From NCBI GenBank assembly GCA_900114405.1, contig FOSY01000001.1:1-64000 (forward strand): DNA of 64,000 nt. The letters are read 5' to 3'. The notes beneath the pieces were generated by a model that was not told the DNA's origin, did not search any database, and was given only the letters and a program-made list of their open reading frames with translations. Shown one piece after another: positions 1-64,000 of this stretch. Both the position numbers and the translations under genes were made by a program. Positions within the stretch are counted from its first letter, which is position 1; each line of letters opens with the position of its first letter. The DNA is from Lachnospiraceae bacterium KH1T2. Its GTDB lineage: Bacteria; Bacillota; Clostridia; Lachnospirales; Lachnospiraceae.

Positions 1-221
1 TATTTTTATCAGAGAAACATCTATATTAGACTATGCACTCTGATACGTTTTATTTGGAAAAATTGCCTCGAAACGGCTTTGACTGCAGCTATGCTGCAAT
101 GAATATTGAACTTGTATACTTTATCATAATCAATGATATAATGCAAAGAGTATATAGCAAACGGCATAAATATTTGCCTATTGTTGTCTGCCTCATTACT
201 CATAACCTTTGAAACTCAAGC
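1..221. other. Left-edge region, no supported gene
   Basis: AT-rich sequence. A 60-codon open frame exists on the minus strand (21-203) but its only ribosome-binding-like sequence lies too close to its start and its composition is unremarkable, so I do not call it a gene. Confidence 0.4.
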
Positions 222-226
222 AAAAA

Positions 227-264
227 ATCCGCATGCATAGCTTTTTTCAACCACACATGCGGAT
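227..264 (-). terminator. Intrinsic terminator after decayed gene
   Basis: A 9-bp perfect stem (227-235 with 256-264) is followed, read on the minus strand, by a run of six T (complement of 222-227). It lies 8 bp after the stop codon of the coding remnant at 272-777, so it marks the end of a former minus-strand transcript. Confidence 0.75.
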
Positions 265-271
265 CTTTATT

Positions 272-777
272 TCATTTCAGTATCTTCTCTAATGTAGCGT
301 CTTCTGTATATCCTTCTCTCTGCTCTTTTATAACATCATATATTTTTCTGATATGTCTTTTTGTGCCATATATCCAAGTCATACTCCTGTCTATATCTTA
401 TCATAAATTCAACCATTATATCAGTCGAATATATGTTCTATATTCTACCATATACTTTTTAGACATACAACTTCTTATAATTACTTTCTTCGCATGAGCA
501 TAATTTCCATAATCTCATCTCTATGCCCACAACACCCCAAAAGCAAGCAACTTTCGCTGCCTGCTCATCTTTATCATTTACTAAGGTCTTCACCATTTGA
601 TTCTATTACTTTTTTAGCTCCCTTTTCCTTTGTGATTATCCTCCGCTGCTCACTGAGATCTTTGTATCTAAAACAACATCTTCTGTATATCCTGCACTCC
701 CTGTTCGTATCTGTCATCACTTTCATTCTTTTACCCATCCAGTCGTTTCGCAGTCCAAATATATGATTCTTTCCCAT
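272..777 (-). pseudogene. Remnants of a frameshifted minus-strand gene
   Basis: Three protein-like stretches follow one another on the minus strand in different frames. The first starts at 777 (MGKNHIFGLRNDW) and stops near 574. The second begins about 578 in another frame (NDKDEQAAKVACFWGVVG) and stops near 460. The last ends at 272 with the tail EGYTEDATLEKILK, only 8 bp before an intrinsic terminator. The order, the shared strand and the terminator suggest one former gene of roughly 165 codons broken by frameshifts and stops. I do not recognise the family. The 5' end overlaps the last 55 bp of the gene ending at 723. Chance open reading cannot be excluded. Confidence 0.4.
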
Positions 778-1574
778 ATACGACGTAAGTTTTTGAGCGA
801 TTTTCTCACCATTTCTGCGTCTTTCTCAAATTTAGAATCATTGATATGTCTATACGTTTGAGATAAATCTCGTCCATTTCTATCTGACAATATCGCCGCC
901 AGATCAACAGTATATTTTTCCAGTCCATTATTGAATTCTTCAATTTTTTCATAGACCTCATCATCACGTCCCATGTATTTCTCCAATTCTTTTCGTATCA
1001 ATGTGATAAATTCATAGGTCTTCGCTGACAGTTTGCTATTAATAGGAGATTTTAACGGATCAAGTTCTAAAAAGACAGGCACATCATATTTTCTAAGTGT
1101 TTCAAAAAACACTTCTCGCAGATAATCATAATACTTAATTTTCCCAAAGTATTTACAGTAAACTTTTGGCAGATGTTCTATAACATCACACATCTTATCC
1201 CACGAAATATACTCTATTTCATATTTTAGCTTTTTTCTTCTGTGCAATTCTACGATATAGTTATCAATTTCCGGATTTTTCATTGCCAATGTCACAATTA
1301 CCAGCTTCTTAAATATTTTTCGTGAAAAAAACGTGCACATTTTAATAATCTGCTCCACGTATTCTGTCGTAACTAATCTTTTATTTCTGCACACAATACA
1401 CACTTCACCATATTTTTGCTGCACAGTTATATCTATACCATATTGCTTCCTTGGATTTTCTGCGCTTGCATCCACCGCAGTTAAAGGCAGCGAATACTTA
1501 ATTCTATAACAATCCGCAACAAGTTCTTTTAATCGCTCCTTGCCTTTTATATAAGGGAAAATGCATCGTGCCAT
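723..1574 (-). CDS. Hypothetical protein, weak restriction-endonuclease-like N-terminal domain
   Basis: A 283-residue soluble protein. The ATG at 1574 (MARCIFPYIKG) is chosen because AAAGGA lies 10 bp upstream; an in-frame start at 1652 gives an AT-rich, implausible leader. The first 120 residues have the pattern GID-I, then a hydrophobic strand ending CRNKR, a helix, a strand (KLVIVTLAM), and a later strand plus W (YEIEYISWD). This resembles the Mrr-like PD-(D/E)XK fold, where the middle motif would normally be V-x-C-K. Here the lysine is displaced, so a nuclease may be inactive or the likeness may be accidental. The C-terminal half is charged and helical. It is monocistronic, with an unrecognised decayed gene downstream. 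No function can be assigned. Confidence 0.6.
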   Translation of the reverse strand: MARCIFPYIKGKERLKELVADCYRIKYSLPLTAVDASAENPRKQYGIDITVQQKYGEVCIVCRNKRLVTTEYVEQIIKMCTFFSRKIFKKLVIVTLAMKNPEIDNYIVELHRRKKLKYEIEYISWDKMCDVIEHLPKVYCKYFGKIKYYDYLREVFFETLRKYDVPVFLELDPLKSPINSKLSAKTYEFITLIRKELEKYMGRDDEVYEKIEEFNNGLEKYTVDLAAILSDRNGRDLSQTYRHINDSKFEKDAEMVRKSLKNLRRIWERIIYLDCETTGWVKE

Positions 1575-1713
1575 GTTAACATCGTCCTTTCTGCAAAACT
1601 CAAAATTATATTTTATTAAATTATAACAAATATTGATAACCCAGATAGTCAATTAATAATATTTTAATTAATTACAGTTCTAACTTAAAACTTATTTAAT
1701 AATTACCTCATGC

Positions 1714-1757
1714 AAAAGCCTCCCGGGCAAGTATTCACTCCTGCCAGGAAGGCTTTC
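1714..1757 (-). terminator. Terminator of the O-antigen-ligase-like gene
   Basis: A long stem of about 15 bp (arms 1714-1729 and 1742-1757, AAAGCCTTCC paired to GGGAGGCTTT) lies 15 bp beyond the stop at 1772. The T-run on the minus side is short (TTTT). Confidence 0.7.
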
Positions 1758-1771
1758 ATTTAAGTCTAACC

Positions 1772-3466
1772 TTATTTAGTTTCGTTATCTCCCATTCCAT
1801 TTACTGCAATCTTTTCTCCCATTCCCATGAGAATAAAGATCATCGGTGTTACAATTATCTGCTGATAGCAGTAAAAGTTATGAGCCATATATGTCGTTAC
1901 ACAAAGCACAATTGCAACAAGCTCCGGTGTTTCTTTCGCCTTTGAGCCAAAGCGCTTTATCGCACTTATAAATATCGCTATATATGCAATTCCACCCAAT
2001 AGTCCCTGATTAGGGAATGCATTAAGCCATTCATTATGTGCGCATACCATCTTTGTCTGCTGATCAACCTGATTAACTATATCAGCACGATACTTGTATG
2101 CCATACGCCACATCATATCTGAACCTGTACCAAAAAGTCCTACTAACGGCTGGTCTTTAAGGCAATCCAGGAATGCAAGCACTGTACATGTCCAGTCTGC
2201 ACCTCTCCAGTTACCCCAGTAAGCATTCCAGAGCAGATACATATTATCACTTCTAAGATTCTCCGGCAGTTTTCCTGTAGTATTCAAGTAAATATATACC
2301 ACGGCGCCTACTGCACCTATTATCATCAAAGCAATGACTACATACCATATAAACTTGAATTTCCTTACTTCAAGCTTTTCCTGTGCATATGCTTTGCCAA
2401 GCAAAACTCTGATCACTATCATAAGCACCAAAAGTACCCACATAACTGGGTTTTGGCTCATAAATTTCCAAATTTCTCCAGCATCTACTGCATTTTCAGG
2501 TGCGATTTTTTGAAGGATTCCTACGCCCACAAAGGTAGCAACTGTCAAAATAACACATTCAAAGAATCTTACAAAAAGTCTGTTCTCCATATATGAGAAG
2601 AAAAGCAATGTCACAAATATTGCAACCAGAGCAAATATCGCACTATCAGAACTCTGTGTAACCATGGATGCGAATGATACAATACTATATATACCTGATG
2701 CAATCCTGATATTTTTCTTTTCTGAATGCCAGAAAATATATAACCCAACAGGGAACAGGCAGCAAAGATAGCTTGAGTACCATGAAGACTGACCTATCGT
2801 TGAAAGGAAATATATATCCGAAGGAAGGTTGATCGGCTGTCCGTCAAACATATTCAATGGATCAATTCTAAACTGATGAAGCAATGCCAAGAAATATACT
2901 ACTCCAGAAACTCCAAGATAAACCGAAGTCCACATGTTGTCATATTCCCAATATCTTGAAACCAGAAAATATAACATAACAAATGCAAGCTGAGCAAAAA
3001 TACCCATATGCCATCCGGAATAACCCATAAATATGTTATTCGATGATGCCAGACTTAAATCTTCCTGCGCGATCACATTGAGCTTAAATGGAGAAAGCAG
3101 AGCCGAAACGACCACAAGCAAACCATATACGAATACACACTTATCCAACAGTGATATTTTTGCAAGCTGAAATTTCTCTTTTAGCTCTTTTTTTACTGCA
3201 AGCTCTATGATGCGCCATATAAGAAATGCTATCGCAAGCTCTAAGATACTTGGAAGTGCCAAGCCACGCAGAAAAGCAGGTCTGAAATAGAATGTCATTC
3301 CTCTAAAGAAATGCCACTTAGCTTCACCCATATTATAAAACTTATTTTCATAATAAAATGGGTAAATTACGAAAAACAGAAACAGATATACAGCTACTGC
3401 ATATCTCAAGAATACAGTGGCCGGACTTGCATACTCAACCACACGTCTTTTAAATTTTTTTTCCAT
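1772..3466 (-). CDS. O-antigen ligase/polymerase-like membrane protein
   Basis: A 564-residue integral membrane protein with about twelve hydrophobic segments (first near residue 20, last near 530). The strongest family mark is the late extracytoplasmic loop around residues 460-490, reading AHNEWLNAFPNQGLLGG, which matches the Wzy/WaaL (O-antigen ligase domain) pattern of a conserved H-N-E/x-L followed by G-L-G. Members of this superfamily polymerise or ligate lipid-linked glycans on the outer face of the membrane; in a Gram-positive the substrate would be a capsular or cell-wall polysaccharide. No glycosyltransferases adjoin it, so the substrate is unknown. GGGGAG stands 7 bp before the ATG. 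It has its own terminator, so it appears monocistronic. Confidence 0.8.
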   Translation of the reverse strand: MEKKFKRRVVEYASPATVFLRYAVAVYLFLFFVIYPFYYENKFYNMGEAKWHFFRGMTFYFRPAFLRGLALPSILELAIAFLIWRIIELAVKKELKEKFQLAKISLLDKCVFVYGLLVVVSALLSPFKLNVIAQEDLSLASSNNIFMGYSGWHMGIFAQLAFVMLYFLVSRYWEYDNMWTSVYLGVSGVVYFLALLHQFRIDPLNMFDGQPINLPSDIYFLSTIGQSSWYSSYLCCLFPVGLYIFWHSEKKNIRIASGIYSIVSFASMVTQSSDSAIFALVAIFVTLLFFSYMENRLFVRFFECVILTVATFVGVGILQKIAPENAVDAGEIWKFMSQNPVMWVLLVLMIVIRVLLGKAYAQEKLEVRKFKFIWYVVIALMIIGAVGAVVYIYLNTTGKLPENLRSDNMYLLWNAYWGNWRGADWTCTVLAFLDCLKDQPLVGLFGTGSDMMWRMAYKYRADIVNQVDQQTKMVCAHNEWLNAFPNQGLLGGIAYIAIFISAIKRFGSKAKETPELVAIVLCVTTYMAHNFYCYQQIIVTPMIFILMGMGEKIAVNGMGDNETK

Positions 3467-3565
3467 CAGGTATCTCCCCGAATTTTATTATTGCCAATTA
3501 TGATCCGGCAACTTTTTTATTATATCATTGCAGACATGATATTTAAAGTTTTGTATATTCTATAA

Positions 3566-3632
3566 ATCGGCCATCCCACACGTGTATTGACTCGTTTTAT
3601 CTAATCCAATACTTTAGTGTAGAATGACCGAT
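3566..3632. repeat. Long imperfect palindrome
   Basis: Arms running inward from ATCGG (3566) and CCGAT (3632) pair over about 24 positions with a few mismatches (CATCCCACAC against GTGTAGAATG, and TATTG against CAATA). It lies between the end of the sugar ABC operon and the O-antigen-ligase-like gene. It has no T-run, so it looks more like a palindromic repeat or processing hairpin than a classic terminator. Confidence 0.55.
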
Positions 3633-3655
3633 ATATCATAAAAATGGCAAATGGT

Positions 3656-4621
3656 TTACTTAATTACAGAGAGAGATTCCCTATCAGCAAATACTGCAAC
3701 AAATACAAGAAATACAACACCTTCAATATTCTGAAGCATCTGTGTTGAGAAGCCCATCATTGTGAGTCCTGAATTTAATATGATAAAAAGAAGAGATCCC
3801 ACAATAATATTTTCAAAACGAACTTTCGCGCCGCCTGAAATCGGCATTCCTCCGAGTACAAGTGCTATAAGTATCTGTGTCTCAAGCTGATTACCTCCTG
3901 ATGAAGTTACAGATCCAACCTTGATAACACTTATAAATGCTGCAAATCCAGTGATTGCACCAGCAAGGACATAAATCAAAAACTTCATTCTGTCCGTACG
4001 GATTCCTGCAAACTTTGCTGCTTTTTCTCCAGCTCCTATAGCTTTAAGATCAGTACCAAAGCGTGTGCATCTGAATGCAGCAAATCCAAGTAACACAACA
4101 AGTGCTGTGCATATAACCTTAAGCAGTGTTGAGTCATAATTAATAAGTTTTGCAGAGCCTGCCACCGGCGCATTTGTTGTTAAATACTTGATCAATCCTC
4201 TAAAAAGGAACATTGTACAAATTGTTACTATGAAAGATTTGATTTTACGATATACATAGAAATAACCATTAAACGCTCCAATCAGCGCTCCTGTCGCTAT
4301 TCCTCCAACTATCGCAAGCGGAATGCTCATCTTTGAAAGCATACACACTACAATTGATGCCATACCTATTATCGAACCCTGTGAAAAATCCAAACCACCC
4401 ATTGTCATTATGAAAAAAACTCCTGTCGAAGCTATCATAACAACATACACCTGTGAAAGTGCAAGTGAAAGATTTGACATCAATCGTCCGCCTGTCAAAG
4501 TGTTAAAAAGAATACATATAACTATCAAGCCTACGATGGGAAGGATTGCACGAACCAGCGACATCGTAGAAGCTTTTTTCATCGCATCGCTTTCGCCACC
4601 TGCAGTTTTTACGTTTGACAT
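3656..4621 (-). CDS. Sugar ABC transporter permease (BPD_transp_2 family)
   Basis: A 321-residue membrane protein with 8-10 hydrophobic segments, the usual length for RbsC/MglC-type permeases that form the channel of sugar importers. Typical motifs are visible: GGLDFSQGSIIGMAS near residue 75-90 and the cytoplasmic coupling loop around GAGEKAAKFAGIRTDRMK near 200. It is the last gene of a four-gene operon, 13 bp after the tandem ATPase, with AAGGGGG as ribosome-binding site. Because a second, different permease (6156-7130) is in the same operon, the channel is probably a heterodimer, as in the rhamnose (RhaP/Q) and autoinducer-2 (LsrC/D) systems. The substrate cannot be read from the sequence. 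Confidence 0.9.
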   Translation of the reverse strand: MSNVKTAGGESDAMKKASTMSLVRAILPIVGLIVICILFNTLTGGRLMSNLSLALSQVYVVMIASTGVFFIMTMGGLDFSQGSIIGMASIVVCMLSKMSIPLAIVGGIATGALIGAFNGYFYVYRKIKSFIVTICTMFLFRGLIKYLTTNAPVAGSAKLINYDSTLLKVICTALVVLLGFAAFRCTRFGTDLKAIGAGEKAAKFAGIRTDRMKFLIYVLAGAITGFAAFISVIKVGSVTSSGGNQLETQILIALVLGGMPISGGAKVRFENIIVGSLLFIILNSGLTMMGFSTQMLQNIEGVVFLVFVAVFADRESLSVIK

Positions 4622-4634
4622 TCTAGCTACCCCC

Positions 4635-6137
4635 TTAAACCATCATCTCGATCAGAGTATTCTCTGTAATTTCACGGCCTCGCTCAATCTCTCCGCTGAT
4701 CTTACCATCTTTCATTATAACGATTCGATCGCACATTCCTATGAGCTCCATAAGTTCCTCTGAGATCATTATGATAGACTTTCCATTTTTTCTCATCTGA
4801 TCCATTAATTGATAAATGTCCTGCTTAACCTTAATATCAATGCCTCGTGTCGGGCTATCTAAAACAACTATATCCGAATCTTTTCCTATCCATCTGGCAA
4901 GCACTACTTTCTGTTTATTACCACCTGAAAGCTCTGAAACAAACTGCTTTGTATTAACCATTTTTACAGAGATTTCCTTTGCGAATCTATTTGCAAATTC
5001 GTTTTGTTTCTTATCACTCTGAATTCCAAATGGTCCTGCGAGCTCGTCAAGTGACGGAAGGCAAATATTTTCACCGATACTCTGGTTTTTAACAATAGAC
5101 TCATTATCACGATCCTTAGATGTATAGGCAATGCTGTGCTTTATCGCTGTCGGTATATCGTTTATCTCTGTGCCATCCGCAAGCGTTACCTTGCCTTTTC
5201 TGTCAAATGATGCTCCAAATATAGCCTTGCCTATCTCATGCATTCCTGACTCTGAAAGACCGCCAAACCCAAGGATTTCACCTTTATGTAAATCAAAGTT
5301 TATATCGCTTATCTGACCCGGAACAGTCACATCTTTAACAGAAAGCACTACCTCGTCTGAAACTTTTTCATTATAATCAGTACGATAGTAATTTCCTGTC
5401 ATCTCTCTTCCAACCATAAACTTTTTAAGGTCTTCTTCTGTAACATCTGCACTTGCTACTGTATCAATATACACACCGTCTCTTAATATCGTGATCGTAT
5501 CTGATTTATCAAGTATTTCAGGAAGATCATGCGAAATAAATATTACACTTCCGCCTTCCTTCTTGATTCTCTCCATATGCTTATAAAGCTCTTCACGACC
5601 TTCCTGAGAAAGAGCCGTTGTAGTTTCATCGATCACTACAACCTTTGGATGAAAATATGTCGCTTTGACTATTTCGACAAGTTTCCTGTCTTCAAAATTA
5701 TACTCATCGATCATGTCAGATGCTTTGATCCTGTCAAAGCCGTACTGATGAAGAAGTTCATTTGCCTTCTTATTCATCGCATTTGTATTCTTAAAGCCAA
5801 ATTTAACAAACATATCCTCATGACCGAGAAAGATATTTTCAGCGACAGTCAATCCTGAAAGTGTTCCAAGTTCCTGAACTATTATCGAAACCCCTTCATT
5901 ATTGGCTTCTACCTGATTATTAGGATGAATATTTTTTCCATCAAGGATAAACTCTCCGCTGTCAATGGAATATATCCCTGTAAGCATATTTGTCAGTGTT
6001 GACTTACCTGATCCATTTTCACCAATAAGCGCATGAACACTGCCTTTTTTCACATCAAATGAAACATCCTGAACTGCCTTTGTAACGCCAAAGGATTTAC
6101 ACAGGTGTTTTACTTGAAGTCTGATCTCGTTGCTCAT
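4635..6137 (-). CDS. Sugar ABC transporter tandem ATP-binding protein (RbsA/MglA type)
   Basis: A 500-residue protein with two fused ATPase domains that power sugar import. Domain 1 has an intact Walker A (GENGSGKST, residues 39-47) and Walker B (VVVIDETT), but its signature motif is replaced by YNFEDRK just before LVEIVKA. Domain 2 has a degenerate Walker A (FGGLSESGMHEIG), as is usual in this family, and an intact signature (LSGGNKQK). Thus one composite site is complete (Walker A of domain 1, signature of domain 2) and the other is degenerate at both parts. It lies between the two permeases, 13 and 18 bp from its neighbours, so it is cotranscribed. The binding protein is the first gene of the operon. 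Confidence 0.92.
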   Translation of the reverse strand: MSNEIRLQVKHLCKSFGVTKAVQDVSFDVKKGSVHALIGENGSGKSTLTNMLTGIYSIDSGEFILDGKNIHPNNQVEANNEGVSIIVQELGTLSGLTVAENIFLGHEDMFVKFGFKNTNAMNKKANELLHQYGFDRIKASDMIDEYNFEDRKLVEIVKATYFHPKVVVIDETTTALSQEGREELYKHMERIKKEGGSVIFISHDLPEILDKSDTITILRDGVYIDTVASADVTEEDLKKFMVGREMTGNYYRTDYNEKVSDEVVLSVKDVTVPGQISDINFDLHKGEILGFGGLSESGMHEIGKAIFGASFDRKGKVTLADGTEINDIPTAIKHSIAYTSKDRDNESIVKNQSIGENICLPSLDELAGPFGIQSDKKQNEFANRFAKEISVKMVNTKQFVSELSGGNKQKVVLARWIGKDSDIVVLDSPTRGIDIKVKQDIYQLMDQMRKNGKSIIMISEELMELIGMCDRIVIMKDGKISGEIERGREITENTLIEMMV

Positions 6138-6155
6138 TTTGTGCTCTCCTCTCCG

Positions 6156-7130
6156 TTATTTAACTATCTCACCCTTTGCAACTTTTGTTGTAAGAGTGAT
6201 TATTATAAGCAGTGCAAGTCCTGTGATCACATCCTGGATTGCTGTAGGTGCACCAAGTGCGATAAATCCAAAGAAAATGATATTTATCACAAATTCACCG
6301 ATGATGATCGACTGAAGCGGCATTCCATATTTCTTAAATGCAACTCCGAAGAAGCATCCCATCGTAGGTACAAAGTTTCTGCTCATTGATGCCATACCTG
6401 TTACCGCAACCATTGAAGAACCATAGCTTATAGTAAGGATAGCCATAAGTCCGAAAAAGGCACCACTTATGATAAATGCCAACACTTTATACTTATCAAC
6501 CTTGATTCCCATGTTTTTTGCAACAAATTCATCACTGCCGATAGCATAAGTATATGTTCCAATCTTCGTATAGTTCAAAATGATATATGCTGCAATAAAT
6601 GCCACAACAGCTAATATAATATCTCCAGGCATTTGACCGAATGCTCTTAAATTTGAAGGAAGAGTCTGTTCAACGCCGCCTGCTATATAATTTGCAACGG
6701 CTTCATAGATAAGTGCAAGTCCTGTTGTAACAATCATCGAAGGAATATGAAGCTTTACATAGAAAATACCATTCAAAAAGCCTACGATTGCTCCTGTGAT
6801 GATGCAGCCTACTATTAAACCGAAATATCCCAAATTAAATCTTGTTGCAAATACACACCCTACTATCGCTGAAAGCATGATATTTGCACCAATTGAGAAA
6901 TCAAACATTCCCATAACCAATACGAAATAAAAACCTACAGCTCCTGTTGCTGCTATCAGGCTTGCCTGAAAGTATGAGAGCATATTTTTAGGAGAACCAA
7001 AATTCCCCGGTGTGATGATCTTAAAAATCAACCAGGACACTACAACAAGACCAACAAGAATAATATAGCCTCGTGTGGTTCCTGATATTTTTTTCTTCCC
7101 AACTGCATTTGCAGATGAATCCATACCCAT
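6156..7130 (-). CDS. Sugar ABC transporter permease (BPD_transp_2 family), second subunit
   Basis: A 324-residue polytopic membrane protein of the RbsC/MglC permease family. It shows the expected MGMFDFSIGANIMLS motif near residue 75-90 and the coupling loop AIGSDEFVAKNMGIKVDKYK near 195-215. It differs clearly from the other permease at 3656-4621, implying a heteromeric channel. It begins 77 bp after the binding-protein gene, from which it is separated by a stem-loop, and ends 18 bp before the ATPase gene. Confidence 0.9.
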   Translation of the reverse strand: MGMDSSANAVGKKKISGTTRGYIILVGLVVVSWLIFKIITPGNFGSPKNMLSYFQASLIAATGAVGFYFVLVMGMFDFSIGANIMLSAIVGCVFATRFNLGYFGLIVGCIITGAIVGFLNGIFYVKLHIPSMIVTTGLALIYEAVANYIAGGVEQTLPSNLRAFGQMPGDIILAVVAFIAAYIILNYTKIGTYTYAIGSDEFVAKNMGIKVDKYKVLAFIISGAFFGLMAILTISYGSSMVAVTGMASMSRNFVPTMGCFFGVAFKKYGMPLQSIIIGEFVINIIFFGFIALGAPTAIQDVITGLALLIIITLTTKVAKGEIVK

Positions 7131-7171
7131 TACCTCATTTCTGATGCCTTAATGTTTTGTTTTTACAGGTA

Positions 7172-7199
7172 GAGCCGGCACCTTTTACAGTACCGGCCC
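7172..7199 (-). other. Intercistronic stem-loop after binding-protein gene
   Basis: A 10-bp stem (7172-7181 with 7190-7199, CCGGUAC paired to GUGCCGG allowing G-U pairs) without a T-run. Such hairpins after binding-protein genes usually stabilise the upstream message, giving excess binding protein over permease. Confidence 0.55.
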
Positions 7200-7207
7200 G
7201 TTATTGA

Positions 7208-8392
7208 TCAATTGCCTGATCTTGAAGCTGCGTCTTCAATTGAAAGCTTAGCAGCTGTTGCCTTCATGTCGTCCAGACTCATATTGGAAATATTTACAAG
7301 CTCTTCAGCTGTATATGGAAGTGCATTTACGAAATACTTCTCATAATCTGCATAATCTTCAGCAGATGAAACGTAAAGATAAGGGAAATCTACATTCTCA
7401 AATTTTCCTGAGAAATCTTTATAATTGCCCTTGATAGCATTGTAAACCATCATGAAGGCAAAAAGTGGATCACAATAGTGTCCGCCGGACTCGCCTGCCA
7501 TTGAACCATTTCCAAGTCTCTCTCCAAGGTCTGGAAGGAAGTCAGTTGAAACTATATCGATATCCTGTGTCTTTCCAGCTCTTTCTACAGCTGCGATAGC
7601 TCCCTGAAGAGGATCTCCGCCGCCGCCTGCCGGGATGAGTGCATCGAGGTTAGGGTCAGCTGACATAAGTGCTTCTGCAGCCTTTGATCCGCCTTCTGAT
7701 GATGTACCTGCATACTGTGGCTCTGAAAGCTTTGCCTGATCATCAGGGTGCTCAGCATTCCACTTTTCTACGCCGGCTTTATAGCCTTCCCAACGGCCAA
7801 GCCATGTAGCATCCCCCTGCTCCCAGCCGATAAGACCTATATCTCTGTCACCTTTTTCAAGGAGGATATTTACAAGCTTCTCACCATTTTCAGGTTCATT
7901 TTCGTGCACTGCTCCAATGTAATATGGTGAATCTGTAGCAGCCTGATAAATGTCAGGATTGTCTGTTTCACTAATTATTCTGAAGAACTGAGCAAGATAA
8001 ACTTTATTATCGTTACATGTTTTAATCGCTGAGGTCATCTCTGTATCTGATGAGTTACAGATTATGATTCCCTGACATCCCGCTGCCGCAAGCTGCTCTA
8101 CTGATGCTGTAACCTTCTCGGATACATGTCCCTGGTCAACATACTGTATATCGACATCAAGTGCCTTTGCTGCCTCATCAAGAATAAGTTTACACTGTGA
8201 ACCAAGTACATCTGTTGAACTCCAAATAGAAACACCGATCTTTATCTTTCCATCTGTTGTCTCTGCACCGGCAGCTGCTTCACTTCCGCTCGCTGCACCT
8301 GTACCCGTGTTTGATGCTGCACTTCCACAGCCTGCCAATGTAGTAACTGACATTGCTGCACAAAGGATGATACTTACGATCTTCTTTTTCAT
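7208..8392 (-). CDS. Sugar-type ABC transporter substrate-binding lipoprotein
   Basis: A 394-residue lipoprotein that should deliver a sugar-like ligand to the adjacent importer. The ATG at 8392 is chosen because it starts a clean signal peptide, MKKKIVSIILCAAM, with the lipobox LAGC (Cys22); a longer frame from 8443 adds an implausible leader. A Ser/Gly/Ala linker follows. The mature part reads as a type 1 periplasmic-binding fold (IKIGVSIWSST, GIIICNSSDTEM, IGLIGWEQGDATW, DALIPAGGGGDP), as in RbsB and RhaS-like proteins. It is the first gene of the importer operon. A two-component system with its own binding protein lies upstream and probably controls it. Confidence 0.88.
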   Translation of the reverse strand: MKKKIVSIILCAAMSVTTLAGCGSAASNTGTGAASGSEAAAGAETTDGKIKIGVSIWSSTDVLGSQCKLILDEAAKALDVDIQYVDQGHVSEKVTASVEQLAAAGCQGIIICNSSDTEMTSAIKTCNDNKVYLAQFFRIISETDNPDIYQAATDSPYYIGAVHENEPENGEKLVNILLEKGDRDIGLIGWEQGDATWLGRWEGYKAGVEKWNAEHPDDQAKLSEPQYAGTSSEGGSKAAEALMSADPNLDALIPAGGGGDPLQGAIAAVERAGKTQDIDIVSTDFLPDLGERLGNGSMAGESGGHYCDPLFAFMMVYNAIKGNYKDFSGKFENVDFPYLYVSSAEDYADYEKYFVNALPYTAEELVNISNMSLDDMKATAAKLSIEDAASRSGN

Positions 8393-8534
8393 ATAGTACT
8401 GCTCCCTTCTACCTTCTCTGCTTGACTTTACCGTTCCAAGCAATTGTTTTTGTTTAAATTCATTTTAACTTTGAGACAGTACTTTTAGTATGGAGAATTT
8501 TCTGAATTTTGGTAATTTTTTCATATCATATAAC

Positions 8535-8584
8535 GAAAAAAATCCGAAGCCGGCGAAAGAATTTCGAAGAAACCGACTTCGGAT
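8535..8584 (-). terminator. Intrinsic terminator of the hairpinned transcript
   Basis: A 12-bp stem (8542-8553 with 8573-8584, one G-U pair in the minus-strand RNA) is followed on the minus strand by six to seven U (complement of 8535-8541). It lies 143 bp before the binding-protein start and could end a small RNA or attenuate the importer operon. Confidence 0.85.
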
Positions 8585-8784
8585 ACCCAGATATGAACCG
8601 CCTTTTGCGGCCTGAGCGCGGATTCAGATATATCCGCAATATATCAAAAAATTGCTTATTGTCTTTTTTATGTGGCAAAACAAAATCCCAAAAATCATCC
8701 TGCCACAATTTATAATTATAAAAAAGAATGGAAACTAACTGCGAATGCAGTCACAATGATTTGTCAGCAGATTTAACTGACAAC
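8535..8784 (-). ncRNA. Candidate structured RNA or attenuated leader, about 250 nt
   Basis: From a consensus promoter (8791-8819) to an intrinsic terminator (8535-8584), the minus strand carries a string of separate hairpins: 8763-8781 (GTCAG/CTGAC), 8738-8751 (ACTGC/GCAGT), 8671-8707 (7-bp perfect TGTGGCA/TGCCACA), 8618-8637 (GCGGAT/ATCCGC), 8598-8610 (CCGC/GCGG) and then the terminator. No convincing coding frame fits; the 60-codon frame inside it needs a TTG start and has no ribosome-binding site. It may be an independent small RNA or a leader controlling the sugar importer that starts at 8392. I do not recognise a known riboswitch. Confidence 0.6.
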
Positions 8785-8790
8785 GATATT

Positions 8791-8819
8791 ATATTACATC
8801 GATGAACATTATTTGTCAA
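8791..8819 (-). promoter_or_regulatory. Sigma-A type promoter
   Basis: Minus-strand TTGACA (8814-8819), 17-bp spacer, TAATAT (8791-8796). Transcription would begin near 8784 and enter the hairpin-rich region. Confidence 0.8.
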
Positions 8820-8837
8820 CACTTTTTGTATACAATT

Positions 8838-8867
8838 TTAAAAAATTTGCGGAGCCGTAACTCCGCA
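8838..8867 (-). terminator. Terminator of the two-component operon
   Basis: Perfect 7-bp stem TGCGGAG/CTCCGCA (8848-8854 with 8861-8867), then on the minus strand AAATTTTTT. It separates the response-regulator operon from the promoter at 8791-8819. Confidence 0.85.
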
Positions 8868-8960
8868 TACTTAAACTTTTACGATCATCTTATTTTTTTC
8901 ATAAACTGAATTTTGTGTATCGGAAAATCTAAAAAATAATTAACTATATGAAATAAAATT

Positions 8961-9004
8961 ATTGTATAGTAAACGACAGATTCATTTGCTTCTTACTATA
9001 ATTC
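8961..9004. repeat. Palindromic repeat, degenerate copy
   Basis: Left arm contains TATAGTAAACGACA and right arm CTTACTATAAT. It overlaps the 3' end of the response-regulator gene. The same core occurs twice between groES and groEL (14895-15006), so it is a copy of a short dispersed palindrome. Confidence 0.6.
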
Positions 9005-9739
9005 CTTACGATATTTACTCGGTGAGATGCCCTCTACCTTCTTAAAGACCTTTGTAAAATAGAAATAGTCTGTATAACCTGCCATTTCAGCTACTTCCTG
9101 AATCGAAATCATCGGATTTTTAAGCAGTTCCTTTGCTTTCTGTATCCTAAGCGATGTCACGTAGTTTGAGAAAGTCATAGAAAGCTTTTCTTTAAGCTGT
9201 GTGCTGAGTGTTGCCGCACTCATTCCAAACTCTTCCGCAAGATCTGTAAGATTGATTTCTTTTGTATAGTTCGCTCTTATACGTTTTATTACACGATCCA
9301 CATCCGTTGCATTTTCTTCATGGATCACCTCAGCCTCCTGTCGAGCTTCCTCCTCTGAAAGTTCCGGCTCCAGTTCTTTTTGGAGCTTATCGATGAGACT
9401 CTCTAATTCTTCCTGATGCACAGGCTTCACAAGATAATCATACGCATGACCGCTTATAGCTTCTTTCGCATAGCTGAAATCCGCATATCCGGAAACAATT
9501 ACCACCCTGCTTTCAGGGCTTTCATTTCCTATATCATGCAGCAGATCAAGACCATTTTCCCCTGGCATTCTGATATCTGTAAAAACAATATCAGGCTTTA
9601 GGCTTCCTATTTCCTCCTTAGCAGTAAGTCCATTATTAGCCGTACCTACAACCTTCACAGGAAATCCTGTTTTCTCAAGCTGCTTTTTCAGTCCTAAAAC
9701 TACCCATACTTCATCATCTGCAATATATGCTGTGATCAT
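8996..9739 (-). CDS. Response regulator, AraC-type DNA-binding (YesN-like)
   Basis: A 247-residue regulator. Residues 1-120 are a receiver domain with the acidic pair D8-D9, the phosphoacceptor D55 in the strand VFTDIRMPG, the switch serine in VIVSGY, and K in YLVKPV. Residues about 150-247 carry two helix-turn-helix units of the AraC family, ending with the typical EVAEMAGYTDYFYFTKVFKK and GISPSKYR signature. It begins 9 bp after its partner kinase gene. YesN-type regulators usually activate a neighbouring carbohydrate uptake or degradation operon, so the importer at 3656-8392 is the likely target. Confidence 0.93.
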   Translation of the reverse strand: MITAYIADDEVWVVLGLKKQLEKTGFPVKVVGTANNGLTAKEEIGSLKPDIVFTDIRMPGENGLDLLHDIGNESPESRVVIVSGYADFSYAKEAISGHAYDYLVKPVHQEELESLIDKLQKELEPELSEEEARQEAEVIHEENATDVDRVIKRIRANYTKEINLTDLAEEFGMSAATLSTQLKEKLSMTFSNYVTSLRIQKAKELLKNPMISIQEVAEMAGYTDYFYFTKVFKKVEGISPSKYRKEL

Positions 9740-9748
9740 AAACTACCC

Positions 9749-11590
9749 TTAACCCTTCTCCTTATTTTCACTAAACACTTTCACAATATGATCCGGAACC
9801 GTAATACTGACAGTTGTACCTTCACCTTCTGTGCTATTTATGATAAACGTATATGTTTTTCCATAAAAAAGCCTAAGCCTTTCAAGTATATTACCGATCC
9901 CTATACCGCTGCTTTTCTTAACACCTTCATCATCTGGTCTGTGTAAATCTCTTCCGGTACCGGCAACTTCATTAAGCGGCTTCATAAAATCAGGTACTCT
10001 GCTCTCGTTGTACTCCGGCAAATAATCCGGCTTATCATAGCTTTTCTTTAATTCCTTTAATTTTTCTGCACTTATTCCGGAACCATCATCCTGCACCATG
10101 ATCCTTATCCGTCCTTGGCTTTTCCACAGTCTTACCTTAACTTTTCCATCACCAAGCTTTTGCTCAAGGCCATGAAATACAGCGTTTTCAACAATAGGCT
10201 GAAGCAGCATTTTAAGCATTGGAAGCTCTTTCACATCTTCATCGCTTTCCTGCTCTATCTTTATTTTTCCCATAAATCGATATGAGATGATCTTTCCATA
10301 TTTTTCCAAATTAGAAAGCTCGTCTGAAACACTTACAACGTCGCCGCCTTTCACTGCATATCTAAAGATATCCGAAAGACACATTGTTAATTCCGCTATA
10401 TCATCCTCATCATGCATCAATGCCATACCGCTTATGCAAGCAAAAGTATTATACAAAAAATGGGGATTAATCTGATTTCTATATGCTAGAAGGCTCATTT
10501 TCTGCCTTGAAATTTCCATCTCATAGAGCATTATCTTATTCTCTCTGATCTCATGAATGCTTTTTTGATTTTCATCAAGCAGATGGTCAAGGCTATTTGC
10601 AACTATCCCGATATCATCAAGCCTGCTTAATCTCAGTCTCTTTGACGGCGAAAATATTACTGTTTCGATAAATTCGTGAATTTTTCTGATAGGCCTCGCA
10701 AGGCGTAAATAACTAAACGATATCAAAGCTGCCATAAGAAGTATTGCAAGCCAAAGAGCTAAATTCAGGATATTTCTGTATTTCATTATATTTCCTGCAT
10801 TAGCACCTATTGAAACAACCGTAGTTATCTTCCATCCATTTTTCATCCACGTTCCATGTGTCGAGCCAAAACCTTTCATGCCTTCTATATCTTCAATTCT
10901 TTCCAGACCTTTCATGTCATCTGTGGTCTGAAGTGAAAGTACTCTGCCTGACGTATCTTTAAGTTCAACTGCCGAAGACATTGCTGAAAGCGAATTTTTC
11001 AGTGTATCATCCAAAGCCTCACTATCGAGCAGAAATACACACATACCCAACTGATCCATATAAGTCCCGCTCGAAAGATCAAATATAGGAAGATAAAAAG
11101 CAAAACTAAGCTCATCTTTCGAAGCCGGCTGATAATTATCTACATTCAACTCCCCTACAACTCTAAGGCGTTTCTGCCGTTCAGGAAGCACATAGTCTGT
11201 TCCAAGTGCTGATATCTGCTGCATGTCATTTTTATAAAGCTGGATACTTTTGATATGATCATCCAAAAGCAATGTATTTGCAAAAACTGCTTTCAAACCG
11301 CTGATATCCTCAACTTTTTCCATAGCATCTTCTCTGAAATACTTAAGTACGGTTGGCGAATATCCAAACGACTGCGCTGTCCTTTCCAATGAGTCATAAT
11401 ATGAGTTAAGAGAATTTTCTGTCTGCGTAAGTATAGTATTTGTAAGTACCTGTGCATTGCTTTTTTCAATCTGATTAAAACTTCGCAAACTTTGATATAT
11501 CAGAAATGAGAGCACTCCAAAAATAGCAAATACCAGAACTGTCATCTGCGCTATTATGCTGCGGCGGATATAATAAATAAGCTTATTCAT
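9749..11590 (-). CDS. Sensor histidine kinase (YesM-like)
   Basis: A 613-residue membrane kinase that should phosphorylate the adjacent regulator. It has a membrane segment at about 13-33, an extracytoplasmic sensing region to about 270, a second segment at 275-296, a HAMP linker, and then the His_kinase domain with the phosphoacceptor H377 in NQINPHFLYN. The HATPase domain follows, with the N box in QPIVENAVFHG and the G boxes DDGSGI and GIGIGN. The order is standard for the LytS/YesM class. Its start overlaps the end of the upstream binding-protein gene by 8 bp, so the three genes form one operon. The extracytoplasmic domain may contact that binding protein. Confidence 0.93.
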   Translation of the reverse strand: MNKLIYYIRRSIIAQMTVLVFAIFGVLSFLIYQSLRSFNQIEKSNAQVLTNTILTQTENSLNSYYDSLERTAQSFGYSPTVLKYFREDAMEKVEDISGLKAVFANTLLLDDHIKSIQLYKNDMQQISALGTDYVLPERQKRLRVVGELNVDNYQPASKDELSFAFYLPIFDLSSGTYMDQLGMCVFLLDSEALDDTLKNSLSAMSSAVELKDTSGRVLSLQTTDDMKGLERIEDIEGMKGFGSTHGTWMKNGWKITTVVSIGANAGNIMKYRNILNLALWLAILLMAALISFSYLRLARPIRKIHEFIETVIFSPSKRLRLSRLDDIGIVANSLDHLLDENQKSIHEIRENKIMLYEMEISRQKMSLLAYRNQINPHFLYNTFACISGMALMHDEDDIAELTMCLSDIFRYAVKGGDVVSVSDELSNLEKYGKIISYRFMGKIKIEQESDEDVKELPMLKMLLQPIVENAVFHGLEQKLGDGKVKVRLWKSQGRIRIMVQDDGSGISAEKLKELKKSYDKPDYLPEYNESRVPDFMKPLNEVAGTGRDLHRPDDEGVKKSSGIGIGNILERLRLFYGKTYTFIINSTEGEGTTVSITVPDHIVKVFSENKEKG

Positions 11591-13130
11591 TCTCCGCCTC
11601 CTCTATGAGTTTTTCACCATAGATTTTCTCATTTTCAGCTATCTGCTTACTTACAGCTGATTTATATTTTGCATATTCAATCTTTATGAGCCCTATTTCA
11701 AAATTTTTGTATTCCTTTAAGAAAGTATTCTCTGTATCTGCCGCCAGGATCACCGCTATCTGCTTTGTTTCATAATCATCTATTTTTGTGCTCAATGCCT
11801 GAATACCTTCCTGCTCGTAGAAGCTCTTTGGAAGCGTAAGAAGTCTACCGTCAAACTTTCTCACATCTGCCTTACTGTAAGTTTGTCTTAATTCATGTAT
11901 CTTACGTGACTCTGTCGCCGAAAATGTTCTTTTTGTTTTAACGTCATCCCAAAGCGGATTTTGAAAAAGCCACCACTCCGTATCCTTAAATGGAGCATCC
12001 TGCTGAGCTTCCATCGCCTGCCCACTCATCATATAATCTATAAAATCGGTGGCATCTCTTAGGTCAGTGCAGCTTTTACTTATAAATGTATTTGCCCAGC
12101 CATATTGTCCGCCGCTCGATATGCAAAGCACCGGTTTACGCTGCGAAGATGACAGGATTGGTCCTGACGATAACCATTCATCAGGATTTATTGAAAGATG
12201 TGAAATATCCCCCATATAGCACAAAACTTCATTTGACTCCATCAAAAGTTTTATCTGCGACTGTGAATACGAAAGATATTTTGAATCTAAAGATCCATTT
12301 CGCAGCAGTTGATTGACAAACATCAGCGCTTCTTTGCCGCCATCTGTCAGCCAGATATTTTGATATATCCCATTCTTATCTACAGGATAAGCACCAAAGG
12401 AATAACTTAGAAACTTAAAAACACCTTCTTTTAGACTTTTCCCATCCAATAGCAGCGGTATTATATCGCTTTTATGCTGCCTATGCATTGAAGCCACTCT
12501 TCTTAAAACCGCTAGTACCTGCGTTTTTGTCCGCACATCTTCCTCAGTATACCCTAGTCTTTTCAAGATACTCTTATTCCAGATGATAGTCTGAGGACTT
12601 TCTTCAAGATCTTCTGTACTGTATCCCGAAGGGATTGAATACCAGCCACCATCTCGCAGTTTAAGTTCCTGAATTGTTTCTGGTGAAAAATTACTCATCA
12701 CCTTTGCGTCAGGTTTATATTCTGCAAAAAGATCATCCAATTTCCAAACTTTGCCGGATGATACCAGTTGTCTGATAACATCAGGGTCAGAAATAGTTAT
12801 CAGATCAGGAAGTCTGTTTTTCATAAGCATTAATGAAAGCTGCATGTCAGCATCCTGTGCCGGAACCTGAGAGTTTATCATAACTCCTGTATCCCTTGAT
12901 ATAACTCCTGTAACAGCATTTTCTTCAAGCGACCAATCCGGCGCAGTCCAGTTTTCTACATCTGTAAAGAGTGACAATGATATGATCTGCGAATTTAATT
13001 TATTTCCGGAAACTGCAAAGTTTTCTGCAACTGCGTTTTTTTCTATTTCCAAGATCGATGCTGCCATACCACCTAGCAGCACAGCACCGACAATTGATAC
13101 TCCAAATACCTTTCCCCAATTCAAGCCCAT
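11583..13130 (-). CDS. Extracellular solute-binding protein linked to the two-component system
   Basis: A 515-residue protein, first gene of the sensor operon. I place the start at the ATG 13130 (MGLNWGKVF) because GGGAGG lies upstream of it; the longer frame needs a TTG inside that site. A single N-terminal hydrophobic segment (about 8-28) lacks a lipobox cysteine, so the protein is probably anchored by this helix. The rest looks like a family 1 extracellular solute-binding protein (LPDLITISDPDVIRQL, VWKLDDLFAEY, IPSGYSTED, IIWNKSILKRLGYT). With no permease in this operon, a sensing role alongside the YesM-like kinase is more likely than transport. The C-terminal 70 residues are strongly charged and helical. 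Confidence 0.82.
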   Translation of the reverse strand: MGLNWGKVFGVSIVGAVLLGGMAASILEIEKNAVAENFAVSGNKLNSQIISLSLFTDVENWTAPDWSLEENAVTGVISRDTGVMINSQVPAQDADMQLSLMLMKNRLPDLITISDPDVIRQLVSSGKVWKLDDLFAEYKPDAKVMSNFSPETIQELKLRDGGWYSIPSGYSTEDLEESPQTIIWNKSILKRLGYTEEDVRTKTQVLAVLRRVASMHRQHKSDIIPLLLDGKSLKEGVFKFLSYSFGAYPVDKNGIYQNIWLTDGGKEALMFVNQLLRNGSLDSKYLSYSQSQIKLLMESNEVLCYMGDISHLSINPDEWLSSGPILSSSQRKPVLCISSGGQYGWANTFISKSCTDLRDATDFIDYMMSGQAMEAQQDAPFKDTEWWLFQNPLWDDVKTKRTFSATESRKIHELRQTYSKADVRKFDGRLLTLPKSFYEQEGIQALSTKIDDYETKQIAVILAADTENTFLKEYKNFEIGLIKIEYAKYKSAVSKQIAENEKIYGEKLIEEAENE

Positions 13131-13199
13131 CTCCGCAAAATATCCTCCCAAATTATGTCATATTTATTTTACCATATTTGCACTCTTTTAAACGCAAAA

Positions 13200-13225
13200 G
13201 AGACGCTATCCGAAGATAGCGTCTC
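13200..13225 (-). terminator. groEL operon terminator
   Basis: Perfect 11-bp stem with a TTCG tetraloop (GAGACGCTATC / GATAGCGTCTC) followed on the minus strand by TTTTGCGTTT. It lies 16 bp after the groEL stop. Confidence 0.93.
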
Positions 13226-13241
13226 AAATAATCAGATTTAA

Positions 13242-14879
<1,638 letters not shown>

Positions 14880-14894
14880 TTATCTGATTTAGTT

Positions 14895-14937
14895 ATAGTA
14901 AACGAAAACAGTAACTTTACTTTTGTTCGTTTACTGC
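14895..14937. repeat. Palindromic repeat between groES and groEL, copy 1
   Basis: Perfect 10-bp arms AGTAAACGAA (14897-14906) and TTCGTTTACT (14926-14935). It shares the ATAGTAAACGA core with the copies at 14966-15006 and 8961-9004. Confidence 0.75.
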
Positions 14938-14965
14938 GCCAATTTTATGCGCATCTGCCAGCGGC

Positions 14966-15006
14966 ATTATAGTGAACGACAAACTATCTTTGTCATTTAC
15001 TATAAT
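14966..15006. repeat. Palindromic repeat between groES and groEL, copy 2
   Basis: 18-bp arms (14966-14983 and 14989-15006) with two mismatches, ends ATTATAG/CTATAAT, loop of 5. The outer end touches the groES stop codon. In the groESL message it would form a stable hairpin between the two genes. Confidence 0.8.
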
Positions 15007-15293
15007 TATTCAATTACTGCAAGGATATCAGACTGACGAACGATGATAACCTTTTCTTTATTATCAAGCTCGATTTCAGTTCCGGCATACTTAGAATAAA
15101 TAACCTTCTGTCCCTTCTGAACTTCCATCTTGATTTCTTTACCATCTACAACTCCGCCAGGACCTACTTCAAGGATCTCAGCCTGCTGAGGCTTCTCTTT
15201 TTCTTTACCAGGAATAACGATTCCTGAAGCTGTTGTTTCCTCTGCCTCGATAGGCTTAAGTACTACTCTGTCTGCTAATGGTCTTAACTGCAT
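15006..15293 (-). CDS. groS: Co-chaperonin GroES (Hsp10)
   Basis: A 95-residue lid for the GroEL ring. The full family length is present, with LRPLADRVVLKPIEAEE at the N terminus, the mobile loop around ETTASGIVIPGKEKEKP, and the later motif GQKVIYSKYAGTEIELD. GGAGGT precedes the ATG. It is the first gene of the groESL operon, directly below a CIRCE operator, so it should be repressed by HrcA and induced by heat or unfolded protein. Confidence 0.98.
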   Translation of the reverse strand: MQLRPLADRVVLKPIEAEETTASGIVIPGKEKEKPQQAEILEVGPGGVVDGKEIKMEVQKGQKVIYSKYAGTEIELDNKEKVIIVRQSDILAVIE

Positions 15294-15345
15294 TGTAACT
15301 ACCTCCTTGGGTTTATATCAAATATATATAACTTTTCTTATCTTA

Positions 15346-15372
15346 CTAGCACTCATTTAATTCGAGTGCTAA
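15346..15372. promoter_or_regulatory. CIRCE operator (HrcA binding site)
   Basis: CTAGCACTC, a 9-bp spacer, GAGTGCTAA: one mismatch from the consensus TTAGCACTC-N9-GAGTGCTAA. It lies 53 bp upstream of groES, just downstream of a promoter. Confidence 0.97.
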
Positions 15373-15383
15373 CTACATGAAGT

Positions 15384-15412
15384 AATATACAAAAATACAC
15401 GTTCAATCGCAA
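15384..15412 (-). promoter_or_regulatory. groESL promoter
   Basis: Minus-strand TTGCGA (15407-15412), 17-bp spacer, TATATT (15384-15389). The start of transcription would fall at the edge of the CIRCE element, as expected for HrcA control. Confidence 0.65.
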
Positions 15413-15562
15413 ACGTCTATTTTAAGTTTATACTATCTTCATCTATATTTTACTCTTCTTATCTTGTTTTAACTCATTTTTACTATTTATAAAAATAATT
15501 ATAATTTTACTCCGTCCAAAGTCCCCTTTTTCCTAATATAACGACTTTCTTGCAAAGCAAAA

Positions 15563-15592
15563 AAAGAATCCTGACCCTGCAGGATTCTTTTT
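15563..15592 (-). terminator. Terminator of the FapA/TPR operon
   Basis: Stem AGAATCCTG / CAGGATTCT with T-runs on both sides, so it may act in both directions; it stands 9 bp after the stop of the TPR gene. The rest of the gap to the groES promoter is AT-rich with nothing recognisable. Confidence 0.9.
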
Positions 15593-15600
15593 TATAAAAC

Positions 15601-17244
15601 TTATTGAGGCACTTGCTGCTGTGCTGCTGCAGCTGCCGCTGCTGCCGCCGCTGCCTGTTGCTGCTGAAGTGCAGCCGCTGCTGCTGCCGCCTGCTGCTGT
15701 TGAAGCGCTGCAGCCTGCTCAGGTGTAAGTGTATTAGTCTGTGTATGAGCTTGAGTACCTGAAGATGAAGATGCCTTTGAGTTATCCTCTTCACCGCTGT
15801 CAATAAATCTCTGTGCACGATTCTTATACTTCGAGTCAGGGAAATCACTGATCAATTGATTAAAGAGCTTTGTCGCCGTATCTTTATCGTCAGACTTAAG
15901 ATAACTCTGTGCAAGATAATATAGTGCAGTATCACTTGTAGGCTCTAACTCAAATGCACTTGTGAGATTCTTTATAGCTGCTTCATAATCACCATTATTA
16001 TACTCAGATGTTCCCATACTCAAATACTGTGATACAGCTTTTGCTGAAACATCATCGTTAAGGTAATTGTATAGACTCATAAACTCGTTAGAAACATTAT
16101 TTCCGCTTGTTGTAACGCTGCCATTCACAGCATTTACACTAACAGCAGAAATCTGCTCTAAATATCCAGCAGTCTCAAGAACCTCATCAGGATTTGAAAT
16201 ATATGTCTTTGCTGCTTTAAGAAGATTATTATAATCCTGCATAATACCGGTATTTCCAGTGTATTCAGAAAGATTAGCCTCTAAAGTCTTATTTTCATTT
16301 TCCAGAGCACTTATCTGCTGTTTCAGATCATCCATGTCAGCAGATTTATTTGTAAGCGCTGTCGAAACATCTTTTATCTGACTATTATTCTCTGAAAGAC
16401 TCGCCTGCATTCTAGCAGGAATTATAAGGAACCAGCTGATTGCAAGACCAAAAGCAAGACCTATGATAATGTTCAAGAAAGTCTGAGAACCATTTCTCTG
16501 CCTTGTATTAAGCGGCTGAATTATAGTCTCATTTCCGCTCTTATACGCGATGACCTCATTTGAATCAACACCTACAAGTGCCTTAGGAGGCTTGCGTCCT
16601 GCCGCCTGAAGTCCCTGTGACTCCTTATCTCCAACCTTACTTTCAACTTCTTTCATGTACGAAAGAGTTCTTGTATTGTTCGCATCGATTGCAAGCGAGC
16701 TCTTAAGAACCTTGTATGCCTTATTCCATTCACTCTGATTTATGTAGAGAAGTCCAAGCAGCTGCTGCGCTTCTACATAATTAGGATTTAATTGAAGCAC
16801 ACGCTTAAGCTGGATGATCGCAAGATCATAACTCCCCTGCTCGCAATACAGCAATGACTGATTAAATTTTTTTATAGCCTGACTAAGCGTATTTAGTTTG
16901 TTTGGATTATTCTGAATATCACTGATATACTTCTCAGCCACATTTTTCTTTGAACGTATACTTTTCGAAATAACCCATTCACTGAGAGCCGCAACAGAAT
17001 CTCCTCTCTCAAAATATATAAGTCCAAGAAGATTTCTAGCCGGAATATGATTTCTGTTGCATTTCAAACTCTGTTTTAACGACTGGATCGCGCCAGATAA
17101 ATCTCTTACTCTGGCTTTCTGCAATCCGTCATTATAATATGCATTTGAAAGATGAACTATTTTCTTATAGACACGTACATCAGCTCCGCAAGCTGTGCAA
17201 AAGTCGTCTTCTGAAAGTGTGCATCCGCAATTATAACATTTCAT
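15601..17244 (-). CDS. Zinc-ribbon, TPR-repeat membrane protein
   Basis: A 547-residue protein of unknown role with a clear modular plan. Residues 3-19 form a zinc ribbon (CYNC and CTAC pairs). Residues about 30-200 are tetratricopeptide-like helices (LLGLIYFERGD, LLGLLYINQSEWNKAYKVLKSSL). A single membrane segment lies at 256-278, then a coiled coil (about 283-335) with polar heptads. More TPRs follow (YNNGDYEAAIKNLTSAFELEP and YYLAQSYLKSDDKDTATKLF, about 410-475). The tail after 495 is almost only Ala and Gln. The protein probably presents TPR scaffolds on both sides of the membrane. It is the last gene after a FapA-like protein and a 53-residue protein, 14 bp downstream. Confidence 0.75.
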   Translation of the reverse strand: MKCYNCGCTLSEDDFCTACGADVRVYKKIVHLSNAYYNDGLQKARVRDLSGAIQSLKQSLKCNRNHIPARNLLGLIYFERGDSVAALSEWVISKSIRSKKNVAEKYISDIQNNPNKLNTLSQAIKKFNQSLLYCEQGSYDLAIIQLKRVLQLNPNYVEAQQLLGLLYINQSEWNKAYKVLKSSLAIDANNTRTLSYMKEVESKVGDKESQGLQAAGRKPPKALVGVDSNEVIAYKSGNETIIQPLNTRQRNGSQTFLNIIIGLAFGLAISWFLIIPARMQASLSENNSQIKDVSTALTNKSADMDDLKQQISALENENKTLEANLSEYTGNTGIMQDYNNLLKAAKTYISNPDEVLETAGYLEQISAVSVNAVNGSVTTSGNNVSNEFMSLYNYLNDDVSAKAVSQYLSMGTSEYNNGDYEAAIKNLTSAFELEPTSDTALYYLAQSYLKSDDKDTATKLFNQLISDFPDSKYKNRAQRFIDSGEEDNSKASSSSGTQAHTQTNTLTPEQAAALQQQQAAAAAAALQQQQAAAAAAAAAAAQQQVPQ

Positions 17245-17258
17245 GCGTCTGTGTCCCT

Positions 17259-17420
17259 TTACTGTTGTTTATTTTTTTTGCTGCTTCCAGCTTTATCATT
17301 AACCATATTAAGGAATAAATCCATCATATCAGACACATCATGGTTATAGATTGCATCTTCTGCGTCCTCGATCTCGAGCGACGGATGGAATTTCTTCAAT
17401 TCCGTTTCAAAATCTATCAT
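17259..17420 (-). CDS. 53-residue acidic small protein
   Basis: A short gene reading MIDFETELKKFHPSLEIEDA at the start and ending GSSKKNKQQ. AAAGGA lies 8 bp before the ATG. It is tightly packed, 18 bp after the FapA-like gene and 14 bp before the TPR gene, which supports a real gene. The first 40 residues are acidic and helical with a hydrophobic patch (MMDLFLNMV); the tail is basic. No family is recognised. Confidence 0.7.
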   Translation of the reverse strand: MIDFETELKKFHPSLEIEDAEDAIYNHDVSDMMDLFLNMVNDKAGSSKKNKQQ

Positions 17421-17438
17421 ATTATTATCCTTTATAAA

Positions 17439-18833
17439 TCACCACTTAACTAATGGCTTTATTACCATGTTTTCATTTTCATCAAAAGCAAACTTCATCT
17501 GCCTTTTTTCTTCTTCCACAGTTATCTGCTGCTCACCCAGCATGAATACACTTCCCGGATAAGCTGTATTATTTATCAGGATTTCTGCATTTTCTGCACT
17601 GGATACAACCTCATCTAATTCTGTAAGCCGCTGCTCAGCTTCTTTGCGGTCAGTCTTCTTCTGAATCTTATCTTTTCTCAGATCCAAAAGTTGCTGCTGC
17701 ATCAGATCATCTGCTGTGCCAAGTCGTACTGAACGCTGGAGCTCTTCCATTTCTTCTTCAATAGATTCCAGTTCTGAGTCAAGCTTGAGTACAGACTTTT
17801 CAACATGTTTACGGCGTTTAGAAACCTCTGTTTTAACACCGGCTGATACAACTGTCTTAACTTCCTTATCATTACCTACAAACATGGCATCTACACCAGC
17901 CATGCCATAGACATTTCCACTGATTATGGCCCCCATCTTACCTGTAGCATGCACATAGTCACCTGCAAAAACCTGACAATCCCATAATACATTTGCTGAT
18001 ATGGAATGCTTACACCACACATTGGCATATTCAATAAAGTCAGCGTAGAAATCACCTTCGCAGTGGATATCACTTACTCCATTACCCATGATACCACCTT
18101 TGACGATCACATCTCCACCCGCATTGATAGATGAAGCTTCAAGAGTTCCATCAATAGTCACACTCTTAGTTGCAGTAATCTTAATTCCCGGCTTTACAGA
18201 TCCGTGTATAACAACATCTCCCTTGAAGTTTATATCTCCAAAAACATTATCTATGTCTCTGGTAAACTCCTGAAGATCTATAACCGAAAGGCGAACCTTC
18301 GCAAGCTCGACTTTTCCGTCCTTATCAGCTGTATAGACAAGAGTTTCCGGATCATATGTACATCCGGTAGTAAAATAAGGTCTAAGTTCCTTTGCACGTT
18401 TAGCAGCAATAGTTCTGCCTTTAACATTAACTCCGGGCCTTCCCTGTACTGCAGGATGATACTCCGCAAGCTTGTCACCGGCTGTTACACAGTGAATTAC
18501 ATTAACACTTGTGTAATCGACTGAGCCGTCTGGACGTATTTCCGGAGTTTTTACCTTCTGAGTCGGAAAGAAATATTCGAAATAACCATCCTGACCATGT
18601 TCAGGCTGAGTTCCCTCTGCAATAAGTTCCTGTCTGCCATAGATATGCTTCTTTACCATAGCAGCAACTTTAGATTCGTTGATACCGGTAGTCACGCCTT
18701 TCTCTCTGAGCGCAGCCAAAACTTCCTGTTTATCATATGATTCCCCTTCTTCCGGACGATTGATAAGCAAGAAAGCCTTCATATCATTTTCTCTGATCAT
18801 GATTTCAAATGGTTCAAATTTGTTTTCTTCCAT
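17439..18833 (-). CDS. FapA/DUF342 family protein
   Basis: A 464-residue cytoplasmic protein matching the FapA (DUF342) family. The N-terminal half contains the family marks GQDGYFEYFF, DGSVDYTSVNVIHCVTAGDKLAEY and GRPGVNVKGR. The centre (about 195-310) is a right-handed beta-helix of short repeats (GDVVIHGSVKPG, SVTIDGTLEASSI, GDVIVKGGIMGNG). A coiled coil occupies about 340-410, then a short beta-rich end. FapA in Vibrio helps polar flagellar targeting, but no flagellar genes are here, so a scaffold role is all that can be inferred. It starts 98 bp after valS and leads an operon with a small protein and a TPR membrane protein. Confidence 0.82.
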   Translation of the reverse strand: MEENKFEPFEIMIRENDMKAFLLINRPEEGESYDKQEVLAALREKGVTTGINESKVAAMVKKHIYGRQELIAEGTQPEHGQDGYFEYFFPTQKVKTPEIRPDGSVDYTSVNVIHCVTAGDKLAEYHPAVQGRPGVNVKGRTIAAKRAKELRPYFTTGCTYDPETLVYTADKDGKVELAKVRLSVIDLQEFTRDIDNVFGDINFKGDVVIHGSVKPGIKITATKSVTIDGTLEASSINAGGDVIVKGGIMGNGVSDIHCEGDFYADFIEYANVWCKHSISANVLWDCQVFAGDYVHATGKMGAIISGNVYGMAGVDAMFVGNDKEVKTVVSAGVKTEVSKRRKHVEKSVLKLDSELESIEEEMEELQRSVRLGTADDLMQQQLLDLRKDKIQKKTDRKEAEQRLTELDEVVSSAENAEILINNTAYPGSVFMLGEQQITVEEEKRQMKFAFDENENMVIKPLVKW

Positions 18834-18875
18834 AGACCCACCCCTCTATACAACAAAACCATCATAAATACAATA

Positions 18876-18918
18876 TTTCAGCTTGCAGGCATCATTCTAT
18901 GAATACCTGCTGCTGAAA
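18876..18918 (-). other. Stem-loop between valS and fapA-like gene
   Basis: Arms TTTCAGC (18876-18882) and GCTGAAA (18912-18918) enclose a second inner stem (GCAGG/CCTGC). There is no T-run, so valS transcription may pass into the FapA operon. Confidence 0.5.
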
Positions 18919-18931
18919 CATCTTTACCTTA

Positions 18932-21592
18932 TTATTTTTTAAGCTGCTGCAGACGTCCCTCAACTTCCTGCATCATCTTTTCATAATTAGCGAGTTTTTC
19001 CTTTTCCTCAGCAACCTTTGCTTCAGGAGCCTTTGCAAGGAATTTCTCATTTGCAAGCATCGCATGTGAACGCTTAAGCTCACCTGCAAGTCTCTTCTGC
19101 TCTTTCTCAAGACGAGCGATCTCTTCGCTGATATCTACAAGTTCACTGAATGGGATGTAGATAGTAGCCTGAGATGTTACCACTGAAACATCGTCATCAT
19201 GTACACCACTCTTATCAGACTGAACCTTAACATGATCAGCATAGCTCAATGCACCGAAGAATAAGCTTCCTCTCTCAAATGCCGCACGAACATTTTCATT
19301 CTCAGAAACAACGATGACATCTGCCTTTCTTGAAGGAGCAACATTCATCTGACTTCTTACATTTCTGATACCCTTAACGGCCTCTTTGATAAGCTCAAGG
19401 TCATATGCCTCACGCTCGAAATGCTTTTCTTCTGTATATATCGGCCATTCTGCGATCATTATTGATTCTGCACCTTCAAATTCTGTTTCTTCTTTTAATG
19501 TGCAGTAGATTTCTTCTGTTACAAACGGCATGTATGGATGAAGCATCTTAAGCGCATCAATGAGAACATTCTCAAGTGTCCAAAGAGCTGCATTCTGTGA
19601 CTTAGCATCGTCTGAATTGTAAAGACGAGGCTTAACCATCTCAATGTACCAGTCACAAAGTGAATCCCAAACAAAATCATAGATTTTTGAAGCTGCGATA
19701 CCAAGTTCAAACTTTTCAAGTGCTTCAGTAACTTCCTTAACAACATCATTGCACTTAGAAAGTATCCACTTATCAACGTCTTCAAGCTCGCTGACTTCAG
19801 GCTTTGTAACTGTCTTTCCTTCAAGGTTCATCATGATAAATCTTGAAGCATTCCAAATCTTATTTGCAAAGTTTCTTGATGCTTCTACTCTATCATATGA
19901 AAATCTCATATCATTGCCAGGAGCATTTCCTGTGATAAGTGTAAATCTAAGAGCATCTGAGCCATACTTATCAATTACATCAAGTGGATCGATACCATTT
20001 CCAAGAGACTTACTCATCTTACGTCCCTTTTCATCTCTTACAAGGCCATGGAAAAGTACAGTCTTGAATGGTCTCTGACCCATCTGCTCATAGCCTGAGA
20101 AGATCATTCTGATTACCCAGAAGAAGATGATATCGTAACCTGTTACGAGTACATCTGTCGGATAGAAGTAATCAAGCTCAGGTGTTTTATTTGGCCAGCC
20201 AAGTGTTGAAAATGGCCAAAGAGCTGAAGAAAACCATGTATCAAGTGTATCCTCGTCCTGATGGAAGTGCTTGCAGCCGCACTTAGGACATACTTCAGGC
20301 ATTTCTTTTGCAACTACTGTTTCGCCGCATTCATCGCAATAATATGCAGGAATTCTGTGTCCCCACCAGAGCTGTCTTGAAATACACCAATCACGGATAT
20401 TGTCTGTCCAGTTATAGAATGTCTTATCCATTCTTTCAGGTATAAGCTTTATCTCACCGTTCTTAACAGCATCTGCTGCCGGCTTGATAAGCTCGTCCAT
20501 CTTTACAAACCACTGCTGCTTTACAAGCGGCTCAACTGTTGTATGACATCTATCATGAGTACCTACTTCATGAGTATAGTCTTCAATACGAACAAGAAGT
20601 CCCATTTCATCAAGTTCCTTGACGATCTGCTTTCTTGCCTCCATACGATCCATACCCTTGAACTTTCCACCATTTTCATTAATAGTAGCATCATCATTCA
20701 TGATATTGATAACAGGAAGATCATGTCTCTTTCCTACTTCAAAGTCATTAGGGTCATGAGCTGGAGTAATCTTAACTACACCTGTACCAAATTCCATATC
20801 AACATACTCATCAGCAACGATAGGAATCTCACGATTCATAAATGGAAGCTCACAGGTCTTGCCGATAAGGTCTTTGTATCTGTCATCTTCAGGGTTAACA
20901 GCTACAGCTGTATCACCAAGCATTGTCTCAGGACGTGTTGTAGCAAACTCGATGTATCTGTCTGTGCCTACAACTTTATATTTAATATGCCAAAGGTGTG
21001 ATGCCTGTGATTCATACTCTACTTCTGCATCAGAAATTGATGTCTTACATACAGGGCACCAGTTAATGATCTTGTGACCTTTATAGATAAGCCCCTTATC
21101 ATAAAGTCTTACAAATACTTCCTTGACCGCTTCATTACAGCCTTCATCCATTGTAAAACGCTCACGGTCCCAATCACATGAGATACCGAGCTTTTTAAGC
21201 TGTGATGTGATTATTCCGCCATATTCTTTCTTCCACTCCCAGGCACGCTCAAGGAACTTGTCACGTCCAAGATCTTCCTTTGAAATTCCTTCTTCCTTAA
21301 GCTTATTTATGATCTTAACCTCAGTTGCTATAGAAGCATGATCTGTACCTGGCTGCCAAAGTGCATTATAGCCCTGCATTCTCTTAAATCTGGTAAGGAT
21401 ATCCTGCATGGTATTATCAAGAGCATGGCCCATGTGCAGCTTACCTGTAATATTTGGCGGTGGCATAACGATAGTAAATGGTTTCTTTTTCTTATCTACT
21501 TCTGCGTGGAAATATTTACTGCTGATCCACTTTTGATAAATTCGATCCTCCATTGCTTTAGGATCATAATTTTTAGCAAGTTCCTTACTCAT
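18932..21592 (-). CDS. valS: Valyl-tRNA synthetase
   Basis: An 886-residue class I synthetase that charges tRNA-Val. The catalytic motifs are intact: PPPNITGKLHMGHAL near residue 47-61 (HIGH) and GRKMSKSLGNG near 525-535 (KMSKS). The editing domain shows TTRPETMLGDTAVAV. The C-terminal coiled coil typical of ValS (RLEKEQKRLAGELKRSHAM) ends the protein. I use the ATG at 21592 (MSKELAKNYDP), the usual ValS beginning; a TTG at 21601, closer to the AAAGGA site, would add three residues. A consensus promoter lies 127 bp upstream. No T-box leader is visible. Confidence 0.97.
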   Translation of the reverse strand: MSKELAKNYDPKAMEDRIYQKWISSKYFHAEVDKKKKPFTIVMPPPNITGKLHMGHALDNTMQDILTRFKRMQGYNALWQPGTDHASIATEVKIINKLKEEGISKEDLGRDKFLERAWEWKKEYGGIITSQLKKLGISCDWDRERFTMDEGCNEAVKEVFVRLYDKGLIYKGHKIINWCPVCKTSISDAEVEYESQASHLWHIKYKVVGTDRYIEFATTRPETMLGDTAVAVNPEDDRYKDLIGKTCELPFMNREIPIVADEYVDMEFGTGVVKITPAHDPNDFEVGKRHDLPVINIMNDDATINENGGKFKGMDRMEARKQIVKELDEMGLLVRIEDYTHEVGTHDRCHTTVEPLVKQQWFVKMDELIKPAADAVKNGEIKLIPERMDKTFYNWTDNIRDWCISRQLWWGHRIPAYYCDECGETVVAKEMPEVCPKCGCKHFHQDEDTLDTWFSSALWPFSTLGWPNKTPELDYFYPTDVLVTGYDIIFFWVIRMIFSGYEQMGQRPFKTVLFHGLVRDEKGRKMSKSLGNGIDPLDVIDKYGSDALRFTLITGNAPGNDMRFSYDRVEASRNFANKIWNASRFIMMNLEGKTVTKPEVSELEDVDKWILSKCNDVVKEVTEALEKFELGIAASKIYDFVWDSLCDWYIEMVKPRLYNSDDAKSQNAALWTLENVLIDALKMLHPYMPFVTEEIYCTLKEETEFEGAESIMIAEWPIYTEEKHFEREAYDLELIKEAVKGIRNVRSQMNVAPSRKADVIVVSENENVRAAFERGSLFFGALSYADHVKVQSDKSGVHDDDVSVVTSQATIYIPFSELVDISEEIARLEKEQKRLAGELKRSHAMLANEKFLAKAPEAKVAEEKEKLANYEKMMQEVEGRLQQLKK

Positions 21593-21718
21593 AATGGTCA
21601 ATTTTTCCTTTCAATCGTGCATCGCTCAGCTAAATCTGTATTTTTATAAAGTATCACATTAAAAGAAGTATATTTTCTTCAATGTACTAGTCATATACGA
21701 TTACACATAATCTAAATA

Positions 21719-21747
21719 ATTGTAGATTTTACAAGGATTTTTGTCAA
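21719..21747 (-). promoter_or_regulatory. valS promoter
   Basis: Minus-strand TTGACA (21742-21747), 17-bp spacer, TACAAT (21719-21724). The leader is about 120 nt and lacks T-box motifs. Confidence 0.85.
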
Positions 21748-21783
21748 GATGTGCGTATATATATACATTTAATTAAAGAAGGA

Positions 21784-21821
21784 AAGAAGGAATCACGGCC
21801 CTTAAACCGCAATTCCTTCTT
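21784..21821 (-). terminator. Terminator of the giant repeat-protein gene
   Basis: 10-bp stem AAGAAGGAAT / ATTCCTTCTT (21784-21793 with 21812-21821) with a T-rich minus-strand tail. It is 34 bp after the gene. Confidence 0.75.
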
Positions 21822-21854
21822 AATTCATCCTAATAAAGTATTCAGATCATGGAT

Positions 21855-24800
21855 TCAATAATTCACATAAAGCTCATTTCTGCCTTTACCGGATACTCCG
21901 GAAATATTTATTGTCATATCACGTGTTATATTGGTAATGGTATAACTCTCGCCATTATTTAGATGACGATTTGATACAGTGCTATTAACATATAGCTTTC
22001 TGTCTTTTCCATTCCATGTAAATGACCATGATCCTCCTTCTCTTACGGTTGCATCGCTGGCTGCTACAGTTCCTGTTCCACCAAGAGCACCTACAGATAC
22101 GTGTACATGATAATACTTAGCAAAATTCATCTTACACGTCGCTCTGTCAGAATCCGGAACGCTGTCGATACTCTTACCTTCAAATACAAAGCCTGCTCTT
22201 TGAGGTGAACCGACATTGATCACATGACCGATATTATACCAACCTGTAGTATCTGCTCCATTCGTAGGAACTGCACCATTCCAATCGATCACCAGGTAAC
22301 ACTGCGCCCTCTTTGCTGTCATTGCCTTCTCTGCCGGTGCTGTCACAGTAATGGAAATACTCTGCTTTTTCTGTCCATTTTCCATATAATAGTGTCTCAC
22401 ATCACTCCATTCTGCTTCACCGGTGTAAGTCACTTTAGTTCCAAGTTTGTACCAGCCTGAGCCTGTGGTTTTCTTTACTCCAACGCTTCCTTTAACTATA
22501 AGCTCTGCTTCTGTCGCATTGATTACCTGTATTTTAGGTGCATTTCCAATGTGCGCTGTCTTAACATCCGCAGTTCGATATCCTTTTACATACGCTAAAC
22601 ACTCAACTTTTACGTCACTATTAAACGCATAATATCCGCTGCCAGCTGTTTCTTTTACGCCTGCACCATTAGCAACTGTCAGATATGCATGTGTCGCATC
22701 AGGACTTATAACCTTATCTTCTTCACCCATTGTCAAAGAAAATGTCTTTGTTTTTGTTCCATTAGCGTCAAAGGCATAGCCATCTGCACAAGTAGCCGTG
22801 TAGGTTATCTTAGTTCCGTACTTGAAAGTTTCTGCAATACTGCCATTATTCTTATGATATTTGATACCTGCTCCAAAACTTTCTTTACTAAACTCTACAG
22901 CACTTATACCTGTTCCCTTTGTGACCGTAAGTTGCCTATAAGCATCTACATACACCGGATAAAGTGTTCTCTGATTCTCATCATAGAAATTAACATTAGA
23001 AACAGCCACACTGTCTGCAACTTCAGCCGTATTGGTAACATTAGCAATCTCATTCATACCAAGAATGTCTCCATTACCTACATTATTTTTATGCAGCATC
23101 TGACCGTTGAATTTCTGACCGTCTACGCTAAGCACACCTTTTGTATCATAAACTTTACCTGCGATATCTTTATTTCGTGACCACGCAACCTGATCGCAGC
23201 CTGTTTTATGAAAAACTGTATTTGGCTTTGTCGTAAAGCTTCTGTCAAAAGTGATATCCTGTGTTACATTATTCCCCGTAGTAGATATACCTTTCGCGTA
23301 AGTTATCCTGTAATCATTCGGAAGATAGTTTCCTATGATTACTCCATCACGATTCTTCGCAAAGGTGACTTTTGTTTTATGGCTTTTCTGGTCTACAGTC
23401 GCCATTACAAGTCCTGTGCTAAACCATGAATCAGCGAAATGATAACCATATTTAAGCGGCTTATCGATCTCAGAGATAATTGCTCCGCTCGTTTTCCCAG
23501 TATCCGTATCAACACTTCTAAACGTCTGTATTTTCCCGGTTTCTTTGCTTACAGATTCATATGTAACATATTTTTCAACCGGAATGTATTTCTTATCAGT
23601 TCCCTGTGTAAATACTGTAAGCCACATATTTTCATGAGCTACAGGTACATTATCGTATACAGCTTTTATATTGATATTTCCATATGATCCATGTAAAAGT
23701 ACTGTTGGCTCAGAAATTTTATTTTTACCAGACTTTCCTCTTTTAGGAACAGCTCTCTTAAACCCTGTTCCTTTAGGCTCTACTGAAGCTTCCCAATAAA
23801 GGAATCTGCCATATCTGCCCTCTTCAACAGTTTTAATGCAATCTGTAGGCAGGATATAATCCGCATCCTCTATTGTATAAGTTCTCTTAACCTTTCCCTG
23901 CTCGTCTGATTTTGAAGTGACCGAGCTTGTTATTGTATATTCTACAGGCTGCCACATAGCATAAAGGTCGATAGTCATTCCATTTTCTGTAGACTCTCTT
24001 CCGGGAACAATACTTCCTGCCTTATATGAAGTTCCTTTGAGGTCAGCTCTTGTGTTCCAGCCTACAAATTTATAACCTGGGAGGATTGCAGATTCTGAAG
24101 CATCAAGTGATGCAAATTTTACCTGCTTTTCAGGATTAGACTGATTGTCACTATCAACAACCGTGTCATTCAGTCCTAAATTGTCAGGCAAGGAGGCACT
24201 CCCGACGAACGCCTTTGATGCGTCCGCCGCAGAAGTTATACTCTCCGTTCCTTTATGATATGTATAAGTAGTTTTCTTTGCTTTCCACACAGCTTTAAGA
24301 ACGATGCTGCCATCTCCATTCACCGTGATATCATTTGTGAAATCGTCTCCATCAGACCATCTGTCAGAAGAACCTGTTCTCTTCCATTCGACAAATTCAT
24401 ATCCCTGTCTCTTAAATGTAACTTTAGGGAGGCGGACCGTATCTCCATATTTCACAGTGATAACGTCATTAAGCATTCCACCGCTTGTATCAACAGCATC
24501 AGTTCCGTCAAAGGTGACTTTTAGAATATTCGGGCTCCACTGTGCATGAAGTGTAGTGACTTTTCCCTGTCTTCCCATATTTTCAAGGCTCTTTGACTCT
24601 CCTGCAGAAAAGACCTTCCCCGTGCCATCAGCATTCAGGTTCCACTCCTTACCCTTAAGCGCACTAAATCCGTTTTTCTTAAAACCGACCGTCGGGATCA
24701 CTACTTTTTCTCTGCTCGTGTACTCTACTGCATCCATCGCACCAAGACCGCCGTTGCCATCAAAAAATACAAGGAATGCCTCTTCCGAAGACCTCCATGC

Positions 24801-27800
24801 CGCATAAAGAATAGTATCTTTATCAAACTTATCTGCAGCATTATACCTTGTCATATCATCAGCATAAAGCCATGCTGTAAAGTAATATCCTTCATAAACC
24901 GGTACAGGTGCTTTGACCGTATGCGATTTTTCATCTGCTTTACGTGCATATATCGTTCCATGTTTATCATCAAAATAAACCATTATCGGGTATTCCCTGC
25001 CCGGCTTTGGGAGTATCACATGCTTGTGGTCAGGATCATTGTCATTATCATACCAGCCTGCTTCAAGGACAATATCCTTTGTTATGACATCCGAATCTTT
25101 ATGCTTGCCGCCTTCTGTATCATACCATCCGGCAAATTCATAATTTTTCCCTTCTACAGTCGGCGTTGCTATAGAGCCAAGTTCTACAGGCTTTTCCGGC
25201 TCAGTTGTGATTGTCACATATCTTCTGCCATCTATCTTTCCAATATTTGCATCAAGAACGACTGCATAATAGTTTGCTCTTAAAACACTTGAGCCTTCGA
25301 ACCACTTCGCCTGCAGTGTAACATCACTATTTATCGGCATTGTAAAGTCAAAGATCTCAGGTGATACTTCCCCATCCTCATTGACTTCCTGCCATCCGCC
25401 AAAGGTATGTCCTTTGTATTCCGGTATCCATGCAGATGCTTTTTTCCCTTTATTGATCTTCTGTACTTCCGGTTTCTCACCATTGCCAGGTATAAGAGTA
25501 ACAGTATACTCAGACGCATTATCACTTCTATCAAACCACTGTGCATAAAATATCTCAGAACTCTGGAATATTCTATTTTCTGAATATTTCCCATTATTTG
25601 AGTCCATCCAGTACCGGAACTCGTGCTCTTTCCACTCACCTGCATCCGGAGCCTTTACCGCGCTGCCCTTTTTAACTATTCTGTGATATATAGTTCCATG
25701 CATATTATCAAAGAACACTATAAATGAGCCATCATTAAATACCGGTCCATTTCCATTTTCATCATACCATCCGGCTTTTATAGAAAGGTCATCTGTCAGA
25801 ACATCATCTTCCTTGATCTTTGTTCCATCTGAGTAATACCATCCGGCAAATTCATAACCCGCATGTTCACTGTCTGCGACTGGTACTGCATTGATTGAGA
25901 TTTTTTCATTATCTTTGATATACTTTACAACCGATCTTGTACCTGTTTCTTCGAAGGTACCACATCCGGCATCGATATATACCTTGTGTTCTGTATCTCC
26001 ATCTTTTATCCAGTGCGGAGTAAGCGACAGATTTTTCTTAACCGGACGTTCCCAGTCATAGAGAAATTCTCCATCTGTCCATCCTCCATTTGAATAACCT
26101 TTCCTTGTTGTATCCGGATCAGGGATATTTACTCTATATCCATCCTTTACCTTCTGAGGATTTGGTGTAACTTCAGTCCCACCGTCAACGTCGAATGTTA
26201 CAAGTCTCATTCCGACGAGCTTATCCGAATTCCATACAGCATAAAGAAAAGCGTCATTTTCAAAAGTATCTCTTTCACTATAAACTCTATTATCAGAGTA
26301 ACGCCAACTGTCAAACGAAAAGTCTCTTCTTGATACACTCGGCGCACTTACAGTCTTATCAATATTTGTCTTTATCCCGAAAATAGATCCATGCATATCG
26401 TTAAAGAATACCATCGGTCTTATTCCGCTTAGTTCATATCCATCCGGATCAATCCAGTGCGCAATGAAGATAGTATCTCTCTTAATAGCATCTGAGCTGT
26501 CATATTTTCTGCCATCTGCAGTATACCATCCCTTAAATTTGCAGCCCTCTCTTGAGGGGATCAGCTTGTCGAGGTTAAGAGCTCCACCAGTGCAAACATC
26601 TGTTACCTTATACTCAGTTCCATCGTCAAACTTACCGCCTGCAGCATCTAATGCTACGATATGACGATATAACGGATTAACATTTTTAGTATCATCCCTG
26701 TCAGATTTTCTACTCTCTGAATCATCTTTTCCACCATCGTTATCCGATTTTTCTGTGCTGTTTTCTGACGTTGACTCTTTTACATATCCATAAGGATTAT
26801 TTCTGTCATCTCCACCATCCTGGATATCATCATTGTCTGCGTCTAACAGCCATACAGCTTCAAGTGTGATATTTTTCTTTAATGGTTCCGTAAAATTATA
26901 ATTATATCCATCAAGATTCCATCCACCAAACTTATAACCATCTCTCACCGGATCTTCAGGTCGTACTGCATTTTCACTGATATTGATAACCTGTGATGCA
27001 ATGCTTTCAGAACCATCTGCGGCTCTTCCGCCGTTTAAGTTAAATACTACATCATATGCAGTTTCTCCAAATACTGCTTCTACCACACCTGCACCCGAAT
27101 ACTTCTCCGGAATATATGTCGCAGGTGATCCATCCAAGAGCCAGTACAGGAATATGTGATTTCTATACTGAATATCAGAATACAACGGTGTATCCTTGTT
27201 AAGTTCGATAACTTCCTTATTTCTCGGATCATTCATAACTCCGTCCGGAAGCTTGAATTTTATCGTCTTTGTTGCAAGCCACTCTTCTTTATAATCACAG
27301 TTGTCCGCATACCAGAGGGTAGTGTTTTCATCTGCTCTCTGAGGTTTAATGAACTCATTCTTTTCTTCTACCGCAGCAGCTTTTTCGGAAACTGTCACTT
27401 TTATGATACGAGTTTTTCTATCATCCAGCTTTATCTTGATCTGCGCTTCGCCGGGCTGAATACCATAGATAACACCATACTGGTCTATAACCGCTACCTG
27501 CTTTTTAAGCTGCTTCTTATCTGCTGCCCAAAAACCATGCTGGATCGTTCCCACATCCAACTTTCTGGCTTCGCCAGCCTTTAGTGTTACCATATTTGTT
27601 CTCTTTAGACTAGTTTCTGAAACATGTACCGGAAGATCAGCAGTACGCTTTTCTCCGCTCTTTAACTCAAATTCATAATGTAAAATACAATCTCCGGCAT
27701 TTTTTCCATATACTTTTCTGCCAAAGATCTGCGCAACATCCTTTGGATTTACTGATGCATACTTTTCAAGCTGATTTCCCGAAAAGGAAGCATCCGATGT

Positions 27801-28430
27801 AACTGTCACCTTTACTGTCTTCTTCTTTGCATTCTTAGGCATTGGAAGGCTTACACGTCTGCTGCTTTTAACCAAATACAGCACTGATGCATTTAACGCG
27901 CCGTCCGTTTTTGGCTTTTTAACAGTTATTTTAATCTTTGCCGTTTTAACTTTTTTGCCTTCATTATAGTAGCCATATACTGTAGCTGTTCCTACCTTCA
28001 ATGCTGTCGCTGTTCCACTCGGAGTAACTTCTACAATTTCAGGGCGAGAACTCATAAATGATATACATCTGACATCTACTGAAGTGCTCAGCTCTACAGA
28101 CCGTCCAAGCTCAATATTTGTCCTTTTCTCCGAAAATGTATTTTTATCACCATTTCCATTATTTACGAGACCTGCTACTGCATAATTCTGATCATTCAGG
28201 TATCCCAGTCCATACATGGATTTATGAGATGAGCCAATCCTGACAAAGTCATTTTTTTCATTATCAGACATCGACGGTATTTCTTTATTGTTCGATACGC
28301 TGCCCGCAGACACTTTTGAATTTCCTGACATCGTTACGTGCTCTGCCATTGCCGGAGATACCGATGTCGTCGCTATAGCAGCTGACAACATAAGTGTTAT
28401 CATTCTGTTTCTTGATTTCTTATCTATCAT
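21855..28430 (-). CDS. Giant secreted protein with Listeria-Bacteroides (InlB B-type) repeats
   Basis: A 2191-residue extracellular protein. Residues 1-29 are a signal peptide ending SVSPAMA. A Big_2-like Ig domain follows (SFMSSRPEIVEVTPSG, LKVGTATVYGYY, about 103-170). From about 460 to 1500 there are about twelve B-repeat modules, each ending with patterns such as GYKFGGWNLDG, GYEFAGWYYSDG and NYEFAGWYDTEG, and then an AxW strand. Three modules share VFFDxxHGTIY, showing a longer period. An acidic, low-complexity linker lies near 545-590. The last 450 residues carry other repeats (AGSGYYAFNSDV, TGSGWYKLGTKVTYTG). There is no LPXTG signal or C-terminal membrane helix, so the anchoring mode is unclear. 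It is cotranscribed with a small membrane protein 20 bp upstream. Adhesion is plausible but inferred. Confidence 0.88.
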   Translation of the reverse strand: MIDKKSRNRMITLMLSAAIATTSVSPAMAEHVTMSGNSKVSAGSVSNNKEIPSMSDNEKNDFVRIGSSHKSMYGLGYLNDQNYAVAGLVNNGNGDKNTFSEKRTNIELGRSVELSTSVDVRCISFMSSRPEIVEVTPSGTATALKVGTATVYGYYNEGKKVKTAKIKITVKKPKTDGALNASVLYLVKSSRRVSLPMPKNAKKKTVKVTVTSDASFSGNQLEKYASVNPKDVAQIFGRKVYGKNAGDCILHYEFELKSGEKRTADLPVHVSETSLKRTNMVTLKAGEARKLDVGTIQHGFWAADKKQLKKQVAVIDQYGVIYGIQPGEAQIKIKLDDRKTRIIKVTVSEKAAAVEEKNEFIKPQRADENTTLWYADNCDYKEEWLATKTIKFKLPDGVMNDPRNKEVIELNKDTPLYSDIQYRNHIFLYWLLDGSPATYIPEKYSGAGVVEAVFGETAYDVVFNLNGGRAADGSESIASQVINISENAVRPEDPVRDGYKFGGWNLDGYNYNFTEPLKKNITLEAVWLLDADNDDIQDGGDDRNNPYGYVKESTSENSTEKSDNDGGKDDSESRKSDRDDTKNVNPLYRHIVALDAAGGKFDDGTEYKVTDVCTGGALNLDKLIPSREGCKFKGWYTADGRKYDSSDAIKRDTIFIAHWIDPDGYELSGIRPMVFFNDMHGSIFGIKTNIDKTVSAPSVSRRDFSFDSWRYSDNRVYSERDTFENDAFLYAVWNSDKLVGMRLVTFDVDGGTEVTPNPQKVKDGYRVNIPDPDTTRKGYSNGGWTDGEFLYDWERPVKKNLSLTPHWIKDGDTEHKVYIDAGCGTFEETGTRSVVKYIKDNEKISINAVPVADSEHAGYEFAGWYYSDGTKIKEDDVLTDDLSIKAGWYDENGNGPVFNDGSFIVFFDNMHGTIYHRIVKKGSAVKAPDAGEWKEHEFRYWMDSNNGKYSENRIFQSSEIFYAQWFDRSDNASEYTVTLIPGNGEKPEVQKINKGKKASAWIPEYKGHTFGGWQEVNEDGEVSPEIFDFTMPINSDVTLQAKWFEGSSVLRANYYAVVLDANIGKIDGRRYVTITTEPEKPVELGSIATPTVEGKNYEFAGWYDTEGGKHKDSDVITKDIVLEAGWYDNDNDPDHKHVILPKPGREYPIMVYFDDKHGTIYARKADEKSHTVKAPVPVYEGYYFTAWLYADDMTRYNAADKFDKDTILYAAWRSSEEAFLVFFDGNGGLGAMDAVEYTSREKVVIPTVGFKKNGFSALKGKEWNLNADGTGKVFSAGESKSLENMGRQGKVTTLHAQWSPNILKVTFDGTDAVDTSGGMLNDVITVKYGDTVRLPKVTFKRQGYEFVEWKRTGSSDRWSDGDDFTNDITVNGDGSIVLKAVWKAKKTTYTYHKGTESITSAADASKAFVGSASLPDNLGLNDTVVDSDNQSNPEKQVKFASLDASESAILPGYKFVGWNTRADLKGTSYKAGSIVPGRESTENGMTIDLYAMWQPVEYTITSSVTSKSDEQGKVKRTYTIEDADYILPTDCIKTVEEGRYGRFLYWEASVEPKGTGFKRAVPKRGKSGKNKISEPTVLLHGSYGNINIKAVYDNVPVAHENMWLTVFTQGTDKKYIPVEKYVTYESVSKETGKIQTFRSVDTDTGKTSGAIISEIDKPLKYGYHFADSWFSTGLVMATVDQKSHKTKVTFAKNRDGVIIGNYLPNDYRITYAKGISTTGNNVTQDITFDRSFTTKPNTVFHKTGCDQVAWSRNKDIAGKVYDTKGVLSVDGQKFNGQMLHKNNVGNGDILGMNEIANVTNTAEVADSVAVSNVNFYDENQRTLYPVYVDAYRQLTVTKGTGISAVEFSKESFGAGIKYHKNNGSIAETFKYGTKITYTATCADGYAFDANGTKTKTFSLTMGEEDKVISPDATHAYLTVANGAGVKETAGSGYYAFNSDVKVECLAYVKGYRTADVKTAHIGNAPKIQVINATEAELIVKGSVGVKKTTGSGWYKLGTKVTYTGEAEWSDVRHYYMENGQKKQSISITVTAPAEKAMTAKRAQCYLVIDWNGAVPTNGADTTGWYNIGHVINVGSPQRAGFVFEGKSIDSVPDSDRATCKMNFAKYYHVHVSVGALGGTGTVAASDATVREGGSWSFTWNGKDRKLYVNSTVSNRHLNNGESYTITNITRDMTINISGVSGKGRNELYVNY

Positions 28431-28450
28431 CTACAACTCTTCCTTACTTA

Positions 28451-28849
28451 TCAACCAAATATCTTAAGTTCACCAATAATAGGAAGAGGTTTCATTTTTC
28501 CCTGGCAAGCATAGACCAATGCCAAGATCCAAGCGACAAACACGATTATCGAACACAGCCACCCGGCTACCGGCACCATGATGCATGCCATATGGCAAAG
28601 TGTTAATATAAGTGACTGACTCAATTGAAGTTTAAGAAATTCTGATCTTTCACGTCCATTACTTAATATCAGAGCAAGAACAAAGCCTATCAGTGTAATA
28701 TACGCGATAATACCAAGTGTCTTATCACTTACATCTGATTTCTGAACACCTTCGTCAAACTCCATCTCTACATTAATTTCCCCGCCGCAATGATGACAGA
28801 TCTTTGCAGGATGATAAATTTCCTTACCACAGTGTATGCATTTTTCCAT
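28451..28849 (-). CDS. Zinc-ribbon membrane protein, DUF4870/Tic20-like
   Basis: A 132-residue protein. The N terminus is a zinc ribbon (CIHCGKEIYHPAKICHHCGG, residues 4-23). After an acidic linker come three hydrophobic segments (about 45-65, 78-95, 98-117) with the surrounding pattern GIIAYITLIGFVLALIL and SEFLKLQLSQSLIL, typical of the DUF4870/Tic20-like small membrane proteins. Its function is not known. It is the first gene of an operon with the 2191-residue secreted protein, so a link with surface display or export can be proposed. Transcription comes from the promoter at 29003-29031 through a hairpinned leader. Confidence 0.75.
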   Translation of the reverse strand: MEKCIHCGKEIYHPAKICHHCGGEINVEMEFDEGVQKSDVSDKTLGIIAYITLIGFVLALILSNGRERSEFLKLQLSQSLILTLCHMACIMVPVAGWLCSIIVFVAWILALVYACQGKMKPLPIIGELKIFG

Positions 28850-28996
28850 TAAACTAAATCTCCTTTGAAATATAAAATTAGAATGTTTTATGCAGCACTC
28901 CGGCTAAAGAACCTTATGCGACTGCATAATTAAAAATAATTGGGAATACACAGTTACGAACGTAACTGCCGAGATCAGGCAAGAACGCCTGATGCG
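28850..28996 (-). promoter_or_regulatory. Hairpin-rich 5' leader of the giant-protein operon
   Basis: About 150 nt between promoter and first gene contain, in order on the minus strand, ATCAGGC/GCCTGAT, CAGTTAC/GTAACTG and a wider stem TTATGCAG/CTGCATAA. No known riboswitch consensus is seen. AAAGGAG lies before the ATG. Confidence 0.5.
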
Positions 28997-29002
28997 AAAA
29001 CA

Positions 29003-29031
29003 ATAATAAACTTGTATACACTTTTTGTCAA
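29003..29031 (-). promoter_or_regulatory. Promoter of the giant-protein operon
   Basis: Minus-strand TTGACA (29026-29031), 17-bp spacer, TATTAT (29003-29008). Confidence 0.82.
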
Positions 29032-29037
29032 TACTAA

Positions 29038-29080
29038 AAATCCCCTTATGACATTTATTCTGTCACAAGAGGATTTAATC
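29038..29080 (-). terminator. Terminator of the liv/cytidylate-kinase operon
   Basis: Stem AAATCCTCTTGTGACA paired with TGTCATAAGGGGATTT (G-U pairs allowed), followed on the minus strand by TTTTTAG. It lies just after the stop at 29084. Confidence 0.88.
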
Positions 29081-29083
29081 AAC

Positions 29084-29725
29084 TTATATCACATCTTCAC
29101 CAAACCGCGTTCTTATATATGCTTTTATTTCTTCTACAGACTTTTCAAAGCCAAGTTTTCCGGAATTTATGCAAAGGTCATAGTTTCGCATATCCATCCA
29201 GTCCTGGCCGGTATAATAATGATAATACGCAGCGTGACTCTCATCTACTTTTTCACAGTATTTTTCAAGCTCTTTTCCGGTCAATGGCTGCTTCTTCCCA
29301 GCCTGTTCCATAAGAAAGTCATGCGGAGCATATACAAAAACTCTCACTACATTCTCATAGTCTTTAAGCACGAAATCTGCGGCGCGTCCAACTATTACAC
29401 ATGAACCGCTGTCCGCCAGCTTTTTTATCGTTTTCGCCATATAGTTGAAAAGGTTTTTCTCTGATACAAAGTCATTTTCTTCCGGCGAGATCAGTTCACC
29501 ATTATAAACATTTGTGGTTTTAAGAAATCTTCCCTTTCCAAATTTCTTTACGATCTTTTCATCATTCTCAACAAAAAGCTCTTCTGCGATACCACTGTCT
29601 TCCGATGCAAGTTTTGTCAACTCTTTATTGTAGTAATGAACTCCAATATCTTCGCTGAGCATTTCACCTATAGTTCTGCCTCCGCTGCCATACTGTCGCT
29701 CGATCGTAACAACAATATCTTTCAT
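29084..29725 (-). CDS. Cytidylate kinase-like protein
   Basis: A 213-residue P-loop protein of the cytidylate-kinase-like family. The nucleotide-binding loop is RQYGSGGRTIGE (residues 10-21), and YYNKELTKLAS, CVIVGRAADFVL and RVFVYAP follow in the order seen in this family. It is shorter than and distinct from housekeeping Cmk, so the substrate is not certain. It begins 21 bp after livF and is closed by the same terminator, making it the last gene of the branched-chain amino-acid transporter operon. The reason for this linkage is not evident. Confidence 0.8.
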   Translation of the reverse strand: MKDIVVTIERQYGSGGRTIGEMLSEDIGVHYYNKELTKLASEDSGIAEELFVENDEKIVKKFGKGRFLKTTNVYNGELISPEENDFVSEKNLFNYMAKTIKKLADSGSCVIVGRAADFVLKDYENVVRVFVYAPHDFLMEQAGKKQPLTGKELEKYCEKVDESHAAYYHYYTGQDWMDMRNYDLCINSGKLGFEKSVEEIKAYIRTRFGEDVI

Positions 29726-29746
29726 AGATATTCACCCCCGGCTCTT

Positions 29747-30457
29747 TTACTCTCCAAGATAAGCTTTTCTGATGTCTTCGTCATTCAAAAGATCAGCTGC
29801 TATGCCTTCTTTAACGATTTTTCCTGTTTCAAGTACATAAGCCCTGTCAGCAATAGAAAGCGCCTTCTTGGCATTTTGTTCAACAAGCAGAACTGTCGTG
29901 CCACTCTTATGTACTTCCTTTATTATATCAAATATCTCGTTAACAAAGATAGGCGAAAGTCCCATAGACGGCTCATCCATCAAAATAATTTCAGGGTGGC
30001 TCATAAGCGCACGTCCCATCGCAAGCATCTGCTGCTCTCCACCTGAAAGTGTTCCCGCAAACTGGTTTCTTCTCTCCTTCAGCCTTGGGAATCTCTGATA
30101 TACCATCTCGATAGTCTCAGCAATTTCCTTGGAATCATTTCTTGTATAAGCGCCAAGTTTAAGATTCTGATAAACCGTAAGATTTGCAAAAACATGACGT
30201 CCTTCGGGAACATGCGCCATCCCCATTGACACTATTTTATGCCCAGGCACATGTGTTATCTCTTTTCCATCATAATTTATCGTACCTGACTCTGACTTTA
30301 TAAGCCCGGTTATCGTGTGAAGAGTTGTGGTCTTTCCGGCACCATTCGCTCCGATAAGAGCAACTACCTCTCCTTTGTCAACGTGAAAAGAAAGGTCATG
30401 CAATGCCTGGATCACACCGTAGTACACATTTAAGTTATTTATCTCAAGTAAAGACAT
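29747..30457 (-). CDS. livF: Branched-chain amino acid ABC transporter ATP-binding protein LivF
   Basis: A 236-residue ATPase, one of the two that energise the LIV-type importer. Walker A is GANGAGKTT (residues 36-44), the signature is LSGGEQQMLAMGRA, and Walker B is IILMDEPSMGLS. The short length and the ending EGIAADLLNDEDIRKAYLGE are typical of LivF. It follows livG after 18 bp and precedes the cytidylate-kinase-like gene. Confidence 0.95.
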   Translation of the reverse strand: MSLLEINNLNVYYGVIQALHDLSFHVDKGEVVALIGANGAGKTTTLHTITGLIKSESGTINYDGKEITHVPGHKIVSMGMAHVPEGRHVFANLTVYQNLKLGAYTRNDSKEIAETIEMVYQRFPRLKERRNQFAGTLSGGEQQMLAMGRALMSHPEIILMDEPSMGLSPIFVNEIFDIIKEVHKSGTTVLLVEQNAKKALSIADRAYVLETGKIVKEGIAADLLNDEDIRKAYLGE

Positions 30458-30475
30458 TTTTACAGTGACCTCCTA

Positions 30476-31240
30476 TCAATCATCTCCAAGATAAGCCTTA
30501 ATTACTTCCGGATTGCTAAGAACCTCTTTAGTTTCACCCTCGGCAAGCATTCTGCCAAAGTTAAGTACTGTGAGTTTTTCGCATATTCCGGAAACAAGTT
30601 TCATATCATGCTCAATAAGGAGAATCGTCATTCCAAACTTCTCGCGGATAAAGCTGATCGTATCCATCAATTCTTTTGTTTCGTTAGGATTCATTCCGGC
30701 TGCCGGCTCATCCAAAAGCAGAAGCTTAGGCTCAGTGGCCATCGCCCTTGCGATCTCAAGTTTTCTCTGTTCTCCATATGGAAGATTAGAAGCCAGAACA
30801 TCAGCGTGCTGCTCCATCTTAAATACAGAAAGAAGCTCTCTCGCACGATCAGTTATCTCCTTCTCTACCTTCTTATAAGCAGGAGTATGGAATATTCCGT
30901 CGATCATGCTGTAGTGAAACTGATTATGCAGACCAACCTTTACGTTATCAATGACTGAAAGTTTACTGTAAAGTCTTATATTTTGGAAAGTTCTTGCAAT
31001 CCCTGCTTTATTTTTATGAACAGGGTCAAGCCTTGTGATATCTTTCTCATCAAGTATTATCCTGCCCTCATTCGGTTTATAAACACCTGTCAGGAGATTG
31101 AAAACTGTGGTTTTTCCGGCTCCATTCGGTCCGATCAGCCCATAGAGCTCTCCCTTTTCAATCTTGATTGAAAAATCATCTACCGCTCTAAGTCCTCCAA
31201 ACGATATAGAGAGCTTTTGCGCATCTAGAATAGTTGCCAT
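30476..31240 (-). CDS. livG: Branched-chain amino acid ABC transporter ATP-binding protein LivG
   Basis: A 254-residue ATPase that pairs with LivF. Walker A is GPNGAGKTT, the signature is LPYGEQRKLEIARA, and Walker B is LLLLDEPAAGMN. The stretch GIARTFQNIRLYSKLSVIDNV and the ending VLSNPEVIKAYLGDD are LivG marks. The ATG overlaps the stop of livM (TAATG), so the two are translationally coupled. Confidence 0.95.
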   Translation of the reverse strand: MATILDAQKLSISFGGLRAVDDFSIKIEKGELYGLIGPNGAGKTTVFNLLTGVYKPNEGRIILDEKDITRLDPVHKNKAGIARTFQNIRLYSKLSVIDNVKVGLHNQFHYSMIDGIFHTPAYKKVEKEITDRARELLSVFKMEQHADVLASNLPYGEQRKLEIARAMATEPKLLLLDEPAAGMNPNETKELMDTISFIREKFGMTILLIEHDMKLVSGICEKLTVLNFGRMLAEGETKEVLSNPEVIKAYLGDD

Positions 31241-32289
31241 TATTGTCTGGCCTCCTTTCTTTTCTTAAGGAAAGCAAAGTGTTTCTCGCGAAACTCACGT
31301 GCTTTCGGAGCCCAGTTAAACAGCATCATAACTATGAGCACGATAGAGTAAATAAGCATTCTGTAATCAGAAAGTCCTCTTAAAAGCTCAGGCAGTAAAT
31401 AAAGAACCATAGCAGCTATCACTGAACCACGGATATTTCCGATTCCACCAAGCACTACATAAACAAGAATAAGGATAGAGGCATTATAACCAAAATACTG
31501 ACTTGTAGCGGTAAGTGTCGAAATATTATGTGAAAAAAGTACACCTGCAATTCCCGCTATAGCTGCAGAAATTGTAAATGCAGACATTTTATATTTCGTG
31601 ATATTGATTCCATTTGACTCTGCTGCGATGCGATTGTCGCGTATCGCCATTATCGCGCGTCCATCCCTTGAATCTATAAGATTCTGCACTATAAAAAGTG
31701 ATGCAAGCAAGAGAAAAGCTGCAATGGTGAAGTTCGCATCTGACGGTGTTCCCGTGATTCCCTGTGCACCATTTACAAGTATCTTACCTGACGGGTCCAT
31801 TCCCATTGATGCCATATCTTTAAGTGAGAAGTGAAGTCCTTTATCATCAAGTCCTAGGTAAACTGAGTTAAAAACGTTTTTAATGATCTCACCAAAAGCG
31901 AGTGTTACGATGGCAAGATAGTCGCCTTTAAGTCTCAAAACAGGAATACCTATAAGGAAACCAAAAAGAGCTGAAAAAGCAACTCCTATGAACAGCGCAA
32001 TGATAAACCTCGGAACTGTCGGAAGTACTTCCTTCATTGAAAATGAGAAAAGTGCTGATGTATATGCACCCACACACATAAATCCTGCATGTCCGAGACT
32101 GAGTTCTCCCAATATTCCAACACAAAGATTAAGTCCGACTGCAACTATCGCATAATAACACACCGGAACAAGAAGTCCTTTTATATGGCTTGTCATTACT
32201 CCAGTTCTCATAAGAATTTCACAGAGAACATATGCAATGACAACCATACCATATGTAATATATTTGTCCTGAATTTTTTTCATGGTCAT
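31240..32289 (-). CDS. livM: Branched-chain amino acid ABC transporter permease LivM
   Basis: A 349-residue membrane protein with about ten hydrophobic segments. Family marks are ELSLGHAGFMCVGAYTSAL near residue 65-80 and the coupling loop SRDGRAIMAIRDNRIAAESNGIN near 210-230, followed by YVVLGGIGNIRGSVIAAM. It forms the channel with LivH. The start at 32289 overlaps the livH stop as ATGA; the next ATG, two codons in, is an alternative. Confidence 0.94.
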   Translation of the reverse strand: MTMKKIQDKYITYGMVVIAYVLCEILMRTGVMTSHIKGLLVPVCYYAIVAVGLNLCVGILGELSLGHAGFMCVGAYTSALFSFSMKEVLPTVPRFIIALFIGVAFSALFGFLIGIPVLRLKGDYLAIVTLAFGEIIKNVFNSVYLGLDDKGLHFSLKDMASMGMDPSGKILVNGAQGITGTPSDANFTIAAFLLLASLFIVQNLIDSRDGRAIMAIRDNRIAAESNGINITKYKMSAFTISAAIAGIAGVLFSHNISTLTATSQYFGYNASILILVYVVLGGIGNIRGSVIAAMVLYLLPELLRGLSDYRMLIYSIVLIVMMLFNWAPKAREFREKHFAFLKKRKEARQ

Positions 32290-33170
32290 ACCTTCTCCTG
32301 AATATTCTTGCCAAGGATTCCTGTAGGCTTAACGATAAGCACTATTACAAGGATTCCAAATACTATCGCATCACTAAGCTGTGATGAAACATAAGTTTTT
32401 CCAAGGATTTCTATTATTCCAAGGATAAGTCCTCCAATCATTGCTCCGGGTATAGAGCCTATGCCTCCGAGAACCGCTGCCACAAAGGCTTTGATTCCTG
32501 GCATCGCACCAGTATATGGTGTAAGTGACGGATATGCTGAGCACATAAGCACTCCTGCGATAGCCGCAAGTGACGAGCCAATTGCAAACGTGAGTGATAT
32601 AGTCTTATTTACATCTATTCCCATAAGTGAAGCAGCGCCTTTATCCTCTGAAACTGCAAGCATTGCCTGACCCGCTTTAGTTTTATAGATGAATGTCTGT
32701 AGAACAGCAAGGATCACAAGGCTTATAGCTATAGTGATGATAGTCACTCCCTGAATCTTTAATGCTCCATTTGCAAGTATCACGCCTTCCCACTTTATAA
32801 CTGAAGTAAACGCTTTTGTATCTGCTCCAAAGATAAGAAGAGCTGCGTTTTCAAGGAAATAACTTACACCTATCGCCGTGATAAGGACTGCGAGCGGTGA
32901 ACCGGCATTTCTCAGCGGCTTATATGCGACCTTCTCCGTAATGATACCTAGAAGAGTACATATCACTATTGATGCCGCGATTCCCACGAGTGGGTTAAGT
33001 CCCATTGTTGAAACAACTGTAAATACCACATAGCATCCGACCATTATGAAATCACCATGTGCAAAATTCAGCATCTTAGCAATACCATAGACCATCGTAT
33101 ATCCAAGGGCGATGATCGCATATATGCTTCCAAGACTGAGTCCATTTATAAAATATGTAAGAAAACTCAT
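32286..33170 (-). CDS. livH: Branched-chain amino acid ABC transporter permease LivH
   Basis: A 294-residue membrane protein with about eight hydrophobic segments. The N-terminal pattern NGLSLGSIYAIIALGYTMVY and KMLNFAHGDFIMVG is diagnostic, as is AAVLGGIGSIPGAMIGGLIL near the C terminus. It is the first permease gene, 88 bp after livK, from which it is separated by a terminator-like hairpin that should lower its expression relative to the binding protein. Confidence 0.95.
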   Translation of the reverse strand: MSFLTYFINGLSLGSIYAIIALGYTMVYGIAKMLNFAHGDFIMVGCYVVFTVVSTMGLNPLVGIAASIVICTLLGIITEKVAYKPLRNAGSPLAVLITAIGVSYFLENAALLIFGADTKAFTSVIKWEGVILANGALKIQGVTIITIAISLVILAVLQTFIYKTKAGQAMLAVSEDKGAASLMGIDVNKTISLTFAIGSSLAAIAGVLMCSAYPSLTPYTGAMPGIKAFVAAVLGGIGSIPGAMIGGLILGIIEILGKTYVSSQLSDAIVFGILVIVLIVKPTGILGKNIQEKV

Positions 33171-33200
33171 AGTCCTATTTTCCTTTCATCTCACTAAAGT

Positions 33201-33241
33201 TAAAAATACGAGGAGACCTTATTCTCAAAGACCTCCTCGCC
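33201..33241 (-). terminator. Attenuating terminator between livK and livH
   Basis: A 12-bp minus-strand stem (CGAGGAGGUCUU with AAGGUCUCCUCG, two G-U pairs) followed by ATTTTTAAC. Partial termination here would give more binding protein than permease. Confidence 0.8.
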
Positions 33242-33258
33242 TTTTCACCAATCAGTTA

Positions 33259-34413
33259 TTACTGCATTGATTTATAAGAACCATTTTCGATAACTACTGC
33301 CTTAGGCTCCTTTGTAGGCTCGCCGGAAGCATCCCATGTAATAGTACCTGTAAGACCAGCAACTTCGATCTCTGTCATTGCTTTTTTCATCTTTTCACAA
33401 ATATCTGAAACACTCATGTCAGGAGTGATGCTTTCTTTTTCGATCGCAGCCTTTACTGCATAAACTGCATCATATGCATCAGCACCAAACTGGTTTGGAA
33501 CTTCGCCGAATTTTTCTTTATACTTTGTTACGTAATTAACAGTAAGATCATCTGTTGCATCTGCTGCAAATGGTGTAAGAAGCATTACTCCTTCTGCAAG
33601 TGAAGCATCGAAATTCTTTACAGCTGTAAGACCATCAAGACCATCACATCCAAAGAACTTTGGTGAGTAATCCATCGTAGCTGCCTGCGAAAGAACTAAT
33701 GAAGCTTCCTGATAGTATATAGGAAGGAACACAAGCTCAGCACCGTTGTCTTTTGCTTTCTGGATCTGTACTGAAAAGTCTGTCTTATTATCTGCATTAA
33801 ATGCTTCTGCTGATACGATCTCAAGTCCCTTTACTGCAGCTTCTTCCGCAAATTTCTGATAGATTCCTGAAGAATAGACGTCTGAGCTGTTATAAATGAT
33901 ACCTATCTTCTTGGCAAGCCCATTATCTGCAATGTAGTCTGCAGAAGCGATACCCTGATTTGGATCTGAGAAACATACGCGGAAAACATTTTCATACTTA
34001 ACACAATCTGCAGCAGAACCTGAAGGTGTAAGCTGGAACATATTGTCTTCTTTAGTCTTTTCTGATACAGCGATTGAGCTGGCACTTGTTACACTTCCAA
34101 GAAGAAACTGCATTCCCCAGTCTTTCAATGTGTTATATGCATTGACTGCCTTCTCTGCATTAAGTTCATCATCTTCAAACTTGTACTCGATCTTCTTTCC
34201 ATTGATTCCGCCGGATTCATTTATCTCATCCACAGCGATCTGGATCGAATTTTTTACACATGTTCCATATGCTGCTCCATCACCTGTCGCAGGTCCGATA
34301 GAACCTATCTTATATGTATCTGATGGTGCTGCGCTTGAACCACATCCTGAAAGAAGGCTCATAGCCATTGCCGATGCAGCTGCTACACTTACAACTTTCT
34401 TAAATAATTTCAT
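33259..34413 (-). CDS. livK: Branched-chain amino acid ABC transporter substrate-binding lipoprotein
   Basis: A 384-residue lipoprotein. The ATG at 34413 is preferred: GGGAGG lies 7 bp upstream, whereas the ATG at 34419 sits directly against it. The signal peptide ends in LLSGC (Cys24). The mature part is a type 1 periplasmic-binding fold of the leucine-specific class: YKIGSIGPATGDGAAYG, QIAVDEINESGGINGKK, LLGSVTSASSIAVSE, VFRVCFSDPNQG and FGADAYDAVYAVKAAIE. It is the first gene of the liv operon, expressed from the promoter at 34531-34559. Other amino acids or short amides are possible ligands. Confidence 0.93.
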   Translation of the reverse strand: MKLFKKVVSVAAASAMAMSLLSGCGSSAAPSDTYKIGSIGPATGDGAAYGTCVKNSIQIAVDEINESGGINGKKIEYKFEDDELNAEKAVNAYNTLKDWGMQFLLGSVTSASSIAVSEKTKEDNMFQLTPSGSAADCVKYENVFRVCFSDPNQGIASADYIADNGLAKKIGIIYNSSDVYSSGIYQKFAEEAAVKGLEIVSAEAFNADNKTDFSVQIQKAKDNGAELVFLPIYYQEASLVLSQAATMDYSPKFFGCDGLDGLTAVKNFDASLAEGVMLLTPFAADATDDLTVNYVTKYKEKFGEVPNQFGADAYDAVYAVKAAIEKESITPDMSVSDICEKMKKAMTEIEVAGLTGTITWDASGEPTKEPKAVVIENGSYKSMQ

Positions 34414-34530
34414 AGTCATCCTCCCTATACTCTCTTTATAAAATTAAAGTGTCAGACGTCTTTGCTTTACGGACATTTTTGCGTATACAAATACATGCAT
34501 ACTGTAAAACATTTCTTAAATTTAGTTAAA

Positions 34531-34559
34531 ATTCTATGCTCGAATAAAGTCTTTGTCAA
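34531..34559 (-). promoter_or_regulatory. liv operon promoter
   Basis: Minus-strand TTGACA (34554-34559), 17-bp spacer, TAGAAT (34531-34536). The leader is about 110 nt and includes the small palindrome GTATGC...GTATAC. Confidence 0.85.
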
Positions 34560-34755
34560 CGCAAAACAACAAATTTCATCAAGTGGGTAAAATACATCAA
34601 CTCGCATTTTTACTTAAAATCAATCAACAAAATTTCTCAAAATTATCAGAAATATCTCATTTTTAATTCCCCCATTTTACTGTGTTTTTATAGCATTGTT
34701 CAGATTCATATACTGAAAGAGTAAGTTAATAAATGTTTTACTTTTTTATCATTCA
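34560..34755. other. AT-rich gap upstream of the liv promoter
   Basis: Nothing recognisable beyond A/T-rich tracts; there may be upstream promoter elements. Confidence 0.4.
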
Positions 34756-34953
34756 TCAGCTTTGCACTATTGTATACGTGTATTTAGTATTGTCAGACTT
34801 TTCATTATATGTATCGGCTCTTTCATCAGAATTTATCACACGCATATAATCTTTTTGCAGATTTCTTCTGCTCTCAAGCCTCACAATCACGTTACGCATT
34901 ACTCTATTGACACTTTCGAACAAAGAATCCGACTCTGTCGGATTCTCGCGCAA
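34756..34953 (-). pseudogene. Possible truncated coding remnant running out of the repeat
   Basis: A minus-strand frame whose first part (RENPTESDSLFE) is the repeat sequence itself and whose later part reads like real protein (RVMRNVIVRLESRRNLQKDY, then INSDERADTYNEKS). It has no ribosome-binding site, needs a TTG start, and ends at 34756 without a terminator. It could be the tail of a gene whose upstream part was displaced when the repeat inserted. Chance is also possible. Confidence 0.3.
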
Positions 34954-35030
34954 GCGCGGAAGCCGTAGGCTCTTCCTATCCGCGCGCGTCGCATCCTATG
35001 CACGCAGTGCATTTTTTGACTTATAGGAAT
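34918..35030. repeat. Hairpin-rich repeat, copy 1
   Basis: A 113-bp GC-richer unit composed of successive palindromes: GAATCCGAC/GTCGGATTC, CGCGCAAGCGCG, GAGCC/GGCTC-type, CGCGCGCG and TGCACGCAGTGCA. It is almost identical to the copy at 35053-35166; the visible differences are one inserted C and a base change near the CGCG block. Confidence 0.9.
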
Positions 35031-35052
35031 TCCAACGGAATTTCCTATAAGT
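35019..35052. repeat. Palindrome joining the two repeat copies
   Basis: ACTTATAGGAA and TTCCTATAAGT form a stem over the 22 bp between the copies. The left half is shared by both repeats; only copy 1 has the right half. Confidence 0.8.
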
Positions 35053-35166
35053 GAACAAAGAATCCGACTCTGTCGGATTCTCCGCGCAAGCGCGGGAGCC
35101 GTAGGCTCTTCCTATCCGCGCGCGTCGCATCCTATGCACGCAGTGCATTTTTTGACTTATAGGAAT
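35053..35166. repeat. Hairpin-rich repeat, copy 2
   Basis: A 114-bp direct repeat of 34918-35030 in the same orientation. It ends next to the terminator of the first efflux operon. Confidence 0.9.
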
Positions 35167-35180
35167 CTGGGTGCCCCAAG

Positions 35181-35217
35181 AAAAAAAGTCCGCAGCCTTA
35201 ACATAAGCTGCGAACTT
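35181..35217 (-). terminator. Terminator of efflux operon 1
   Basis: An 11-bp stem AAGTTCGCAGC / GCTGCGGACTT with a run of T after it on the minus strand; it begins right at the permease stop codon. Confidence 0.9.
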
Positions 35218-35220
35218 CTT

Positions 35221-36510
35221 TCACTCATATCTTAGAGCATCTATTGGATTCATTTTTGCTGCTTTATTAGCCGGATAGTATCCGAAGAATATTCCTATTG
35301 CCATTGAGAAGGTGATCGCAAATATTATACCGCCTGTTGAAGGTGAGGCATCGTATCCCATCTGATGCGCTGCAACCGCACCGATCACAATACCCAATAT
35401 TACACCGATCAAACCGCCTACAAGACATAGCACCATAGATTCCACTATAAACTGTGTACGTATCGAAGCATTCCTTGCACCAAGTGCCTTACGCGTACCG
35501 ATTTCTCGTGTTCTCTCCTGAATTGATACAAGCATGATATTCATTACACCTATACCACCTACAAGGAGTGATATTCCGGCAATTATAGATATCGCTATCG
35601 AAATAGTAGAAAGCATTGATGTCATAGACTCAAGCATAGTAGACATTGAAGAGCACGAAACCTCGAAATTATCATTATTTCTATAATATCTTCCATTCAC
35701 ATACTCTTCTATCTCATCCATAAACGTATCAACATCAGTGCTAGTAGATGTCACTAGCGTCACATTGCTGTATCTTGCATCCTCATGCTCAGAGTCAAAA
35801 GCCGTCTGAAGCGGAAGATAAAGCGATGTTGCAATCTCATATTCTGATGAAGAACTAAAATTAGAATCTGCATCATATTCATAAACTCCCACTACTGTGT
35901 AATGATAAAATTTATTATTCAGCGTTACCGTTATCTGCTGCCCTATGACCGAGTTCGTATCACCATTGTAAAGATTATTACAAAAATAATCCGAAACAAG
36001 TGCTACTTTCTTGCCCTGCTCATAGTCACGGTCAGTAAAAATCCTTCCTGATAGTATCGTAAGATCTTCATTTGTAAAGGCAGTTTCATTAACACCTGTG
36101 ATAGAAACATTTGCATAGGAATCACCGTCTTCCACGATACCGGTGCCAACTGATTCTGTCTTTTCGATTCCTTCAATGTCATCAGGCCATTTCTCCTGCA
36201 GATCATCAAGGATCGAATCTGTTAGGTAATCATCATCTGTCATCTCAGTACGATGCGGTCCAAAATTAAACGTCATACCTGAGCTGTTTTTTTCCGTAGA
36301 GCTTGACTTCTGCGAAACGCCAAGCGTAACATTTGTCGCACCCATACTTGACATAGAGTCCTGAATAGATGTCGTCATGGAATTACCGACTGTATTTATG
36401 GCAATTACCGACGCTATACCTATGATGATACCAAGCATCGTCAAAAGCGAGCGCATTTTATTGGCTCTAAGCCCATTAAGAGCAAGAATTATGTTTTCAA
36501 ACAACAGCAC
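35221..36510 (-). CDS. MacB-type ABC efflux permease, unit 1
   Basis: A 429-residue permease of the MacB/FtsX class: a membrane segment near residue 20-45 (MRSLLTMLGIIIGIASVIAI), a large extracytoplasmic domain, and three segments after residue 300 (LLVGGIGVMNIMLVSIQERT, then the last near 400). It lacks a fused ATPase; the ATPase is the preceding gene. I choose the GTG at 36510 because this gives VLLFENIILALNGL, matching the ATG start MLLLENIFMALSGL of the paralogue, and the same 14-bp overlap with the ATPase gene as in unit 2. GAGAGG lies upstream. It is likely to export a peptide or small lipophilic compound across the membrane. Confidence 0.9.
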   Translation of the reverse strand: MLLFENIILALNGLRANKMRSLLTMLGIIIGIASVIAINTVGNSMTTSIQDSMSSMGATNVTLGVSQKSSSTEKNSSGMTFNFGPHRTEMTDDDYLTDSILDDLQEKWPDDIEGIEKTESVGTGIVEDGDSYANVSITGVNETAFTNEDLTILSGRIFTDRDYEQGKKVALVSDYFCNNLYNGDTNSVIGQQITVTLNNKFYHYTVVGVYEYDADSNFSSSSEYEIATSLYLPLQTAFDSEHEDARYSNVTLVTSTSTDVDTFMDEIEEYVNGRYYRNNDNFEVSCSSMSTMLESMTSMLSTISIAISIIAGISLLVGGIGVMNIMLVSIQERTREIGTRKALGARNASIRTQFIVESMVLCLVGGLIGVILGIVIGAVAAHQMGYDASPSTGGIIFAITFSMAIGIFFGYYPANKAAKMNPIDALRYE

Positions 36511-37213
36511 AGCCGGCGTCCTCTCTTTCTCCAATAAACTGTCCATCCGAAAGTGTCATTACTCTCTGACACTCCTCTGCCAGCTCCGGTGAGTGCGTGA
36601 TAAATACAATAGTTTTCCCCTGCTCTTCATTAAGTTTATGGAAAATATCCATGACCATTCTTCCTGTCTTGGTATCAAGCGCTCCTGTCGGCTCATCACA
36701 AAGCAATATAGCCGGGTCATTAGCCATCGCTCGCGCTATCGCAACTCTCTGCTTCTGTCCTCCGGAAAGCTCATCCGGTGTATGGTGCATTCTTCCTTCC
36801 ATGCCTACCATCGCCATCAGTTCTTTAGCTCTGTCTTCACGGGTCTTTTTATCTATTCTGGCATAAAGCATTGGCAGTTCTACATTTTTGAGCGCTGATG
36901 TCCTTGAGATCAGATTATATGTCTGAAAAACAAAGCCTATCTTTTGGTTTCTGATATCTGAAAGCTCAGCGTCACGCGCCGCCATGATATCAACGCCGTC
37001 AAGACTGTAAACTCCCTCTGTAGGCTTATCCAGCACACCTATTATATTCATAAGTGTTGATTTGCCTGAGCCGGAAGCTCCAACTATAGCGACAAACTCT
37101 CCCTTATATACCGTTAAACTTATTCCATGTAAAATTTCAAGTTCATTAGGCTGTCCGATGTAGAAACGTTTATATATATCACGAGCATCAATTATAATCT
37201 CTTTTTCTGCCAT
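36497..37213 (-). CDS. MacB-type ABC efflux ATP-binding protein, unit 1
   Basis: A 238-residue ATPase of the MacB/LolD class. Walker A is GASGSGKST, the signature is LSGGQKQRVAIARA, and Walker B is ILLCDEPTGALD. The phrase VFQTYNLISRTSALKNVELPM is typical. It overlaps the permease gene by 14 bp and follows the adaptor gene after 68 bp that contain two small hairpins. Confidence 0.95.
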   Translation of the reverse strand: MAEKEIIIDARDIYKRFYIGQPNELEILHGISLTVYKGEFVAIVGASGSGKSTLMNIIGVLDKPTEGVYSLDGVDIMAARDAELSDIRNQKIGFVFQTYNLISRTSALKNVELPMLYARIDKKTREDRAKELMAMVGMEGRMHHTPDELSGGQKQRVAIARAMANDPAILLCDEPTGALDTKTGRMVMDIFHKLNEEQGKTIVFITHSPELAEECQRVMTLSDGQFIGEREDAGCAVV

Positions 37214-37242
37214 TTCTTCTCCTTTCTACACGAAGTGGCAAC

Positions 37243-37278
37243 ACAATGCTTTGTCATTGTAATGGTGGGAAGTCCCAC
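37243..37278 (-). other. Two small intercistronic hairpins
   Basis: ACAATG/CATTGT (37243-37260) and GTGGGA/TCCCAC (37265-37278) between the adaptor and ATPase genes of unit 1. No T-run. They may set message stability or translation. Confidence 0.45.
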
Positions 37279-37281
37279 TCA

Positions 37282-39177
37282 TTACATATGACCACCGCCG
37301 CCACCCGGTGCGCCGCCGCCCGGTGCGCCACCACCGCCGCTCATGCCGCCCATGCCGCCGAGCATTGATGATTCATTAGAGTCTTTACTATCTGAGCTGC
37401 TGCTTGAAATTGAATTTGGAACAAGCACCTTATCACCTTCTGAAACTTCATCCGAGATGATCTCTGTGTAATAGTCCGTCTCAAGTCCTTTTTCAACTGC
37501 AACTTTCTTAGTTGTTATTTCCGCAGTTCCATCAGAATTAGTTGTTTCTGTCTTTTTGCCCTTTTCTGCACCTTTTCCGGCACTTGAAGCTGCATTATCT
37601 GATGTCGAATTCTTTGTATCTTTCTCTGTAGTGCCTCCTGACTCTGCTATATAGATATAGCTGTTTCCATCCTTATCTTCTTCAATACAATCGTAAGGAA
37701 CTGCAAGAACTCCTTTCCTTGACTCTGTAAGAATCGATGTTTCTGCCGTCATTCCAAGTCTAAGTCTTGAGTCCTTATCAAGAAGTGATATCTCAACTTC
37801 GTACTCCGTCGACGAACTTGATGATGATCCGGAAGATGAGCTGCTCTCCGGTGTAGGTGCTACAAATGTAACTATACCGTCAAACTCATCGTCTCCTGTA
37901 GCATCAGTCTTGATAACCGCTGTCATATTTTCTGATACAGACGCTATATCATACTGATCCACCGTACCTGTAACCTTGAATGAAGTATCATCCTGTATAA
38001 CACATATTTCCTGTGTACTGTTGCTTGTATTGTACTCGTCGCCCTCCTCTACACTCAGGCTTGTGATAATACCTGAAATAGGCGCTGTTACGTAGCAATC
38101 CTCAAGCTGCTCATAGTATTCTTCAAGCTGCTGCTGATTTTCATCGTTCGTAGTTGCATTATTAAGCTCTGTCTGCTTAAGCGTATTCTCTTTATCTTCA
38201 ATAGTACGCGTATCTGATTTAGACTCGTCTGCTGCTGAATTTACCGATTTCTGATAAGAATCTCCGGCACTTTCAAGCGAGCTCTGCGCACTAGAAAGGC
38301 TGCTCTCAGCACTGGCAACAGCGCGTTCCGCAGATGTGACGGAATCTTCTTTGCTCTCCATCGTCGACTTATATGAATCTTTCTTATTTTCCGCTTCTTC
38401 TAAAGCTTCTTTAAGTTCCTCTATACTTGAGTAACCGCTGCCGCTCAGAACGCTTTCTCTCTTTTCTGAATCTGTCGTCTCATAATATTCTTCATAAATA
38501 TCTTTGAGATCTTCATAGTCATCTTTCGCATCTTCATAGTCATCCTTAGCATCCTCATAGTCTGCTTTTGCTGAAGCAAGATCTGTCTCTGCATTACTAA
38601 GTGACCTTTCCGCATCAGAAACATTTCTCTCAGAATCTGAATAAGACCTCGCAGAGCCTGTCATATCCAGCGCATTTTCTGAAACATTGGTATTGTAATC
38701 CTCCTGCGCACGGTTCAGCGCCGCCTGTGCCATCGCCTCCTCAAGCGCATCCTGCTGCTCCGCTATATCCATCTTCTTTAAGAGCCTGTCAATCTTATCC
38801 TGAATACTTGTAGTATCAAAAGTACAGATTGGATCGCCTGCTTCGACATAATCACCTATATTAACTGAAACGCTCAATACCTTTGTATCTGATACAAGCG
38901 TAGAAACTGTTCTTGATTCGTTAGCTTCTATGGTTCCCGTAACTGCAATGGAATTACTTATATCCATCTTTGTCACCGTCTGAAATGTCTGTGTACTCCC
39001 TGCGCTTACTTTCTTTGCATTAAAGTGCAGATACGCAAGCGTACCGCCGCCTGCGATAACTGCTGCCAAAAATACAGCTAATATCACCTTAAATTTTTTT
39101 GACTTTTTCCGCTTCGTCTGAATCACCGATGGCGAAGTATTCTGCTCGGATTTTTTTCGTCCTATACCTAGTTTCAC
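37282..39177 (-). CDS. MacA-type efflux adaptor (membrane fusion) protein, unit 1
   Basis: A 631-residue membrane-fusion protein. The start is a GTG with AAGGAG 7 bp upstream. After a basic N terminus there is one membrane segment (about 31-49), then a biotinyl-lipoyl half (VGDPI-like motif: NIGDYVEAGDPICTFD). A long coiled coil (about 130-340) carries repeats of DYEDAKDD. The second lipoyl part has YVTAPISGIITSLSVEEGD, and the beta-barrel domain is interrupted by a Ser-rich stretch near 440. A Ser/Thr/Lys-rich insert lies near 510-550. The tail is Gly/Pro/Met-rich (GGMGGMSGGGGAPGGG) and ends HM. It is the first gene of its operon. Confidence 0.9.
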   Translation of the reverse strand: MKLGIGRKKSEQNTSPSVIQTKRKKSKKFKVILAVFLAAVIAGGGTLAYLHFNAKKVSAGSTQTFQTVTKMDISNSIAVTGTIEANESRTVSTLVSDTKVLSVSVNIGDYVEAGDPICTFDTTSIQDKIDRLLKKMDIAEQQDALEEAMAQAALNRAQEDYNTNVSENALDMTGSARSYSDSERNVSDAERSLSNAETDLASAKADYEDAKDDYEDAKDDYEDLKDIYEEYYETTDSEKRESVLSGSGYSSIEELKEALEEAENKKDSYKSTMESKEDSVTSAERAVASAESSLSSAQSSLESAGDSYQKSVNSAADESKSDTRTIEDKENTLKQTELNNATTNDENQQQLEEYYEQLEDCYVTAPISGIITSLSVEEGDEYNTSNSTQEICVIQDDTSFKVTGTVDQYDIASVSENMTAVIKTDATGDDEFDGIVTFVAPTPESSSSSGSSSSSSTEYEVEISLLDKDSRLRLGMTAETSILTESRKGVLAVPYDCIEEDKDGNSYIYIAESGGTTEKDTKNSTSDNAASSAGKGAEKGKKTETTNSDGTAEITTKKVAVEKGLETDYYTEIISDEVSEGDKVLVPNSISSSSSDSKDSNESSMLGGMGGMSGGGGAPGGGAPGGGGGHM

Positions 39178-39290
39178 AACAAATCTCCTTATCTGCCCTG
39201 CTTTTTTTCTTTATCGAACGTACCCTATGTTATTAAAAAATTTTGAGCTTTTTCTGTTGATTCGGTGTTCAACTTGTGACTTTAAAGCGA

Positions 39291-39332
39291 AAAAAAGGTG
39301 ACCTTTCCTAAAATGTCAAGAAAGATCACCTT
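39291..39332 (-). terminator. Terminator of efflux operon 2
   Basis: Stem AAGGTGATCTTTC paired with GAAAGGTCACCTT (39296-39308 with 39320-39332, G-U allowed), followed by TTTTTT on the minus strand. It separates the two paralogous operons. Confidence 0.9.
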
Positions 39333-39354
39333 ATGATTATCTTAAATTTAGTTT

Positions 39355-40647
39355 TTACTCATATCTAAGCGCATCTATCGGATTCATCTTAGCCGCTTTA
39401 TTTGCGGGATAATATCCAAAAAATACACCTATACCCATCGAGAACAGCATCGCAAAAATAATACTTTCCGTTGATGGTCTTGCCTCATAACCGAGCTGAG
39501 AAGAGCCAACACTGCCAAGTATCAATCCTAAAAGCAGTCCAATAAATCCACCTACGATACAAAGCACTATCGACTCAACAATGAATTGAAATCTGATAGA
39601 TGTATTCGTAGCCCCAAGAGCTTTTCTCGTACCAATCTCCCTTGTACGTTCCTGAATTGACACGAGCATGATATTCATAACCCCTATTCCGCCGACAAGC
39701 AGCGAGATACCGGCTATGATTGAGATAGCAAGCGAGATCATCGTAAGCTGTGATGTCATACTCTCAAGAATCGATGACATCGAAAACGAACTGATCTCGA
39801 AGCTTTCATTATTCCTGTAGTACCGCTTATTAAGATATTTTTCCGCCTCTGACATAAAGCTGTCAACGTCGATGCCGCTGGCAGTTGCTATAGTAGCCTG
39901 CTGATAGCGTGATTTTTGATGAAGCATATTAAACGCAGTACCCACAGGTATGTATGCTGTAGTTTCCGTATCCTTCTCTGATGTTGATGAATACGCTTCA
40001 TCCTCATACTTATACACACCGACGATAGTCAAGTAATAGTTCTTATTATTGATCACTACTTTTACATTATTTCCTATAGCCTTTGAAGTGTTTCCGTCAT
40101 AAAGATTATTACAGAAATAATCTGAAACAATACATACTTTCCTCTCTTCCGTATAATCTCTTTTTTTGAATTTTCGTCCACTCAAAAGCTTGTCATCTGC
40201 TATGGCATCATCCAATCCAAATGCATTCTCACCTACAACCTGTACGTATGCGTAGTCATCATCTATCGTAACCTGACCGTTGCCCACGGTTGCCTCACGA
40301 GTGATTCCTTTAACCTCTTCAGGCCACTTAGCCAAAACATCATCAAGTATTTCGTCCGTCAGGTAATCCTCATCTTTCATCGTCGTTGAATGTGGTCCGT
40401 CATTAAACATAAATCCCATATCATCTTCTTCTGACGAAGATGATTTCTGAGAAACGCCTATCGTGATATTATTTGCACCCATATCCTCAAATTCACTCTG
40501 AATCGACGATGTCATGGAATTTCCTACAGTATTTATGGCGATAACAGACGCTATACCAATGATGATGCCAAGCATCGTCAAGAGCGAACGCATTTTATTG
40601 GCTTTAAGACCACTAAGCGCCATGAAAATATTTTCAAGCAGGAGCAT
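39355..40647 (-). CDS. MacB-type ABC efflux permease, unit 2
   Basis: A 430-residue paralogue of the permease at 35221-36510. The same order is seen: ANKMRSLLTMLGIIIGIASV at about 14-33, a periplasm-like outer domain, then LLVGGIGVMNIMLVSIQERT and a C-terminal FFGYYPANKAAKMNPIDALR. The latter is nearly identical in both copies, while the outer domain differs more, as expected if the two units have diverged in what they recognise. The ATG overlaps the ATPase gene by 14 bp. Confidence 0.92.
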   Translation of the reverse strand: MLLLENIFMALSGLKANKMRSLLTMLGIIIGIASVIAINTVGNSMTSSIQSEFEDMGANNITIGVSQKSSSSEEDDMGFMFNDGPHSTTMKDEDYLTDEILDDVLAKWPEEVKGITREATVGNGQVTIDDDYAYVQVVGENAFGLDDAIADDKLLSGRKFKKRDYTEERKVCIVSDYFCNNLYDGNTSKAIGNNVKVVINNKNYYLTIVGVYKYEDEAYSSTSEKDTETTAYIPVGTAFNMLHQKSRYQQATIATASGIDVDSFMSEAEKYLNKRYYRNNESFEISSFSMSSILESMTSQLTMISLAISIIAGISLLVGGIGVMNIMLVSIQERTREIGTRKALGATNTSIRFQFIVESIVLCIVGGFIGLLLGLILGSVGSSQLGYEARPSTESIIFAMLFSMGIGVFFGYYPANKAAKMNPIDALRYE

Positions 40648-41353
40648 TTACTCTTCCCTCCCTTTCACCGATAAATATACCGTCTGAAAGCGTCAATATC
40701 CTTTGACATTCATCTGCGAGTTCCGGAGAGTGAGTGATAAAGACAATTGTCTTCCCCTGTTCCTCATTCAGTTTATGAAAAATATCCATTACCACGCGTC
40801 CTGTATGGCTGTCCAAAGCACCCGTAGGCTCATCGCAGAGAAGAATTGCCGGATCATTAGCCATAGCTCTTGCTATAGCAACTCTCTGCTTCTGTCCTCC
40901 GGAAAGCTCATCAGGTGTATGGTACATTCTCTCTTCCATATCGACCATTGCCATCAATTCCTTGGCTCTTCTTACTCTCTCCTTTGAAGGAATACCATTA
41001 TAGAGCATTGGCAATTCAACGTTTTTTATAGCGGAAGTTCTGGCGATCAGATTATATGTCTGAAAAACAAAACCTATCTTTTGATTCCTGATAGCCGAAA
41101 GCTCTTTATCCTTTGCCTTCATCACATCAATTCCGTCAAGGACATATTCTCCTTCTGTCGGCTTATCCAGCGCTCCTATTATGTTCATAAGCGTAGATTT
41201 TCCTGATCCGGATGCACCGACTATAGCCACGAATTCACCTCTATACACTTTAAGGCTTATGCCATGCAGTATTTCAAGTTCATTCGGATGACCTATATAG
41301 TATCTTTTATATATATTTTTCGCATCTATGATCAATTCTTTTTCATCACTCAT
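40634..41353 (-). CDS. MacB-type ABC efflux ATP-binding protein, unit 2
   Basis: A 239-residue ATPase. The ATG at 41353 (MSDEKELIIDAKN) is chosen: AAAGGAG is 8 bp upstream, and it leaves 13 bp after the adaptor stop. A longer frame to 41479 overlaps the adaptor's coding end and is only arginine-rich shadow. Walker A (GASGSGKST), signature (LSGGQKQR) and Walker B (ILLCDEPTGALD) are the same as in unit 1. The protein pairs with the permease directly downstream. Confidence 0.94.
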   Translation of the reverse strand: MSDEKELIIDAKNIYKRYYIGHPNELEILHGISLKVYRGEFVAIVGASGSGKSTLMNIIGALDKPTEGEYVLDGIDVMKAKDKELSAIRNQKIGFVFQTYNLIARTSAIKNVELPMLYNGIPSKERVRRAKELMAMVDMEERMYHTPDELSGGQKQRVAIARAMANDPAILLCDEPTGALDSHTGRVVMDIFHKLNEEQGKTIVFITHSPELADECQRILTLSDGIFIGEREGRVNAPA

Positions 41354-41366
41354 GACTCTTCTCCTT

Positions 41367-43103
41367 TTAGTGTGGGCCTCCGCCTCCCGGACCTCCGCCG
41401 CCCGGTCTGCCTCCACCAAACTCACTGCTTTCCGTCGCATCTGTTTCTGACGTATCATCCTCCAGCGAAAGTACCTCATCTCCTTCTTTTAGCTCATCAG
41501 AAATGATTTCTGTATAATAATCCGTTTCAAGTCCTTTTGTGACTGCGACTTTCTTAGTCGGAATAACCCCATCTTCACCGGCTTCACCACTCGCTGCCAT
41601 CACATAGTAATTACCTGCTGAGTCCTCACCTACACAATCATAAGGTACAGAAAGTGCATTTTCCTTAGAATCAAGCAAAATAGAAGTCTCAGCTGTCATT
41701 CCAATCCTGATCCTTGGGTCTCTCTCCTTAAGTGTGATCTCTATTTCATACTCGGTAGAAGAACTTGACGAACTTGACGAGCTGGATGAGCTTGATGAAG
41801 AACTTGACGACTGCGGAACCGGAGATACGAAAGTAACAACTCCGTCAAATGTATCATCACCTGTAGCATCGGTTTTGATGCTCGCAGTCATATTCTCTGA
41901 AATAGTCGAAATGTCATATTGATCAACCGTACCTGTAACTTTATAAGAAGTATCATCCTGAATAGTGCATACTGTCTGAGTGGACTCGCTTGTATTATAT
42001 TCATCACCGACTTCGACATTCAGCGCAGTTACAAGTCCTGCTATAGGAGCTGTGACATAACAATCTTTCAGCTGGTCATAGTAATCATCAAGTGTTGTTT
42101 GATTATCATCATTTGTCGTTGAATTGTTAAGATCGACAGAAGTAACAGAGTCCTGCTTATCTCTTATAGCACGCGAATCTGTCGTAGCTGTATCACTTGC
42201 CGAGTTCAAAGCCTTCTGATAAGCTTCAGAAGCACTTGTCAATGCACTCTTAGCTGTCTCAAGTGCACTTTGCTTGTCCTGGACACTTCTCTGATTAGTC
42301 GTTACAGAATCCTCTGCAGTATCCCTTGACTTTTTATCTAAGTCTTTCTGATCTTCAGCCTTTTCCATCGCAGTCTTAAGCGAAGATATATCCGTATAGC
42401 CGGAACCATTCAATATCTCTTCCCGCCTTGCTTCATCACTAGTCTCAAAGTACCTTTTATAAATCGACTTGAGGTCATCATATTCATCTTTTGAATCCTC
42501 ATAGTCATCCTTCGCATCTTTATAATCCTTCTCAGCATCTGCAAGGTCTTTTGCCGCATCAGCAAGGCTTCTCTCGGCATCTCCCACACTTCTTTCAGCG
42601 TCCTGATATGCCCTTGTCGCAGCCGTGATATCTATCTGATTTTCGGAAACATGAGTGAAATAATCCGCTGTAGCATCGTTTAATTCCTCACCGGCATTTT
42701 TCTCCTCCAGCGCATCTACCTTTTCCTCGACACTCATCTTTTTCTCAAGACGGTCTATCTTATCCTGAATACTTGTCGTATCAAATGTGCAGATCGGGTC
42801 TCCAGCATTGACATAATCACCAATCTCAACATCCACCGAAAGAACCTTCGTCTGAGATACAAGTGTTGTCACCGTCCTCGACTCATTCGACTCGATAGTA
42901 CCTGTAACGGCAACTGAATTACTTAAATTTTGCTTTGCAACTTTCTGAAAGGTTTGAGTGCTAAGAACATTATCATTTTTTTTATTCTTTCCTACAAAAT
43001 AGTACACTCCTCCACCGACCAAAGCTACTGCTACGACAACAGCAACAGTTTTTTTGACAATCCCTTTTTTTGGTCCTTTAATAAGACCAGTCTTCTGCCC
43101 CAT
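41367..43103 (-). CDS. MacA-type efflux adaptor (membrane fusion) protein, unit 2
   Basis: A 578-residue paralogue of the unit 1 adaptor: one membrane segment (about 18-36), lipoyl half (EIGDYVNAGDPICTFD), long coiled coil with DYKDAKDDYEDSKDEYDDL, second lipoyl half (YVTAPIAGLVTALNVEVGD), then a beta-barrel domain. A pure serine run of about 17 lies near residue 440, where unit 1 has a shorter Ser-rich stretch. The C terminus is Gly/Pro-rich (GGGRPGGGGPGGGGPH). In Gram-positives these adaptors join the ABC permease to span the cell wall zone. GGAGGG is 7 bp before the ATG. Confidence 0.9.
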   Translation of the reverse strand: MGQKTGLIKGPKKGIVKKTVAVVVAVALVGGGVYYFVGKNKKNDNVLSTQTFQKVAKQNLSNSVAVTGTIESNESRTVTTLVSQTKVLSVDVEIGDYVNAGDPICTFDTTSIQDKIDRLEKKMSVEEKVDALEEKNAGEELNDATADYFTHVSENQIDITAATRAYQDAERSVGDAERSLADAAKDLADAEKDYKDAKDDYEDSKDEYDDLKSIYKRYFETSDEARREEILNGSGYTDISSLKTAMEKAEDQKDLDKKSRDTAEDSVTTNQRSVQDKQSALETAKSALTSASEAYQKALNSASDTATTDSRAIRDKQDSVTSVDLNNSTTNDDNQTTLDDYYDQLKDCYVTAPIAGLVTALNVEVGDEYNTSESTQTVCTIQDDTSYKVTGTVDQYDISTISENMTASIKTDATGDDTFDGVVTFVSPVPQSSSSSSSSSSSSSSSSSSTEYEIEITLKERDPRIRIGMTAETSILLDSKENALSVPYDCVGEDSAGNYYVMAASGEAGEDGVIPTKKVAVTKGLETDYYTEIISDELKEGDEVLSLEDDTSETDATESSEFGGGRPGGGGPGGGGPH

Positions 43104-43212
43104 CTATTCCCCTCCTTTAATTTATCCGATGCATTAGATTAAATAATAACGAGACAATACACTAATGTAAGCCTGATGTCGGAAATATACATAATTAAAT
43201 AAAAATGTGAGA

Positions 43213-43240
43213 AATATAACCAGAAAGAATCCCTGGTCAA
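43213..43240 (-). promoter_or_regulatory. Possible promoter of efflux operon 2
   Basis: Minus-strand TTGACC (43235-43240), 16-bp spacer, TATATT (43213-43218), about 105 bp before the adaptor start. Confidence 0.45.
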
Positions 43241-43335
43241 AAGAAATGTACTCTCCCTAAATGACTATTCAAGTACTATACAAATATTTCCCCTTAATAC
43301 TCCCATATGCTAAAAAATCAGCAATACTTTTAATA

Positions 43336-43368
43336 TATGGACTCAAGCTCTCCCTTCTTGAGTCCATA
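43336..43368 (-). terminator. Hairpin after argS, probable terminator
   Basis: Perfect 12-bp stem TATGGACTCAAG / CTTGAGTCCATA (43336-43347 with 43357-43368), 34 bp beyond the argS stop. The T-run after it on the minus strand is weak, so termination strength is uncertain. Confidence 0.65.
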
Positions 43369-43401
43369 CTGAACACATTCTAATGCTTCGAATGTATCAA
43401 C

Positions 43402-45174
43402 TTACATTTTTTCCGGTGCTTCCATGCCAAGTACTTCGATGCATGATTCAAGCACTCTTAAAGCAAACTTAAGAAGTGTTATCCAGCCACACTTCTTAGC
43501 CTCATCTTCTTCTGAAAGAATCTTAGTTTCATGATAAAACCTATTAAAGCAATTTGCAAGCTCATAAATATAGGCACATACTCTGTGTGGTGCAAGCTCC
43601 TCGAAAGCATTCTTCATAGTTGAATTGTACTCAGCAAGTCTGAGCATAAGTGCTCTCTCTTCAGCATTCTGCGGCATCTGAAGCATTCCTGTATCTTCTT
43701 TTCCGCCTGCTTCCATATACTTACGAAGGATAGACTTGATTCTTACCATAGTGTACATGATATATGGGCCTGTATTACCTTCAAATGAAGTGAATTTATC
43801 AATATCAAATACGTAATCCTTAGAAGCCTGATTTGAAAGGTCTCCATACTTGATTGCAGAAAGTGCGACCATCTTTGCTGTAGCCTTAGCTTCTTCCTCT
43901 GTAAGAGCGATGCTGTCGTTCTCTGTCATCTTGCGATACATCTCATCATTTACATCACTGATAAGTCTCTCAAGACGCATAACGCCGCCTTCTCTTGTCT
44001 TAAATGGCTTTCCATCCTTACCGTTCATTGTACCGAAGCCAAGGAAGCTGAGCTTAGTAGTCTCAGGAACGATTCCTGTCTTCTTGGCAGCACGGAATAC
44101 CTGAACAAAGTGAAGCTGCTGTCTCTTATCAACTACATAAATAACCTGATCCGGCTTATAATCCTCTACTCTTTCAACAAGTGTAGCAAGGTCAGTAGTT
44201 GTGTAAAGAGCTGCACCGTCTGACTTAAGGATCATACATGGCGGAACTTCTTTAGCATCAGTCTCTTCATTAACGTCAACAACAAGAGCTCCCTGACTTT
44301 CATATGCAAAGCCATCCTGCTTCATCTTCTCAACCATAGGTCCAATGTAAGGATCTGCATCAGATTCGCCCTTCCAAAGCTCAAATGATACATTGAGGTT
44401 TTCGTAATTCTTCTTGAGATCTGCAACAGAAATTCTCATAATGTGCTTCCATATAGCTGTGTATCCTCTGTTGCCGTTCTGAAGCTTAAATGTAGCATCC
44501 ATTGCTGCAGCCTTGAACGCTTCATCTTCTTTTGACTTAGCTGAAGCAGCCGGATAGATCTCTTCAAGTTCAGAAAGAGTAAATGGAGCTTCTTCAGGGT
44601 ATTCACCTGTATAGTTCTCATCAAAATATACAAGTTCCGGCTTACGGTTCTTAAGCTCAGTGATGATAAGACCCATCTGAAGTCCCCAGTCACCAAGATG
44701 TACATCGCCGACCATATTGTAACCCATGAGACGCCCCATTCTCTTTACGCTCTCACCAATGATAGCAGAACGAAGATGACCGATGTGAAGCGGCTTAGCG
44801 ACATTCGGTCCGCCGTAGTCAACCATTATTGTCTTATTATCTGTATTTTTCTCGATTCCAAGAACCTCTGAAGCATTCATTTCCTTAAGGAAATCATTCA
44901 AAAATGCCGGTGCGATCTTCATGTTGAGAAATCCCGGACGAACTGCTTCAACAGACTCGAAGCACTTTGAGTCCTGAAGTTTTGAAGCTACAGTCTCAGC
45001 AATTTCAAATGGATTCTTGTGATATTTCTTTGCGCCTGCCATAGCACCATTACACTGAAATTCACAAAGATCCGGACGATTGGAAACGCCAACACGTCCA
45101 AGCTCTGCATCAAGTCCGGCTTCTTCAAAAGCCTTACTTACTTCTTCTGTTAACAGATCAATTAAATTCTTCAT
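43402..45174 (-). CDS. argS: Arginyl-tRNA synthetase
   Basis: A 590-residue class I synthetase that charges tRNA-Arg. The N-terminal Add-1 domain precedes the HIGH motif in PNVAKPLHIGHLRSAIIGES (about 124-143). The KMSKS position is replaced by FKTREGGVMRLERL, as is normal in many ArgS proteins. The anticodon-binding DALR domain contains SFEGNTGPYIMYTMVR and ends in VLGMEAPEKM, typical of the family. It lies 30 bp after queH and is the last gene of a probable operon. Confidence 0.97.
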   Translation of the reverse strand: MKNLIDLLTEEVSKAFEEAGLDAELGRVGVSNRPDLCEFQCNGAMAGAKKYHKNPFEIAETVASKLQDSKCFESVEAVRPGFLNMKIAPAFLNDFLKEMNASEVLGIEKNTDNKTIMVDYGGPNVAKPLHIGHLRSAIIGESVKRMGRLMGYNMVGDVHLGDWGLQMGLIITELKNRKPELVYFDENYTGEYPEEAPFTLSELEEIYPAASAKSKEDEAFKAAAMDATFKLQNGNRGYTAIWKHIMRISVADLKKNYENLNVSFELWKGESDADPYIGPMVEKMKQDGFAYESQGALVVDVNEETDAKEVPPCMILKSDGAALYTTTDLATLVERVEDYKPDQVIYVVDKRQQLHFVQVFRAAKKTGIVPETTKLSFLGFGTMNGKDGKPFKTREGGVMRLERLISDVNDEMYRKMTENDSIALTEEEAKATAKMVALSAIKYGDLSNQASKDYVFDIDKFTSFEGNTGPYIMYTMVRIKSILRKYMEAGGKEDTGMLQMPQNAEERALMLRLAEYNSTMKNAFEELAPHRVCAYIYELANCFNRFYHETKILSEEDEAKKCGWITLLKFALRVLESCIEVLGMEAPEKM

Positions 45175-45204
45175 AAAACCTTTTTCCTAACCTATTTATT
45201 ATCC

Positions 45205-45819
45205 TTATGCGGGTTCGTTCCTCTTGGAATAAACACATCCGCAATAATTCTGGCGATAAAGTCCATACTCATGAGACAGCTCTATCGAACGCTTGTAGCC
45301 ATCCTTTTTCTTAAAGTCTGATGGAAGATGTCTGACCTCGAAAAAGTTTCCAAGCCTTTCACCTATCTCATTGATCTTCTGAGAATTCTTTAATGGACTT
45401 ATTGAAAGTGTCGTTGTGAAATAATCAAACCCATTTTCCACTGCAACCTTCGCAGTCTCTCTCATTCTCAGCTCGTAGCACTTAAAACAGCGTGCTCCGC
45501 CTTCAGGGACATTTTCAAGCCCCCTCGCCATCTCATAAAACGGAGCTGAATTATACTTGCAGACTATGACATCCACGGGAAGTGCTGCTTCCTTCACAAA
45601 TCTGCGCAGTTCAGCCGCCCTCTTAACGTACTCTTCTTCAGAATCCATATTTGGATTATAAAAAAATATCGTTACGTCAAAATAAGGCACCAGCCGCTCA
45701 AGACAACCGCTTGAGCAGGGTGCACAGCAGGCATGAAGCAAAAGCTTTGGCTTCGGTGCCGAAGGATCGAGCTTAGCAATAAGCTCGTCCATTTCTTTAC
45801 TAAAATTCCTCTTATTCAC
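45205..45819 (-). CDS. queH: Epoxyqueuosine reductase QueH
   Basis: A 204-residue enzyme of the DUF208 (QueH) family, which reduces epoxyqueuosine to queuosine in tRNA, the last step of the modification. The metal-cluster and adjacent cysteines are all present: HACCAPCSSGCLERL (about 29-43), GARCFKCYELRMRETA (about 108-123) and YCGCVYS near the C terminus. The conserved TTTLSISPLKNSQKINEIG block is intact. It sits between carB and argS in a tight run of minus-strand genes. Confidence 0.92.
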   Translation of the reverse strand: MNKRNFSKEMDELIAKLDPSAPKPKLLLHACCAPCSSGCLERLVPYFDVTIFFYNPNMDSEEEYVKRAAELRRFVKEAALPVDVIVCKYNSAPFYEMARGLENVPEGGARCFKCYELRMRETAKVAVENGFDYFTTTLSISPLKNSQKINEIGERLGNFFEVRHLPSDFKKKDGYKRSIELSHEYGLYRQNYCGCVYSKRNEPA

Positions 45820-45843
45820 AAAAAACCTCTGAATAATTAATTC

Positions 45844-48800
45844 TCAGGCATTTCCTCTCCTATCGACTTTTGCAATATCGATCGGAGCTATAGATGCATT
45901 ATCTCTTTCATGCTCCATACTTGAAAGAAGTGCTGAAGCTGTGTCAAGAGCAGTAATGACATTTATGCCTGTTTCAATAGCAGTTCTACGAATAAGGAAT
46001 CCATCACGGTTTCTGTCAAATCCCTGAGTTGGTGTATCTATAACAAGGTCGATCTTATGACCAAGTATAAGATCCATTACTGTAGGACTTTCCTGCGAGA
46101 TCTTATTTACCTTACGCGCATGTACGCCATTATCCTGAAGCACTTTAGCTGTAGATCTTGTCGCATATATGATATATCCAAGATTTTCGAAGCGACGTCC
46201 GATATCTATTATCTCGTGCTTATCAGAATCCTTAACAGTTATGATAACCTGCTTGTACTTCGGTAAACGCACTCCTGCACCGATGAATGCCTTATAAAGA
46301 GCCTCATCATAATCCTTTGAAATACCAAGACATTCTCCTGTAGACTTCATCTCAGGTCCAAGGCTTATCTCAGCTCCATTGATCTTCTCGAATGAGAATA
46401 CAGGCATCTTGATTGCAAAGTAATCTGCCTCTTTCTGAAGCCCCGGCTCATATCCAAGTGAGCGAATCGTCTCACCCATTATAACCCTTGCTGCAAGATC
46501 TACAATAGGTATTCCTGTAACTTTACTGATATAAGGCACAGTTCTTGATGATCTCGGATTTACCTCGATACAGTAAACTTCCTCATTCATAGCTATGAAC
46601 TGAATGTTTATCATTCCGACAACATTCAGAGCCTTCGCAAGTCGTCTTGTATATTCACCTATTGTCTCTTTAACCTTATCAGAAAGTGTCTGTGCAGGAT
46701 ATACCGAAATAGAATCTCCTGAGTGGATTCCGGCTCTCTCTACATGTTCCATTATACCAGGAATAAGTATATCTTCGCCATCACATACAGCGTCTACTTC
46801 AACTTCCTTACCCATCATGTATTTATCAACAAGGATAGGATGTTCCTGCGCAAACTGATTTATCATATCGATAAATTCATGAACTTCACCATCGTTAAAG
46901 GCAATTCTCATGCCCTGACCGCCAAGTACATATGAAGGACGTACAAGTACAGGATAACCAAGCTCATGTGCTGCCTCAACTGCTTCCTCAGCTGTAAATA
47001 CTGTCTTTCCAGCCGGGCGCTTGATACCTGTCTGAGCAAGAACTTCATCAAAGAGCTCTCTGTCCTCAGCCTTATCAACGTTTTCAGCCGATGTACCAAG
47101 GATCGGAACTCCCATATTCATTAAAGCTTCTGTGAGCTTGATGGCAGTCTGACCGCCAAACTGTACTACTGCACCATCCGGATGCTCTGTATTAACAACA
47201 TTTTCAACATCCTCTGATGTAAGCGGCTCAAAGTAGAGCTTATCTGCAATATCAAAGTCTGTTGAAACCGTCTCAGGGTTATTGTTTATGATAACAGTCT
47301 CATATCCTGCCTTTGCAAATGCCCATGTCGCATGTACGGAACAGAAATCAAACTCGATACCCTGGCCTATCCTTATCGGACCTGAACCCAGAATAAGGAT
47401 CTTCTTTTTCTTTTCGATAGGCTCAAGCTCTGTACTCTCATCTTCACCATCATATACAGAATAGAAATATGGTGTAGACGCTGCAAACTCAGCTGCACAG
47501 GTATCAACCATCTTAAACGATGCAAAAATGTTATTCTGCACACGCATTGCACGAATCTCATTCTCTGTTTTGCCTGAATATCTCGAAATCACGCAATCAG
47601 GAAATTCAATTCTCTTTGCTTCCTTAAGAAGCTCCGGAGTAAGCTTTTCAGAGCGAAGTCTATTCTCCATCTCAGTAAGTATCCTGATCTTGTCGATAAA
47701 CCACAGATCTATCTTTGTTATCTCATGAATCTGTGCCGGTTTAATGCCCTTTCTCAAAGCCTCTGCGATCACATAGATTCTCTGGTCGTCTACTATCTCA
47801 AGCCTCTTGAGAATCTGCTCTACAGAAAGATCAGTGAAGTCATAGCTTGAAAGACTGTCAACATGCTGTTCGAGTGAACGGATGGCCTTCATAAGCGCAC
47901 CTTCGAAGCTGTTGCAGATAGACATTACCTCACCGGTAGCCTTCATCTGAGTAGAAAGATTTCTCTGCGCCGTTGTAAACTTATCAAACGGAAGTCTCGG
48001 TATCTTGACTACACAATAGTCCAATGCCGGCTCAAAGCATGCACAAGTCTTCTTTGTGATAGCATTCTTTATCTCATCAAGAGTATAACCAAGTGCGATC
48101 TTTGCTGCAACCTTTGCAATAGGATAACCTGTCGCTTTTGATGCAAGTGCAGATGATCTCGAAACTCGCGGATTAACCTCGATAACACAATATTCAAATG
48201 AGTTAGGATGCAATGCGAACTGTACGTTGCATCCGCCTGTTATCTTCAGCTCATCGATAATGTTGAGTGCTGAAGAACGAAGCATCTGATATTCCTTATC
48301 CGAAAGTGTCTGGCTCGGTGCAACTACTATAGAGTCACCTGTATGAACACCTACAGGGTCAAGGTTTTCCATGTTGCAGACAGTAATGCGATTGCCCGCT
48401 GCATCACGCATAACCTCATACTCAATTTCCTTCCAGCCTGAAATACAACGCTCTACAAGGACTTCTCCAACTCTTGAAAGTCGAAGTCCATTCGCAAGAA
48501 TTTCTCTAAGCTCATGCTCATTATCTGCGATACCGCCGCCTGAGCCTCCAAGTGTATAAGCAGGTCGAAGAACTACAGGATAACCGATTTTAGCGGCAAA
48601 TTCAACACCTGTTTCAATATCTTTTACTACAAGTGAAGGTGCCACCGGCTCCCCGATCTTTTCCATTGTCTCCTTGAATTCAAGTCGGTCTTCAGCCTTA
48701 CGGATCGTCTCAGCAGTACATCCGATAAGTTTTACACCATGCTCAGCTAAAAAGCCTGACTCAGCAAGCTCCATACCAAGGTTAAGACCAGCCTGACCTC

Positions 48801-49071
48801 CCATATTAGGAAGGATGCTGTCAGGCTTTTCTTTAATTATTATCTCCTCAAGCATCTTTGTTGTAAGAGGCTCGATATATACCTGGTCAGCGATTTCTTT
48901 ATCAGTCATTATCGTTGCCGGGTTTGAATTTACAAGACAGACTTCAATGCCTTCTTCCTTAAGTGAACGGCAGGCCTGTGTGCCGGCATAGTCAAATTCT
49001 GCTGCCTGGCCAATTACGATTGGGCCTGATCCGATAACAAGAACCTTATGTATATCATTATTCTTTGGCAT
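45844..49071 (-). CDS. carB: Carbamoyl-phosphate synthase large subunit
   Basis: A 1075-residue enzyme that makes carbamoyl phosphate from bicarbonate, ammonia and two ATP for arginine and pyrimidine synthesis. It has two homologous ATP-grasp halves: VIGSGPIVIGQAAEFDYAG with RPAYTLGGSGGG in the first, and ILGSGPIRIGQGIEFDFC with RPSYVLGGQGMR in the second. A C-terminal MGS-like regulatory domain starts near residue 940. Its ATG overlaps the carA stop (TAATG). Confidence 0.97.
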   Translation of the reverse strand: MPKNNDIHKVLVIGSGPIVIGQAAEFDYAGTQACRSLKEEGIEVCLVNSNPATIMTDKEIADQVYIEPLTTKMLEEIIIKEKPDSILPNMGGQAGLNLGMELAESGFLAEHGVKLIGCTAETIRKAEDRLEFKETMEKIGEPVAPSLVVKDIETGVEFAAKIGYPVVLRPAYTLGGSGGGIADNEHELREILANGLRLSRVGEVLVERCISGWKEIEYEVMRDAAGNRITVCNMENLDPVGVHTGDSIVVAPSQTLSDKEYQMLRSSALNIIDELKITGGCNVQFALHPNSFEYCVIEVNPRVSRSSALASKATGYPIAKVAAKIALGYTLDEIKNAITKKTCACFEPALDYCVVKIPRLPFDKFTTAQRNLSTQMKATGEVMSICNSFEGALMKAIRSLEQHVDSLSSYDFTDLSVEQILKRLEIVDDQRIYVIAEALRKGIKPAQIHEITKIDLWFIDKIRILTEMENRLRSEKLTPELLKEAKRIEFPDCVISRYSGKTENEIRAMRVQNNIFASFKMVDTCAAEFAASTPYFYSVYDGEDESTELEPIEKKKKILILGSGPIRIGQGIEFDFCSVHATWAFAKAGYETVIINNNPETVSTDFDIADKLYFEPLTSEDVENVVNTEHPDGAVVQFGGQTAIKLTEALMNMGVPILGTSAENVDKAEDRELFDEVLAQTGIKRPAGKTVFTAEEAVEAAHELGYPVLVRPSYVLGGQGMRIAFNDGEVHEFIDMINQFAQEHPILVDKYMMGKEVEVDAVCDGEDILIPGIMEHVERAGIHSGDSISVYPAQTLSDKVKETIGEYTRRLAKALNVVGMINIQFIAMNEEVYCIEVNPRSSRTVPYISKVTGIPIVDLAARVIMGETIRSLGYEPGLQKEADYFAIKMPVFSFEKINGAEISLGPEMKSTGECLGISKDYDEALYKAFIGAGVRLPKYKQVIITVKDSDKHEIIDIGRRFENLGYIIYATRSTAKVLQDNGVHARKVNKISQESPTVMDLILGHKIDLVIDTPTQGFDRNRDGFLIRRTAIETGINVITALDTASALLSSMEHERDNASIAPIDIAKVDRRGNA

Positions 49072-50264
49072 TATACTCTGTCCTTTCTCATCATCTCAAT
49101 AAAACGGTCGAATAAATAAGCTGTATCGTTCGGTCCGGCACATGCCTCCGGATGGAACTGAACAGTAAATATGTTTTTGTTTACGTAGCACATTCCTTCA
49201 TTTGTTCCGTCATTCACATTTATAAATGCAGGAACAGCAATGGATTCATCCAGTTTATCCGCATCAACTACATATCCGTGGTTCTGTGATGAGATATAAA
49301 CTCTTCCATTTGAAAGATCCTTTACAGGGTGATTAGCGCCTCTGTGTCCATATTTAAGCTTATGTGTATCGCCGCCTGCTGCAAGTGCCATGAGCTGATG
49401 GCCAAGGCAGATAGCAAAAATAGGAATTTCTGTATTATAAAGTTTTCTAACTTCATCAATTATCGGACCACAGTCCTTAGGATCACCAGGTCCATTTGAG
49501 ATCATGATGCCGTCCGGCGCAAAATCAATGATCTCCTGCGCAGAAGTTGAAGCCGGAAATACAGTCACATCACAGCCTCTTCTTGCAAGATTAAGTGCGA
49601 TATCTTTTTTCATACCCACATCAAGGATTGCAACCTTAAGTCCCGCTCCATTTATTTCTTTAACTATAGCCGGAACGCGTTCAGGTTTTTCCGGCTTTTC
49701 TGTTATACCTGTCTTTGCCGAAACTTTTCCTGCCGGCACACCATTATCCTCAAGTGTCTTTGAAGGCTCTACTCTATACTTCTCCTTACAGGTTACCTTT
49801 GATACAACATCACCTGTGCGGTATTCTTTGAGTCTAGGGAGGATCTCATCAAGGCTGTATGCCGCATTGCATGTGATCATTCCATTCATTGTTCCCTTTT
49901 CACGAAGGATCTTTGTAAGTCTTCGTGTGTCTATTCCTGCTATTCCCGGAATGTCGTTCTTTTTAAGGAATTCCTGAATCGACTCCTGTGAACGGAAATT
50001 ACTCTCAACCCTTGAAAGCTCATGAACAATAAAACCATCCGTCCATGCCTTTAATGACTCCATATCTTCCTCACATACTCCATAGTTTCCTATCAAAGGA
50101 TAGGTCAGGCAAACAGCCTGACCCGCATATGAAGGATCTGTAAGAATTTCAAGATATCCTGTCATAGATGTATTAAAAACAATCTCGCTAATGACGTCCT
50201 TAACTGCACCGATCGATGTACCCTCGAAAACAGTTCCGTCTTCCAAAATCAAAAATGCCTGCAT
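49071..50264 (-). CDS. carA: Carbamoyl-phosphate synthase small subunit (glutaminase)
   Basis: A 397-residue subunit that takes ammonia from glutamine and passes it to CarB. The N-terminal domain is standard (LILEDGTVFEGTSIGA, EIVFNTSMTGYLEILTDPSY). The class I glutaminase part has the nucleophile in FAICLGHQLMALAAGG and the His-Glu pair in VQFHPEAC. The linker between the two domains (about 165-205) holds an insertion rich in Lys, Pro and Glu, making it 20-30 residues longer than usual. It is coupled to carB and lies 15 bp after purL. Confidence 0.96.
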   Translation of the reverse strand: MQAFLILEDGTVFEGTSIGAVKDVISEIVFNTSMTGYLEILTDPSYAGQAVCLTYPLIGNYGVCEEDMESLKAWTDGFIVHELSRVESNFRSQESIQEFLKKNDIPGIAGIDTRRLTKILREKGTMNGMITCNAAYSLDEILPRLKEYRTGDVVSKVTCKEKYRVEPSKTLEDNGVPAGKVSAKTGITEKPEKPERVPAIVKEINGAGLKVAILDVGMKKDIALNLARRGCDVTVFPASTSAQEIIDFAPDGIMISNGPGDPKDCGPIIDEVRKLYNTEIPIFAICLGHQLMALAAGGDTHKLKYGHRGANHPVKDLSNGRVYISSQNHGYVVDADKLDESIAVPAFINVNDGTNEGMCYVNKNIFTVQFHPEACAGPNDTAYLFDRFIEMMRKDRV

Positions 50265-50279
50265 TTAGAGCCTCTCTCC

Positions 50280-53200
50280 TTACTTAAAATACTTTACGCC
50301 GGATTCAAATATCTTCATATCCTGCTCTCCGTAAATATTCATATTCACGTATTCACCACGGCGTTCAGCATGAGCCATCTTACCGAATACTCTTCCGTCT
50401 GCACTTGTGATACCTTCGATAGAATCAAATGAACCGTTTACATTCCATGTCTCGTCCATTGATACAAGTCCTTCAGGATCACAATACTGTGTAGCAATCT
50501 GTCCATTATCGGCAAGCTTTTTAAGCCACTCTGTGCTGGCTACAAACCTTCCTTCACCATGTGATGCAGGATTTACATATACTGAACCCAAAGATGCTTC
50601 TCTAAGCCAAGGAGACTTGTTTGAAACGACCTTTGTGTAAACCATCTTGCTTATGTGTCTGTTGATCGTATTAAATGTAAGTGTCGGGCTGTCATCCTTC
50701 TGAGCTTCGATGATTTCTCCATAAGGCACGAGTCCGAGTTTAACGAGTGCCTGGAATCCATTACAGATACCAAGAACAAGTCCGTCACGCTTATTCAAAA
50801 GATCCATTATCGCATCCTTGATCTCAGCGTTACGGAAAGCTGTTGCAAAGAATTTTGCTGATCCATCAGGCTCATCACCAGCCGAAAATCCGCCTGGGAA
50901 CATAACGATCTGTGCATCGTTGATAGACTTCTTAAAAGCATTTACTGAATTTACGATCGCATTGGCATCAAGGTTAGAAAATACCTTAATATCAACATTT
51001 GCTCCAGCCCTCTCAAATGCTTTTGCTGAGTCGTACTCACAGTTTGTGCCAGGGAATACCGGGATAAATACCTTAGGCTTTGCAACTTTATTCTTGCAGA
51101 CATAAATGTTCTTTTCGTTATAGATCTTAAGATCTACAACTTCATTTCTATCTGTAGACTTTGATGGAAATACCTTTTCGAGTGTACTTCTGCTTGCATC
51201 AAGAAGTTCCTCTATTGATATTCTCATATTTTCATGTGTTATATATGCGTCAGATGTAACCTGACCTACAAGCTCATAAGGGATTCCAATGTTATTGAGC
51301 TCTTCAATATCTTCAACCTCAGCAATTATATTACCTGTCTCAGAAAGGAACATCTGCTCACTTGAATATACATCTGAAAGTTCAGCACCAAGCCTGTTTC
51401 CAAATGCCATCTTTGCAATAGCAGGCGCCATACCTTTTTCATCAAGCGCATACGCACTAACGATTGCCTGTGACTTAATAGCCTCGTGAATACCTCGATA
51501 AAGCTTTATAACTTCATCATATACAGGAAGATCATATTCATCTACAGGGATCGTGAATTTAACGATCACATCTCCACCCTTCTTAAACTCAGGTGTGATG
51601 ACATTCTTTGCTGATGCAACATCTACCGCGAATGAAACCAATGTAGGCGGAACATTGATCTTTTCAAATGTTCCTGACATTGAATCCTTACCTCCGATAG
51701 AAGCAAGTCCATACTTCATCTGTGCATCGAAAGCACCAAGCAATGCTGAAAGCGGAACACCCCAGCCCTTCTTATCAGAAGACATTCTCTGGAAATACTC
51801 CTGGAAAGTGAAGTGGATCTTGTCCATATTTCCGCCTGCTGCAACTATCTTTGCAATTGACTCTGTAACGGCATAGACAGCACCGTGGAACGGGCTCCAT
51901 GAAGAAACATATGGATCAAATCCATAGCTCATCATAGTGACACTGTCTGTCTTTCCCTTGAGCATTGGGATCTTTGCGATCATAGTCTGGATAGGTGTTT
52001 CCTGATAACGTCCGCCGTACGGCATTACAACTGTACCCGCGCCGATAGATGCGTCGAACATCTCAACAAGTCCCTTCTGTGAGCACTCGTTAAGATCACT
52101 GATCACATCTTTCCAAGCCTGCTTTTCATCGCTTATATCTATCTTCTGATCAAAGTATGAGTTCTTATCTGAAGGAACTTTGACCTCAACATCTGTTTCC
52201 TGATGAGCTCCATTAGTATTAAGGAAATCACGGCTGATGTCCACAACAGATCTTCCTCTCCACTTAAGAACAAGTCTTGGCTCCTTAGTTACTACTGCAA
52301 CCTCAGTAGCTTCAAGGTTTTCCTCTGCTGCATACTTAAGGAATTTTTTCACATCCTTCTTGGCAACTACTACAGCCATTCTCTCCTGAGATTCTGAAAT
52401 AGCAAGCTCTGTTCCATCAAGACCTGCATACTTTTTAGGAACTTTGTCAAGATTTACCTCAAGACCGTCTGCAAGCTCACCTATCGCAACTGACACACCG
52501 CCTGCACCAAAGTCATTGCAGACCTTTACCAGAAGGCTTACTTCCGGACGTCTGAAAAGTCTCTGAAGCTTACGTTCTGTAGGTGCATTACCCTTCTGAA
52601 CCTCAGCGCCGCACTTTTCGATAGAAGCTGTTGTATGTACCTTTGAAGAGCCTGTAGCTCCGCCGATACCGTCACGTCCTGTTCTTCCTCCGAGAAGGAT
52701 TATGATATCTCCCGGATCAGCTGTCTTTCTAACAACCTGATTCTGCGGAACAGCCGCCATTACAGCACCGATCTCCATTCTCTTTGCAACATAGTCAGGG
52801 TGATATATCTCACGAACATAGCCTGTAGCAAGACCGATCTGGTTTCCGTATGATGAGTAGCCATGTGCAGCTTCTCTGACAAGCTTCTTCTGCGGAAGCT
52901 TACCTTCTATAGTTTCAGCAACAGGAACTGTAGGATCTGCTGCTCCTGTGATTCTCATTGCCTGATATACATATGCACGTCCTGAAAGCGGATCACGGAT
53001 AGCACCGCCAAGACATGTTGCAGCACCACCAAAAGGCTCGATCTCAGTAGGATGATTGTGTGTCTCGTTCTTAAACATAACGAGCCAGTTTTCTTCTTTC
53101 TTATTTCCCTTTTCATCAATTACATTGATCGGCACAACAATTGAACATGCATTGATCTCATCTGACTTCTCGAGGTCGTTAAGCTTACCCTCTTTTTTCA

Positions 53201-54065
53201 AAGTCTTCATTCCAAGAAGAGCGACATCCATAAGGCTTATGAACTTATCTCCGCCTTTTTCTGCTACTCTGTCGCCATAGACATAATCTCTCTTTTCGAG
53301 ATATTCCTTCCATGCAGCTTCGATCGGCTTTTTATAATATCCATTAGAGAACTTAACATCCTTAAGTTCTGTAAGGAAAGTAGTGTGTCTGCAGTGATCT
53401 GACCAATATGTATCGAGAACTCTGATCTCGGTAACGGTTGGGTCACGCTTTTCATCATTTTTGAAATAATTCTGGATGTGTTTGAAATCCTTAAATGTCA
53501 TAGCCAGACCAAGAGATGAATACAGCTTTTTGAGCATAGTGTCGCTCAAATTTGTGAAACCATCGAACGATTTAATGTCCTCAGGCTCTTCATACTCTGT
53601 AACCAATGTCTCTGGCTTTTCGAGGCCGATAAGACGTGAATCGACCGGATTTACTACGTAGGACTTGATAGCATTGATCTCGTCTTCGGTAAGCTTTCCT
53701 GTTATGCAATATACTTCTGCAGTTTTGATAACAGGATTCTCACTCTCGTTCAGGAAATTGATACACTGAACTGCGGAATCTGCTCTCTGATCAAACTGTC
53801 CCGGCAGGAATTCAACTGAGAAAACGGTGTCATCGCTATTTCTCTTGAAATCCTCCTCATAAAGGATATCAACAGGTGGCTCTGAAAAGACACTTCTTTC
53901 CGCCTTTTTAAAAATATCATCACTGATATTTTCAACATCATAGCGGATCAGGTGCCTGACACTGATTTCGCCCTTAACCCCTATGTAATTCTTGATCTCT
54001 TCTGCAAGCTCATGAGCCTTTGTTGCATAGGGTGCCTTTTTCTCAACATAGATACGTCTGACCAT
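50280..54065 (-). CDS. purL: Phosphoribosylformylglycinamidine synthase, single-chain form
   Basis: A 1261-residue enzyme of purine synthesis that converts FGAR to FGAM. The long single-chain form fuses a PurS-like N terminus, two PurL halves and a C-terminal PurQ-like glutaminase. Visible marks include DHCRHTTFLTEL near residue 226, the GGATGSSKVH motif, ELAISESQERMAVVV, SIGGKDSMSGTFE, and the glutaminase parts PVFPGTNCEYDSAKAFERAG, VMFPGGFSAGDEPDGSAKF, LGICNGFQALVKLGLVPYG and HGEGRF. AGAGGAG lies before the ATG. It sits directly upstream of carAB, so purine and pyrimidine glutamine amidotransferases may be expressed together. Confidence 0.96.
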   Translation of the reverse strand: MVRRIYVEKKAPYATKAHELAEEIKNYIGVKGEISVRHLIRYDVENISDDIFKKAERSVFSEPPVDILYEEDFKRNSDDTVFSVEFLPGQFDQRADSAVQCINFLNESENPVIKTAEVYCITGKLTEDEINAIKSYVVNPVDSRLIGLEKPETLVTEYEEPEDIKSFDGFTNLSDTMLKKLYSSLGLAMTFKDFKHIQNYFKNDEKRDPTVTEIRVLDTYWSDHCRHTTFLTELKDVKFSNGYYKKPIEAAWKEYLEKRDYVYGDRVAEKGGDKFISLMDVALLGMKTLKKEGKLNDLEKSDEINACSIVVPINVIDEKGNKKEENWLVMFKNETHNHPTEIEPFGGAATCLGGAIRDPLSGRAYVYQAMRITGAADPTVPVAETIEGKLPQKKLVREAAHGYSSYGNQIGLATGYVREIYHPDYVAKRMEIGAVMAAVPQNQVVRKTADPGDIIILLGGRTGRDGIGGATGSSKVHTTASIEKCGAEVQKGNAPTERKLQRLFRRPEVSLLVKVCNDFGAGGVSVAIGELADGLEVNLDKVPKKYAGLDGTELAISESQERMAVVVAKKDVKKFLKYAAEENLEATEVAVVTKEPRLVLKWRGRSVVDISRDFLNTNGAHQETDVEVKVPSDKNSYFDQKIDISDEKQAWKDVISDLNECSQKGLVEMFDASIGAGTVVMPYGGRYQETPIQTMIAKIPMLKGKTDSVTMMSYGFDPYVSSWSPFHGAVYAVTESIAKIVAAGGNMDKIHFTFQEYFQRMSSDKKGWGVPLSALLGAFDAQMKYGLASIGGKDSMSGTFEKINVPPTLVSFAVDVASAKNVITPEFKKGGDVIVKFTIPVDEYDLPVYDEVIKLYRGIHEAIKSQAIVSAYALDEKGMAPAIAKMAFGNRLGAELSDVYSSEQMFLSETGNIIAEVEDIEELNNIGIPYELVGQVTSDAYITHENMRISIEELLDASRSTLEKVFPSKSTDRNEVVDLKIYNEKNIYVCKNKVAKPKVFIPVFPGTNCEYDSAKAFERAGANVDIKVFSNLDANAIVNSVNAFKKSINDAQIVMFPGGFSAGDEPDGSAKFFATAFRNAEIKDAIMDLLNKRDGLVLGICNGFQALVKLGLVPYGEIIEAQKDDSPTLTFNTINRHISKMVYTKVVSNKSPWLREASLGSVYVNPASHGEGRFVASTEWLKKLADNGQIATQYCDPEGLVSMDETWNVNGSFDSIEGITSADGRVFGKMAHAERRGEYVNMNIYGEQDMKIFESGVKYFK

Positions 54066-54130
54066 TTCGCAAATTCTCCTCTTTGAAGATAAATAAGTTA
54101 GTACTGTTGAAGATAAAAATATTTAATTAA

Positions 54131-54589
54131 CTAGCTGTAAAAATCCACAAGTTCCTTAAGCTTTTCGAGAACCTCAAGGTAGATTCTTTCTTCCGCTCCT
54201 TCCGACCACCGGCTTGCGATCCGGTTGCCTTCAAGGACATAACGGCTTAAAATGCCTCTGAGTTTCCCGATATCACGAATCGTGGCGAAAGCAATGATCT
54301 TTCGTTCATCGTCGTGAGTACGGATATTGTTTCTGGAATAAACATACGGATAATTTCTATCCATCAGCTTTGTTTTCTGAGCCTTTTTTACAAACGAAAG
54401 GAGCATACTGTCAAAGACAGGGAAATTAAGGGACGACGCCCCATATTCTCCATCATAATCCTTCGACACATCTTTAGCGCCTTTAGACGTGAAATATGGT
54501 ATATATACCGAAAGAGCCAATATATCACTTTTGTATTCCCTAAGGAATTCTTCTGCAACTACATTTTCAGTTTCGATTTCAGCAGCCAT
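54131..54589 (-). CDS. Unrecognised 152-residue protein upstream of purL
   Basis: A small soluble protein of unknown family, first gene of the purL-car-queH-argS run, with TAGGAGG about 13 bp before its ATG. The sequence is charged and helical with a central aromatic patch (YGASSLNFPVFDSMLLSF) and a repeated YVYSR/RYV theme; no membrane segment is seen. The pattern ERKIIAFATIRDIGKLRGIL is basic and could contact nucleic acid, but that is only a guess. The 65-bp gap to purL suggests cotranscription. Confidence 0.65.
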   Translation of the reverse strand: MAAEIETENVVAEEFLREYKSDILALSVYIPYFTSKGAKDVSKDYDGEYGASSLNFPVFDSMLLSFVKKAQKTKLMDRNYPYVYSRNNIRTHDDERKIIAFATIRDIGKLRGILSRYVLEGNRIASRWSEGAEERIYLEVLEKLKELVDFYS

Positions 54590-54634
54590 GTGTGAAGGTA
54601 CCTCCTATCTTGTATTTATCAGCGTACATTTTAC

Positions 54635-54663
54635 AGCCGCAAACTAGTATATCATACTTTGCG
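54635..54663. terminator. Terminator-like hairpin after the 700-residue gene
   Basis: A perfect stem of about 11 bp, ACAGCCGCAAA / TTTGCGGCTGT, roughly 30 bp after the stop at 54695. T-runs are short on the minus side. Its 3' arm may overlap a promoter for the next gene (TTGCGG then ATAAAT). Confidence 0.65.
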
Positions 54664-54694
54664 GCTGTTAGGAATTTTATTTTAATTAGTTTTT

Positions 54695-56797
54695 TTATAA
54701 TTGCAGATATTCTTTTTGCTTTATGATCTCATCCGGAATCTCGTCAGTTATACCCTCTATTTTATGAATTATCATGGAAAGTGAATGCATTTCCTGCTTA
54801 TTCTTGATCTCATAACGTTCGATAAAATTCTGATACTGAGGATTCTGAGCCATTGAAGCACGTATATTCTTTCCAAAGGTACAATACTTGAAAAGCATTT
54901 CTCTTGCAACTCTGTTGAGTTTCGACTGTCCCTTTGATTCATTTCTGATATAAGAAAGATAATCCTGCACAAAAACGCCTCTTGAATTATTTCTCGCCTT
55001 CTGCAGCTGGTTCTTTATCTTTTCTCTTGTATCCGGTGAAAGCTCATGATTTTTCTTATAAAACTGCAGATAATCACTGTACTCTGATGTAAGCGAAGGG
55101 TCTGTAACATCATTCCAATGTACACCCTGTATCGTCTTGCACATTTCCCATCTAAACTGTCCGCAGAGATTTATCATGGCAGCTTCTATATCATCCATAA
55201 AGAAAATCGGCATCACCATACGTCCGCGTGTAGTTCTCTTTCTGCCCTCTATCTCCTGCCACATCTGCACTCTGCTTCCCGCATTAGGCATCAGTATGAT
55301 ATATGGAAGGACTTCCACGTTATATCGGAACTGATTCATCTTAAATTCAGGATAACTTGTTACGGTCTCACGGTAAAAGCAGCCAAAGTCTATTGCGGTA
55401 ACAGCGGCCATCTGATCCTTTGCAGTCTTAGGCGTTACTAATGTGGAGTCTAACGGTCTGATAACCTCTCCTGCATGGAATATCGGCACAAATGTCGTTA
55501 TAGTTCCGGACGTCATTCTGTTTGCAGACTGAATCATGTTATTGAGCTCAAACTCCGTCCTTGCCTTAGGATCATCCAGCATCTCATTCACATCGCTGTC
55601 CATGAGATTACCGCTTCTCTTCTCTTCCCTTAAGTAAGCAGGCCAGTCATTATCAAACTCATTCTTAGAAGGTGCATCCTCAAGCTTATATATTTTCTGA
55701 AGCCATTCATACGCCGTAAGTATCCGCTTTTCTGTATCCGGCTTCCATCTTATAGCAAGGCGCTTAAGTTCTTCAGCATTCTCCTCTCCTGCAAGTCCTG
55801 CATCAACAAAACCGTACATAAAGAACATCTTCATAACAAGCGGCAGCTTCTCAGTTTCCTGCGCCTTGAAAAATGCACTTTCATAAACCGTATAGAAGTC
55901 TTTTGTTATAGATCTGCGGAGCTTTCTCATCTCGTCAGAAGTATCATTTTTATCAGTTATCGACTTAAATTCCAATACAGAATCGCGGAAGCGGTCTGCA
56001 ACTTCCCCTTCAACTCCGGAGAATGCGATAATATCTTCAAGAGCATCTGAGATATCTTCATCTATAACGTCCGCTCCTCCATTTTCACGTGCCTCAGTTC
56101 TCTTTTTAATTCTTTCAAATGCCTTCGTGAAATCTGTTGTAGATTCATTTGCAAGCTCGATATACATTTCAGCTTTTTCAAGCTCTTTGCGGATCTTGCG
56201 AACTATATTTCCGCATGTGACGATCGATGCCACGCAGAAATTAACATCCAGTCCATAAAAATTCTGCCTTAATACAGCATCTTTTGCCGCACAGGCATCT
56301 ACTATCTCCTTTATCCACTCAGACTCATTTTCCGGCGGATCAGGAAGTCTCTCAACTGACTCAAATTCGTCAGGTGCTTCTCCTAAAGACTCACACAATT
56401 CTGCATAGGTTTTATAACTTTCTTTAATGTTCTGATATAATGTGAATCCCTTTTTATGCGCAAGCACAAGGTTATCCAAGACCTGCTTTGCAAATCTGAT
56501 ATTTGCTGAAGCAAGTACCGGCGCCATAGATGCGTTTATCTTAATTATCTTTATAATGTCGTTCGCATTTCTGAAGTCATATGAATAGATCGTGCAGTCA
56601 TCATATGCCACATATGGATATTCATAAGTTTCTCCAGGGCTCATGAATACATCCAAAATAGTTCCGTTACCGGCTGATATTGTAATATTATCTCCTATCC
56701 CTATTCCAACCTTGCCCTTGAGCAAAATATCGACAGTATCCGCCGTATCTCCAACAGCATGAATAACACTCCCCTTTTGGAATTCCTGTTTTGCCAT
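54695..56797 (-). CDS. Protein with N-terminal cyclic-nucleotide-binding-like domain, unknown function
   Basis: A 700-residue soluble protein. Residues 5-75 read as a cyclic-nucleotide-binding jelly roll (FQKGSVIHAVGDTADTVDIL, LLKGKVGIGIG, PGETYEYPYVAYDDCTIYSY), although the usual phosphate-binding cassette arginine is not visible. Residues 100-330 are mainly helical and charged. A conserved-looking C-terminal half (about 440-640) contains TFVPIFHAGEVIRPLDSTLV, YIILMPNAGSRVQMWQEIEG, RTTRGRMVMPIFFMDD, FRWEMCKTIQGVHWND and ELSPDTREKIKNQ. There is no helix-turn-helix or catalytic motif I recognise. It is monocistronic, between a terminator-like hairpin and the NhaC/nuclease operon. It may be a regulatory or cytoskeletal-type component limited to Clostridia. 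Confidence 0.75.
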   Translation of the reverse strand: MAKQEFQKGSVIHAVGDTADTVDILLKGKVGIGIGDNITISAGNGTILDVFMSPGETYEYPYVAYDDCTIYSYDFRNANDIIKIIKINASMAPVLASANIRFAKQVLDNLVLAHKKGFTLYQNIKESYKTYAELCESLGEAPDEFESVERLPDPPENESEWIKEIVDACAAKDAVLRQNFYGLDVNFCVASIVTCGNIVRKIRKELEKAEMYIELANESTTDFTKAFERIKKRTEARENGGADVIDEDISDALEDIIAFSGVEGEVADRFRDSVLEFKSITDKNDTSDEMRKLRRSITKDFYTVYESAFFKAQETEKLPLVMKMFFMYGFVDAGLAGEENAEELKRLAIRWKPDTEKRILTAYEWLQKIYKLEDAPSKNEFDNDWPAYLREEKRSGNLMDSDVNEMLDDPKARTEFELNNMIQSANRMTSGTITTFVPIFHAGEVIRPLDSTLVTPKTAKDQMAAVTAIDFGCFYRETVTSYPEFKMNQFRYNVEVLPYIILMPNAGSRVQMWQEIEGRKRTTRGRMVMPIFFMDDIEAAMINLCGQFRWEMCKTIQGVHWNDVTDPSLTSEYSDYLQFYKKNHELSPDTREKIKNQLQKARNNSRGVFVQDYLSYIRNESKGQSKLNRVAREMLFKYCTFGKNIRASMAQNPQYQNFIERYEIKNKQEMHSLSMIIHKIEGITDEIPDEIIKQKEYLQL

Positions 56798-56891
56798 AAA
56801 TACCCCCCGTTATGCCATTTTTATTCCCCTTATCCGATCAAGACCAATAATGTCTTGCATGTTTCCTTACCTTACATCATATCTTTTATTT

Positions 56892-57635
56892 TTATTTGAT
56901 GCAATACAAATTCATTCTGCCACTTTTGCCATCAACCCCAGTAATTTCAAGGGTTGTAAGTAAATTAAGCGTGCTTTGTGCTGTTTTTAATGCAATACCT
57001 GCTCTCTTTCTGAAGTCATGACTTGTAAATTTCTCACTCAATCCATCCGGAAGAAATACCTTATAATCTTCTGGTTCTTTTAATCTCACTTCTCCCAGAA
57101 AATTTCTCACAGTTCGATCATATTTCGTAGCCCGTGTTTTTTTCTTTTCACCATAACCGTCAAGAAGTCTGTAATCATCCACTTCAAAGAAAAAGAGCCT
57201 GAAACTCAGTCCAGGCTCTTTTAAGTATGATTTTATCCGAATGATCTCAACTGCAGCATCCTGAATTTTACCATGCTTAGAGGAAATTCTGGTCTCCTTT
57301 ATCTCTCCGGTATCTGGATCTATCCAATTAAGATAACATTTTACCGGGATAGGATAAACTATCGTGACCGGCGCAATTTTAAGAAAAGTATCAAGCTTTC
57401 TTTTAAGTACGTGGAACGACTTTGACTGTACTTCTATGATTTCATTACCATCGTATATATCTGCAACAAAGCCTTCAAGCGGAACTTCCTGAAAAGTCTT
57501 TTCAGGCATCAAAACATTTTTTATCAAATGATGCAGCGATTTCTCACCGAGTGTTCCTATTCCATTTCGATTGCTTTCAGAAAACTGTATTTTAGACTTT
57601 TCCTTTTCAAAAAGATCTTTCAAATCATCAATCAT
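56892..57635 (-). CDS. Nuclease-like protein with ExQ motif and winged-helix end
   Basis: A 247-residue protein. The first 100 residues show the order of a PD-(D/E)XK-type nuclease core: GTLGEKSLHHLIKNVL (Glu on helix 1), FVADIYDGNEIIEVQSKSF (Asp, then E-V-Q in place of D/E-x-K), KLDTFL, and the strand APVTIVYPIP. Related proteins use an E-x-Q triad, but I cannot test activity. The last 60 residues (FTSHDFRKRAGIALKTAQST) look like a winged helix for DNA binding. The ATG overlaps the stop of the NhaC antiporter gene by ATGA, so the two are translated together. I do not know a published system with this pair. Confidence 0.65.
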   Translation of the reverse strand: MIDDLKDLFEKEKSKIQFSESNRNGIGTLGEKSLHHLIKNVLMPEKTFQEVPLEGFVADIYDGNEIIEVQSKSFHVLKRKLDTFLKIAPVTIVYPIPVKCYLNWIDPDTGEIKETRISSKHGKIQDAAVEIIRIKSYLKEPGLSFRLFFFEVDDYRLLDGYGEKKKTRATKYDRTVRNFLGEVRLKEPEDYKVFLPDGLSEKFTSHDFRKRAGIALKTAQSTLNLLTTLEITGVDGKSGRMNLYCIK

Positions 57636-59131
57636 TTTGATCCTATTTTCTTAAGTACCTGCAGCTCTGCAAAAAGTACAACAAAACCAACTATCACAGT
57701 GATATAAACATTCTTTGTAAATCCTGCAACCAGATAGCCGACAACACTTGCGATCATTGGAGGCAATGCATATTGCAGCTGAGTTGCCACATGATTCATG
57801 TGATAGCACTGAGCTCCTGCCGAAGACATGATCGTCGTGTCCGAAATAGGCGAAATATGATCACCGGCAACTGCTCCTGCAAGAACCGCTGAAACAGATA
57901 TTATCATCATTTCAAGCTGGCCGTTGAAAACTGATACAACTATCGGAACAAGAATTGCAAATGTTCCCCATGATGTACCTGTAGAAAATGAGATAAATAT
58001 CGCAAGCACAAACATAATCGTAGGTAGAAGTGTTCCGATGAATGAACCGCCGCCTACCCATGTAGTTACATAATCTGTTATTCCAAGTGATGAAGTCATG
58101 CCTTTCAATGTCCATGCAAATGTAAGTATCGAAATCGCAGGAATCATAAGCTTAAATCCTTCAACAAAACTTGCTGTATAGTCCTTGAAAGAAACGACTT
58201 TCCTCGGCACATAGAGAATAAGCATAAATATAAGTGTTACAAAAGTTGAAAATATAAGGCTCTCTGAAGAACTGCAATTTGCAAATGCATCCTGTATATT
58301 CACTCCGCCATTCAGGAACCCTGTATATATCATCGCACCTACAGCTGAGAAAATAAGTACCAGAGTCGGCGCTATAAGATCAGCTACAGTACCATGTTCA
58401 TTTACAGTTACCTTTTCAGACTCATCAAAGTCTCCTTCATGGTCTGTATAAAGATCACCCTTTGCTGCATTAAGTTCATGCACTTTCATCATTCCGAAAT
58501 CAAGTCCTGTAGAACTTGTATAAAGTACCATAAACAATGTAAATAATGCATATAAATTAAATGGTATCGTACTTAAGAAAAGCTGGAAACCTGTAATACC
58601 TGCTCCCTGCGGTACATATGAATTAACTGCGGCAGCCCAGCTTGAGATAGGCGCTATGATACATACCGGTGCAGCAGTAGCATCAATGATATATGCAAGC
58701 TTTGCCCTTGAAACCTTATGTCTGTCTGTGATCGGTCTCATTACAGAGCCAACTGTAAGACAATTAAAATAATCGTCTACGAAAATAAGTATTCCAAGAA
58801 ACGTTGTCGAAAGCATTGCAAGCTTTTTAGACTTGATCTTTTTGCCTGCCCAACGTCCATACGCAGCAGATCCGCCGGATTTTTCCATCAAAATGACTAT
58901 CATACCCAGCATAACAAGGAAAATTAAAATCTGCATATCAATATTTTCCTGCATAACATCAAATATTGCCTTGAATGTCAGCCATGGATTAAATTGTGCA
59001 TAAAGCAATGCTCCTGCAAGTATTCCTACGAACAGCGAACTATATACTTCCTTTGTTATAAATGCCAGTACGATGGCAATTACAGGCGGCAGTAAGGCAG
59101 CCCACGTTCCGATAAAAATCGATGTTTCCAT
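57632..59131 (-). CDS. NhaC-type Na+/H+ antiporter
   Basis: A 499-residue polytopic membrane protein of the NhaC family, exchanging sodium for protons (or, in some members, organic acids). I use the ATG at 59131 (METSIFIGTWAALLPPVIA) with GGAGG 7 bp before it; the longer frame from 59227 adds a basic, non-conserved leader. About 12 hydrophobic segments are seen. Family marks are FVDDYFNCLTVGSVMRPITD near residue 120, AAPVCIIAPISSWAA, and the C-terminal GTSWGTFAILVPIVV and GAVAGDHISPISDTTIMSSAG. The substrate is not certain. It is cotranscribed with the nuclease-like gene. Confidence 0.9.
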   Translation of the reverse strand: METSIFIGTWAALLPPVIAIVLAFITKEVYSSLFVGILAGALLYAQFNPWLTFKAIFDVMQENIDMQILIFLVMLGMIVILMEKSGGSAAYGRWAGKKIKSKKLAMLSTTFLGILIFVDDYFNCLTVGSVMRPITDRHKVSRAKLAYIIDATAAPVCIIAPISSWAAAVNSYVPQGAGITGFQLFLSTIPFNLYALFTLFMVLYTSSTGLDFGMMKVHELNAAKGDLYTDHEGDFDESEKVTVNEHGTVADLIAPTLVLIFSAVGAMIYTGFLNGGVNIQDAFANCSSSESLIFSTFVTLIFMLILYVPRKVVSFKDYTASFVEGFKLMIPAISILTFAWTLKGMTSSLGITDYVTTWVGGGSFIGTLLPTIMFVLAIFISFSTGTSWGTFAILVPIVVSVFNGQLEMMIISVSAVLAGAVAGDHISPISDTTIMSSAGAQCYHMNHVATQLQYALPPMIASVVGYLVAGFTKNVYITVIVGFVVLFAELQVLKKIGSK

Positions 59132-59215
59132 TACTTTCCTCCGAAACTCTCTTTTTTCAAAGATCCATAGCCGCTCATAGACAATATTCCTGACTATCTT
59201 TCTTCGATTTTTAAC

Positions 59216-59245
59216 ATTATAACGCATAATGTATATTTATACCAA
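59216..59245 (-). promoter_or_regulatory. Possible promoter of the nhaC operon
   Basis: Minus-strand TATAAT (59216-59221) with TTGGTA about 18 bp upstream. It faces away from the tRNA promoter at 59273-59302. Confidence 0.4.
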
Positions 59246-59272
59246 CTTTTTCTTTTAGTCAAAAAATAATCG

Positions 59273-59302
59273 TTGACATGAGGCACTATAATGTGATATA
59301 AA
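59273..59302 (+). promoter_or_regulatory. tRNA-Trp promoter
   Basis: TTGACA (59273-59278), 18-bp spacer, TATAAA (59297-59302), about 45 bp before the first tRNA. It is the only clear plus-strand promoter I see. Confidence 0.75.
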
Positions 59303-59347
59303 TAAATAGTCGCTTGCAGCGATTGAACTAAAATAAATACAATTCCT

Positions 59348-59418
59348 AGGGGAATCATACAATGGCAGTATGCCGGTCTCCAAAACCGCTCATGGGGGTT
59401 CGAATCCCTCTTCCCCTG
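59348..59418 (+). tRNA. tRNA-Trp (CCA), copy 1
   Basis: A 71-nt cloverleaf with a 7-bp acceptor (AGGGGAA/TTCCCCT), D stem ATAC/GTAT, anticodon loop CTCCAAA with anticodon CCA, T arm GGGGG-TTCGAAT-CCCTC and discriminator G. The 3' CCA is not encoded. The anticodon stem has a C-C mismatch at its outermost pair. Confidence 0.95.
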
Positions 59419-59450
59419 CTCATTATTCATAATTTAATAGTTTTATATTT

Positions 59451-59521
59451 AGGGGAATCATACAATGGCAGTATGCCGGTCTCCAAAACCGCTCATGGGG
59501 GTTCGAATCCCTCTTCCCCTG
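59451..59521 (+). tRNA. tRNA-Trp (CCA), copy 2
   Basis: Identical to the copy at 59348-59418 over all 71 nt, 32 bp downstream in the same orientation. A second tRNA-Trp gene is a recent duplication by its sequence identity. Confidence 0.95.
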
Positions 59522-59568
59522 TTTTATCGACAAGCTTTATGCTTGTTTTTTTATTTTAAAAGATAATC

Positions 59569-59602
59569 ACACCGTCATAATATTCCACTATGACGGTGTT
59601 TT
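59569..59602 (+). terminator. Terminator of the tRNA-Trp transcript
   Basis: Stem ACACCGTCATA / TATGACGGTGT followed by TTTTTTC on the plus strand. The minus side lacks a T-run, so it does not strongly end radA transcription. Confidence 0.88.
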
Positions 59603-59617
59603 TTCATACTATGATCT

Positions 59618-60985
59618 TTATATTATCTCCATCGCATCTGCAACAGATTTAACGCCTATCAATTTCACGCCTTCAACATCCCTCACTTGAGAAAGTGATG
59701 ATTCCGGCATAACTATTGTAGTAAAGCCAAGCCTCTTTGCCTCACTCACCCTGTTATTCGCCTGACTGACCGCACGCACCTCTCCGGAAAGTCCAACTTC
59801 CCCAAAGCAGACTAATTTAGGATCTATCGACCTATTCTTAAACGATGATGCTATAGCCATCACTATCCCAAGGTCGACAGCCGGTTCTCCGACTTTCATT
59901 CCTCCTGCAATATTTACATAAGCATCTGAATTAGAAAGCCTCATACCTACACGCTTTTCAAGTACTGCCATCAAAAGATTTACTCTATTGTAATCAGTTC
60001 CTGTTGCCTGTCTTCTCGGAAATCCGAAATTTGTATCACAAACAAGAGCCTGTATTTCCACAAGCAGTGGGCGCGTTCCTTCCATACAGCATGTAACGAC
60101 ACTTCCCGATGCATTTTCCGGTCGTCCGCTCAGCATAAATTCTGAAGGGTTCTTAACTTCTCTAAGTCCATCCTCATTCATTTCAAAGACACCGATCTCA
60201 TCCGTAGACCCAAATCTATTCTTTACCCCACGGAGTATCCTGTAATTTGCCTTTGTATCACCTTCAAAATAAAGTACCGTATCGACCATATGCTCTAAAA
60301 CTCTCGGACCTGCAACTGCTCCTTCTTTAGTTACATGGCCTATTATAAAGACACTTATTCCCAGAGTTTTGGCCACTCTCAGCAGCACTCCTGTCGTCTC
60401 TCTTACCTGTGAAACGGAACCCGGAGCAGCCTGCACATTTTCATTAAACATTGTCTGAATAGAGTCGATCACAACCATTTCAGGTTTTGTTTCAGTTATT
60501 ATATCCGCGATAGTATCAAGGTTTGTCTCCGAAAGCAATTTAAGATGCTCTGTAAACTCACCAAGCCTTGCCGCTCTGAGTTTTATCTGCTTAAGTGATT
60601 CCTCACCGGAAACATAAAGAAGCTCGTGTCCTGCCTCACTCACATTTCTGCAAACCTGCAGAAGCAGCGTAGACTTACCTATACCCGGGTCTCCGCCCAC
60701 AAGCAGCATTGAACCTTTAACTATACCGCCGCCAAGGACTCTATCCAATTCATCTATTCCACTCGAGACCTTATCTTCCGCATACATCTCTATAGATGCA
60801 AGAGTCGCCGGGCGAACTCTTGACACACCACTTGCTGCAGTAATGCGGTCTTTAGTACTTCCCGACGACTTTTGAACGGTCTCTTCAACCATTGTATTCC
60901 ATTCATGACAGACCGGACACTGTCCCATCCACTTCGATGCTTCGTATCCGCAATTCTGACAGAAGAATGCTGTTTTCTTTTTCAT
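59618..60985 (-). CDS. radA: DNA repair protein RadA
   Basis: A 455-residue RecA-like helicase that helps branch migration in recombination. It has a C4 zinc finger at the N terminus (FFCQNCGYEASKWMGQCPVC), the Walker A GDPGIGKST (about 94-102), the RadA-specific KNRFGS motif in LRGVKNRFGSTDEIG, and a C-terminal Lon-like domain (GGMKVGEPAVDLGIVMAIAS). Its start overlaps the stop of the 137-residue gene by ATGA. It follows the clpC region as in many Firmicutes. Confidence 0.97.
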   Translation of the reverse strand: MKKKTAFFCQNCGYEASKWMGQCPVCHEWNTMVEETVQKSSGSTKDRITAASGVSRVRPATLASIEMYAEDKVSSGIDELDRVLGGGIVKGSMLLVGGDPGIGKSTLLLQVCRNVSEAGHELLYVSGEESLKQIKLRAARLGEFTEHLKLLSETNLDTIADIITETKPEMVVIDSIQTMFNENVQAAPGSVSQVRETTGVLLRVAKTLGISVFIIGHVTKEGAVAGPRVLEHMVDTVLYFEGDTKANYRILRGVKNRFGSTDEIGVFEMNEDGLREVKNPSEFMLSGRPENASGSVVTCCMEGTRPLLVEIQALVCDTNFGFPRRQATGTDYNRVNLLMAVLEKRVGMRLSNSDAYVNIAGGMKVGEPAVDLGIVMAIASSFKNRSIDPKLVCFGEVGLSGEVRAVSQANNRVSEAKRLGFTTIVMPESSLSQVRDVEGVKLIGVKSVADAMEII

Positions 60986-61395
60986 GCTTTTTTAACTTCT
61001 ACTTCAACCTGACCTGCACCTGCAAGTTCAACGCTTACAGAAAGCTTACCGCCAAGGTTTGTTTTCATTTTGCCTACACTTTCACCTGCTACAAAAACTT
61101 CATATTCTGTTTCATCTGCAAGGCCAAGTGTAATCTGTGCATCTTCTGCACCTTCTGCCTTGAAAGAGACTCCTGCCTCTGTCTCCTTGAAATTGTTAAC
61201 GCTTGTTCCCGGCACTGACTCATAGACAAACATACCGTTCTTCTCAAGCTTTGTCATCTCACCAAAGGTCTTGACCTTATAAAGGTCTCCTTCATGCTTG
61301 AAGTCCTCAAGCTTCTCCTTTGCTGCCAGTGTGTGATTTCCGAAGCTGATGCTTCCGTCTGCCTCATTGCGCAACAATTCCTTTACTGCTGACAT
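60982..61395 (-). CDS. Conserved 137-residue protein between clpC and radA
   Basis: A small soluble protein, probably all-beta in the second half (SVNNFKETEAGVSFKAEG, VFVAGESVGKMKTNLGGKLS, VEVEVKKA). I recall similar short proteins in Lachnospiraceae annotated as endosialidase, but no catalytic residues are visible, so that name is not reliable. AGGAGG is about 6 bp before the ATG. It overlaps radA by 4 bp and lies 171 bp after clpC. Its place in a stress and repair cluster suggests some housekeeping role. Confidence 0.7.
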   Translation of the reverse strand: MSAVKELLRNEADGSISFGNHTLAAKEKLEDFKHEGDLYKVKTFGEMTKLEKNGMFVYESVPGTSVNNFKETEAGVSFKAEGAEDAQITLGLADETEYEVFVAGESVGKMKTNLGGKLSVSVELAGAGQVEVEVKKA

Positions 61396-61566
61396 TCCAT
61401 TTCCTCCTGTTTCTAAGATGCTTAAAGCATATATATGATATAAAATTCAAAGCTCCTCAAGTACCACATCATTGCTCAGCTATGCAAAAAAACAACCGAC
61501 TTATTTTCTGCGATCAAATTCATCCAGTGGTCTTTCAGAGCGTCTAACAACATTAGTTTTGCTAAT

Positions 61567-64000
61567 TTACGCTGTCTTAAAGACAATCTTTCCATTGGAA
61601 AGATTTACATGAATCTGATCTCCAGCCTTACAACGTCCACTGAGAAGCTCCTCAGCAAGAGGATCTTCTATCATATTCTGGATTGCACGACGCAGCGGTC
61701 TTGCACCATATTTCTGATCAGAGCCTTTTTCGATTATATAGTCTTTGACTTTACCGGAAATTCTCAGACTTATGTTCATCTGATCGAGCGCACGCTTCTG
61801 AAGTCCCTTAGCAAGAAGCGTTACTATTTCTTTCATATTATCTTTATTCAGCTGATGGAATACGATGATATCATCAATTCTGTTTATGAATTCAGGCTTG
61901 AAGAGACGCTTTACTTCTGCCATCACATTGCCCTTCATATCCTTATATTCAGCTTCTGCATTTGCACCTGAGCCAAATCCGAGATGCTTCGGTTCGACTA
62001 TTGCCTGAGCACCTGCGTTACTTGTCATAATGATGATCGCATTCTTAAAGCTTACCTTACGTCCTTTTGAATCAGTTATATGACCATCATCAAGAACCTG
62101 AAGCAGCACATTAAACACATCCGGATGCGCTTTCTCTATCTCATCAAAAAGTATTACGGAATAAGGGTTTCTTCTTATTTTTTCTGCAAGCTGTCCACCC
62201 TCATCATGTCCGACATATCCCGGAGGCGCTCCGATCATCTTCGCTACAGAATGCGGCTCCATGTATTCAGACATATCTACTCGTATAAGCGAATTCTCTG
62301 AGCCAAACATTGCCTCTGCCAGAGCCTTTGAAAGCTCTGTTTTACCGACACCTGTAGGCCCAAGGAAAAGGAATGAACCCACCGGACGTTTCGGATCTTT
62401 AAGTCCTACTCTTCCGCGGCGGATAGCCTTTGAAATTGTCGTAACAGCTTCATCCTGACCTACAACTCTCTTATGAAGGATCTTCTCAAGACTCATAAGG
62501 CGGTCGTTTTCCTTCTCTGTAAGCTTTCCAACAGGTATTTTAGTCCATCTGGCAACCACATCAGCAACTGCATTAGCATCAAGAATAAGTTTATTTTCCT
62601 TATCCTTTTTCTTTTTCTTTAACTCAGCTTTCTCAAGCTTTTTCTTAAGCTTCTGCTGCTCTTCTCGGATATTCTTCGCTTCTTCTACATCACCTTCAAT
62701 AATGGCAGCTTCTTTATCTTTTTCAAGATCATCTATTTCTACCTTTATCTCAGCGATCTTCGGATCTACTGTCATGTTCGTGATACGAAGGTGGCTTGAC
62801 GCTTCATCCATTACATCTATTGCCTTATCCGGAAGGAAACGATCATTTATATATCGTGCAGAAAGTTTAACTGCAGCCTCTACCGCCTCGTCAGAAATAA
62901 TAATTCCATGATGCTCTTCGTATTTATCCTTAATACCAAGAAGTATCTTTGTCGCCTCTTCCTCATCAGGTTCTTCAACCGTTACAGGCTGAAATCTTCT
63001 CTCCAATGCAGCATCCTTTTCGATATACTTACGATATTCTTCCAAAGTTGTTGCACCGATCAGCTGAAGCTCACCACGAGCAAGCGATGGTTTCAAAATA
63101 TTTGATGCATCGATCGCTCCTTCAGCTCCACCTGCACCTATAAGTGTATGTATCTCATCCATAAAGAGCAGTATATTTCCTGCATTCTCTACTTCAGCAA
63201 TTGTTCTCTTTATTCTTTCTTCGAACTCTCCACGGTACTTACTTCCTGCTACCATTCCGGAGATATCAAGCGAAACAACTCTCTTTCCGATAATCGTCGG
63301 CGGAACGTTTTCTTCAACGATCTTAACAGCAAGTCCTTCCGCTATGGCAGTTTTACCCACTCCCGGTTCACCTACAAGACAAGGATTATTCTTAGTCCTT
63401 CTTGAAAGGATCTGAACCACTCTCATGATCTCTTCTTCTCGTCCTATAACGGGATCAAGTCTTCCCTCACGAGCCATTTCTGTGAGATCACGACTATATT
63501 TATCAAGCATAGGTGTATTGCTTCCTGAGCCCTCTTCCCTGCTGCTTGTCTGTCTTGAAACCTTAAGGTCTTCTCTCGCAAGGTTTGGATCTTCTCCTAT
63601 CGCCTGCAATGTGTCTGAGTAAACCTTCATAAGGTTGATTCCAAGAGTATTCATAAGACGGATTCCGGCACTATCACCCTCTCTTATAAGAGCTAAAAGT
63701 ATATGCTCTGTTCCAACCTTATCACACTCAAAACGCTCTGCTGTTTCTTCAGCAAGTTCAAGTATCTTCTGCGCACGCGGTGTAAGTCCATCATGCTCTT
63801 TAAGTACTACATCCGTTCCCGGAGCGATCAATTGGTCTATAAGCTCAAGTATCTGACTTTCCTGTACATTATTTTCTCTCAGAACGAGAGCCGCAACTCC
63901 CGTTCCTTCTCTCAAAAGACCAATCAATATATGCTCGGTTCCGAGATAATTCTGTTTCATTTCTTTGGCTGCTTCTTTTGCAATTCGCATTACTTCCAAA
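61567..64000 (-). CDS. clpC: ATP-dependent Clp protease ATPase subunit ClpC, 5' end outside window
   Basis: At least 810 residues of a Hsp100 unfoldase; the true start is beyond the right edge, because the frame is open there and the first visible residues (EVMRIAKEAAKEMKQNYLGT) belong to the middle of the first Clp N repeat. The second N repeat, an AAA module with Walker A GEPGVGKTA, the middle coiled region (rich in Lys/Glu, around 410-480) and the second AAA module with GPTGVGKTE follow. The C-terminal ends with the D2 small domain (YGARPLRRAIQNMIEDPLAE). With ClpP it degrades substrates in heat and stress. It lies upstream of radA as in other Firmicutes. Confidence 0.97.
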   Translation of the reverse strand, partial: LEVMRIAKEAAKEMKQNYLGTEHILIGLLREGTGVAALVLRENNVQESQILELIDQLIAPGTDVVLKEHDGLTPRAQKILELAEETAERFECDKVGTEHILLALIREGDSAGIRLMNTLGINLMKVYSDTLQAIGEDPNLAREDLKVSRQTSSREEGSGSNTPMLDKYSRDLTEMAREGRLDPVIGREEEIMRVVQILSRRTKNNPCLVGEPGVGKTAIAEGLAVKIVEENVPPTIIGKRVVSLDISGMVAGSKYRGEFEERIKRTIAEVENAGNILLFMDEIHTLIGAGGAEGAIDASNILKPSLARGELQLIGATTLEEYRKYIEKDAALERRFQPVTVEEPDEEEATKILLGIKDKYEEHHGIIISDEAVEAAVKLSARYINDRFLPDKAIDVMDEASSHLRITNMTVDPKIAEIKVEIDDLEKDKEAAIIEGDVEEAKNIREEQQKLKKKLEKAELKKKKKDKENKLILDANAVADVVARWTKIPVGKLTEKENDRLMSLEKILHKRVVGQDEAVTTISKAIRRGRVGLKDPKRPVGSFLFLGPTGVGKTELSKALAEAMFGSENSLIRVDMSEYMEPHSVAKMIGAPPGYVGHDEGGQLAEKIRRNPYSVILFDEIEKAHPDVFNVLLQVLDDGHITDSKGRKVSFKNAIIIMTSNAGAQAIVEPKHLGFGSGANAEAEYKDMKGNVMAEVKRLFKPEFINRIDDIIVFHQLNKDNMKEIVTLLAKGLQKRALDQMNISLRISGKVKDYIIEKGSDQKYGARPLRRAIQNMIEDPLAEELLSGRCKAGDQIHVNLSNGKIVFKTA

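Follow-up and report, generated by a model that had tools for sequence, protein, structure and literature searches.

A structured RNA upstream of a sugar importer in a Lachnospiraceae bacterium, a predicted leader orphaned from a nuclease-like gene

In Lachnospiraceae bacterium KH1T2, a predicted transcript of about 250 nt lies between a two-component operon and a sugar importer, on the same strand as the importer. Which gene does this RNA serve? An earlier note, made from the sequence alone, had described it as a possible new structured RNA, or as an attenuated leader that might control the importer by read-through. We analyzed the whole 64,000-nt stretch of contig FOSY01000001.1 that contains it (hereafter, the window). 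On balance, we favor the reading that the unit likely makes a free RNA of this length, which we predict once served as the leader for a nuclease-like gene that is no longer present behind it; it probably does not serve the importer as a leader.

The RNA unit and its conservation in a sister species

The RNA and the features described below are encoded on the minus strand, unless otherwise noted. Its promoter (8791..8819) consists of TTGACA (8819-8814), a 17-nt spacer, and TAATAT (8796-8791), as the earlier note had it, and matched 10 of 12 consensus letters in a promoter scan. The region contains 9 promoter-like sites, versus 5.7 ± 1.9 in shuffled sequences, so the match by itself is unremarkable; the promoter is, however, kept in the sister species described below. 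From a presumed start at 8784, the RNA (8533..8784) folds into five hairpins and an intrinsic terminator with an energy of −81.4 kcal/mol (z = −5.85), and none of 200 shuffled sequences was equally low. Hairpin 1 (8761..8783) and hairpin 2 (8736..8753) are followed by a conserved U-rich linker, UUUCCAYUCUUUUUUAUAAUUAU (8709..8735), and then by hairpin 3 (8671..8707), hairpin 4 (8618..8637), and hairpin 5 (8596..8612). Hairpins 1, 3, 4, and 5 were assigned from the fold together with the pairs shared by two species, the linker from the alignment, and hairpin 2 from the comparison of six leaders given below. The terminator (8536..8584) has a stem at 8584-8542 with an energy of −20.6 kcal/mol and a T-run extending to 8536; our consensus terminator scanner was limited to loops of 3-8 and so reported just the inner portion. 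The promoter, the hairpins, and the terminator lie where they had been proposed originally.

In a search of Rfam 15, the window RNA matched no family at the gathering score and came near none at a lax threshold, consistent with the earlier failure to recognize a known riboswitch. Similarly, no family was found at the gathering cut-off for the homologous RNA of the sister species (in L114) or for a related leader described below (in L135). A literature search found no publication on this RNA.

We then compared the window with the importer locus of a sister species (locus L004; genome G460, MAG RUI249). L004 carries the entire unit, from promoter to terminator, with 76% identity over 304 nt (blastn, E = 1e-49). 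In the RNA, 193 of 251 alignment columns are identical (77%, with gaps scored as differences), versus 428 of 767 four-fold sites (56%) in five neighboring genes, among which the identity spans 58/146 (kinase) to 127/183 (binding protein). The terminator is nearly invariant, with 46 of 47 columns identical, and the U-rich linker, conserved in 25 of 31 columns, stays single-stranded when the two species are folded as a consensus. Each of the 52 predicted pairs is retained in the two sequences, two of them through double changes. Both compensatory changes fall in hairpin 4; of the two stems that the earlier note had named as places to look for them, this one provided support and that of hairpin 3 contained no double change. 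Pairing fell to 28-49% when the partners were slid against each other; a shuffle control gave 128/500 and is uninformative on two sequences. A small conserved peptide inside the RNA was ruled out by indels between the species: the alignment gaps before the terminator, of 1, 1, 1, 1, 4, 1, 2, and 1 columns, leave no conserved reading frame, in line with the original impression that the RNA holds no plausible protein. With every predicted pair retained in the sister species, no Rfam family, and covariation of hairpin 2 in six leaders (see below), the description as a new structured RNA is well supported.

Outside this species pair, the RNA was hardly detectable. With the importer's binding protein, we retrieved 80 importer loci, the best of 162. 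In these, a model built from both RNAs (R1) found a strong match in L004 alone, and blastn found, besides L004, only matches of 15-20 nt at E = 0.8. When 61 and 397 genomes were searched by blastn, only matches of about 20-56 nt appeared outside the window's own genome (G000), including one of 41 nt in G010, and we took these as background. Across 48 genomes of the genus, R1 had matches in three: both sister species and G009 (18.5 bits); the G009 match overlaps a coding sequence and was dropped. A match in importer locus L057 (18.9 bits) gained no support from the second model, R2, described below. As evidence for a mobile RNA in phages, the search returned only a 26-nt stretch common to four Mycobacterium phage records, within an HNH or hypothetical gene at E = 0.07, which we took as chance. 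A search of plasmids for the RNA gave no match, nor did IMG/VR when searched with one pattern for hairpin 3.

The importer and its own control region

The first gene of the importer (7208..8392) encodes a sugar-type solute-binding protein (PF13407), and upstream of the RNA lies a gene for an AraC-type response regulator (8996..9739; PF00072, PF12833). The orientation of the RNA and its intact terminator, about 140 nt ahead of the importer start, would suit a leader from which read-through controls the importer. Several results argue against such control. The importer has a conserved site and a −10 of its own between the RNA terminator and its first gene, contrary to the earlier note, which saw no clearly better promoter there. 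This site is a direct repeat (8487..8521), in which GAAAATaTTACCAA is followed by AAAATtTTCCATg, and then, at a similar distance, by the likely −10 element, TAAAAT (8462..8467), of a promoter belonging to the importer; L006 and L008 are among the relatives in which site and −10 are equally spaced.

To follow the direct repeat across the 80 loci, we counted TTACCAA alone, in the 260 nt before the importer start. The motif, located at 8515 in the window, was found in 35 of 37 relatives with an adjacent regulator gene (the exceptions being L062 and L063), versus 1 of 43 loci without one; the latter is L004, in which the contig ends before the regulator. Shuffled sequences gave an expectation of 0.8 per group. 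This linkage between TTACCAA and regulator adjacency suggests that the response regulator binds the direct repeat. The repeat with its −10 is a likely regulon site and could be used to name the targets of the two-component system.

The spacing of the locus also sets the window apart: the gap between regulator and importer is 133-390 nt in the 37 relatives, versus 607 nt in the window. In L004, the RNA and the importer are separated by a 265-aa ORF and an array of repeats. Among the other 79 importer loci the RNA was not found, although four of them hold less than 700 nt upstream and could hide it. Finally, no anti-terminator pairing better than chance was detected. When the 3′ arm of the terminator was blocked in folding, the other hairpins were unchanged and no convincing anti-terminator appeared. 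In both species the common best partner of the terminator's 5′ arm is the loop of hairpin 3 (UUUGGG), at about −7 kcal/mol; 152 of 200 shuffles paired equally well, and the terminator itself is at −20. A built-in switch is thus unlikely, and fixed partial termination or a bound protein would be likelier. Taken together, these results make it very improbable that the RNA is an attenuated leader of the importer.

A nuclease-like gene, the history of the locus, and related leaders

The ORF behind the RNA in L004 encodes a nuclease-like protein. Its ATG lies 13 nt past the T-run of the terminator, with a ribosome site within this gap and no room for another promoter. The protein (265 aa) matches the PADLOC profile PDC-S68 at positions 1089-1218 of 1221 (E = 1e-31), that is, in the C-terminal domain only and not over the whole profile. 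In Pfam, just a Vsr match under its cut-off was found. An AlphaFold model of the protein had a mean pLDDT of 89.8 and a pTM of 0.61; the search of PDB structures with it returned weak matches only, restriction-endonuclease-like folds among them, and none at E ≤ 0.001. The family is large, with 1298 of 1830 candidate proteins at E ≤ 1e-10, and among the 120 relatives listed, those with a name are called 'hypothetical protein'. It occurs in 86 of 397 genomes of the bacterial family (E ≤ 1e-30) and in 19 of 48 genomes of the genus (E ≤ 1e-5). At E ≤ 1e-5, the genome of the window has one copy (Y2, on contig C15) and G460 has three (Y1, Y2, and Y3); Y2 of the window's genome and Y3 likewise match the C-terminal domain of PDC-S68 alone.

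Tandem repeats often flank the loci of this family (L116-L145 and L149-L177), and many of these repeats measure about 50-105 bp and enclose a short palindrome such as TATGCC...GGCATA. A tandem array with units of 30-120 bp was present in 37 of 59 loci examined (for instance at L004:1369-1639), with a different repeat sequence in most cases. These repeats may be a separate feature.

A structured leader is not a trait of the family as a whole. The mean z was −0.54 in 35 family leaders versus −0.85 in 87 controls, and a terminator was found within 150 nt in 1 of the 35 versus 2 of the 87. We therefore rejected a general structured leader for the family; since its leaders are no more structured than controls, the link between leader and gene is known solely from this species pair.

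We then examined how the window and the sister species differ around the RNA. In L004, an open frame of 79 codons (gene X) runs from the contig edge and ends ahead of the RNA. The window keeps a scrap of gene X (8871..8912), the last 13 codons and the stop (NSVYEKNKMIVKV), which matches the C-terminal end of the L004 ORF and has a deletion scar at its 5′ side. Between gene X and the RNA promoter lies a terminator-like hairpin (8848..8867), detected by the consensus scan and conserved in L004. The regulator has an ortholog in G460 with 94% identity; behind it, the similarity of the window to G460 lasts as far as CGATACACAAAAT, where the tail of gene X takes over. The two G460 contigs, with the regulator and with the RNA, are unjoined in the data. 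The simplest reading of these sequences is a deletion in the window's lineage, in which gene X was once present and the RNA was left behind. On the G460 contig with the regulator (C25, in L146), genes judged by eye to encode an amino-acid-type binding protein and a permease lie right behind the regulator, up to the contig edge; a search without positive control found no relative of this binding protein in the window's genome at E ≤ 1e-10. On the other side of the RNA, the sequence shared by the window and L004 stops after CGTT, behind the terminator, and the window shows no trace of a nuclease-like gene there. Because no remnant is left, the nuclease-like gene may instead be a later arrival in L004.

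These features also suit a different explanation, in which the RNA is a self-standing accessory small RNA acting in trans on mRNAs, and the nuclease-like gene stands behind it in L004 by chance. The RNA has its own promoter and terminator in both species, a terminator-like hairpin belonging to gene X precedes the RNA promoter, and the window keeps the RNA without the nuclease-like gene; the well-conserved, unpaired linker would fit such a role as well. However, the ribosome site of the L004 gene lies immediately behind the terminator, and hairpin 2 (in G460 also the U-rich linker) recurs before other loci of the nuclease-like family, as described next. We regard a self-standing small RNA as a serious alternative, though clearly less probable than an orphaned leader.

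A second leader of the same kind was identified in the window with the models R1 and R2 (28850..28996), behind a promoter with TTGACA at 29031-29026 and TATTAT at 29008-29003. It precedes an ORF (28451..28849) with zinc-ribbon matches below curated cut-offs and, by eye, a membrane part. G460 has the equivalent leader (in L135). Scores of R1 for these two leaders, 19.0 bits in the window (28992-28845) and 20.7 bits in L135, are by themselves at background level, since L057 scores 18.9 bits. The zinc-ribbon/membrane ORFs behind the two leaders are related and share their gene order. In G460 the zinc-ribbon ORF is directly followed by Y3; the order in the window is a kinase-like gene, the leader, the zinc-ribbon ORF, a 2191-aa protein, and a valS-like gene (names by eye). 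The 2191-aa protein (21855-28430) is repeat-rich with a signal-like start, by eye, and occupies the slot that holds Y3 in G460. Farther along the window, at 59348-59418 and 59451-59521, a pair of equally scoring tRNA genes is separated by 32 bases.

Sequence similarity between the leaders is clearest in G460. The L135 leader shares with the RNA the linker TTTCCACTCTTTTT-TATA-ATTAT, and none of 1000 shuffles equaled this similarity, whether against L004 or the window. Similarly, the leader of Y2 in G460 shares hairpin 2 with the RNA (0 of 2000 shuffles against L004, 16 of 2000 against the window). The corresponding comparisons within the window's own genome were not significant: 458 and 374 of 1000 shuffles for the window's zinc-ribbon leader, and, for its Y2 leader, 1867 of 2000 against the window and 105 of 2000 against L004.

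We aligned six leaders, which represent three loci in two sister species and not six independent cases. In this alignment, hairpin 2 is paired in 42 of 42 cells, and 5 of its 7 pairs are changed on both sides. In 500 shuffles, neither the percentage of paired cells nor the covariation score was ever reached; 36 of 500 matched the count of doubly changed pairs and 258 of 500 the count of pair types. Hairpin 1 can form before hairpin 2, at the same place, in all six leaders; that of Y2 in G460 forms in a 48-nt fold and is absent from an 81-nt fold. A hairpin 2 pattern, drawn from the same leaders, found with one mismatch four places in the 48 genomes, namely both RNAs and both Y2 leaders. A model built from the six leaders (R2) gave three matches per genome in this pair, all at 41.9-49.1 bits, which are the leaders it was trained on; this first look scored 150 of 854 candidates in the window's genome and 150 of 450 in G460, so there may be further copies. 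R2 was run on 40 of the 48 genomes of the genus; in the 38 outside this pair no score exceeded 23 bits, with weak matches of 19-23 bits in six other genomes. In 64 retrieved loci it found the known leaders only, followed by 12.1 bits, and the best score in 85 further loci was 23 bits.

Leaders precede all four nuclease-like genes found in the two genomes (one in the window's genome, three in G460), three of them directly and one as the second gene behind the zinc-ribbon ORF. The two leaders without a nuclease-like gene are both in the window (8784-8533 and 28996-28850). The arrangement could instead reflect a generic 5′ stabilizer or regulator site of the clade, present before several genes and unconnected to the nuclease-like family. 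Indeed, the gene directly behind the second leader is the zinc-ribbon/membrane ORF and not nuclease-like. The promoters offer a further point: a palindrome, TTGTATACAA (8826..8835, either strand), immediately precedes the −35 of the RNA promoter and is a possible operator that L004 has at the same place. Within the 64 kb, TGTATACA occurs at two sites only, 8827 and 29013, both at leader promoters, the second copy (29013-29020) lying within the promoter spacer of the zinc-ribbon leader. It is found at the same places in L004 and L135 and is absent from the Y2 promoters. Its presence at both leader promoters fits a common regulator, as a generic site might have. Against this, R2 detected just three strong copies in each genome among the candidates scored, and all three in G460 (from 150 of 450 candidates) serve nuclease-like genes. 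We therefore consider a generic 5′ site unlikely.

Several of the points above count against an orphaned leader, among them that R2 was trained on its own leaders, that the leaders come from three loci in two species, and that the similarities within the window's own genome are not significant. With these weighed, an orphaned leader of a nuclease-like gene remains the reading that we favor for the RNA.

Known systems and a possible mechanism

The closest likeness is to RCd22-AbiF of Clostridioides difficile, in which a short RNA and a read-through mRNA are made from one start site (PMC12373285). The system comprises a Sigma-A type promoter, a structured RNA, a Rho-independent terminator, a ribosome site, and a defense-like gene. 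The same succession of promoter, RNA, terminator, and gene without a second promoter is found here in L004 only, the gene being missing in the window. Two differences stand out: the abiF RNA motif (RF03085) was not found by Rfam in the window RNA, the L004 RNA, or the zinc-ribbon leader, and the protein is PD-(D/E)XK-like, not AbiF. Our best reading, by analogy, is that the leader may work in a layout like that of RCd22-AbiF.

Type III toxin-antitoxin systems such as ToxIN and CptIN also have an RNA, then a terminator, then a gene behind one promoter. The order is the same here; however, the window RNA has no direct repeats of at least 12 nt, the L004 RNA has one imperfect 12-nt pair, and the L004 protein has no ToxN-type match. 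PDC-S68, a PADLOC candidate defense family, resembles the L004 protein in its C-terminal domain and differs in its long N-terminal part, which the stand-alone protein of 265 aa lacks. Attenuators and riboswitches share with L004 a long structured leader with a terminator just before the gene, and differ in that Rfam gave no riboswitch match and that no anti-terminator pairing exceeded chance.

In the mechanism that we propose, most transcripts would end at the terminator, and the nuclease-like gene would be read by leak-through only. Hairpins 1 and 2 may be bound by a protein that adjusts the leak-through, and the nuclease itself could be this protein. In the window's lineage, one deletion would have taken gene X and a second the nuclease-like gene, while the RNA stayed. 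The leftover RNA may be idle, or may act in trans on the remaining gene Y2 (G000:C15) via the shared hairpins. More tentatively, and by analogy with RCd22 and AbiF, the leader could belong to an RNA-guarded nuclease module, in which binding by the two-hairpin leader would restrain a nuclease of the PDC-S68 type; the window would then have kept the guard RNA after losing one nuclease, and this RNA would now be a trans antidote or sponge for the other copy. We consider this module doubtful, though conceivable.

If the favored reading is true, a structured leader outside Rfam would be tied to a large family of nuclease-like proteins, the tested members of which match a candidate defense family. 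It would also mean that a leader RNA can outlast its gene and end up before an unrelated operon. The position of such an orphaned leader alone would then point to a false target, in this case the importer.
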